From positions 1-31,707 of the IMG/VR virus record IMGVR_UViG_3300009419_001784: a stretch of 31,707 nucleotides of DNA; one strand, 5' to 3'. The notes beneath the pieces were generated by a model. That model had not been told where the DNA came from, did not search any database, and was given only the letters and a program-made list of their open reading frames with translations. Shown one piece after another: positions 1 through 31,707 of the stretch (its first letter is position 1; each line of letters begins with the position of its first letter). A program made the position numbers and the translations under genes. The stretch comes from a virus.

Positions 1-917
1 GGCATAATCACTGTATTGCACCGGCAAAGGCGGCAACTCTGCAGCAGCAAGATCCCCACCCACGGCATACAACCGGCTGAATTCATTAGCCAACAGTCCC
101 ATCGACCAGCCATCAGACGCAATGTGATGCATGTTAAACAATAATACACCTTCTACTGACGACAACATCAGCCAACTCGCTCGCAATAACACATCAGTGT
201 GCAAGTCAAAGGAGCAGCGCATGTCGTTTTCTATATGTGTCGCCACTAAAGCTGCTTGCTCGGTCTTCGGTAAACCAGTAAATCTATCCGCGTCAACGAC
301 CAGTCGACCATCGCTCGCTGGCATTGCCAAGCCTCACCTTCGCGCAGCACTATGCGACTGCGTAGCACTTCATGACGAATTATTATTGCTCGCAGGCTAC
401 GCTCGGCGCATGCTACGTCAAACTCACCCGAAACCCTAAGCGCCAGTGGCATATTGTAGTTAGCTGATTCACCGCCTTGTAGCTGATGGATAAACCACAA
501 ACGTTGCTGGGCGAATGATAATGGCACAAAACCGTCATGAGCCTGAGGTACCAGCGCCGGCCGCTGTGTTTGTTCGGGGCCGAGTCTTGATAACAAGACC
601 AGCTGCCCTTGTAGTACCGAGTGACTGAACAAATCCTTCACGGTCACTTCCACTGCAAACCGCCGTTTGATCTCTGATGCCAACCTTACAACTAACAGCG
701 AATGCCCCCCCATTGCAAAAAAGTCTGAATCCTCCTGCAACTGTGTCGTGGGCACCCCCAGCACTGCAGACCAAACCTGCGCCAGCGTTGCAGCGTCTCC
801 ACTAAGTGCTGTCACCGGCGCAGCCATCGTCATATTTATCGCAGGCAGTGCACTTTTATTAAGTTTTCCACTTACGGTATAAGGCCATTTTTCTAACTGT
901 AGGGGGTCGTTCAGTAT
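1..917 (-). pseudogene. NRPS fragment (adenylation-domain end, carrier domain, condensation domain), interrupted
   Basis: This is part of a non-ribosomal peptide synthetase read on the minus strand. From about 905 downward the frame gives an A10-like adenylation motif (WPYTVSGKLNKSALP). A peptidyl carrier domain follows with its phosphopantetheine site (FFAMGGHSLL, serine modified). A condensation domain then shows C1 (SFAQQRLWF), C2 (RHEVLRS) and C3 (MHHIASDGWS, the HHxxxDG catalytic motif near 115-140). The reading frame changes near 315-320: upstream it runs into a stop at 246-248, while the other frame continues as VVDADRFTGLPKTEQ through C3 to base 1. A one-base deletion there, real or a sequencing error, explains this. 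The upstream edge is the prophage, so the rest of the adenylation domain should lie beyond the far end of the phage, outside the window. Which peptide it made cannot be told. Confidence 0.87.
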
Positions 918-1003
918 TGGATCTGAAAAATTTGGCCCGACGGCGCGAAGAGCTTATAAATTGCGGACTTTGGGGTTTTAACCTGTTTTGCGATCTACGA
1001 ATG

Positions 1004-1107
1004 GTTTTGGACAAACCCTCTCAAAACCACCCATATTCTGAGATGTTTCGTTCATTTAATGATAGGATTTGGATCGGTTTAAATACCGTTTTGAACAAAC
1101 CCTCTCA
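1004..1107 (+). repeat. Pair of 20-bp direct repeats, candidate transposase end sites
   Basis: The sequence GTTTTGGACAAACCCTCTCA at 1004-1023 recurs as GTTTTGAACAAACCCTCTCA at 1088-1107, with one mismatch in 20. The copies are in the same orientation and about 80 and 165 bp from the presumed phage terminus. Length and location match MuA end-binding sites; binding itself is an inference. Confidence 0.55.
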
Positions 1108-1162
1108 GTTTAAATCCGTTTAATGAACAGACCGATTTAAACCCCGTTTTACCATCAAGTTG

Positions 1163-1190
1163 TCAAAAGTCCGCGCGCGCGCACTTTTGA
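1163..1190. repeat. Inverted repeat with alternating CG centre (possible terminator or protein site)
   Basis: TCAAAAGT at 1163-1170 is perfectly inverted as ACTTTTGA at 1183-1190 around a 12-nt, almost purely alternating CG centre. It lies about 75 bp past the gpF stop, so it could end leftward transcription. The same arms and the same 12-nt spacing recur at 16052-16077 inside the DUF3102-like gene, which favours a protein-binding site. Confidence 0.5.
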
Positions 1191-1264
1191 GTTTAATAAC
1201 GAAGTTTAAACCCACTTCTTTAAACGTCATTTAAAGCCCGTTTTAACCTAAGTTCACCAGGTCT

Positions 1265-2383
1265 TTAAATTATCCCCAGAAGTTGCAGGACGCCTACAAC
1301 AAACACCAATCTGAGTCGGCGTTCACCGCTTTGCACCGTCAGTACACCAGATGCACTGTCATACTGAGCGCCATCAGCTTTGGCCAACAAACCCATCACA
1401 TCATACATCGCTTCCGGCATGCTGCTGGCAATACTGTTTGCAACTGCACCAGACAACATAACAGCAGTGTTTTGCACCTTGACGTTGGCCTTATATAAAG
1501 TGGCCACTGCATCTGGTGGAATATGGCCCAACACAACGCGGCTTTTTGATGCCCGTTCCGGCGTTTCAGTGGCCATATTTGCCAGCCAAGCTCTAAATTG
1601 TGGCACTTGTTGCTGCATTTGCTCATTAACCGCTGCAATAGTCGGTTTTCTGGCTGTGGGCGGCAACTTCGCTAATTCGCGGCCAAGTGCAATATCTGGC
1701 GCGACCCAAGCCATACCCGGATTATAATCCCAGCCAAGATCCACACCAGGGAATTTCTCAATCACTTCGCCAGTCACCGTATCAGTCAGGCTGATCTTGC
1801 GCAGATCGATTTCGTTGGCTGCGGTGAGTTTTAAATTCTGCCGCTTAATATCACGCTCAGATATTGAAATAACTTTGCAGCGGCAATTCCAGCCATTGGG
1901 CGGATAATGGGTCAGCCAGAATGGATGATCCACAGGTAATAAAAATTTATGCCATGGCCTGTGATCAGTCCGTACTTTTTCATCACCAGCCGTTGTATAT
2001 AAAAGAAAGGGTCTTGTTCCCTTCACTCTTTGCTGTTGAGTCCAGCGGCCAGCGGCATTAGCCGTATTTTTGTTGTTCTGGTAAATCACGTTCGTTCGCC
2101 AGCCGCGCTTGCCTTTGTATGACCAGCCATGTTTTGCCACAGTCGCGTCAAACTTCTTGCGAAAGTCCTGCAGCGTGTCACCTTTGCTAATTGCATCAGT
2201 TACAGCCTCGTGCAAGTCGTTTAATAGCGCTGCATTCGTAGCGCCAGCCACAGTAAAAACTTTGGCATGAATAGCGCCCTGCATATCGCGCCATTCTTCA
2301 GTCGGTATTTGTAACTTCTGCAGGTAAAAGTCGATGGCTTCTTTAAACGGGATGATGGTGGTGCTGTATTGAGGTGATGGCAT
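1265..2383 (-). CDS. Phage head morphogenesis protein, Mu gpF / SPP1 gp7 family
   Basis: This 372-residue protein is a minor head protein. Family members sit inside the capsid near the portal and help head assembly or DNA delivery. The family hallmark is visible at about residues 153-170, HPFWLTHYPPNGWNCRC, preceded by a helical region with RTNVIYQNNKNTANAAGR. The last ~110 residues (after VVLGHIPPDAV) lie beyond the usual core and could be a worn nuclease-like tail of the kind some gpF proteins carry; this is a weak guess. It is the last gene of the leftward late operon and lies against the phage end, whereas in most Mu-like phages the protease gene follows gpF. Five phased TTTAAA motifs sit directly upstream of its start. 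Confidence 0.85.
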   Translation of the reverse strand: MPSPQYSTTIIPFKEAIDFYLQKLQIPTEEWRDMQGAIHAKVFTVAGATNAALLNDLHEAVTDAISKGDTLQDFRKKFDATVAKHGWSYKGKRGWRTNVIYQNNKNTANAAGRWTQQQRVKGTRPFLLYTTAGDEKVRTDHRPWHKFLLPVDHPFWLTHYPPNGWNCRCKVISISERDIKRQNLKLTAANEIDLRKISLTDTVTGEVIEKFPGVDLGWDYNPGMAWVAPDIALGRELAKLPPTARKPTIAAVNEQMQQQVPQFRAWLANMATETPERASKSRVVLGHIPPDAVATLYKANVKVQNTAVMLSGAVANSIASSMPEAMYDVMGLLAKADGAQYDSASGVLTVQSGERRLRLVFVVGVLQLLGII

Positions 2384-2384
2384 G

Positions 2385-2432
2385 TTTAAACCTGTTTAAA
2401 GTTGGGTTTAAATCCGTTTAAACCCGTTTAAA
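2385..2432. repeat. Phased GTTTAAAC-like array (5 copies)
   Basis: TTTAAA begins at 2385, 2395, 2407, 2417 and 2427, so five copies repeat at about one helical turn, each mostly inside a GGTTTAAAC-like 10-mer. The array fills the gap between the 92-residue gene and gpF and touches the gpF start codon. Similar shorter arrays are at 12520-12546 and 21890-21928 and in the phage end. It may bind a protein along one face of the helix; the function is unknown. Confidence 0.6.
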
Positions 2433-2711
2433 TTAATACGTTGTAAAGCCCTGGCAGTTGTCGAAAAACTCTATATACATGCCAAGATCCAGATTGGATG
2501 GAATAGCTAATTCCATCTGTTTTTCACGTAACACGTTTGCCAAGCTCTTCGCTGTTTCGTCAGATACATCCAGAGGATCGTTTGTGAGCGCTGGATTACC
2601 CAATAAACTGCTAATTTCGTCCACTTTCAGCAATGAAAACCAATGCCCATTTGGAGCACCAAAAGAGAAGCAATCCTGACTTTTCGGGTCAAATTCAACA
2701 GTCATTTTCAA
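2433..2711 (-). CDS. Hypothetical protein (92 aa)
   Basis: I do not recognise this small, acidic, probably cytoplasmic protein of 92 residues. It has no signal peptide or membrane segment. It overlaps the end of the holin-like gene upstream by 4 bp, so translation is coupled and it belongs to the leftward late operon between holin and gpF. The start at 2711 is set by that overlap. It could be a head or lysis accessory protein, but nothing in the sequence decides this. Confidence 0.6.
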   Translation of the reverse strand: MKMTVEFDPKSQDCFSFGAPNGHWFSLLKVDEISSLLGNPALTNDPLDVSDETAKSLANVLREKQMELAIPSNLDLGMYIEFFDNCQGFTTY

Positions 2712-3274
2712 CCCTTACTGGTCAAGCGGTAGATTTCTTGCTGCAGCTTCTCAACTGCCTGCAAATCACCCCGTTTTTCATTGCCGTGGCTGCTACCAAA
2801 GAAAAACGCGATGATGCTGGCGATAATGGTGCCCAGCACAAAGCCCAAAATTGTATCGGCAAAGCGGATACTGGTTTCCGGGATGGTGGTAAAGGTGATC
2901 AGCGTCACATAACCAGCCGCAAAAAAGCTCCAAAAGATAGTCAGATAGTAAATAAAGCGCTTGGAAAAGGTGTCGCCTTGCTCCAATGCAGCCTTTTGTA
3001 GCGCCCTTGCATCGGCTCGGTCCTGATAGGCCATCCGCTCCAGTTCAGTTTCGTTGGCCATCACGGCGCGGCTGAACTCAACCTGTAATTGCTGATCATG
3101 TTTCAGCTTTTGCAGGGCAGCTTCAGGTGTTCCAGCGCCAGTAATCGCCTGAGCGGTAGCCGTTACTTTCTCAGCAATAGCCGCGCCGTTATCGCCGCCA
3201 ATCCAGCGGCCTAATTTCGCATCCAGCCCAGTTAGTCGGGCCAGAGCGAGTGCAATGGTTATTGGTTCCATCAT
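2708..3274 (-). CDS. Holin-like membrane protein (GTA_holin_3TM type)
   Basis: This 188-residue protein resembles the gene-transfer-agent/phage holins that permeabilise the inner membrane at the end of infection. It begins with a short hydrophobic stretch (ITIALALARLTG) and an Ala/Gly-rich segment, then a charged helical region at about 50-100. Two clear membrane spans follow at about 107-131 and 140-160. The end of the second span, FFFGSSHGNEKRGD, is the family-typical tail. It sits within the late operon, overlapping both neighbours by a few bases, but well away from the endolysin gene. The family call is from memory of these motifs. Confidence 0.72.
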   Translation of the reverse strand: MMEPITIALALARLTGLDAKLGRWIGGDNGAAIAEKVTATAQAITGAGTPEAALQKLKHDQQLQVEFSRAVMANETELERMAYQDRADARALQKAALEQGDTFSKRFIYYLTIFWSFFAAGYVTLITFTTIPETSIRFADTILGFVLGTIIASIIAFFFGSSHGNEKRGDLQAVEKLQQEIYRLTSKG

Positions 3275-3519
3275 TTTTCCTCTTGTTGTTTAAAGTTACT
3301 TGCTTTGGTTTTTAATAAACCTTTGCGGGTTAAGTTTTCGCGGTAGATCTCAGCTGGACGAATGCTATTCCATCCCAACACAAAACAGGCTTGCATGGTG
3401 GCGTCATGGCTATGCAAAGGCAGTGCTTCTGATGGGGTTTCACCATTAAGTTTTTGCACTTCCAGATCTAACCGTTTTTTTCGGCCGCATTCGTAGCTCC
3501 AGTCCCAGTTACGCGCCAT
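3271..3519 (-). CDS. Hypothetical phage protein (82 aa)
   Basis: This is a small soluble protein of unknown function between portal and holin. The frame is open from a GTG at 3531, but the ATG at 3519 (MARNWDWSYECGRKK) has a GAGG motif seven bases upstream and overlaps the portal stop, so it is the likelier start. The N-terminal half has paired Trp and Cys residues (NWDWSYEC). It is translationally coupled to both neighbours, which supports it being a real gene. Confidence 0.6.
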   Translation of the reverse strand: MARNWDWSYECGRKKRLDLEVQKLNGETPSEALPLHSHDATMQACFVLGWNSIRPAEIYRENLTRKGLLKTKASNFKQQEEK

Positions 3520-4987
3520 CTTCGGCCTCACTCATGCCTTGTAAAAACTCCAGCGTCAGCATTTGGCGCGTCATATCCGACATTCCACTTGCGGTGATGC
3601 CTGGCATGGCTTGTTCGATGTGGGTCTTCAGCTCTTGCAAGTCTTTTGCGCTTTTAGCAAACTGAAAAATGGCTGCCACTTGTGCATCAGTAGCGCTATC
3701 AAAACCGCTTAATTCGTCATCCTTTGCCGAAAAATCCACTTTGGCCGGTGTGGCAATCCCTTTGCCGTCATCGACCACTTCCAGCAGATCTTCGCCATCC
3801 TTGGGCACTGGTACACCCAGCTCGTTGTAGGCCCATTCCTTGCTGACTGGCACCAGACGGCCGGTTTCACGAACCCGGCTCACGGTTTCAGAATTCACTT
3901 CGCGGCGGTCTTTAAAAATCCACTTCGGCGGCTCACCGCCGTTGAAGTTGATTTCATGCAGAATTTGCAGGATTTGGTTGCGGCCATCGACCACCAAGGC
4001 GCGATCGGCCCGTTGGTTTTCACTGGCGCGTCTGGCGTGGGTATCGCTGGCTGCGCGGGCACCTTGGCCGTTTTGCTCTGTGGCCAGCGTTTGGCTGGTC
4101 AGCGCTTTGGACATCTCGCGGTTACACAGGTCAATCAGCTGCGCCTGCACCGGTTCGCCGCCGCCTTTGCGCTCCAAGATTTCAACTTTTGAATTCTCTG
4201 GAATAGCTGCTATTCCATCAGTAATAAGTCGTGACAGACCTTCCAATAAATCATCAATGTCCTTCTGCTCTGAGCCTTCCGGATATTTACCAATTGGAAA
4301 TGGCACGCCAAAACGCTCACAGAGCTGGACAAAAAACTGAAAGCCACCGTGTTTAAACGTCCATGGCCAAAAACAGCTAGACAGCAGCGCTACGCCATAG
4401 GCGTTATCTGGACTTGGCATGTGTCGAACACAGAAAAAACGGCGCGGATCCAGCTCAATGCCGTGTGGCGCTTCTTTGGTTTTCAGCAGCAGGTTATGCT
4501 CCGGGTCAAACACAAACCGGCGTGTTTCCCAAGCTTCAATAGATTGCGGCATCCAGCGGTCATCTGTTTTGATGAACGGGACTAAATGCACGGACGAAAA
4601 GCCGTATAAAATCGCGCTATACAGATGCCAGTCAAAGTCCTGCCAGCGCGTATTGGTGCTGGGTGGCCGGTTAAACAGCTTTTTGGCGGCTTCAAAGCTA
4701 TCCATAGATGCTTTATCACTGCCACCTGGCACCAGTTCCGTCTGAAAGGCCAGCAAGCCAGCGCGCATGGTTCGCAGCTCACCAATCACATGGGCATCAC
4801 GGCTGATGGCATGGTAAATATCGGAGTTTTTACCGGCTTTTCTTAAGATAGGATCCGGGTTTGGCAGCTCCCGCAGGTAGGCCCAGGTTTGCGGATCCGT
4901 TGCCACCCGACTAAATATCGTTTGCAGGTTATCTGCAGTTTTTTTGGCGGCAGGCTGAGGCTGTCGGTAATATTTTTGTTTTCTCAT
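3509..4987 (-). CDS. Portal protein, DUF935 family (Mu gp29-like)
   Basis: The portal forms the ring at one head vertex through which terminase pumps DNA and to which the tail attaches. The 492-residue length and sequence match the DUF935 portals of Mu-like phages. Recognisable stretches are DPILRKAGKNSDIYHAISRD near the start, the aromatic WQDFDWHLYSAILYGFSSVHLV region, and HMPSPDNAYGVALLSSCFWPW in the middle. The final ~80 residues are an Asp/Glu-rich helical tail. Its start overlaps the terminase stop by 4 bp, giving the standard order small terminase, large terminase, portal. Confidence 0.92.
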   Translation of the reverse strand: MRKQKYYRQPQPAAKKTADNLQTIFSRVATDPQTWAYLRELPNPDPILRKAGKNSDIYHAISRDAHVIGELRTMRAGLLAFQTELVPGGSDKASMDSFEAAKKLFNRPPSTNTRWQDFDWHLYSAILYGFSSVHLVPFIKTDDRWMPQSIEAWETRRFVFDPEHNLLLKTKEAPHGIELDPRRFFCVRHMPSPDNAYGVALLSSCFWPWTFKHGGFQFFVQLCERFGVPFPIGKYPEGSEQKDIDDLLEGLSRLITDGIAAIPENSKVEILERKGGGEPVQAQLIDLCNREMSKALTSQTLATEQNGQGARAASDTHARRASENQRADRALVVDGRNQILQILHEINFNGGEPPKWIFKDRREVNSETVSRVRETGRLVPVSKEWAYNELGVPVPKDGEDLLEVVDDGKGIATPAKVDFSAKDDELSGFDSATDAQVAAIFQFAKSAKDLQELKTHIEQAMPGITASGMSDMTRQMLTLEFLQGMSEAEDGA

Positions 4988-6723
4988 GATGAGTAACCCT
5001 GAATGGACCGTTGTACTTTTTTGCTACCCACCTTTGGCATCCCGCCCATGCCAGTACTGGCAATCATCCAAAGGATGGAAGCCGCACACAGCAAGTCGAA
5101 GTGATGTCCAGGTTGCTTTTGTGGCCAGTCTTCCAACTCGCCTTTGAGCAAAGTGCACTTCTCATGAAAGGCGATTTGCGCAGGCATATCGGTCACGAAT
5201 GGTTCAAGCGCAGCGATGCGTTCTTCCTGGCTAATAAGTGATGTAACCCCCCTAAGCGGCAGCGCCACTTTTTCATCCAGGCCGCGCTTTTTAAAGTCGC
5301 TGCGCATATAGTCAAAGGCGTTGTTGTTCTCGAAGCCCCACACTAGGCAGCCGAATTCCTTCTGCACTTTGATGATGTCTTTTAACAGCAGGCTGGCACC
5401 GCGAACCTTGCGGCTTTCATATTCGATATGCAGTTTTTTCAGCTCGCGCGACCAGAATCCGGCGACAATAGCGCTGGGGTCAGCGGTAGTGGTTTTACCC
5501 ATGGAGGGGTCACAAGCGCCATACGGTAGCCAGTCGGCAAGCCGGTTCACCCAAATTTCATAGCGATAAAAAATCTGCTCATCATCGCCTTTGGCAATGC
5601 CTTGCATCTCACGGTTAAACTCACGCGGGTTACTGGCCCACATGGCCATTAAATCGTAAAGGCTGCGCACGCTTGGCCAGCTGGTTTCAGCGCCTGCAGC
5701 CATGCTCTTTTGATGTTTGAGCCAAAACTTAAACGAAGGACGATCTTCTTTCGCTAAGGCTCCACCGCCTGCTGCCGCAGCTTTTTCGGCTTCTTTGTCG
5801 GCATAAATCATTAGCTCACGGCATTCGGACCAGCGATCCATATCGCGCGGGAAGGTTTTGATGGCTTTAAACCTATGCACGATATGACCAGGCGCATTTT
5901 CGGCACGACTAATCGGGTCGTCGTTGTTTAGAACCGTGTTGACGCCCAGAAACTTCACAGAGCCATCTGGTGGCCCCAGGTATTGCACCGACGCTTCCAA
6001 AAAGCGCCAGCGCGATTCACGTTCTGTGGGTGACTTGGCTTCCGAGTCCGTAATGATGTCATCGGATAGCAACAGCTTAGGGCGGCTGGCACCATGGAAT
6101 GCACCCCGTACCGCTTGATCCGCGCCCCGGCTTTCAAACCGGACGCCTTGCGCCGTGGTGAATTCACCAATCTTCCAATGGTTGGACGGCTGGCATAGTT
6201 CTGGAAAATCCAGTGACAGGTTGCTGTTGCTCAGCAATTCGGTTTTCACCACTTCCAGCGTTTTGGCGGGCATCTTGGCTTCTGCGCCAAATAAAATGAC
6301 GTAATCAATGGGCAATGGCAGCGGTTTTAATCCCGTTTCCTTGCACACAGCTTCATCATTTAACAATGCCAATACCGCGACATACACCGGCGCTAATTTA
6401 CAGCCCAAAGTCGATTTGGCTTCGCCCCTGGGGGCTACATACCAATGCTTCCAGCCACTGTTGAGTAACAGCGCTTTGGGTAGCCAATCCATAAAGTATT
6501 GTTGGAACTCAGACGGGCTTGCGCCCGCGTCCAGCCACATGTGATGCGGAAAATAGGTATACACAAAAAACTGAAAATCACCGGACAGCACCCGTTTGCG
6601 GCGTGCCCGGATAGCTTCTGGCGAGGGGTCCATTTTTCGTGCTTTGGCCTCGATATCTCGCCGCAACATGGCAGCGATTTTGTCGAGTTCTTCCAGAAAG
6701 TCTTTACTGTTGATATCAGCCAT
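4984..6723 (-). CDS. Terminase large subunit (Mu gp28-like)
   Basis: This is the ATP-driven DNA packaging motor and nuclease. About 579 residues from the ATG at 6723, which overlaps the small-terminase stop (ATGGCTGA); a start at 6744 is also open but would overlap more. A Walker-A-like loop APRGEAKST is at about residues 97-105, and a Walker-B-like LLLSDD follows in RPKLLLSDDIITD. The C-terminal nuclease half shows YGACDPSMGK (first acidic residue), VWGFENNNAFDY and HHFDLLCAASILW. In Mu-type phages the protein cuts packaged DNA in flanking host sequence after replicative transposition. Neighbours on both sides are packaging proteins. Confidence 0.93.
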   Translation of the reverse strand: MADINSKDFLEELDKIAAMLRRDIEAKARKMDPSPEAIRARRKRVLSGDFQFFVYTYFPHHMWLDAGASPSEFQQYFMDWLPKALLLNSGWKHWYVAPRGEAKSTLGCKLAPVYVAVLALLNDEAVCKETGLKPLPLPIDYVILFGAEAKMPAKTLEVVKTELLSNSNLSLDFPELCQPSNHWKIGEFTTAQGVRFESRGADQAVRGAFHGASRPKLLLSDDIITDSEAKSPTERESRWRFLEASVQYLGPPDGSVKFLGVNTVLNNDDPISRAENAPGHIVHRFKAIKTFPRDMDRWSECRELMIYADKEAEKAAAAGGGALAKEDRPSFKFWLKHQKSMAAGAETSWPSVRSLYDLMAMWASNPREFNREMQGIAKGDDEQIFYRYEIWVNRLADWLPYGACDPSMGKTTTADPSAIVAGFWSRELKKLHIEYESRKVRGASLLLKDIIKVQKEFGCLVWGFENNNAFDYMRSDFKKRGLDEKVALPLRGVTSLISQEERIAALEPFVTDMPAQIAFHEKCTLLKGELEDWPQKQPGHHFDLLCAASILWMIASTGMGGMPKVGSKKVQRSIQGYSS

Positions 6724-7225
6724 TTTCTGACATCTCACGGTCAATCACCGGACCAAAGGCTTGCAGGATTTCAACAAACTCCGGCGCAAATGCCGGAAAG
6801 CGTTTGCTGACAAATTCGGCCAGTTTTTTAATGACTTCAGCGGCAACGGTACGACGTGCAATATTGGTATTACCGCCGCTGGCCTTCATCACTTTGGACA
6901 TCATGTCAGTGAGGCTGGACAGGGTTTTGGTGCGCTGCTCTAGGCTTAAACTTTCGCCTTGCGATTTTAAAAGCTCAAACGTTGCAGCAACCTGCAGGCT
7001 GAACTCTTCCACAAAATCCACAGTGAACTCACCCACCGGACCTTTGGCCCGTCTTGCTGCTGTGCGCGCCAAATCCCAGTCATCCCCTTGGCTGCTTGCT
7101 TCCGCTTTCCAGCGCCGCGCAGTGCCTTCCGGGACGCCATGGCTGGCCGCAGCAACAGACAGCGCCAGCAGGCTATTGACATAGGCATCGCGCACCCGGT
7201 CTTTAATGTCTGATGCGTGCGCCAT
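6716..7225 (-). CDS. Terminase small subunit, DUF1804 family (Mu gp27-like)
   Basis: This 169-residue protein is the DNA-recognition part of the packaging terminase. The N-terminal third is a helix-turn-helix typical of DUF1804: KDRVRDAYVNSLLALSVAAASHGVPEGTARRWK. A long helical C-terminal part suits ring formation and contact with the large subunit. The start at 7225 overlaps the stop of the upstream gene (TAATGG) and its end overlaps the large-subunit start, so the genes are tightly coupled. Confidence 0.88.
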   Translation of the reverse strand: MAHASDIKDRVRDAYVNSLLALSVAAASHGVPEGTARRWKAEASSQGDDWDLARTAARRAKGPVGEFTVDFVEEFSLQVAATFELLKSQGESLSLEQRTKTLSSLTDMMSKVMKASGGNTNIARRTVAAEVIKKLAEFVSKRFPAFAPEFVEILQAFGPVIDREMSENG

Positions 7226-7548
7226 TACTTCAGTGCTCCTTTGACCAGCTCCGCCACCAGCATTGTGATAAGTCCGGCGGCTCCGCCATAGGCAGCCATT
7301 TTCACTTTCAGATTGGACAGCTCATTGGCCTGGTTCTGCTGCGATAACTCGGCAGCACTGACGCGGTTGTTGATTTCAACAAAACGCCGGTCAATATCGT
7401 TTTCTAATCGGTCCAACCGCTCATTCACAGTTGCTGCAGATTCACGAATGGCCGTCTGTTGGGCGCGTAATGCTTCCAAAATGGCTTGCTGGGTTGCTTC
7501 AATGGAACCCACGCTATGGAATAATTTGTGCTCTTGTTCTGGCGTCAT
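7225..7548 (-). CDS. Coiled-coil protein with C-terminal membrane span (XhlA-like topology)
   Basis: The first ~75 residues of this 107-residue protein are a strongly heptad-like coiled coil (EATQQAILEALRAQQTAIRE, then NERLDRLENDIDRRF). A single hydrophobic segment, AAYGGAAGLITMLVAEL, is at the C terminus. This layout is that of haemolysin XhlA and similar phage lysis helpers that sit on the cytoplasmic face of the membrane. It overlaps the endolysin stop by 4 bp, so a role in lysis is reasonable, as holin partner or antiholin. No sequence motif proves it. Confidence 0.65.
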   Translation of the reverse strand: MTPEQEHKLFHSVGSIEATQQAILEALRAQQTAIRESAATVNERLDRLENDIDRRFVEINNRVSAAELSQQNQANELSNLKVKMAAYGGAAGLITMLVAELVKGALK

Positions 7549-7985
7549 GGCGCAATCACCTTCACTTCAGCTGAATTGGTGGTCGCTACATCAAAATGCA
7601 GCCAGCTGACGTCCCGCTCGATGCGGGTCAGGTATGGAAAACGATGCGGATTGGCCAGGATAAACTTGCGGGCTTGCTCAGCTGTCGTGTGCTTGAAGTT
7701 GACGTCAAAAGCGCGGCCGAATTTATGCTGGCTGTGGATAGCACCCACCGTGCAATTAAACGGACGCCAGCCCCGGTACTGATTCGAACCACCAACAGCC
7801 CAGTTGTTGACTGTGGCAGGTCCAAACTCTTCACGTAGCGCCTGAAGGGTTTTCAGTGCCCGGTCATCGAACAGGTTTAGGAATTTTTCAGGGGTCTTTT
7901 CAAACTTGCGGTAATAACTTTCTGGCACTAACTCATGCCAGTGAAATGACGGTGCCAATGGGCACTGAATTGGGTTTGTGATCAT
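7545..7985 (-). CDS. Endolysin, peptidase M15 family
   Basis: This is a zinc peptidase that cuts peptide cross-links in peptidoglycan during lysis. The M15 zinc-binding motifs are present: HSQHKFGRAFDVN with His87 and Asp94, and SWLHFDV with His130. The length (146 residues) is usual for the single-domain M15_3-type phage enzymes. There is no signal peptide, so it needs a holin for export. The start at 7985 has AAAGGA upstream. It is the first gene of the leftward late operon and the CTGTAAAGT dyad lies about 60 bp before its start, so it is probably switched on by the Mor-family activator encoded next to it. Confidence 0.88.
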   Translation of the reverse strand: MITNPIQCPLAPSFHWHELVPESYYRKFEKTPEKFLNLFDDRALKTLQALREEFGPATVNNWAVGGSNQYRGWRPFNCTVGAIHSQHKFGRAFDVNFKHTTAEQARKFILANPHRFPYLTRIERDVSWLHFDVATTNSAEVKVIAP

Positions 7986-8044
7986 GTCGCGCGTCCTTTA
8001 TAAAGTGGCGACACCATTAGATCAGGTCTGTGATTTTTCTTACG

Positions 8045-8061
8045 CTGTAAAGTGTTTTACG
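8045..8061 (-). promoter_or_regulatory. Candidate late-activator site upstream of leftward late operon
   Basis: On the plus strand this reads CTGTAAAGTGTTTTACG and contains the perfect dyad GTAAA-N4-TTTAC (8047-8060). It lies 60 bp upstream of the endolysin start and just past the Mor gene. A near copy lies the same distance before the rightward late operon at 23533, and a third copy is at 28883. Mor/C proteins bind dyads upstream of late promoters, so this is the natural candidate site; binding is inferred. Confidence 0.5.
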
Positions 8062-8082
8062 AAACGCGGAATAAGGGAAAGC

Positions 8083-8107
8083 GCTGGGCTATCAGAACAA
8101 GCCCAGC
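8083..8107 (-). terminator. Hairpin overlapping the end of the Mor gene
   Basis: GCTGGGCT and AGCCCAGC form a perfect 8-bp stem around a 9-nt loop, spanning the stop codon of the Mor-family gene. On the minus strand it is followed by CGCTTTCCCTT, a poor U-tract. It could separate the early operon from the late operon; termination efficiency is uncertain. Confidence 0.4.
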
Positions 8108-8481
8108 TGAGGCTCTGCGGCGCGATGTTCGCGATAAATGGTGGTGATTTGCTGGCGTGTCAGTTTGTACTTCCGAACCAGTTGCTGGATGTTGTGGGTG
8201 CGATTATCCAGTGCGCGGCAGATGCGCTGGTTGCGCACCTGTTTCAGCACCTTGCTGACCATAGGCACCTGCCAGTGCGCTTTGGGCATCCGCTCGGCCA
8301 AATAGTCAGCCATTGACTGGCCAAACACTTGCACAACAACGTGGGTTTCGTTTGGGTTCTCGGGCACAAAAAACATCTGACCTTGATACTCCTGCAATAC
8401 GCGCATGGCGTAATCAAAGTCCATATGTTCAAAGACGGCCCGCAGGCCGTGTGGCAGTGATTTTAAATCAATGTCCAACAT
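8092..8481 (-). CDS. mor: Mor-family transcription activator
   Basis: Mor and C of phage Mu are dimeric activators that turn on middle and late promoters. This 129-residue protein has the family's layout: an N-terminal dimerisation region and a C-terminal helix-turn-helix, here NIQQLVRKYKLTRQQITTIYRE at about residues 97-118. It is the last gene of the leftward early operon, overlaps GemA by 14 bp, and lies directly before the leftward late operon, as Mor does in Mu. No separate C gene is visible in the window, so this one protein may serve both late operons. Confidence 0.85.
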   Translation of the reverse strand: MLDIDLKSLPHGLRAVFEHMDFDYAMRVLQEYQGQMFFVPENPNETHVVVQVFGQSMADYLAERMPKAHWQVPMVSKVLKQVRNQRICRALDNRTHNIQQLVRKYKLTRQQITTIYREHRAAEPQLGLF

Positions 8482-9034
8482 CGGCCTCCTTCTGTTTTAA
8501 GTATATTTTCAACACCTGCAGGTAGGGCTTGTGGCGTAGTAACTCACCGGTTTTACCCAGCGCTTTAATCATTTCACGTTTGGCCCATAGCTTGAGCGTG
8601 TTCACCACATAAGCGGCATCTTCATCGCGCAGCCACGTGCATTCTGCAATACCTTGGCCACCGTTCTTTTGCGCTGTCATCCGTTTGATATAGCTATTGA
8701 AGGCCGTTTCGCTGCTGTCGCGGATAAAACGCTGCTCGGCCATAAATATCCACAGAGCGCGAATGACACTGCGCTCGTCTGGCTGGTCCTTGCTCGATGG
8801 ACTCAGGCGCTTTTTGCCGGTGGCCAGCGGTTTAAAACCCAGCTGCTGAAAGCGGCTCAGCGCCGCCTCCAACTGCAGAATAGTCAATTCTTTACTGCTG
8901 GTTTTACCGTTGCTGACCGCAGCCAGATTGGCGCGGTAGCTGTCATCGTCCATCTGCAGCTTGGTTTTTGCCACATGCAGTAACTTAATCAAATGCGCTT
9001 TGCTATTGGCTGATTTGTTTGCGGTGTTGTTCAT
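8468..9034 (-). CDS. gemA: GemA-like regulatory protein (Mu gp16 family, DUF1018)
   Basis: GemA of Mu modulates host gene expression and DNA supercoiling during lysis-phase growth. The family signature is at the N terminus: LIKLLHVAKTKLQMDDDSYRANL, then a Ser/Thr-Lys-rich segment and QLEAALSRFQQLGF. The second half, DERSVIRALWIFMAEQRFIRD onward to CTWLRDEDAAYVVNTLK, matches the family's second conserved block. Its 188 residues are normal length. It overlaps both neighbours and precedes mor, the same order as in Mu. Confidence 0.85.
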   Translation of the reverse strand: MNNTANKSANSKAHLIKLLHVAKTKLQMDDDSYRANLAAVSNGKTSSKELTILQLEAALSRFQQLGFKPLATGKKRLSPSSKDQPDERSVIRALWIFMAEQRFIRDSSETAFNSYIKRMTAQKNGGQGIAECTWLRDEDAAYVVNTLKLWAKREMIKALGKTGELLRHKPYLQVLKIYLKQKEADVGH

Positions 9035-9216
9035 TGAATTGGCTCCGCACCGACGATCATCGCAGCTACTTTTAACCCTTCGACAAAGCCCTGATGCTCC
9101 GGCGTGCCAGGTTGCAATACAGCGCCACTGGCTAAGCGAAACGCTTGGTTCTGATGTGCCAAGATGGCTTTAATTGCGTTTTTTGATTCAACAGCTTCCA
9201 AGACGTTATGCAGCAT
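9031..9216 (-). CDS. Hypothetical small protein (61 aa)
   Basis: I do not recognise this 61-residue protein. It has an N-terminal helix and a second helix with Val/Ala/Ile residues (VEGLKVAAMIVGAEPI) that is too short and mixed for a clear membrane span. A GGAGATAT motif precedes the ATG and the end overlaps the gemA start by 4 bp. Coupling on both sides makes it a real early gene of unknown role. Confidence 0.6.
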   Translation of the reverse strand: MLHNVLEAVESKNAIKAILAHQNQAFRLASGAVLQPGTPEHQGFVEGLKVAAMIVGAEPIQ

Positions 9217-9640
9217 GTGATATCTCCATTAAATTTGTTTTCAGAACCAGGTTCGGGTTTTTCTTAAACTGACTAACGACGCTTGATGCTGTGGTAAAAC
9301 AAGGGTCAAACCAGACGTTTGACTTGTGTAAATTCGGAAAGTGTTTCTTGGCATCGCGCTTGCCAAACGCCTTTTCAATCTCTTTGACACGCGCAACCGA
9401 ATAAACAGCTTTGCTTCTTCGACGCCATACCTTTTCAGTGAACGGGTCAAAGTTCTTCATGTTTTGAAAACCCATGCCTGGGGCCAGTTGATTGTCGATG
9501 TAAACGACGTAAGCGACTTTATTTTCACTGACAAACGCTTTGGTCACTTTAATGTTGCGTCCATCCAGTTCGAACTCGATCGTGTTATACAAGCCTTTCA
9601 TAAAGTGGGAAATTTGGTCCCACTGCGCCTTGGTAATCAT
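9206..9640 (-). CDS. Hypothetical early protein (144 aa)
   Basis: This is a basic, soluble protein of unknown function. The N-terminal half looks like alternating strands (TIEFELDGRNIKVTKAF, VAYVVYIDNQL), followed by a Lys/Arg-rich stretch (KVWRRRSKAVYSVARVKEIEK). The net positive charge would suit nucleic-acid binding, but no known fold is evident. It overlaps the 27-residue membrane peptide gene upstream and the 61-residue gene downstream, so it is part of the early operon. Confidence 0.6.
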   Translation of the reverse strand: MITKAQWDQISHFMKGLYNTIEFELDGRNIKVTKAFVSENKVAYVVYIDNQLAPGMGFQNMKNFDPFTEKVWRRRSKAVYSVARVKEIEKAFGKRDAKKHFPNLHKSNVWFDPCFTTASSVVSQFKKNPNLVLKTNLMEISHAA

Positions 9641-9720
9641 TCGCTGCTCCCGCTATGTACTAATTTGATGGCCGCTGCTGCGACAATCACGAATAAGAAA
9701 ATCCATTCCCAAAGGTTCAT
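9637..9720 (-). CDS. 27-residue membrane peptide
   Basis: This short frame encodes MNLWEWIFLFVIVAAAAIKL followed by seven hydrophilic residues and a stop. A strong AAGGA ribosome site lies seven bases before the ATG, and the stop overlaps the next gene's start (AATGATT). A single hydrophobic span of about 15-17 residues with two Trp residues at its N-terminal edge suggests insertion in the inner membrane. Small phage membrane peptides can act in lysis timing, superinfection exclusion or signalling; its place in the early operon argues against late lysis. The ribosome site and coupling are seen; the function is unknown. Confidence 0.62.
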   Translation of the reverse strand: MNLWEWIFLFVIVAAAAIKLVHSGSSE

Positions 9721-9729
9721 GATTCGTCC

Positions 9730-10407
9730 TTAAAAGTGGCCGATCCGGTCGCTGTGATTGCCGTCCAGCCCTTGATTGATCTTCACCTGGCGGCCGTCTT
9801 GGATGCCGTCCCAGCGGGCGTTCTTGTCGCGCTTTACATCTTTGCTGTCGCGGCCTTCCAACTGCGGCAGTTCTCCATGCTGTTTGTCACGGAACAGCTT
9901 TATCAGCTTCGCTTCCTCGGGGCTTAGCGCCCACGAACGCAAATTACTGGCCACCCCACGGATCCAACCTTCGCAGTACAAATCTGCCCGATTAACCGTT
10001 GTTGCCCGCTTCAGCCGCTTATTTAAACCGGCTTGATAGTCACGGCGGGCCTTCACCAGCAATCGACTCAGCACTGAATAGCAATAACCAGCTAATTGGA
10101 CTCGATCAATCGGTCCGTTGAATTGAATTTTTACGCGCTTAAAACCAAATATCCGCACTGAAAACACACCAAAGGTACTGTTGACCAAAGTGATTAATGA
10201 CACTGCCCACTGCGGCGGTTTCTGGCTACTGTTAATGTCCGTGACCGTTTCGCTGCCCATTTCCTGCAGCTCAATGTCAGTCATGGTCAGGTTGTGCTCT
10301 GCCATCATTTTTTGAGCCATGCGCAGTGCGTTGGCCGCCTCGTGTTGATTGGCACTTTTGCCCAGTGCCATTAATTTTTTGATTTTTTGCAAAATACGTT
10401 CTGACAA
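9730..10407 (-). CDS. DUF2786 domain protein
   Basis: The N-terminal ~45 residues match the DUF2786 motif found in many Mu-like early regions: ILQKIKKLMALGKSANQHEA followed by ANALRMAQKMMAEHNL. The rest (to 225 residues) is a mixed region ending in an unusual hydrophilic tail with many Arg, Lys, Asp and Gly residues. Its biochemical role is not known. Translation probably starts at a TTG at 10407, with AAGGAG a few bases upstream. It lies between HU and the small membrane peptide in the early operon. Confidence 0.8.
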   Translation of the reverse strand: MSERILQKIKKLMALGKSANQHEAANALRMAQKMMAEHNLTMTDIELQEMGSETVTDINSSQKPPQWAVSLITLVNSTFGVFSVRIFGFKRVKIQFNGPIDRVQLAGYCYSVLSRLLVKARRDYQAGLNKRLKRATTVNRADLYCEGWIRGVASNLRSWALSPEEAKLIKLFRDKQHGELPQLEGRDSKDVKRDKNARWDGIQDGRQVKINQGLDGNHSDRIGHF

Positions 10408-10435
10408 TTCCTATCTCCTTCGCTGCTCATCAGTA

Positions 10436-10479
10436 CCAGACCACGACGTCTGGCAGACGCAACCGGCGAACCGGCTGCG
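10436..10479 (-). other. Two consecutive hairpins after the HU gene
   Basis: Read on the minus strand, a 9-bp stem (one G-U pair) capped by a UUCG tetraloop spans 10479-10458. It is followed by a second perfect 6-bp stem, CCAGAC/GTCTGG, at 10453-10436. No U-run follows, so simple termination is unlikely. Their place ten bases after the HU stop suggests mRNA stabilisation or processing that raises HU output over its neighbours. Confidence 0.5.
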
Positions 10480-10488
10480 TTTCGCTTC

Positions 10489-10782
10489 TTACTTATTGAG
10501 TTGGTCCAGCAGCTGCTTGGCTGGCACAAACTTCACCGCATTTTTGGCGGCAATAGTCAGGCTCTCACCGGTCTGCGGGTTGCGCCCATTGCGTGCGGCT
10601 TTAACCTGCAGCTTGAACTTGCCAAGGCCAGTCAGCATGGGTTCGTCGCCACGGGCAATTGCATCCGTAACCACACTGGTCAGGCTATCCAGCAGCGCGG
10701 TCACGTCTGCTTTGCTGACTGCGCGGTCATGGGTAATTTTCATTTTTTCAGTCACGGCTTCGATAATTTGCTGTTTGTTCAT
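10489..10782 (-). CDS. HU-family DNA-binding protein
   Basis: A 97-residue homologue of HU/IHF, the small dimeric proteins that bend DNA. It shows the N-terminal helical part (NKQQIIEAVTEKM), the GLGKF turn and the arm region (RNGRNPQTGESLTIAAKN). It ends in VKFVPAKQLLDQLN, as in host HU. Mu transposition needs HU for transpososome assembly, so a phage-coded copy among the transposition genes probably supplies this function. A good AAGGAAAG ribosome site precedes the ATG. The gene is followed by two hairpins. Confidence 0.92.
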   Translation of the reverse strand: MNKQQIIEAVTEKMKITHDRAVSKADVTALLDSLTSVVTDAIARGDEPMLTGLGKFKLQVKAARNGRNPQTGESLTIAAKNAVKFVPAKQLLDQLNK

Positions 10783-10796
10783 GGTTCTTTCCTTAC

Positions 10797-11393
10797 TTAT
10801 TGGTTTGAGTTGAGTTGTAAAAAATTCATATACACGCGCGCTTCAGCAATACTTTCGCGGATATCTGCAAGCGCTTCGTGGCTGTAGGTTTTATGCTCCA
10901 GCGCTGCTGTTGCAAGCTTGGGTGCCCAGTAGCGTGCCGCTAGGGCGACAGCCGAGGCATCAAACTGGCGGTAGTGCAAATAGGCGTTCAGTGACGGCAT
11001 TTGCGCACTGATAAACATTCGATCCAGGATGATGCTATTACCCGCCATAACCCCGCCGGTTTTGGCTTTGCGGTCATACGCAGCCACGCCATTGTTTTTC
11101 AGGCGGCACAGGATCAGCTCTTCCGCTTGCGCTAGGCTGATACTGCTTGCACGGCAACGGTCTAACAGGCCGGATTTTGCGTGTGTATCCAGCGCCCACT
11201 CGTGGCAGCGGCCAATGACCTCATCATCGTGGTGGATGGTGATCCAGAGCGGCAGGCCCACTTCGTTGAGCTGACTGTCAGTAATAATCACCGCCACTTC
11301 TAAAATCGGGTAATAACTGCAGCCCATCTGGCCACCTTGCAGGCCAGCAAGCCCGCCAGTTTCAATATCAATCCAAACAAAAAACGTGTTCAT
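10797..11393 (-). CDS. Oligoribonuclease-like 3'-5' exonuclease (DEDDh)
   Basis: Oligoribonuclease (Orn) degrades 2-5 nt RNAs in bacteria. All DEDDh residues appear present: WIDIETGGL (Asp9, Glu11), GNSIILDRMFI (Asp124) and SHEALADIRESIAE (His172, Asp177). Orn-specific stretches also match: LEVAVIITDSQLNEVG, DTHAKSGLLDR and MPSLNAYLHYRQFDAS. At 198 residues it is slightly longer than cellular Orn, mainly through a Gly-rich insert after the first motif. It is coupled to the genes on either side in the early operon. Possible roles are recycling nanoRNAs from degraded transcripts or destroying signalling dinucleotides; neither is shown here. Confidence 0.85.
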   Translation of the reverse strand: MNTFFVWIDIETGGLAGLQGGQMGCSYYPILEVAVIITDSQLNEVGLPLWITIHHDDEVIGRCHEWALDTHAKSGLLDRCRASSISLAQAEELILCRLKNNGVAAYDRKAKTGGVMAGNSIILDRMFISAQMPSLNAYLHYRQFDASAVALAARYWAPKLATAALEHKTYSHEALADIRESIAEARVYMNFLQLNSNQ

Positions 11394-11662
11394 TCGTTCG
11401 CATCCCGATTATTCGAAACATAGGTTTTCAGCACTTCAAAATCCGGCTGCTCTGTTTCAACAAAATCCACAAATCCCGCGACATTCAGCTGATAGGTCTG
11501 TGCGACACCGGCCAGCAATTCGTCATACCCTGGAAGCAACGGCTGCCACTCCATCTTGTACATTTCAGCCAGTGCTCTGGCATGGCTTTGCATGGCGACC
11601 ACGCTGTGCAGCAATGGGTCGTCCAGTGCTGCTGCTTTGAAATATTCGTCAAAGTCGGTCAT
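11390..11662 (-). CDS. Hypothetical protein (90 aa)
   Basis: This is an acidic 90-residue protein with no motif I recognise. Most of it is probably helical (DDPLLHSVVAMQSHARALAEMY, then YDELLAGVAQTYQ). It overlaps the stop of the 59-residue gene before it and the start of the exonuclease gene after it, so it is translated as part of the early operon. It could be a partner of the exonuclease, but that rests only on adjacency. Confidence 0.6.
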   Translation of the reverse strand: MTDFDEYFKAAALDDPLLHSVVAMQSHARALAEMYKMEWQPLLPGYDELLAGVAQTYQLNVAGFVDFVETEQPDFEVLKTYVSNNRDANE

Positions 11663-11838
11663 TGCCGCCCCACATAAGGCGCGGTTAACGGCTCAATGCC
11701 TTCGCCTAAAATCCACTGCAGTGCGGCGGCCACGCCGTCTTCAAACGTCATATCCGGCGCGTTGGTGCCGTAAGTTGCCTTCAGGCGCTGAGCTGCAGCC
11801 AGCTCAACTTTGATTTGTTCCGGGGTCAGTGTTGCCAT
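11659..11838 (-). CDS. Hypothetical protein (59 aa)
   Basis: A short protein starting MATLTPEQIKVELAAAQRLK. The frame stays open upstream to 12000, but that extension is low-complexity Arg/Gly/Pro sequence antisense to nothing and lies inside the DUF3164 gene, so the start at 11838, two bases after the DUF3164 stop, is preferred. The sequence is mainly helical with a Gly-rich end. No function can be assigned. It is part of the coupled early operon. Confidence 0.58.
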   Translation of the reverse strand: MATLTPEQIKVELAAAQRLKATYGTNAPDMTFEDGVAAALQWILGEGIEPLTAPYVGRQ

Positions 11839-11840
11839 GG

Positions 11841-12506
11841 CTACTGCGCTCCAAACAGAAACGGGTCCAGCTCCACAGCAGAGAACTGCAGCGTGATTGG
11901 GCGGTATTCGCCGTTTTCGCCCCGGTAATAAAACAGGTAGTAACTGGCGGTATCGTGGACTTCCAGGGCGCTTTCCAGCGCCTCCACGGCCTGACGCCAC
12001 AGCGGATGGTCGATATCTATGTTCTTGATGTCGATTAAGCGACTCACGCTAATACTGTTTTCTTTACCTGAGCCAAAGGCGCGGCCAATCAGCTTTTTGG
12101 TGGCTTCATCTGCGCCCACCGTCACCGCCGAGTGGTATTGCATAAACAACTGACGCGCCGCTTCGATATTGGCGTTGACCTGAATTTTGTCCTGCATCGA
12201 GCGCTTTAACTTCAGGGTGCCGTCGAAGCTATTCATCTCGATATTGCCCTTGATGCGGCCCATCTTTTTCACACCATGGTCACGGGCGAGCTTGGCGATA
12301 AAGGCCGGGATATCATTGGTCAGTTCGGTTTTTAACGTCACCAGCTGCCGGTGAATATCCACCACGCGCGGGATGTATTTGCGCACAATCTCATCGGCTT
12401 CGAGTTTGTCGGCGCTGACGTTTTCACGGCGAATAAGGTTGCCGGTTGGGTCTTGCATATAGCCTTCTGGCGGCTGTTGTGGGTTGATGTATTGCTCAAT
12501 TGGCAT
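11841..12506 (-). CDS. DUF3164 family protein
   Basis: A 221-residue protein of the DUF3164 family, which is common just after the transposition genes in Mu-like phages and has no settled function. The family features seen are the start with GYMQDPTGNLIRRENV, a helical region, the stretch KGNIEMNSFDGTLKLKRSMQDKIQVN, and SVSRLIDIKNIDIDHPLWRQAVEAL near the end. AAGGA precedes the ATG. Three phased TTTAAA motifs lie in the 35-bp gap between it and the MuB-like gene. Confidence 0.82.
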   Translation of the reverse strand: MPIEQYINPQQPPEGYMQDPTGNLIRRENVSADKLEADEIVRKYIPRVVDIHRQLVTLKTELTNDIPAFIAKLARDHGVKKMGRIKGNIEMNSFDGTLKLKRSMQDKIQVNANIEAARQLFMQYHSAVTVGADEATKKLIGRAFGSGKENSISVSRLIDIKNIDIDHPLWRQAVEALESALEVHDTASYYLFYYRGENGEYRPITLQFSAVELDPFLFGAQ

Positions 12507-12519
12507 TTTGTTTTCCTTG

Positions 12520-12546
12520 TTTAAATGACGTTTAAAGTTGTTTAAA
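12520..12546. repeat. Phased TTTAAA array (3 copies)
   Basis: TTTAAA starts at 12520, 12531 and 12541, one helical turn apart, in the gap between the MuB-like and DUF3164 genes. The motif and spacing match the arrays at 2385 and 21890. Confidence 0.45.
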
Positions 12547-13825
12547 TGGCTGGTTTATTCAGCACTTGTTTGAAAATCGAGTTGACCAACATCCGGTCCA
12601 CACGCTTGGTTTCGTCTCTGCTACAAACGCTCACCAGGTGCGGCAGCAAGTTTTCACACAGCAACCGGGCGTTGCCTTCCACGCGCTTATGCAGCCACGT
12701 CCACCAGGTTGGATCCGCATCGACCAGTGGCAGTGACATCTGGGTCAAGCTTTGGAACAGGTGTTTAATATCTTCGCTATCAAGCTGACCCTTCGGCGTT
12801 GGCCAGAAGCACACGCGGCTGGCGATCAGTTCGTAGCGCTCTTCTGCTTGTAGGCGGTCAGTCAATTTGGTGTTACCAATCAGCACCACACCGATTTGTG
12901 CGCGGTCGCTGATGGTGCGAAGTGGATCTAAGGCGTTCGGTTTACACTTATCGGTTTCATCTAAAATGATGATGCGATCAGCGCCATGCAGTGTTCGAAT
13001 AATCGTGTCCATCGTGCGGCTGGCTGTTTTCAGCTTCGGCAAACCAAGCATCATGGACAGCTCTGCCAGCAGGATATTGGCGGTCATTTGTTCATGGCCA
13101 ACAACCAGTAGGGTGTTCGGGTTTTGGCGGATGTACTCCTGGAGGCCGTAGGTTTTGCCAAGACCAGGCGCACCGGCAAATACCGAAAAGCGGCGTGCAC
13201 GTCTGGCATGAGCACAGGTGTAATCAATCAGTTCAGACATACTGGTTTGCACAAATGGCACATCGCCATAGCGCAGATTCAGCTGCGAAAGCACTTTTTG
13301 CCGCGTCGATGTCGCTGTTTCTTCAGCAGCTGCTTGGGTGGTTGAGGTTTGCTCAGCAATCTGGGCTGGCTCAATTGCGGCCCAAATAGCCCGCAAATGG
13401 GCAGATGGATCCGCGTTGTATTTGCCATTCACAATCTGGCTGAACCAACCAGCTGTTTTGCCCAGCTTTTTCGCCACGTAACCGGCAGTTACCCCGCTTA
13501 ATCTCAGCTCTGGCGCATCCAGGCGTTGCAGGATTTTGCGTGAAAGCTCTATGTCTTCGGCTGAATATTTGTCAGTGAATTTGTCTGCAGCTTCCAGCTC
13601 AGACATTTTCAGATCGCCAAAAATAATCTTCCAAAGTTCGTCCAGCACTTCCGTTGGGTTGTCAGCGCTTCGTTCATTCAGCACTAAATCCACCAATTCC
13701 ATGCTCACGGTTTTGCAGTAATCCAGCGGCTTCATTTCACGCGCTTCAATCGCTTCGCGCAGTTTTTGGGCCATCTTGCGTTGGGTGGCGTTATAGCGAA
13801 ATGGTGTGTGCTTGGTGTTATACAT
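12542..13825 (-). CDS. MuB-like target-DNA activator, AAA+ ATPase
   Basis: MuB binds target DNA as an ATP-dependent filament, delivers it to the transposase and gives target immunity. Walker A is GAPGLGKT at residues 218-225 and Walker B IIILDE at 285-290, followed by TDKCKPNALDPLRTISD and LIGNTKL, as in the family. At 427 residues it is about 115 longer than MuB. The extra N-terminal part is helical and carries the helix-turn-helix-like stretch VTAGYVAKKLGKTAGWFSQI before an Ala/Thr-rich linker at about 155-178. Its start lies within the transposase stop region (8-bp overlap), so the two proteins are made together. Confidence 0.9.
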   Translation of the reverse strand: MYNTKHTPFRYNATQRKMAQKLREAIEAREMKPLDYCKTVSMELVDLVLNERSADNPTEVLDELWKIIFGDLKMSELEAADKFTDKYSAEDIELSRKILQRLDAPELRLSGVTAGYVAKKLGKTAGWFSQIVNGKYNADPSAHLRAIWAAIEPAQIAEQTSTTQAAAEETATSTRQKVLSQLNLRYGDVPFVQTSMSELIDYTCAHARRARRFSVFAGAPGLGKTYGLQEYIRQNPNTLLVVGHEQMTANILLAELSMMLGLPKLKTASRTMDTIIRTLHGADRIIILDETDKCKPNALDPLRTISDRAQIGVVLIGNTKLTDRLQAEERYELIASRVCFWPTPKGQLDSEDIKHLFQSLTQMSLPLVDADPTWWTWLHKRVEGNARLLCENLLPHLVSVCSRDETKRVDRMLVNSIFKQVLNKPAI

Positions 13826-15488
13826 AACGTTGCTCCAGTAACTGGTCTAATAAATTCTCTGATTGGCTTGGATGCAGCTGCAGCAGGTCTGCCATCAGCG
13901 GGGAATGGTCATCCAGCGGTAATTGCAGCGGTGCCACTTTGTCCAGCGCGGGTATGTCTGCGCTGAGTTCTGTCAGTTGCTGCATATCAATGGTTTGGCC
14001 CAAAGCAGCGCGGTGGCGCACTTCCGAAATTTTGCGTTGCAGGCGTTTTTCCTGACCCACCAGACGATTTTGCTGCGCTTCTTCAATGCGGCTGGTAGGA
14101 ATGGCAGACACCTTGGCTTTCAGCTCAGCCAGCATTAAAAAACTGCCGTCCAGGCGCAGCAGCGCAATGTGGCTGTCGTTGTGCAGGTCGTATTCAGCCA
14201 GCAACTCGTCACCGTTGAACTGATGCAGATAGTCCGCGCTGTAATCGCGTTTGTGCAGCCGTACACGGCCGCGCAGCACGTGGACCTTGGCGCGTGGTCT
14301 GATTTGATAATCAGCCATCCCAACCGGCACTCGTTCCAGCTCTTGCCAGACGTCCCAGCGGGTTTTGCCAGCGACTTCCGGGTGCGGCTGGTGGTGATAC
14401 CAGTCCAGGAACTCTTTAAAGCCCGCGATCCATTCGTCCAGACTTGGCAGCTGGATTTCGCCGGATTTGGCACGGCGGAGCACTTCGGCCTTGTGGCGTT
14501 CGTCATGGTCACGGCCGCAGTAGCTGATAAATGTTTTGCCCAGACGGTCTTCCATGGTTAAGAAAAACCGCTCAATCCACTTGGCGCGTGCGTTCCCTGG
14601 AATGGCAAACAATGGCTCGATGTTGAACTGTGCATAAAAGCCTGCCGTGTCATCGTTCATCATGGCCGACTTGTAGCCAGAGCCGTTATCCAGATACAAC
14701 ATGGCTGGCACGTGGTCATGGGTGGCCATAGCGCGGCTAAGTGCCGTTAAAGTGCTGATAGCACTTTCGGCTTCAGAGATTTCCCAGCCGACAATGACGC
14801 GACTGCGAACATCCATAAAGGCAGTGAGTTCAGCGCGCCACGGCTTGCCGGTGTTAGGGTGCGCCAGATACACATCCAGTGAATGGCCGTCGGCGTTGTA
14901 CATAAAGCCAGCCGGTATTTGGTCAGTGTGTCGGATCCGATGGTCTTTGTGCTTTTCGCGATACAGCTTTGCACTCATGCGATACATGCTGTCTGGCCCA
15001 AGCTCATGCGGCATTGAGTTAATAAAGGCGCGGACACGGGCAGCTGTAGCGGTTGAAAAGCCAAGCCTCACCAGGTGATCTGCCACCATTTCAATAGAGG
15101 GTTTATTGGGGCTGTGATACAGCTCAAGCGCTTTGGCTTCCCACAGATGTACTGTGCGCGCTTTTCCTTTGTAGCCTGGCACCAATCCATCCATGCCATC
15201 TGATTTGTATTGGTTAAACCAGTTATACAGCGTAGAGCGGCCCGGCAATTTGCCCAGGTGAGCCAGCGCTTGGACGACGGCCAGACTGGCAGAACCGGCT
15301 GTAATTTCAGCTTGCAGTGCAGAGATGGCGATATCCACTTTGCCACCACGTTGATTGATATCACTCACGATGGCATAGCGCGCTTGTGCTGTGCGGCGTG
15401 ATTTGTCTGACGCTGTAGCAAAACCGGTATCTGCAGCCGAGTTTGACAGCGCCGGTAATTGAGCGAAACGTGCAACGGCTGGGTGCAT
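13818..15488 (-). CDS. MuA-like DDE transposase
   Basis: This recombinase cuts the phage ends and joins them to target DNA, both to form the prophage and to replicate. Of 556 residues, about 30-115 hold DNA-binding helices (GRSTLYNWFNQYKSDGMDGL). The integrase-like core has its triad at Asp200 (YNADGH), Asp267 (LYLDNGSG) and Glu306 (AKWIERFF). A C-terminal barrel (IRPRAKVHVLRGRVRLHKRD, then ALLRLDGSFL) and a helical tail follow, the latter probably contacting MuB. The Asp-Asp spacing of 67 equals that of MuA. The start at 15488 overlaps the stop of the upstream DUF3102-like gene. Confidence 0.94.
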   Translation of the reverse strand: MHPAVARFAQLPALSNSAADTGFATASDKSRRTAQARYAIVSDINQRGGKVDIAISALQAEITAGSASLAVVQALAHLGKLPGRSTLYNWFNQYKSDGMDGLVPGYKGKARTVHLWEAKALELYHSPNKPSIEMVADHLVRLGFSTATAARVRAFINSMPHELGPDSMYRMSAKLYREKHKDHRIRHTDQIPAGFMYNADGHSLDVYLAHPNTGKPWRAELTAFMDVRSRVIVGWEISEAESAISTLTALSRAMATHDHVPAMLYLDNGSGYKSAMMNDDTAGFYAQFNIEPLFAIPGNARAKWIERFFLTMEDRLGKTFISYCGRDHDERHKAEVLRRAKSGEIQLPSLDEWIAGFKEFLDWYHHQPHPEVAGKTRWDVWQELERVPVGMADYQIRPRAKVHVLRGRVRLHKRDYSADYLHQFNGDELLAEYDLHNDSHIALLRLDGSFLMLAELKAKVSAIPTSRIEEAQQNRLVGQEKRLQRKISEVRHRAALGQTIDMQQLTELSADIPALDKVAPLQLPLDDHSPLMADLLQLHPSQSENLLDQLLEQRYV

Positions 15489-16378
15489 TATTTGAACCCC
15501 CGCTGCATTTCATACATGGCAAGCATGTATTCACGGTTGGCGATGGCGTTTTGCCATTCCTGGTGGCTAAACGCAGGTAAATGCTCAGCGCCAGCCAAGT
15601 TGCTATTGAACTCAGCAAACAGATTTTGCAGCATTTGGTTTAACCGCATTTCAACGGACATCCAGCTATGCCACACCGTTTGCGCGGCGGCTAAACGTTG
15701 TTCAGGGGTAAACTGGCGGGCATTAATCAGCTCGTTAACATCAACAAACGCTTTTTCGACAAACTCACTGGCAACAGAGCTTTGGCCCAATGCGTTTTGG
15801 CGAATGGTGCCAATCAACTTTGGCCAGCCCTGCACGTCGGTGCTTTTAGTCAACTGCGCCAGGTTCATCTGATTGATTGCAGCCGCTGCACGCTCTTCGG
15901 CCTCGGACTTTTCCACGCGCAGGCGCTTTACTTCTTTGGCCAGTTCGCGGCTGCTGAGTTCGGATAAGCCTTCTAAGGCTTCGTCGTCCAGCTTATCTAA
16001 AATCTGAATTGGGAGTTTTGACATCTCACGCAGACAAGTGTGAGTCATACCCAAAAGTGACGGCGCCGTCACTTTTGAAGGAGGTAGCGCTAAAAACATT
16101 TTGGCTATAGACAAACAATCTCTAGCAATTCTTAGACTCAAACCTGATTCGATTAATCGTCTCTCGAATTCGCCGTGAGAACACTGGCTTTTAACCTGCA
16201 GCAACAACAGTCCTTGCTTTAATGAAGCCAGCTGCTTTTTCTCTTCTAGGCGAACGACTTCTTCCATAGCTTCTTCAGCAGAATCTGGAAAAATCAGCTG
16301 AACTTGATTAGCCAGAGCTTCCAGCCGCTCAATTGGCATAGAGGTATCGTTATCAAGGATTACTGGGGGCTTAGCCAT
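15488..16378 (-). CDS. DUF3102-like coiled-coil protein
   Basis: An early protein just before the transposase. Residues ~50-100 resemble DUF3102 (LASLKQGLLLLQVKSQCSHG then GLSLRIARDCLSIAKMF), a helix-turn-helix-like module. A Glu/Lys/Arg-rich coiled coil (ELAKEVKRLRVEKSEAEERA) and a helical C-terminal part follow. The ATG at 16378 has GGAG nine bases upstream; a GTG at 16384 is possible. The gene contains a perfect 26-bp palindrome at 16052-16077. A DNA-binding protein acting on its own gene, as ParB does with an internal parS, is one reading; this is inference. It might help transposase or partition. Confidence 0.7.
   Translation of the reverse strand: MAKPPVILDNDTSMPIERLEALANQVQLIFPDSAEEAMEEVVRLEEKKQLASLKQGLLLLQVKSQCSHGEFERRLIESGLSLRIARDCLSIAKMFLALPPSKVTAPSLLGMTHTCLREMSKLPIQILDKLDDEALEGLSELSSRELAKEVKRLRVEKSEAEERAAAAINQMNLAQLTKSTDVQGWPKLIGTIRQNALGQSSVASEFVEKAFVDVNELINARQFTPEQRLAAAQTVWHSWMSVEMRLNQMLQNLFAEFNSNLAGAEHLPAFSHQEWQNAIANREYMLAMYEMQRGFK
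16052..16077. repeat. Perfect 26-bp palindrome inside the DUF3102-like gene
   Basis: The 26 bases 16052-16077 read the same on both strands: arms CAAAAGT and ACTTTTG around the self-complementary 12-mer GACGGCGCCGTC. It is within coding sequence (encoding SKVTAPSLL). The same arms with the same 12-nt spacing occur at 1164-1189 near the phage end. A binding site for a dimeric protein is likely; which protein is unknown. Confidence 0.6.
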
Positions 16379-16384
16379 GCTCAC

Positions 16385-16819
16385 TTACTCCGGCCGAATT
16401 AAACGGATAAGTTCAGCTGCCATCTTTTCAGCTGCTTTAGATTTATCAGCCGCATCAATTGAGAGTTCGGCATATTGCTGAAAAAGCTGTCCACGCTGAT
16501 CAACAGCTTTAAATGCGAGGGGTTGAAGCAGTAAATTGACAGGCTCAATGCTACGAACCGCCCAGCAAAATGCTGGCAACAAATGAACTGGCATAAATTG
16601 ATCAGTACCTGGGCTGAACCATTTATTTAATTTGTTGGCTGAAACAACATTTTCGCCGCCAATCGCATCATTCATCCGATCTGCAATTAATGGTCGGCTC
16701 ATGCCTGAAGTCCGCATTAGCTTGCTGCACTCAGCTAAAAAAACATGGTAAACATCCATCTGCTGTGGAGTTTCGGAATTGAAAACACTTGCTTGTAAAC
16801 TTTTAATTAATTCATCCAT
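16385..16819 (-). CDS. Putative early regulator (144 aa)
   Basis: Function not recognised. The segment MSRPLIADRMNDAIGG (residues ~40-56) followed by ANKLNKWFSPGTDQFMP and HLLPAFCWAV resembles helical DNA-binding regulators in which a helix-turn-helix is followed by a packing helix. The C-terminal third is Ala/Lys/Glu-rich helix. Its place between Ner and the DUF3102-like gene, directly abutting the latter, suggests an early regulatory or replication role. It could equally be a non-DNA-binding accessory protein. Confidence 0.6.
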   Translation of the reverse strand: MDELIKSLQASVFNSETPQQMDVYHVFLAECSKLMRTSGMSRPLIADRMNDAIGGENVVSANKLNKWFSPGTDQFMPVHLLPAFCWAVRSIEPVNLLLQPLAFKAVDQRGQLFQQYAELSIDAADKSKAAEKMAAELIRLIRPE

Positions 16820-16894
16820 TTGAAAATCCCGCCAAAGTGCTGGTAAAAATTACTAAACAAAAATCCTATTGCAAAAACGCAAAAGCAATTAGTG

Positions 16895-17185
16895 TTATTG
16901 CAACACTTGATATTCTCTAAGCTTGTGTTCTATCTCAGCTCGACGCTTATCACGCGTCGGTTTTATGCTGAAGTAAGATTCGACATCCCCAAAGACTTGT
17001 TCGAGAGGAAGTTTGATGAGCGTGCATATCGCTTTGGCTACTTTGATTGAGTAGCTTCTGCGATGCATTACGTTACTTATATGGCTGTGTGAGCAACCAA
17101 GAACAGAGGCGATATCACTGATAGTCGTATCGGACTCCTGTAATTTCAGTTTGATTTGCTCGCCAGTTAAATTGGGCTTCGTCAT
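16895..17185 (-). CDS. ner: Ner-like HTH regulator
   Basis: Ner of Mu is a small repressor that tunes early transcription and blocks the lysogeny repressor. This 96-residue protein starts TGEQIKLKLQESDTTISDIA and has a helix-turn-helix at about 21-42 (SDIASVLGCSHSHISNVMH), then LPLEQVFGD, which fits the Ner/XRE type. It is the first gene of the leftward early operon and is divergent from the CI-type repressor across a 146-bp control region. It has a longer charged C terminus than Mu Ner. Confidence 0.75.
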   Translation of the reverse strand: MTKPNLTGEQIKLKLQESDTTISDIASVLGCSHSHISNVMHRRSYSIKVAKAICTLIKLPLEQVFGDVESYFSIKPTRDKRRAEIEHKLREYQVLQ

Positions 17186-17331
17186 GTGGTAACATCCTTT
17201 TGAAATATGTTTTATAAACAGTTTGCAGCGTTAGGTTTGATTGCGTGGATGCAATATACATTTGCACATTTGCAAATGTCAACAATTAAACGTTGCATAT
17301 TAGCAATTATATTTGCGTAAAGGCATTGCCA
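17186..17331. promoter_or_regulatory. Divergent repressor/Ner control region with operators
   Basis: This gap carries the phage switch. On the minus strand TTGACA (17282-17277), an 18-nt spacer and TATATT (17258-17253) make a good early promoter for ner. The perfect 14-bp palindrome ACATTTGCAAATGT at 17266-17279 lies inside its spacer and -35, and related TTGCA/TGCAA half-sites recur at about 17222, 17251, 17262 and 17294. A repressor bound there would block early transcription. Which of the two regulators binds which site is not evident. Confidence 0.7.
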
Positions 17332-17811
17332 ATGATTTTGCAAAAAGATAAAGTTGATAGCGTTAGGTCATCTCGTGTCCTGGAAGAGCTGCAGAAACGT
17401 TTAAACGTAAAAAGCAAATCTGAACTGGCTCGATTACTTGGCTTAGCTCCAAGCACTTTGCTCAGACAGGAAACAAACGGCGAACTGCCATATCGTCAAT
17501 TAATTGAATTGGCGGAAATTAATGGTTGGTCAATGGATGAATTGCTATGCCTGAAAGAGTCTGGAAAATCTCAGTCAGCTGAGTGTTTGACTATTGAGCT
17601 GATGATCCGATATGTAGCCATTGTGGTAAGGGTCTCTGAGAAATATCTAACTAGTGCAGAAATTAAGAAGAGGGATTTGGGCGATAAAAAAATTGCCAGT
17701 CTAAGGATTGAATTAGCAAAAATCCTGATGGAACTAGCAATTACAACCCAAGGCAATGAAGCTGCCGTAGATTTGGCATGTCGCTCAATCCTAACTATTA
17801 ACAGTGCATAA
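17332..17811 (+). CDS. CI-type phage repressor
   Basis: Likely lysogeny repressor. Residues ~12-70 fit the bacteriophage CI helix-turn-helix family: VLEELQKRLNVKSKSELARL then LGLAPSTLLRQETNGELPYRQLIELAEINGWSMDEL. The C-terminal ~90 residues are helical with no visible LexA-type peptidase motif, so inactivation by RecA-driven self-cleavage is not expected from the sequence. A frame from 17293 is open, but the ATG at 17332 has AAAGG upstream and begins just where the homology does. It is divergent from ner across an operator-rich region. Confidence 0.75.
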   Translation: MILQKDKVDSVRSSRVLEELQKRLNVKSKSELARLLGLAPSTLLRQETNGELPYRQLIELAEINGWSMDELLCLKESGKSQSAECLTIELMIRYVAIVVRVSEKYLTSAEIKKRDLGDKKIASLRIELAKILMELAITTQGNEAAVDLACRSILTINSA

Positions 17812-17832
17812 ATGCACAAATAGAAAGGGTTT

Positions 17833-18321
17833 ATGATGAAAAATGGATTGCTTATAGCTTTAACTTTATTTTGTACGACTTCTGTTATGGCCGAAAACAG
17901 AGCAAAAATAGAACATATGACGGTCAATCTTAAACTGCCGGATAATTCTAATTTAACTGTTGATATGAGCTTTGATTGTGGGAGCTATTACGACAAGACC
18001 GCGATGATCGTAACCAGTCGTCAAGGTGCTGAAATTTTGGCTACAGCCTATGAAGCACTTTATGGCCCAGCGGCTGGTAAGGCGATAATGGATAAATGGA
18101 ATAAAAAGGCAAAATCAACCGACCCTCGTTTGCCAACATTCATCTTGGTTCGTCCTCCAATAGGTAAATCATATTTAGTTAAAACGCTCGATAAGAAAAA
18201 TGGGCAACTCGAGTTGAATGCTAATTCGATAAGCGAAGCAAAAATAGAAGCCAAAGCTCAAGCAGTCGATTTAACTGAGGTCAGTGGTACATGTGGTGCG
18301 ATCGAGCATCCGAAGTTTTAG
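17833..18321 (+). CDS. Secreted protein of unknown function (162 aa)
   Basis: An exported protein with a clear signal peptide: MMKNGLLIALTLFCTTSVMA, cut after Ala20. The mature ~142 residues have two cysteines (about 49 and 154) that could form a disulphide in the periplasm, and no domain I recognise. It begins 21 bp after the repressor gene, so it may be expressed in the lysogen, and ends 48 bp before the membrane sensor gene in the same direction. The pair may therefore work together. This region is visibly richer in A/T than the phage structural genes. Confidence 0.72.
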   Translation: MMKNGLLIALTLFCTTSVMAENRAKIEHMTVNLKLPDNSNLTVDMSFDCGSYYDKTAMIVTSRQGAEILATAYEALYGPAAGKAIMDKWNKKAKSTDPRLPTFILVRPPIGKSYLVKTLDKKNGQLELNANSISEAKIEAKAQAVDLTEVSGTCGAIEHPKF

Positions 18322-18335
18322 AGAGTAGGAAATAG

Positions 18336-18354
18336 AGGGCACTTCAAGTGCCCT
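18336..18354 (+). other. Intercistronic hairpin
   Basis: AGGGCAC/GTGCCCT forms a perfect 7-bp stem around TTCAA between the secreted-protein gene and the sensor gene. No U-run follows, so partial termination or mRNA processing that lowers sensor levels is more likely than a full stop. Confidence 0.45.
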
Positions 18355-18369
18355 AGTTGAAGGGAATGT

Positions 18370-20934
18370 ATGGAAAAGCTCTTATTCATTGTCTGTGCGC
18401 TGTTTGCATCTGCATGCCTAAATGCCACAACCAGACAAAATGTTGAAATACCTATCAGTGTGCCAATTGCCGATGCTGTTCAGCATCAACAAGACATATA
18501 TTTCGCAAGCCACCTTGGCCTCTTGAAATTATCTGACGGTAATTTGTTTAAGCTAAAAGATTCTGGAATTGATCTAGGTCGTTTGCGCCAAGTTGAAATT
18601 AGCCAAGATCAGAATCAATTGTATGCGGGGGGATTTGGCTTATGGCAGCTTAATTTAACCAATTACAGCGTAAAAAAAGTATATCCAGGATGGGTAAGCA
18701 GATTTGCTGTGGCCGACAAGTATTATTACGTTGATACAGGTGATGATTTATGGGCTATTCCGAAAGATGGCACTGAAGCAAAAACAAAAATATTTGAATT
18801 CCCAATCATTGCAATCACTCAAGTCGACCGCGAGGTTTTTGCGTTAGCGCAAGGTGGTCTTTACGCATTAATGAATACAGTGTCGCGTGTTGTCAAGCAA
18901 GGTCAATTTAAAAGCTTGCTTTCTAATCCGTTATATATGGTTATGACTGATACTGAATTCATGCATGTTTTTAGCCGTACAACAAACCAATGGCACAAAT
19001 TCAACCTTCCTGAGAACGTTTCAAAAATTGAGATGAGTTCGCAAGAGGATGCCGTTTGGGTTCGCAGTAGTGGTATTTGGAAGAAATTTAGCCTGATAAA
19101 CTTTCATCAACTAGATAGTATCGATAAGCCTGCTGCATTTTTTTACGATAGCCCTTCTGGCCCAGTACTATTTGATGGAACAACGCTGACTCTGAACAAA
19201 AAAATTTCAATATTCGATATTCAGTCAAAATCTTTGGTTACTTCTGCAGCTGTCGAACCTTTTATATTTCAGAGTTCCGCCGGAGTGTTTGCATCGGGTG
19301 TAGGTGGGATTTATTCAGTAACAACGGGTGAATTAGTTTTAAAGAGTGATCAGCACATTACAGCATTCGAAACTAGAGATGGCGTTAACTTCACTATTGG
19401 AACAAATAAGGGGGCGATTTTACCGGATGGCCAGTTTATCAAGAAAGGTTTTGTCTCTGACATAGAGCGGCACCAAGAAGATACCATTATAGCCTTTGAG
19501 CAGAGCATTTATAAGTTAAACCAAGGATCTCTAACCCCGCTACTTATAGAAGATTTAAAAGGGCAAGAAGTACTGAACTTGAAAAGTGAACAGGGAAAGC
19601 TTTTTGTTTTAACAGATAGCCATATTTTCACATTAGAAGACCAACTTAAAAAAGTTGCAAGCCTTAAACAGGCTATCTGGGAAGATGTGATCGTAATTAA
19701 AGATAGAATCTACGCATTAAGTTATAACCATGGTATTTTTGAAATTGACTTAGATGGAAACATGAAAAAAGTTGATTCTATTCAATCACTTCCGAACAGA
19801 TTTTTTGTTCACAATCAGTTGATTTATGTTATTGGGCGAGAAGGCATTTGTAGATTAGATGTCGCTGTTTCGTCTTGTAAGCAAATATCTGCAAGCGTTA
19901 CAGGGCGGTCAAGTACAGTAACAAATAATGGTATTTATTACAGCAACCCTCATGGGGTTTGGTTGCTAGAAGAGCGCGCGTTGATTTCTAATCCAATTTT
20001 GCAATATGTAGTATTTAACCAAAGGGCAATCATAGATAAAAAGTTAAGCATTAACTCAGGTGAAGCTATAGCCCTGCATTTCGATATGAAAGATGGCACT
20101 GTTTTTCTTGAGGGTAAAGAATACTCAATCTACAACCATCAAGTCATATTAACCCCCAATCGGTCAATTCAAGTGAATGGCTGGCACATAGAGGTAAAGA
20201 ACAGTATTAGTTGGTTGTGGATCCTACTTGCACCTGTTTTGATTTTATCTTGGTGGTTTATTTGGTCATTAATGAAAGCTAAATCGATTGCAAATGCTGA
20301 GTTTGTTCGTTTGTCACGCTATCAGTTGCATGCTGATGAGGTACGTAAAGCCTGTGATATGTCGCTCGATATCTCTCACAAATTAAACCTGAACAATGAT
20401 CTGGCATTATCTGATGCCATTTATAAGGCTCAGGAGCTGCAAGAAATCCTTGCACCAATCGCAATGAACGCCAGACTACGGGATACCGACAACCTGACCT
20501 TTGCGTTAAACAGCCATGTAGCCAGTATTTTCAGTATTCACCCTGAACTTGAAGTAAGCATTGGGGAGTGCGATAAAATTAACCCCAAACTGAATGCTGA
20601 TGCTTACCACCTGCTAATTCATATGCTGCGGTATGCAATTGACCGTTTCGGGGCTGAGAAGATTGTAATCCATGTTCTGCGAGAATCTGAAAATGATTGC
20701 ATGTTATGCGTAGAGCATAACGGCAAAACTGAAACCATGATCCATCGCTTAATCAGCCGTTCTACAGATCACATGATCATGAGAGCTATTGCCAGAGAAT
20801 ATGGCCAGTCATTAAAGTTTTTTCGCAATGAAATAAACGTTATGCTGACTTATAGCCCTCAACTTAAGTCAACACCACAACAAGCCTACTATCTGGCAAG
20901 GGCGTCAAAATTTGGTTTGAAGCTGCAGAAGTAG
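18370..20934 (+). CDS. Periplasmic propeller / TM / degenerate histidine-kinase-like sensor
   Basis: An 854-residue membrane protein with the plan of a two-component sensor. A signal peptide (1-19, LFASACLNA) precedes ~580 periplasmic residues with regularly spaced motifs such as GLLKL, GLWQL, GLYAL, GIYSV, GIFEI, GICRL and GVWLL, typical of Reg_prop-type beta-propellers. One membrane span lies at about 612-636 (WLWILLAPVLILSWWFIW). The ~215 cytoplasmic residues hold helices and a HATPase-like fold: HLLIHMLRYAIDRFG where the N box should be, CVEHNG for the G1 box and MIMRAIAREYGQSLKF for G2. The Mg-binding Asn and the G1 Asp are absent, and no clear phospho-acceptor His is seen, so it may be a pseudokinase. 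No response regulator is nearby. Its output is unknown. Confidence 0.72.
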   Translation: MEKLLFIVCALFASACLNATTRQNVEIPISVPIADAVQHQQDIYFASHLGLLKLSDGNLFKLKDSGIDLGRLRQVEISQDQNQLYAGGFGLWQLNLTNYSVKKVYPGWVSRFAVADKYYYVDTGDDLWAIPKDGTEAKTKIFEFPIIAITQVDREVFALAQGGLYALMNTVSRVVKQGQFKSLLSNPLYMVMTDTEFMHVFSRTTNQWHKFNLPENVSKIEMSSQEDAVWVRSSGIWKKFSLINFHQLDSIDKPAAFFYDSPSGPVLFDGTTLTLNKKISIFDIQSKSLVTSAAVEPFIFQSSAGVFASGVGGIYSVTTGELVLKSDQHITAFETRDGVNFTIGTNKGAILPDGQFIKKGFVSDIERHQEDTIIAFEQSIYKLNQGSLTPLLIEDLKGQEVLNLKSEQGKLFVLTDSHIFTLEDQLKKVASLKQAIWEDVIVIKDRIYALSYNHGIFEIDLDGNMKKVDSIQSLPNRFFVHNQLIYVIGREGICRLDVAVSSCKQISASVTGRSSTVTNNGIYYSNPHGVWLLEERALISNPILQYVVFNQRAIIDKKLSINSGEAIALHFDMKDGTVFLEGKEYSIYNHQVILTPNRSIQVNGWHIEVKNSISWLWILLAPVLILSWWFIWSLMKAKSIANAEFVRLSRYQLHADEVRKACDMSLDISHKLNLNNDLALSDAIYKAQELQEILAPIAMNARLRDTDNLTFALNSHVASIFSIHPELEVSIGECDKINPKLNADAYHLLIHMLRYAIDRFGAEKIVIHVLRESENDCMLCVEHNGKTETMIHRLISRSTDHMIMRAIAREYGQSLKFFRNEINVMLTYSPQLKSTPQQAYYLARASKFGLKLQK

Positions 20935-20961
20935 GCTTAGTGGTTTATGCCAAGGATGGCG

Positions 20962-21750
20962 TTATATTTTACTCACCTTCTGACTGCTAAAAGATACAAA
21001 ACAGTTGTAATTATCAAGCGCAGATCCTTTTTCTATAGATAAGACCTTGCCAATAACTTCTACTTTATCATCTTTTTCTAACTCAAAAGCTGTTGGATTA
21101 TCTTCAATGTATGTATTTAGAATTAAAGTTGACTTAAATTTTTCAGAAGGCAGATTAAACTTAGGGTCTTCTAATGAAATAGAAACTGTAGCAATAGGCT
21201 TGCCTGTGCTTTTATCCCTGGAAATGTCAACAACTTCTCCTTTAAATATTAGATTTTTATCTGACATATCAGCGACAATTTTTTCTTGTCTCATTTGAGT
21301 ATCGGTGTCGCAAGATGCTTTGATTTGATAGGGAAAGAAATCCTTCGACGCAACTTTACTATAGCTTTCAACATTTAATCGGATATCTCCCAACCAGCTG
21401 TTTGTAATGACAGAATCTTTATCACGATAGGAATAAATGTTTTCTTTAAATCTTATTGGATGACCTAATCCAGCCAAAGTTGTTATTGATTTGCCGTCAT
21501 ATACATAAAACCCTGTCGACGTTTCATAACAAATAAGCCCAGTAGGTAGTGCTGAACTAACATTGTCAGTAAAGTCCATTTTAGTTGCATAGCACTGGGT
21601 CTCGCCTAAAAACAACTTACTCTTAGTCAGTGCCATCACTTGGTAAACTGGAAGCTGGTTCGGGTAAGGTATCTTTTGTGGGTCGTTGGCGTTGGCAGAG
21701 GTGCTTAGTAGTAAACAAGCATATAGAAAAGATATTTTGTGCGTATACAT
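20962..21750 (-). CDS. Secreted protein with OB-fold-like C-terminal part
   Basis: An exported 262-residue protein; the signal peptide is MYTHKISFLYACLLLSTSAN with cleavage near Ala21. The middle contains a repeated-strand region (CYETSTGFYVYDGKSITTL). The last ~100 residues (NLIFKGEVVDISRDKSTGKPIATVSISLE and later DDKVEVIGKVLSIEKG) resemble the tRNA_anti-like OB-fold family. Four mature cysteines could form two disulphides. It is convergent with the sensor gene, 27 bp apart, and has no coupled neighbour. A periplasmic binding role is likely; the ligand is unknown. Confidence 0.68.
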   Translation of the reverse strand: MYTHKISFLYACLLLSTSANANDPQKIPYPNQLPVYQVMALTKSKLFLGETQCYATKMDFTDNVSSALPTGLICYETSTGFYVYDGKSITTLAGLGHPIRFKENIYSYRDKDSVITNSWLGDIRLNVESYSKVASKDFFPYQIKASCDTDTQMRQEKIVADMSDKNLIFKGEVVDISRDKSTGKPIATVSISLEDPKFNLPSEKFKSTLILNTYIEDNPTAFELEKDDKVEVIGKVLSIEKGSALDNYNCFVSFSSQKVSKI

Positions 21751-21889
21751 CTAACATCCTAGTTAAAATGAATTTCTTGTAAAAAAATAATCTCAAATTT
21801 AGCGTTAAAGCGCAATTACAAAATCCCTCCTGAGCGGCTCTGCGTTAAGTTTTATAACAGACCCGCTACCATGGCATTACTCAAACCCA

Positions 21890-21928
21890 TTTAAACAAAT
21901 TTAAACTATGTTTAAACGGCATTTAAAC
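21890..21928. repeat. Phased TTTAAAC array (4 copies)
   Basis: TTTAAAC begins at 21890, 21900, 21911 and 21922, spaced 10-11 bp, so all copies face the same side of the helix. It lies about 85 bp upstream of the promoter of the DUF4062 cassette. The motif is shared with arrays at 2385 and 12520. Confidence 0.55.
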
Positions 21929-21991
21929 TAGGTCCAACCCGCTATCACCCCAACAAATTAATCCAACTTTGCAAAGTTTAAATAATTCGGC

Positions 21992-22038
21992 TCAAAGAGC
22001 CTAAAATAAATTGACATTAGGATCAAAGAGCCTATAAT
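21992..22038 (+). promoter_or_regulatory. Consensus sigma-70 promoter with duplicated operator
   Basis: TTGACA at 22011-22016, a 16-nt spacer and TATAAT at 22033-22038 match both sigma-70 boxes exactly. TCAAAGAGCCTA occurs at 21992-22003 and 22023-22034, 31 bp (three turns) apart; the second copy covers the end of the spacer and the start of the -10. The first copy is part of the dyad GGCTC-AAA-GAGCC. A repressor bound to both would silence the cassette. The HTH-like protein encoded downstream is a candidate. Confidence 0.72.
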
Positions 22039-22047
22039 GATATCCAC

Positions 22048-22095
22048 GGTGGCACACAGAAGGCCACTCGTCTTGAGGGGGCCATAGCTGCCACT
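22048..22095 (+). other. Structured 5' leader of the cassette mRNA
   Basis: Between the promoter and the first ribosome site, GTGGCA (22049-22054) pairs with TGCCAC (22089-22094). Inside that, GGCC (22062) pairs with GGCC (22080) and CTC (22067) with GAG (22075). The result is one long interrupted hairpin ending two bases before the GGAG ribosome site. It may control translation of the first gene. Confidence 0.4.
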
Positions 22096-22106
22096 TGGAG
22101 AACGAG

Positions 22107-22394
22107 ATGATACTTTCTGATGTTTGTTCCATTAAAACGCAGTTTAAAGATGCGGATTTTTGGATAGTACGCCGAGGCTCTTTAAAAACTGTTGGCTTGC
22201 CGGTTCGGGATTACAACCCTGAACATATCGGGATAAAGGTTGTAAAAACCGAAATCCTGCTGCCGGATTACCTCTACTACTGCATGATGCATGTGCATAG
22301 TCAGAAAGTCTGGGAGCCACTGGCCAACGGTTCACTGAGCCTGGTGAACATCAAGGTGTCAGACGTTCGGAACATCCGACTGTCACCGAGGTAA
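22107..22394 (+). CDS. Solo specificity-domain-like protein (type I restriction S-subunit TRD-like)
   Basis: A 95-residue protein resembling the end of a target-recognition domain of type I restriction S subunits: FWIVRRGSLKTVGLP, then NPEHIGIKVVKTEILLPDYL, then LANGSLSLVNIKVSDVRNIRL. A full S subunit has two such domains in ~400 residues, and no methylase or nuclease subunit is near. GGAG six bases before the ATG at 22107 sets the start; a TTG at 22095 is less likely. It is the first gene of a cassette with its own promoter. It could bind DNA alone or interfere with a host type I enzyme. Both are speculation. Confidence 0.6.
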   Translation: MILSDVCSIKTQFKDADFWIVRRGSLKTVGLPVRDYNPEHIGIKVVKTEILLPDYLYYCMMHVHSQKVWEPLANGSLSLVNIKVSDVRNIRLSPR

Positions 22395-22421
22395 GGTTGG
22401 GGCGAAAGCCCCAACCTCTTT
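22394..22421 (+). terminator. Strong hairpin with GAAA loop after first cassette gene
   Basis: A perfect 10-bp stem (AGGTTGGGGC/GCCCCAACCT) capped by a GAAA tetraloop begins at the last base of the stop codon and is followed by CTTT. It looks like a partial intrinsic terminator that would reduce expression of the two downstream genes relative to the first. Confidence 0.6.
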
Positions 22422-22439
22422 AAATTAAACGAGGTTTAA

Positions 22440-22856
22440 ATGGACATTAAAATAGATTTACCTTGCATTGCTGACCAACAGCGCTTTGTTTACATCCAAA
22501 GCACTGAGGCGGCTATCGCACAGCTGCAGCAGAATTTACTGGCCCCAACCTTACCAGGGCAGACGGAAATAGATGAACGGGCATACAGCAATAAACATTT
22601 GCTAACCGAAGACCAGGGCTATGAACCGCCGCACCAGGATGTTGTGGGCGCTTATTTCCGGCATTTTCAAAAGGCATACCCTGAATACGGCACGGATGGT
22701 AAGTTAGCGAAACTGCTGGGCCTGTCTGGTGATAGACGGGTTCGTGCGTTTAAAGATGGTTCTAAAACCGTACCTTATGGCGTTTGGCGCAAGTTCTTAG
22801 TGATGACTGGCAGAGCGCCACAAGAAATCATTCAGGTTTTTGGGTTTATGGGATAA
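22440..22856 (+). CDS. Hypothetical protein with HTH-like C-terminal part (138 aa)
   Basis: Not a family I can name. The N-terminal ~70 residues contain a helix (RFVYIQSTEAAIAQLQQNLL) and a loop-rich segment. The C-terminal part, YGTDGKLAKLLGLSGDRRVR then AFKDGSKTVPYGVWRKFLVMTGRAPQEI, has the look of a Cro/CI-type helix-turn-helix (K-x-A-x-L-L-G-L-S, then YGVWRKFLVMTG). It might regulate the cassette through the TCAAAGAGCCTA repeats. It ends three bases before the DUF4062 gene, so the two are almost certainly co-transcribed. Confidence 0.6.
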   Translation: MDIKIDLPCIADQQRFVYIQSTEAAIAQLQQNLLAPTLPGQTEIDERAYSNKHLLTEDQGYEPPHQDVVGAYFRHFQKAYPEYGTDGKLAKLLGLSGDRRVRAFKDGSKTVPYGVWRKFLVMTGRAPQEIIQVFGFMG

Positions 22857-22859
22857 AAC

Positions 22860-23525
22860 ATGGAAAAATTAAAAGTTTTCATTAGCTCTACTTTTTTAGA
22901 TTTGAGAGATGAACGTGATGCGCTTTCAAATTTATTTCGTGAGTTTGGCATTGACGTTTTAGCATTAGATGCGATGCCTTCAAGCGGTGACTCACCTCAA
23001 AAAGTCATTGCTCAAGGAATTACAAAAAGTGATTTGGTAATTCTGATCTTCGGTTCAAGATATGGCGCGCTATTAAACGAGACAAGGTTTATTGCAAAGA
23101 ATAGAGATACCTGCAGCGTGACGAAATGGGAATATCTGTTAGCAAGAGATAAACAAAAGACCATCCTTACTTTTATCAAAGATACAACCTACGACCAAAA
23201 CGAAAAATCTCAGAATCCGCTCAAAGAGGCATTATTCCGTTCATTTAAGTCTGAATTTGATCACGTAAATAAACAATACTTCTCTAACGCTATAGAGCTA
23301 AAAACCAAGGTTATACAATCGATCATCGCTTACCTACACAATTCAAAAAATGGCAGTTTGCATCAGTTGAAAGCAGAGAACGAATCACTCAAAAAAGAAA
23401 TAAACACCCTTCAAGAAAAATTAATTAAACAATCTTACCCTGTACATGGCTTTCAAAGTTCTTTTACCTCTTTAGGGAATAATTCATTGCTAGGCTTGGG
23501 TGATTACAAACCGAAACAGAAATAA
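22860..23525 (+). CDS. DUF4062 (TIR/SEFIR-like) protein with coiled-coil tail
   Basis: A 221-residue protein whose first ~150 residues fit DUF4062: KVFISSTFLDLRDERDALSN at 5-24, SPQKVIAQGITKSDLVILIFGSRYG at 45-69, SVTKWEYLLARDKQKTILTFI at 86-106. This flavodoxin-like fold is related to TIR domains and is usually joined to NTPase or repeat domains in predicted immune proteins. Here it stands almost alone, followed by a coiled coil at about 160-190 (HQLKAENESLKKEINTLQEK). No catalytic Glu can be assigned with certainty. As cargo next to the late operon, an abortive-infection or superinfection-exclusion role is plausible but unproven. Confidence 0.78.
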   Translation: MEKLKVFISSTFLDLRDERDALSNLFREFGIDVLALDAMPSSGDSPQKVIAQGITKSDLVILIFGSRYGALLNETRFIAKNRDTCSVTKWEYLLARDKQKTILTFIKDTTYDQNEKSQNPLKEALFRSFKSEFDHVNKQYFSNAIELKTKVIQSIIAYLHNSKNGSLHQLKAENESLKKEINTLQEKLIKQSYPVHGFQSSFTSLGNNSLLGLGDYKPKQK

Positions 23526-23532
23526 CGCATCA

Positions 23533-23549
23533 CTGTAAAGTAATTTCCG
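23533..23549 (+). promoter_or_regulatory. Candidate late-activator site upstream of rightward late operon
   Basis: CTGTAAAGTAATTTCCG here matches the site at 8045-8061 in 14 of 17 positions, including the half-dyad GTAAA and TTT. It ends 59 bp before the protease start, almost exactly the distance seen on the other late operon. It probably marks the activator-dependent late promoter of the rightward arm. Confidence 0.5.
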
Positions 23550-23576
23550 TCTAACGATATCCGCAAACCAAAGCAT

Positions 23577-23606
23577 GCTAACCCCAGTCAAACAACTGGG
23601 GCTAGC
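23577..23606 (+). promoter_or_regulatory. Hairpin covering the protease ribosome site
   Basis: CCCCAGT/ACTGGGG form a perfect 7-bp stem around CAAACA; the flanking GCTA/TAGC extend it after one mismatch. It ends one base before the ATG at 23608 and buries the only Shine-Dalgarno-like run (GGGG). It may act as a translational gate or as a terminator for the DUF4062 cassette. Confidence 0.5.
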
Positions 23607-23607
23607 A

Positions 23608-24720
23608 ATGTCTTCCAAAACCAAACCCAAAAATACCAAATTCGACTGGTTCGAAATCTTTCGAGCTGGTAAACACACAGACAGCAAAGGCAAAGATGCT
23701 GAGTTTAGCGCGGCTGATTTGCAATCTGTCGTTAGCAACTTCAAACCCAAAACCGCCCCGCTGGTGATTGGCCATCCTGACCAAAACGACCCGGCATGGG
23801 GCTGGGCTGCAGAGCTTAAAATCGAAGGCGACAAGCTATTTGCCCGCGCTGATGACGTGGCAGTTGATTTTGCCGATGCCGTCGAATCAAGACGCTTTCC
23901 TAACCGCTCTGTGCGTTTGGTTAAAACTGCCAACGGCTATGAGCTGGGTCATATTGGCTTTTTGGGTGCGAAACCGCCTGCAGTGGGTGGCATGCAGTGG
24001 CAGTTTAATGCGGCAGAAGCTGAAGCCGTGAGCTTTGAGTTTGCGCTCGATGACCAAATCAAATCGCTGACCGTGGATACCAGCAATGCTGTGGTGACGC
24101 TGTTTCGCAAGCTGAAATCGTTTTTTATTGAGCGCCATGGTGCTGAGGCAGCAGACAACATGCTGCCAGATTGGCAGATTGACGGCTTAGCTGGTCAGGC
24201 TGCTGTTGCTGCAGAAGAAATGTGGAAAGAGCGCTCAGCGGCCAGCCAGACCGAGTTTAATGCCGCCCTTAGTGCCAAAGATGTCGAATTACAAGCCGCC
24301 CGGACAGAGCTGGAGCAGCTACGCCAGGCAAGTAAAACACTGTCGTTTGCAGCGGCCCTGACTGAAGCCCAGCAATTTGTCGCAGAGCTTAACAGCGGCA
24401 CAGCGCCACGTTTAACCAAAACAGACGGCGTTGCCGATTTTCTGGCGGCTCTGAGCAGCCAGGATGCCACTTTTGATTTTGCCGCTGCAGATGGCAGCAC
24501 GCAGCAAAGCAATCAAGCTGCCTGGTTTAAAGACTTTTTAAAGTCATTACCCGAGCAAACCACCCTGACCCAACCTTTCGATAAAAAAACACCGGTAGAA
24601 CTGGACGCGCCCGCCATGGCGAAGCTTGCCAGCGATTACCAGCAGTCCCAAAAAGCCCAAGGCATTAGCATCACTATCAGCGGTGCCATGGAACATATCA
24701 AACAGCAACAAAAGGTTTAA
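23608..24720 (+). CDS. Phage protease/scaffold protein (Mu gpI-like)
   Basis: In Mu, gpI is a head-maturation protease whose C-terminal part doubles as the scaffold. The N-terminal ~140 residues match the family: FDWFEIFRAGKHTDSKGKDAEF, then TAPLVIGHPDQNDPAWGWAAEL and FPNRSVRLVKTANGYELGHIGFLG. His and Ser residues of the family active site are probably those in GHPD and NRSV. The rest is Ala/Gln/Glu-rich helix (EAQQFVAELNSG), as expected for scaffold. The start at 23608 (MSSKTKPKNTK) is preferred; a frame from 23575 would translate through the hairpin. It is the first gene of the rightward late operon. Confidence 0.85.
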   Translation: MSSKTKPKNTKFDWFEIFRAGKHTDSKGKDAEFSAADLQSVVSNFKPKTAPLVIGHPDQNDPAWGWAAELKIEGDKLFARADDVAVDFADAVESRRFPNRSVRLVKTANGYELGHIGFLGAKPPAVGGMQWQFNAAEAEAVSFEFALDDQIKSLTVDTSNAVVTLFRKLKSFFIERHGAEAADNMLPDWQIDGLAGQAAVAAEEMWKERSAASQTEFNAALSAKDVELQAARTELEQLRQASKTLSFAAALTEAQQFVAELNSGTAPRLTKTDGVADFLAALSSQDATFDFAAADGSTQQSNQAAWFKDFLKSLPEQTTLTQPFDKKTPVELDAPAMAKLASDYQQSQKAQGISITISGAMEHIKQQQKV

Positions 24721-24722
24721 CG

Positions 24723-25094
24723 ATGAACCCTATCCGTAACTATGAAATTGGCCTGCCCATCACCAAGGGCCGGATTGTGGCTTACACGCTGGTTGAACGC
24801 CAGGTCGAAAAAGCCAACACCACAGCGAAGTCCATCTGCGGTGTGACTGATCAGGAGTCCACCACCAACGGCCGCATTGATGTGGTAAAGGCAGGCCCAG
24901 CGTTGGTTGAGTTCGGCGGGCCGGTGGATGCCGGTGACATCCTTGTGGCCGACGCCGAAGGGCGCGCGGTGGAATTTAATAAAGCGCCACTGGCAGAGGA
25001 TGCCACTTGCTGGATCCTCGGCGTGGCAGAAGAAAGCGGCGTGCTCGGCTCATTCGGCATCGTGTACGTCAACCCGCATATCATTGTGAAATAA
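24723..25094 (+). CDS. Capsid cement/decoration protein (DUF2190-like)
   Basis: A 123-residue, beta-rich protein directly between the protease and major capsid genes. This slot normally holds the capsid decoration protein, a trimer that clamps the expanded head. Its sequence (LPITKGRIVAYTLVE, a Gly-Ile-Val pattern around FGGPVDAGDILVADAEGRAVEFN, then GSFGIVYVNPHIIV) fits the small-barrel cement proteins in general. The exact family is uncertain. The gene starts two bases after the protease stop. Confidence 0.65.
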   Translation: MNPIRNYEIGLPITKGRIVAYTLVERQVEKANTTAKSICGVTDQESTTNGRIDVVKAGPALVEFGGPVDAGDILVADAEGRAVEFNKAPLAEDATCWILGVAEESGVLGSFGIVYVNPHIIVK

Positions 25095-25105
25095 GGATTT
25101 AACAG

Positions 25106-26032
25106 ATGTCTAACGGCGTACCATTTACCCCAAGTACTGAGCAAACAGCGATTGCTATTGCCTATCGTAATCGAGCCATGATTGCAGATCAGGTGTGCCC
25201 TCGGGCACCGGTTGGCTTAATGCAATTTAAGTACCTGGAGTTTGATCCGGCAGAAACAATGACCACAGTGAATACGAATGTTGGTCGTAAATCGTCACCC
25301 AACCAAGTTGAGTTCAGTGCTAAAGAAAAGACAGACTCTGTATCAGATCAGGGTCTGAGTGATGTAGTGCCAGGCGACGATATCAGAAACGCCCCTGCAA
25401 ACTACAACCCACTGAACCATGCAGTGGAATCTATTACAGACTTAATTGAATTAGGTCGTGAAGTTCGGGTCGCAAAACTGTTCAGCACAGCAGCAAATTA
25501 TGGTTATACGCAGTCGCTGACTGCAAACGGTCTGAAAAAAATTACTGATCCAGACTGCAATATCTTTGCACTACTAAATGAAATGTTAGAGCGCCCATTA
25601 ATGCGTCCGAACTCAATGGTGTTGAACTCATTTGTCGCCACCAAAATTCGCATGAATCCGTCATTGATTAAAGGCTATAACGGCTCCGTGGCAGAAACAG
25701 GGATGGTGCCGTGGCAATACATCAAAGATGTCTTTGAGCTGGAGAATATTTATGTCGGCCAGGCGCGGGTTAACACCAAAAAGAAAGGCCAGGAAATGGA
25801 GCTTGCCAGCACTTGGGGCAACTTCATCAGTCTGCCTTACATCGATCCGCTGGCCAATACCAACAATAACCGGATGACCTTTGCGCTCACCGCGCAATAT
25901 GGCGATCGCATCTCTGGCAACCGGGATGTGTCAGCGGGTATTCGCGGTGGTGTGGAAGTGATGGTGGGTGAATCGGTCAAAGAGCTGATCATCGCCAAAC
26001 AAGCGGCCATCCTGCTGACGGACGTTGTGTAA
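25106..26032 (+). CDS. Major capsid protein
   Basis: The main shell protein, 308 residues, of the HK97-like fold expected for tailed phages. Recognisable regions: an N-terminal arm with PSTEQTAIAIAYRNRAMIADQVCPRAPV, then LSDVVPGDDIRNAPANYNPL (as in Mu-like capsid proteins), NSMVLNSFVATKIRMNPSL and a C-terminal GVEVMVGESVKELIIA strand-helix. It follows the cement gene after a short gap with AAGGA. Its end overlaps the DUF1320 gene start (TAATG). The codon choice in its first two thirds looks more A/T-rich than its neighbours. Confidence 0.88.
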   Translation: MSNGVPFTPSTEQTAIAIAYRNRAMIADQVCPRAPVGLMQFKYLEFDPAETMTTVNTNVGRKSSPNQVEFSAKEKTDSVSDQGLSDVVPGDDIRNAPANYNPLNHAVESITDLIELGREVRVAKLFSTAANYGYTQSLTANGLKKITDPDCNIFALLNEMLERPLMRPNSMVLNSFVATKIRMNPSLIKGYNGSVAETGMVPWQYIKDVFELENIYVGQARVNTKKKGQEMELASTWGNFISLPYIDPLANTNNNRMTFALTAQYGDRISGNRDVSAGIRGGVEVMVGESVKELIIAKQAAILLTDVV

Positions 26033-26496
26033 TGCTGACCGCCCAGCGATTTATCGACAAAGTGGGCATCAACCTGCTGGTTCAGTACGCCTCCGGGCGT
26101 CTGGCCACGCCTGGGCAGTTTATCACTGTGCAGGATATGCAGCTGGCACTGACAGACCAAGCACAGACTGAGTTACAGGAGTCGATTGCGAACTGGTATC
26201 AGGTGTCGCTGGTGCATGTGCAGTCGGTGGTGACGGGCTATATCAGCCGGTTTAGCGTGACCAGTGAAGAGCTTGCGCAAAGCCTGGTGCCGGGCTTGGC
26301 GATTGATTTGCTGCAGTATGAGCTGTGCCCGAATCCATCGGAGGAGCTTATTCGGCGGCGTGATTACGCCACGGCACGCCTGAAGGATATTGAAAAAGGC
26401 GTGATTAAGCTCACCGAGCATGATCCTGCCAGAGTGCCAACCACGGGCCTTAAAACAGTCCGCGCTGGCAGTCGGTTTGATTGGGCAGGCTACTAA
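26032..26496 (+). CDS. DUF1320 head-tail protein (Mu gp36-like)
   Basis: A 154-residue helical protein of the DUF1320 family, part of the neck connecting head to tail. It shows the expected helix bundle: LTAQRFIDKVGINLLVQYAS, LALTDQAQTELQESIANWYQ and LAIDLLQYELCPNPSEELIRRRD. Its start is inside the capsid stop and its stop overlaps the gpG start. The order capsid, gp36, gpG is standard for Mu-like phages. Confidence 0.85.
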   Translation: MLTAQRFIDKVGINLLVQYASGRLATPGQFITVQDMQLALTDQAQTELQESIANWYQVSLVHVQSVVTGYISRFSVTSEELAQSLVPGLAIDLLQYELCPNPSEELIRRRDYATARLKDIEKGVIKLTEHDPARVPTTGLKTVRAGSRFDWAGY

Positions 26497-26918
26497 TGGC
26501 TTGGGTGTTTGTCGGGATTAGCGGCGATGCCATTGATGGCCTCAAAGCCCTCGCGGAGCGCATCGGAAGCGCCCGCGCTGTGCTGGATGACATCGGGGCG
26601 TTTTTGGACAGTGATGTCCAGCTGCGGTTTTTGCAGGAGCGTGCGCCGGATGGCACGCGCTGGCAGCAATCTGAAGCCGCCAAAGAGCGCGGCGGCCTAA
26701 CGCTCACCGACACCCGGCAACTGGCGGGCAGCGTAACGCACAGTGCCACGGATGACGAACTTATCCATGGTCTGGGCGAGAAATACGCTGCCATCCACCA
26801 CTTTGGCGGCAAGGCTGGGCGCAATAAGTCGGTGACGCTCCCTGCCCGCCCCATGATAGGCATTGCGCTGATGCAGCGGGAAGAAATCGACAACATTGTG
26901 AAGGATTGGCTGGTATGA
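26496..26918 (+). CDS. Phage virion morphogenesis protein (Mu gpG-like)
   Basis: A 140-residue protein related to Mu gpG and the tail-completion family. Features: the N-terminal GLKALAERIGSARAVLDDIG helix, FLDSDVQLRFLQERAPDGTRWQ, then LTDTRQLAGSVTHSATDDE and the conserved YAAIHHFGGKAGRNKSVTLPARPMIG. The ATG at 26496 overlaps the DUF1320 stop; an alternative start at 26481 lies inside that gene. The stop overlaps the following ATG. Confidence 0.85.
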   Translation: MAWVFVGISGDAIDGLKALAERIGSARAVLDDIGAFLDSDVQLRFLQERAPDGTRWQQSEAAKERGGLTLTDTRQLAGSVTHSATDDELIHGLGEKYAAIHHFGGKAGRNKSVTLPARPMIGIALMQREEIDNIVKDWLV

Positions 26919-27373
26919 ATGGTCAACACGCAAGTTTTAACCTCGATTTAAACACCATTGAAAGCCGGTTAAAACAAGATTTAAACGGCCAGGCACATGT
27001 CGGCTTTGCTTCGGACTTTAACGCTGTTCGAGCCCAGGGCGTGCAAATGCCGACGCTGTTTGTCCTGGCGCTGGATGAAGACTACAAGGCTGCGGATGAA
27101 GTGACCGGCGAAACCACGCTACGCCTCAACGAGCTGTTTGCCGTGATGATTGTGTTACCGGTGATGGTCGGTAATGCCAATTCTGATTTGCAAATCAAAA
27201 CCCTGCGCGGCCTGGTTCGCCAAAGTCTGACCGGCTTAGTGCCTGCAGGCTGGTCGCCTATTTTGCCGCACCGGGGCCGCCTGGTGGAGCTAAACCGCGA
27301 CACCAACAACCTGATTTACCAGGCGCAGTTTATGACCGAGCGCCTGATTGACGTGACCACGAGGCCGCTATGA
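26915..27373 (+). CDS. Tail terminator-like protein
   Basis: A 152-residue protein in the place of the tail terminator, which caps the finished tail tube and joins it to the neck. It begins MNGQHASFNLDLNTIESRLK and has an alternating strand core (PTLFVLALDEDYK, LFAVMIVLPVMVG) and a helix (LQIKTLRGLVRQSLTG) before HRGRLVELNRDTNNLIYQAQF. This matches gp37/terminator proteins of Mu-type and siphovirus tails in outline. The ATG at 26915 overlaps the gpG stop (ATGA); a TTG at 26906 is less likely. Confidence 0.72.
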   Translation: MNGQHASFNLDLNTIESRLKQDLNGQAHVGFASDFNAVRAQGVQMPTLFVLALDEDYKAADEVTGETTLRLNELFAVMIVLPVMVGNANSDLQIKTLRGLVRQSLTGLVPAGWSPILPHRGRLVELNRDTNNLIYQAQFMTERLIDVTTRPL

Positions 27374-27537
27374 GCAAACCCAAAGTGCAAGACGCGCCAA
27401 TTTTGGAGCACTCAGGAACACTGAGCGCTGATGAAGTGATCGCCCTGGCGCAGCAAAAAGGCGAGATTTTACAGGGCGTCATTGATGCGCCTAGCTACCA
27501 ATCAAAAACAGGAGACTTAGAGCATGTGGCGATTTAA
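27370..27537 (+). CDS. Small protein of the tail module (55 aa)
   Basis: This frame starts MSKPKVQDAPILEHSGTL and ends in LEHVAI. The ATG overlaps the terminator stop (ATGA) and the end overlaps the tail-tube start by 14 bp. It is acidic and helical in the middle (SADEVIALAQQKGEILQ). In contractile Mu-like phages a small DUF2635 protein lies in this slot; similarity to it is not clear. Translational coupling on both sides is the main support. Confidence 0.6.
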   Translation: MSKPKVQDAPILEHSGTLSADEVIALAQQKGEILQGVIDAPSYQSKTGDLEHVAI

Positions 27538-28414
27538 AGACAAAACGCTATTGATGGGAAGCCAGGGCGTTGCGCTGGCTGTGGCCCATGCCATCTATGC
27601 GCTGGATGTTGAATTCAGTATCGAACATGAGTCCGAAAACGAACGCCCGGCCAGCAACTATTCAGGCGCTGAGCTGCAGACGTTTTATGGCCATCATGTC
27701 AGCCTGAACTTTAAAACCCCGCTGGCGATTAGCGGCGTGGCAGGTACAGCGCCGGTGACGTCGCCGCTTTGGCTGGCCTGTGGCTTTGCCCAGGTGTCAG
27801 ACGCCACCAAGGTGGTCTATAGCCGGGGCGCGGCCACTCCGGCAGTGGCGAGCTTTATCTTTGGCAAGCACACCCATGCTATTACGGGGCTTAAAGGCAA
27901 CTTTAGCATCGCGCTGGAAAAAGGCCGCCCCATGGTGCAGTGGCAGTTTAAAGGCGTGTTTGCGCCGCCGACAGCCAGCGGCGCAGCCCTGCAACCGAAC
28001 TGGGATAACTGGAAAAAACCAGATGTGCTGGGACCAGAATATGGCAGCAGCTTTAAGCTCAATAACATCGCGATGACGCTGCATAAATTGAGCGTGGATG
28101 CGGGCAACAAGGTCATTTATGACCGGACGATCACAAGCTCCGCGATTGAAATCACCGGCCACGAAAGCAAGGGCCAGTTGACCGTGACTGCCACAGAACT
28201 GGCTACGTTCAACCCCTTTACCCTCGCTGGTGAAGTGGTGCCCTTTGAGTTTAAACATGGCGCTGCAGCGGGTAAAAAAATTACCTTGAGCGGCCGCCTG
28301 CAGCTGCCGGTGCCCAAATACGCCAACCTCAGCAGCGAGCTGACCGGCTACGAGCTGGAAGGGAATTTAATCCCACTGGTTGGCAACGATGAACTGAAAA
28401 TCACTTTTGAGTAA
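27524..28414 (+). CDS. Tail tube (major tail) protein
   Basis: A 296-residue protein that should polymerise into the tail tube. It is beta-rich, with the look of siphovirus major tail proteins: ALDVEFSIEHESENERPASN, LNFKTPLAISGVAG, TGLKGNFSIALEKGRPMVQW and ITLSGRLQLPVPKYANLS. No sheath protein gene occurs next to it, and the next genes are frameshifted chaperones and a tape measure, so the tail is of the long flexible type. The name is based on position and overall character, not on a sharp motif. Confidence 0.75.
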   Translation: MWRFKDKTLLMGSQGVALAVAHAIYALDVEFSIEHESENERPASNYSGAELQTFYGHHVSLNFKTPLAISGVAGTAPVTSPLWLACGFAQVSDATKVVYSRGAATPAVASFIFGKHTHAITGLKGNFSIALEKGRPMVQWQFKGVFAPPTASGAALQPNWDNWKKPDVLGPEYGSSFKLNNIAMTLHKLSVDAGNKVIYDRTITSSAIEITGHESKGQLTVTATELATFNPFTLAGEVVPFEFKHGAAAGKKITLSGRLQLPVPKYANLSSELTGYELEGNLIPLVGNDELKITFE

Positions 28415-28420
28415 TGCGAT

Positions 28421-28744
28421 ATGAAACTGAAGTTTTTAGAAAAGCTGGAAAACTACCAGATTAAGAAGCCGATTGAATTTACCTATCACGGCACTGTGAT
28501 CAAATTCACCGGCCATATTCGCTTAGTAAAGCTGGATGAACTACAAAAGCTGACCAGCACCGGTGCCAGCGATGCGCAGACTGTGCGAGAGCTGTTATTG
28601 GGCTGGGAAGGTTTTCAAGATGATGGCCAGGAAGTCACGTTTGATGCCGACACCTTAAACGAGCTTTTAGAATACGGTGGCATCGCCGGACGCCTGGCGA
28701 TGGAAGTCGTCAACGCCCAGTACGAGGTGCGCGAAAAAAACTAG
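28421..28744 (+). CDS. Tail assembly chaperone (gpG-type, short form)
   Basis: A 107-residue protein that should coat the tape measure during tail assembly, like lambda gpG. It begins KLKFLEKLENYQIKKPIEFT and ends EVREKN. The last codons, GAA AAA AAC TAG, hold the slippery heptamer A AAA AAC directly before the stop. Slippage by -1 extends it into the next reading frame to give the longer gpGT-type form. Its position between tail tube and tape measure is typical. Confidence 0.85.
   Translation: MKLKFLEKLENYQIKKPIEFTYHGTVIKFTGHIRLVKLDELQKLTSTGASDAQTVRELLLGWEGFQDDGQEVTFDADTLNELLEYGGIAGRLAMEVVNAQYEVREKN
28735..28741 (+). promoter_or_regulatory. Slippery heptamer A AAA AAC for -1 frameshift
   Basis: In the frame of the short chaperone, the heptamer spans the last base of GAA, AAA and AAC, followed at once by TAG. 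A AAA AAC is a classical -1 slip site, and the -1 frame is open from here to 29109. The pseudoknot or stem that often helps was not identified. Confidence 0.75.
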
Positions 28745-29109
28745 CCGAGGTGGCCGCCTGGTATGTCGGTGAAGCCCCAAGCGAAGCCGACAGCGACCTT
28801 GCCGAGTTTATGCAGCAAGCCGGGTTGCCACCCCCGCCACCGGTTGAAAAAGTAGCCCTGTTACTGCCGGAACTAGAGACCACTGTAAAGTCATTTACTG
28901 CCGTCACCACGCAGTTTTTGCGAGATAAAGACAACATCGAAATCGCCCTGAATTATCAGGCGGCCGATGTTGCTTGGAGATACCTCGGGCTGACATTGCT
29001 GCCCCGCGATTTTGACAACATCCAGCGTATTGAGCGCTATGTATTAAGTCTGATCCGGGACAGCAATGAGCAACCTGAATTTACTGCTGAAATTACGCTA
29101 CGACGGTAA
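28741..29109 (+). CDS. Tail chaperone extension (gpT part, made by -1 frameshift)
   Basis: This is the second half of the gpGT-type fusion. After slipping, translation continues LAEVAAWYVGEAPSEADSDL, passes a proline run (LPPPPPVEK), and ends ...AEITLRR at 29109, adding about 122 residues. Its own start (GTG at 28750) has no ribosome site, which also favours the fusion. The T part normally binds soluble tail tube protein. It overlaps the tape measure start by 44 bp. Confidence 0.78.
   Translation, partial: LAEVAAWYVGEAPSEADSDLAEFMQQAGLPPPPPVEKVALLLPELETTVKSFTAVTTQFLRDKDNIEIALNYQAADVAWRYLGLTLLPRDFDNIQRIERYVLSLIRDSNEQPEFTAEITLRR
28883..28899 (+). other. Third copy of the CTGTAAAGT dyad, inside the chaperone gene
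   Basis: CTGTAAAGTCATTTACT contains a perfect GTAAA-N4-TTTAC and matches the site at 8045 in all 14 key positions. It is within coding sequence, 167 bp before the tape measure start. It may be an internal promoter site or a coincidence. Confidence 0.35.
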
Positions 29110-31707
29110 AGAAGTCAGCTCTGGTGCCAACCAGAGCGTGGCTGATTTGCGGCGCATTGAGCAGCAAACCCGCACACAAATTGCCACGAATCAGCAAGCG
29201 GCCAGCTCAGTCAACACCATCACAAGCGGTTATCACGCTATGGCCGCTGCTATGGGCACTATCGTTGGTATTGGCACTGCCCAGAAGATTGTGACCGATA
29301 CAGCGAACGCCCAGCTGCTTGAACAGCGGATGAAAAGCCTCTCCGGCTCAGCGGCCGAGTATGCAGCTAACCAGGAATATCTGTTCGCCACCGCCGATCG
29401 GCTCAATACCAGTTACACCTCGCTGGCCGAGTCTTTTACCAGCATGCTCAACCTTCAGCGTGCCGGAACCGTCACCATGGCCGAAGGTAAGGCCATCACT
29501 GAAGGCTTAACCAACGCCTCAAAAGCCCTTGGTGCATCAGATAACCAGCTGGCGCTGAGCTTGTATGGTTTAAACCAGGCGTTATCGAGCGGCGTGCTGC
29601 AAACGGATGAATTAAACCAGGTGATGGATCCACTGCCTGGCTTATTGGGCGAGCTGGACAAGCAAGTCGCTAAAACCGGCATGACATTTAGGCAATTGAC
29701 CGGCACCGGCATGGTGACTTCGGCCATGTTTAAACAGTATTTGGTGGGCGCTTTAAAAGAATATGAAGGCGCGGCTGAACGCACCGAGGGCACCATTTCC
29801 GCGTCCTTTGCGGAGATGGGCAACGCCTATGACAAACTTATTCGTGAATACGAAAAAGAAGTGAACTTTGGTGTTGTGGCAGTAGCCAACGTGCTTCGCG
29901 ATAGCATGGATATGCTGCGCGAAAATGCAACTCTGGTTAAATCGCTGGAAGTCGCTGTGATTGGCTTGGCACTTGGCGTGTCCGGCCGTTTGGTTGGAGC
30001 ACTGGTAAGCTCCACCACCGCAAAAATTGCAGACATCCAGGCCACCAAAGCACAGGGATTAGCAGAAAAAGAGCGTCTTGCAGGCGTCATGAAAACAGCG
30101 GCAGTCGAGCATGCCCGCGCTGTTCAGATGAAAGAACACTATACGTACACCCTCAGTGCGGCGCAGTCGGACCATTTTCGGGGCGTGGCGATCACCAATC
30201 TGGCCGCCGCCAACGGTCGCGCTATTGTCACAGAGCGCGCACTAACCGTTGCCACCGCCAATTATGCAGCTGCAGCCACACAAGCAACACTGGCAAGCCG
30301 GATGCTGGCCGGCTCTTTAGCCTTCGTCGGTGGTGTCCCTGGCCTTATTACCATTTTAGGTTTTGCGGCAATGGCTATGCTGTCATTTGACAGCAGCAGC
30401 GCTGAGGCAAAGAAAAGTGTCAGCGAGTTTGATGGCGAAGTAAAAACCCTGACTGAATCGCTGGAAGGCTTATCAAAAGCCCAACTGGCAGCCCGTAAAG
30501 TCAATATCGACAGCATGCTTGATGAAGCAAGAAAATCTGCCGGTACGCTCAAAGCTGAGCTAGCAACCATCAACAGTGAATTGAATAAAGGCAGGATGAT
30601 CACTGTTGCGCCGGTGTTTAATAAGTATGGTGCGATCATCCAGCAGGGCAAAACCGTGGCTGTGGCGCTCACCGACATTGAGCGCAACGAACACAACAAG
30701 CGCCAGACCCTGCTAATCGCAGAAATAGAATCTAGACAAGCCAATATCACGGCACTTGAAAGCAGCATTAAACGCATTGATTCGCTTGGTAAAGGCGAGC
30801 AACAACAAACCGCCCGTCCACTGCCAGCCAATATCCAACAACTACAGGTTGAGCTATTGGGCGAAGAAGCAAAACTTAAAGACAGCTATCAGCGCCGCCG
30901 CGATATGGTCACCATGTCGATGGCAAGCGATGCGGTCAACAAGCAAAAATATACCCAAATCCTCAAAGACATCGATGCGGCTGAGCACAAAGCCCTTGCA
31001 GAGCAAGGACAAAAGGCACGCGATGAAAAAACACGGGCTGAAAACGAAGCCCGGCGCAAAGTCGAGCAAGACAAAAAAGACGCTCTAGAAAAATCACTCG
31101 CCCAGGCGCGCGGTTTTGCGACGCGCGAAGCGGCAGAAGCCTATGCCAACACCTATGCGGTCGAAAAAGCCAAAATCGACGCGCGCGTTGATGCAGCACG
31201 GCGGGCAGAAAAAGGCTTGGCAGCCAATGACGAAATTGGCGAGCTGAAGTATGACGCTCGGCAGAATGAAGCGCAGCAGGCCCATGAGAAAAAACTACTG
31301 CAAATTCGTGGCTTTGCAACCCGTGAAGCAGCAGAGACTTATGCCAATACTATGGCTATTAAGCAAGCTGAACATCAGGCCACGATGGACGCGATGCGGC
31401 TTCAAAGTAAAGGCATTGATCCGACCGATTTACCTAAAGGGCTGGAGATTGAAAAACAGGATGATAACGCCCTAGAAAAGCGTCGCGCCCAGCTTGAAGC
31501 CGAGTTCCAGTTAGAAGAAGAGAAAACAACCAAGCGCTTAACACGGATGGAAGAACTCCAAAATGAGTTCGACAACCGAAAACTTGCCTTGCATGCAAGT
31601 CGAACCGGTGAGATGCGCGGCACTATTTTACAGTTCACGGACTGGCAAAAGAAAAATGAAGCCAACAAAGCCAGTGCCATTTTGGAGTTGGGCGAGCAAG
31701 GCTTTAA
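29066..31707 (+). CDS. Tape measure protein (N-terminal 880 residues; runs off the window)
   Basis: The tape measure sets tail length and is ejected ahead of DNA. The N terminus, MSNLNLLLKLRYDGKEVSSG, is followed by the tape-measure N-terminal domain (GSAAEYAANQEYLFATADRL and DPLPGLLGELDKQVAKTGM). There are then two hydrophobic segments at about 29950-30030 and 30295-30390 and long coiled coils. From 31109 a 66-residue unit (RGFATREAAEAYANTYAV) repeats in tandem at 31307. The ATG at 29066 has GGGA upstream and overlaps the chaperone extension. The frame is open to the last base. Confidence 0.9.
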   Translation, partial: MSNLNLLLKLRYDGKEVSSGANQSVADLRRIEQQTRTQIATNQQAASSVNTITSGYHAMAAAMGTIVGIGTAQKIVTDTANAQLLEQRMKSLSGSAAEYAANQEYLFATADRLNTSYTSLAESFTSMLNLQRAGTVTMAEGKAITEGLTNASKALGASDNQLALSLYGLNQALSSGVLQTDELNQVMDPLPGLLGELDKQVAKTGMTFRQLTGTGMVTSAMFKQYLVGALKEYEGAAERTEGTISASFAEMGNAYDKLIREYEKEVNFGVVAVANVLRDSMDMLRENATLVKSLEVAVIGLALGVSGRLVGALVSSTTAKIADIQATKAQGLAEKERLAGVMKTAAVEHARAVQMKEHYTYTLSAAQSDHFRGVAITNLAAANGRAIVTERALTVATANYAAAATQATLASRMLAGSLAFVGGVPGLITILGFAAMAMLSFDSSSAEAKKSVSEFDGEVKTLTESLEGLSKAQLAARKVNIDSMLDEARKSAGTLKAELATINSELNKGRMITVAPVFNKYGAIIQQGKTVAVALTDIERNEHNKRQTLLIAEIESRQANITALESSIKRIDSLGKGEQQQTARPLPANIQQLQVELLGEEAKLKDSYQRRRDMVTMSMASDAVNKQKYTQILKDIDAAEHKALAEQGQKARDEKTRAENEARRKVEQDKKDALEKSLAQARGFATREAAEAYANTYAVEKAKIDARVDAARRAEKGLAANDEIGELKYDARQNEAQQAHEKKLLQIRGFATREAAETYANTMAIKQAEHQATMDAMRLQSKGIDPTDLPKGLEIEKQDDNALEKRRAQLEAEFQLEEEKTTKRLTRMEELQNEFDNRKLALHASRTGEMRGTILQFTDWQKKNEANKASAILELGEQGF
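31109..31504 (+). repeat. Two tandem 66-residue repeats in the tape measure
   Basis: RGFATREAAEAYANTYAVEK at 31109 recurs as RGFATREAAETYANTMAIKQ at 31307, exactly 198 bp later. Between them are charged helices rich in Glu, Lys and Ala. A partial third unit (ALEKRRAQ) follows. Repeat number could alter tail length. Confidence 0.7.

Follow-up and report, generated by a model that had tools for sequence, protein, structure and literature searches.

The stretch of DNA analysed here (the window) comprises all 31,707 nucleotides of the IMG/VR record IMGVR_UViG_3300009419_001784, a 31.7-kb record of a Mu-like (pro)phage. Its gene order is unusual for such a phage, with transposase A/B, terminase, portal and MuF genes running leftward from a central repressor region (around position 17200), and protease, capsid and tail genes running rightward. 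At its left end, the window borders on an NRPS-like gene (246-833) that is probably of host origin. Sites of the form (G)TTTAAA(C), possible transposase-end or enhancer sites, are densely clustered near that end (1077-1263 and 2341-2426) and again just upstream of the promoter described below (21890-21922). Moreover, an 854-aa protein (18370-20934), kept in the loci L002 and L004, begins with a predicted signal-like segment and contains a part resembling a beta-propeller; it had no confident family. Further to the right lies a cassette of three genes, the features of which are as follows.

21987-22003, no strand: distal operator copy TCGGCTCAAAGAGCCTA, 31 bp from the proximal copy
22011-22038, plus strand: predicted sigma-70 promoter TTGACA-16-TATAAT, agreeing with the consensus in 12 of 12 letters
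22018-22034, no strand: proximal operator TAGGATCAAAGAGCCTA, between the -35 and -10 boxes and overlapping the -10 box
22045-22106, plus strand: conserved leader RNA with a structure supported by covariation, reaching approximately from the start of transcription to the start codon
22048-22054 with 22089-22095 (P1), 22062-22065 with 22080-22083 (P2) and 22067-22070 with 22074-22077 (P3): helices of the leader, following the family structure
22097-22102, plus strand: Shine-Dalgarno sequence GGAGAA, adjoining the 3′ strand of P1
22107-22394, plus strand: mini-TRD gene, 95 aa, assigned by AlphaFold2, Foldseek and PADLOC Specificity_I
22394-22417, plus strand: G/C hairpin AGGTTGGGGC-GAAA-GCCCCAACCT, at the TRD stop codon
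22440-22856, plus strand: HTH gene, 138 aa, with an HsdS-like linker and helix at residues 1-32 and an XRE-like HTH at about residues 66-122
22860-23525, plus strand: DUF4062 gene, 221 aa, matching PF13271, with a C-terminal coiled coil, 3 bp behind the HTH gene
23130-23132, plus strand: putative catalytic Glu91 of the DUF4062 protein, from alignment

A first-pass annotation, made from the letters alone, had described a self-contained cassette with an exact-consensus promoter, a duplicated operator, a structured leader, an internal terminator-like hairpin and three genes in one direction, and all these elements were recovered. In particular, the distal operator copy places the start of the cassette about 5 bp before position 21992, where it had been set; a covariance model matched the leader at 22038-22109 with 64.4 bits, against a background of about 22; the hairpin lies right after the TRD stop; and the genes for 95, 138 and 221 aa all run rightward. 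These features are not products of chance, since the operator, the leader, the hairpin and the first two genes are conserved together on unrelated plasmids and phages. The description of a regulated unit lying in a variable accessory slot of a prophage was borne out as well. The gene just upstream is also exchanged, coding here for a 262-aa exported-looking protein (20962-21750, minus strand) and in sister phages for a 222-aa lipoprotein-like protein (L007:6984-7652).

The AlphaFold2 model of the first gene product, built from 63 sequences, had a pLDDT of 91.5, and the top five Foldseek matches in the PDB were all HsdS-type subunits or methyltransferases. The best of them was the HsdS of M. 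genitalium (1ydx; probability 1.00, TMq 0.69), and the fold was also matched by the BsaXI S subunit, a Vibrio methyltransferase and the PacII S subunit. Furthermore, the Specificity_I models of PADLOC matched many TRD relatives, the commonest of these models hitting 35 of 63, and strongly conserved residues were found, e.g. F18, R22, G30, I41, G42, G75, I82 and D86. A longer protein with a TTG start is unlikely, as the conserved protein and the conserved RNA meet at the ATG (22107). By sequence and predicted structure, gene 1 therefore codes for a minimal HsdS target-recognition domain (TRD), as the earlier mention of a stand-alone specificity-like domain had it. It holds a single TRD of 95 aa, where an HsdS subunit has two per chain and is encoded beside hsdM/hsdR. 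Being so small and, unlike ordinary TRDs, very conserved, this mini-TRD may have an unusual mode of binding DNA or HsdM, which counts against the anti-defence proposal made below.

The model of the second protein (pLDDT 93.7) showed a long N-terminal helix (residues 10-32) and a C-terminal XRE-like HTH, agreeing with the DNA-binding type of partner that had been suspected. Its Foldseek neighbours were HigA2, HipB, Aca10, Aca7 and Aca2, all with E-values above 0.3, and weak E-values are usual for small HTH domains; Aca10 was matched with a probability of 0.91 and a TMt of 0.76. In these model comparisons, Aca is thus one among many XRE matches. Moreover, a profile built from residues 1-41 matched HsdS subunits of the PDB (E = 1.9e-5) at both linkers that follow a TRD, where the motif MxIxLPxxxEQ of the HTH protein corresponds to IPLPPLEEQ of HsdS; the match to LPPLEEQ became significant only with this N-terminal profile, a profile of the entire HTH protein giving a weak one. 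This places the break between genes 1 and 2 where HsdS passes from the TRD to its conserved region, so that the pair resembles an HsdS divided in two, the second part of which is fused to a repressor domain. The pair shares with HsdS and half-HsdS proteins the TRD fold and the IPLPPLxEQ linker and helix behind it, but it is divided over two genes, lacks a second TRD and the central coiled coil, ends in an HTH and, in the annotated plasmid regions, had no hsdM or hsdR alongside.

Searches with the two small proteins found relatives in about 30 viral contigs and 260-270 PLSDB plasmids, the TRD being present in 268 and the HTH protein in 261 of 72,556 PLSDB records. The plasmid carriers belonged mainly to Pseudomonas, Enterobacter, Klebsiella, Salmonella, Citrobacter and Escherichia and included IncX-like, IncP, IncF, pPT23A-type and pKPC_UVA01 plasmids. 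The order TRD then HTH was found at 121 match places, which are redundant, and 51 of these were distinct by their upstream sequence. A total of 26 annotated plasmid stretches were examined, among them an IncP-type plasmid (L050), pO157_Sal (L049), an IncF plasmid of Salmonella (L051), pKPC_UVA01 (L061), a P. aeruginosa stretch beside acrF genes (L053), P. syringae plasmids (L054, L058, L067 and L068) and stretches from Vibrio, Thiothrix, Aeromonas and Erwinia. Nearly all of them carried the TRD followed by the HTH gene, the exceptions being L063, where the HTH gene had no TRD match and an IS26 transposase gene lay just upstream, and the Anabaena plasmid L202, where the TRD gene had no HTH gene. 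As the carriers are wholly different, the pair moves as a unit. As read from the annotation tables, its neighbours included genes for KlcA/ArdB-type antirestriction proteins (L061 and L065) besides the acrF genes mentioned above, and on plasmids it often stood beside toxin-antitoxin genes. Both genes are under purifying selection, with dN/dS values of 0.03-0.07 for the HTH and 0.05-0.43 for the TRD.

On the other hand, no TRD or HTH relative was found among the INPHARED phages, where DUF4062 was matched at 24% identity only, and among 369 sampled genomes of the Cellvibrio class the HTH gene occurred solely in the query genome. A set of 302 E. coli records returned by blastn was discarded as copies of the module, the matches being mostly to a hicB gene within the query. 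All the plasmid copies listed or examined were annotated as ‘hypothetical protein’ or left unannotated, and no description of the pair or of the leader was found in the literature searched, nor in Rfam, Pfam, NCBIfam or PADLOC. Judged by sequence, the components are of known kinds, while their combination appears new and its function unproven.

The conserved core thus consists of the promoter, the palindromic operator, the leader RNA, the mini-TRD gene, the G/C hairpin and the HTH gene. The operator motif TAGG-N9-CCTA was present at the proximal site in 43 of the 51 distinct pair loci and in none of 28 loci with the TRD alone, and a second strict copy occurred in 16 of the 51, mostly 33 bp upstream. 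Its inner triplets vary by locus (CGC, CTC, CGG, ATC or CGA), and they matched as a palindrome at 119 of 129 positions (permutation mean 76, maximum 96). Furthermore, the 48 nt following the TRD stop had a median minimum free energy of -19.1 in the pair loci vs. -3.8 in the TRD-only loci. The G/C hairpin is a possible attenuator or mRNA stabiliser.

As for the leader, 38 distinct sequences fitted one structure, with 94.3% of cells paired, which runs from P1 through an internal loop with a conserved CAGAAA, P2 (AGCC/GGCU) and the P3 hairpin to an end beside the Shine-Dalgarno sequence. Changes on both sides were found in 11 of 16 pairs, and the covariation score was reached by none of 500 shuffles and by none of the slid controls. 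Moreover, 49 cells held G-U pairs, which speaks for an RNA from this strand rather than a hairpin in DNA. The unpaired ACAGAAA was strongly conserved, as was GGCUA. The minimum-energy fold of the window's own leader differs from that of the family, so that the structure there rests on the family covariation; in L016 and L052, the Shine-Dalgarno region is predicted to pair with the leader's 5′ end. A pseudoknot between the loop and the Shine-Dalgarno sequence is hinted at, with 34 of 2000 shuffles equally good and kinship uncorrected.

The covariance model (R1) gave 40-79 bits in the pair loci, with the match always ending at the start codon, against a background of about 22 bits. Wherever a distinct pair locus had upstream sequence, the leader was found, apart from a weak match of just 23 bits in L143, and no TRD-only locus had it; among held-out plasmids, it was recovered in five out of five carrying the pair (64-73 bits) and not in the TRD-only Anabaena plasmid. 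This distribution indicates that the leader goes with the HTH gene. The exception (L143:4925-4997) is the most divergent pair and retains the TAGG-N9-CCTA operator, and it may be informative on which leader positions matter. Rfam 15 yielded no family match to the leader at E-values up to 1-3, and a second DNA pattern, which was overly strict, added nothing. Five matches in the 369 Cellvibrio-class genomes scored about 22 bits and were regarded as chance.

The mini-TRD without leader, operator or HTH gene was seen in many viral contigs (L024-L033 and L094-L148). In four of them (L030-L033), the mini-TRD gene and the end of a 933-aa gene resembling a DNA polymerase overlap. Furthermore, a 575-aa uncultured phage protein named sigma-70-like (BFVD A0A6J5SZS4) includes, as a fusion, a close copy of the mini-TRD (46% identity, TMq 0.92).

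The third gene behaved differently from the core. The first-pass annotation had correctly recognised its product as a TIR-like DUF4062 protein, which matched PF13271 with 68.9 bits (E = 4.4e-19; curated cut-off 24.7). According to a 2026 preprint, DUF4062 is a TIR-like NADase family, the antiphage members of which have been named Swarozyc (PMC13174449). Glu91 was aligned in five out of five sequences compared and would correspond to E97 of KpSwz, a protein outside that alignment. On sequence grounds, a TIR-like effector of the NADase type is therefore credible. The window protein shares with Swarozyc the DUF4062 domain, the Glu at the TIR catalytic position and a helical C-terminus, but its 221 aa end in a coiled coil and a short tail, in which no portal-binding winged auxiliary domain was recognised by sequence; past the DUF4062 domain, the sequence search gave matches of the coiled-coil type only. 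Regarding linkage, the genes found behind the HTH gene in 47 distinct loci fell into 38 clusters (with simple ORF picking, so that some are not real genes), and DUF4062 was among them only in the window and in the sister phage L003. Between these two, DNA identity was 99.4% for DUF4062, 91-93% for the TRD, HTH and protease genes and 78% for the capsid gene, an excess over the neighbours that points to a recent arrival by recombination. The sequences thus mark DUF4062 as an exchangeable, recently acquired defence cargo.

These results bear directly on the proposal that the three genes form a compact immune unit, in which the TRD would recognise invading DNA, the HTH protein would regulate and DUF4062 would deplete NAD+. 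The shared direction, the 3-bp spacing behind the HTH gene, the kept catalytic Glu and the antiphage NADases of the family (PMC13174449) speak for it. Nevertheless, with a third gene that is not conserved, a DUF4062 gene that came recently and Swarozyc proteins that act alone and sense the phage portal through their own auxiliary domain (PMC13174449), this part of the first-pass annotation did not hold, and it is now extremely improbable: the linkage of all three genes that it predicted was confined to two phages, the core being TRD plus HTH, and nothing suggests that the TRD protein is a sensor for the DUF4062 effector. The TRD-only loci likewise led us to set aside, as unlikely, a type II toxin-antitoxin system serving plasmid addiction, with the TRD as toxin and an autoregulating HigA/HipB-like antitoxin, because a toxin would hardly tolerate standing without its partner in many viral contigs and on the Anabaena plasmid. 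HigBA and HipBA do resemble the pair as small two-gene operons of plasmids with an HTH partner and a palindromic operator, with the payload first as in HigBA; HigA2 and HipB folds are among the best HTH matches, and the pair is very common on plasmids, often near toxin-antitoxin genes. However, the payload lacks a toxin fold, we know of no toxin activity of the HsdS fold, and a leader RNA would be unusual for such systems.

A possible, if doubtful, alternative is that the two proteins associate into a single complex, in effect a half-HsdS put together again and bearing HTH heads, which would be a DNA-binding regulator or would steer the host HsdM to methylate the element. The break between the genes lies precisely at the junction of TRD and linker; proteins that are half an HsdS form dimers, cooperate with HsdM and recognise palindromic sites (PMC6158711); and the operator, constant in its outer TAGG/CCTA and variable in its inner bases, might be recognised by the constant TRD and the varying HTH. 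The TRD copies without a linker protein argue against it, as does the conservation of the mini-TRD, which is too high for diverse methylation specificity. As regards the leader itself, it might be a ligand-sensing riboswitch or a thermometer unrelated to the HTH protein, given the strong conservation of its unpaired ACAGAAA and of GGCUA and a Shine-Dalgarno sequence beside or within a helix, but its strict co-occurrence with the HTH gene and its absence from TRD-only loci point to a protein partner, making this very unlikely.

The explanation that we prefer, tentatively and at somewhat less than an even chance, is that the core serves mobile elements as an autoregulated anti-defence operon with two genes, similar to acr-aca. 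The sequences, models and analogies behind this proposal include the order of a small payload followed by a putative XRE-type autoregulator, as in aca2 of phage ZF40 and with Aca10 and Aca7, the inverted repeats over the -35/-10 region, the mobile carriers and a structured leader at the ribosome-binding site. For Aca1 and Aca2, the inverted repeats overlap the -35/-10 boxes, and acrIF8-aca2 has two similar ones (PMC8434428). The pair differs from acr-aca in its HsdS-derived payload, in the HsdS linker of its HTH protein and in a leader that forms one RNA family across many plasmid and phage types, and its resemblance to acr-aca lies in layout and fold, not in demonstrated sequence kinship.

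Under this anti-defence proposal, the HTH protein would dimerise, bind the operator and repress the operon, so that an element entering an unrepressed cell would produce a burst of TRD protein. This protein would occupy HsdM or HsdM-HsdR instead of the proper S subunit, thereby blocking type I (or related TRD-using) restriction; with a piece of HsdS as payload, the fold points to restriction-modification instead of CRISPR-Cas, and type I restriction is the likeliest target, or else BREX or type IIG. The HTH protein, or a TRD-HTH complex, would also bind the leader RNA and lower TRD translation, like Aca2, which reportedly binds its mRNA leader in addition to DNA and reduces translation of the anti-CRISPR gene. 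The matching split ends suggest that the TRD and HTH proteins bind each other, in which case the repressor could sense free TRD protein. DUF4062 would be a defence gene riding on the operon transcript, and the viral copies of the TRD alone fit a payload able to act by itself. Conservation, folds, covariation and linkage were shown here, whereas we infer RNA binding by the HTH protein from its co-occurrence with the leader and from Aca2; repression, TRD-HTH contact and anti-restriction are likewise inferences. In a more specific version, which we consider decidedly unlikely, a TRD ‘inhibitor’ and a linker-HTH ‘sensor-repressor’ are the two parts of a former HsdS and bind each other again; host HsdM would titrate the TRD, the repressor would leave the operator and the leader, and the anti-restriction protein would rise only in hosts that have a type I system. 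The leader would then be a new RNA family read by the HTH protein.

Finally, the pair is carried by about 260 of the 72,556 PLSDB plasmids, including pKPC_UVA01 and others from Enterobacterales and Pseudomonas of hospitals. Should it prove to be an anti-restriction operon, the way in which such plasmids enter new hosts would be easier to explain. If true, the proposal would also bring a conserved mRNA leader that Rfam lacks and a second Aca-like HTH repressor acting on DNA and RNA alike, and the natural variants available for study would number in the hundreds.
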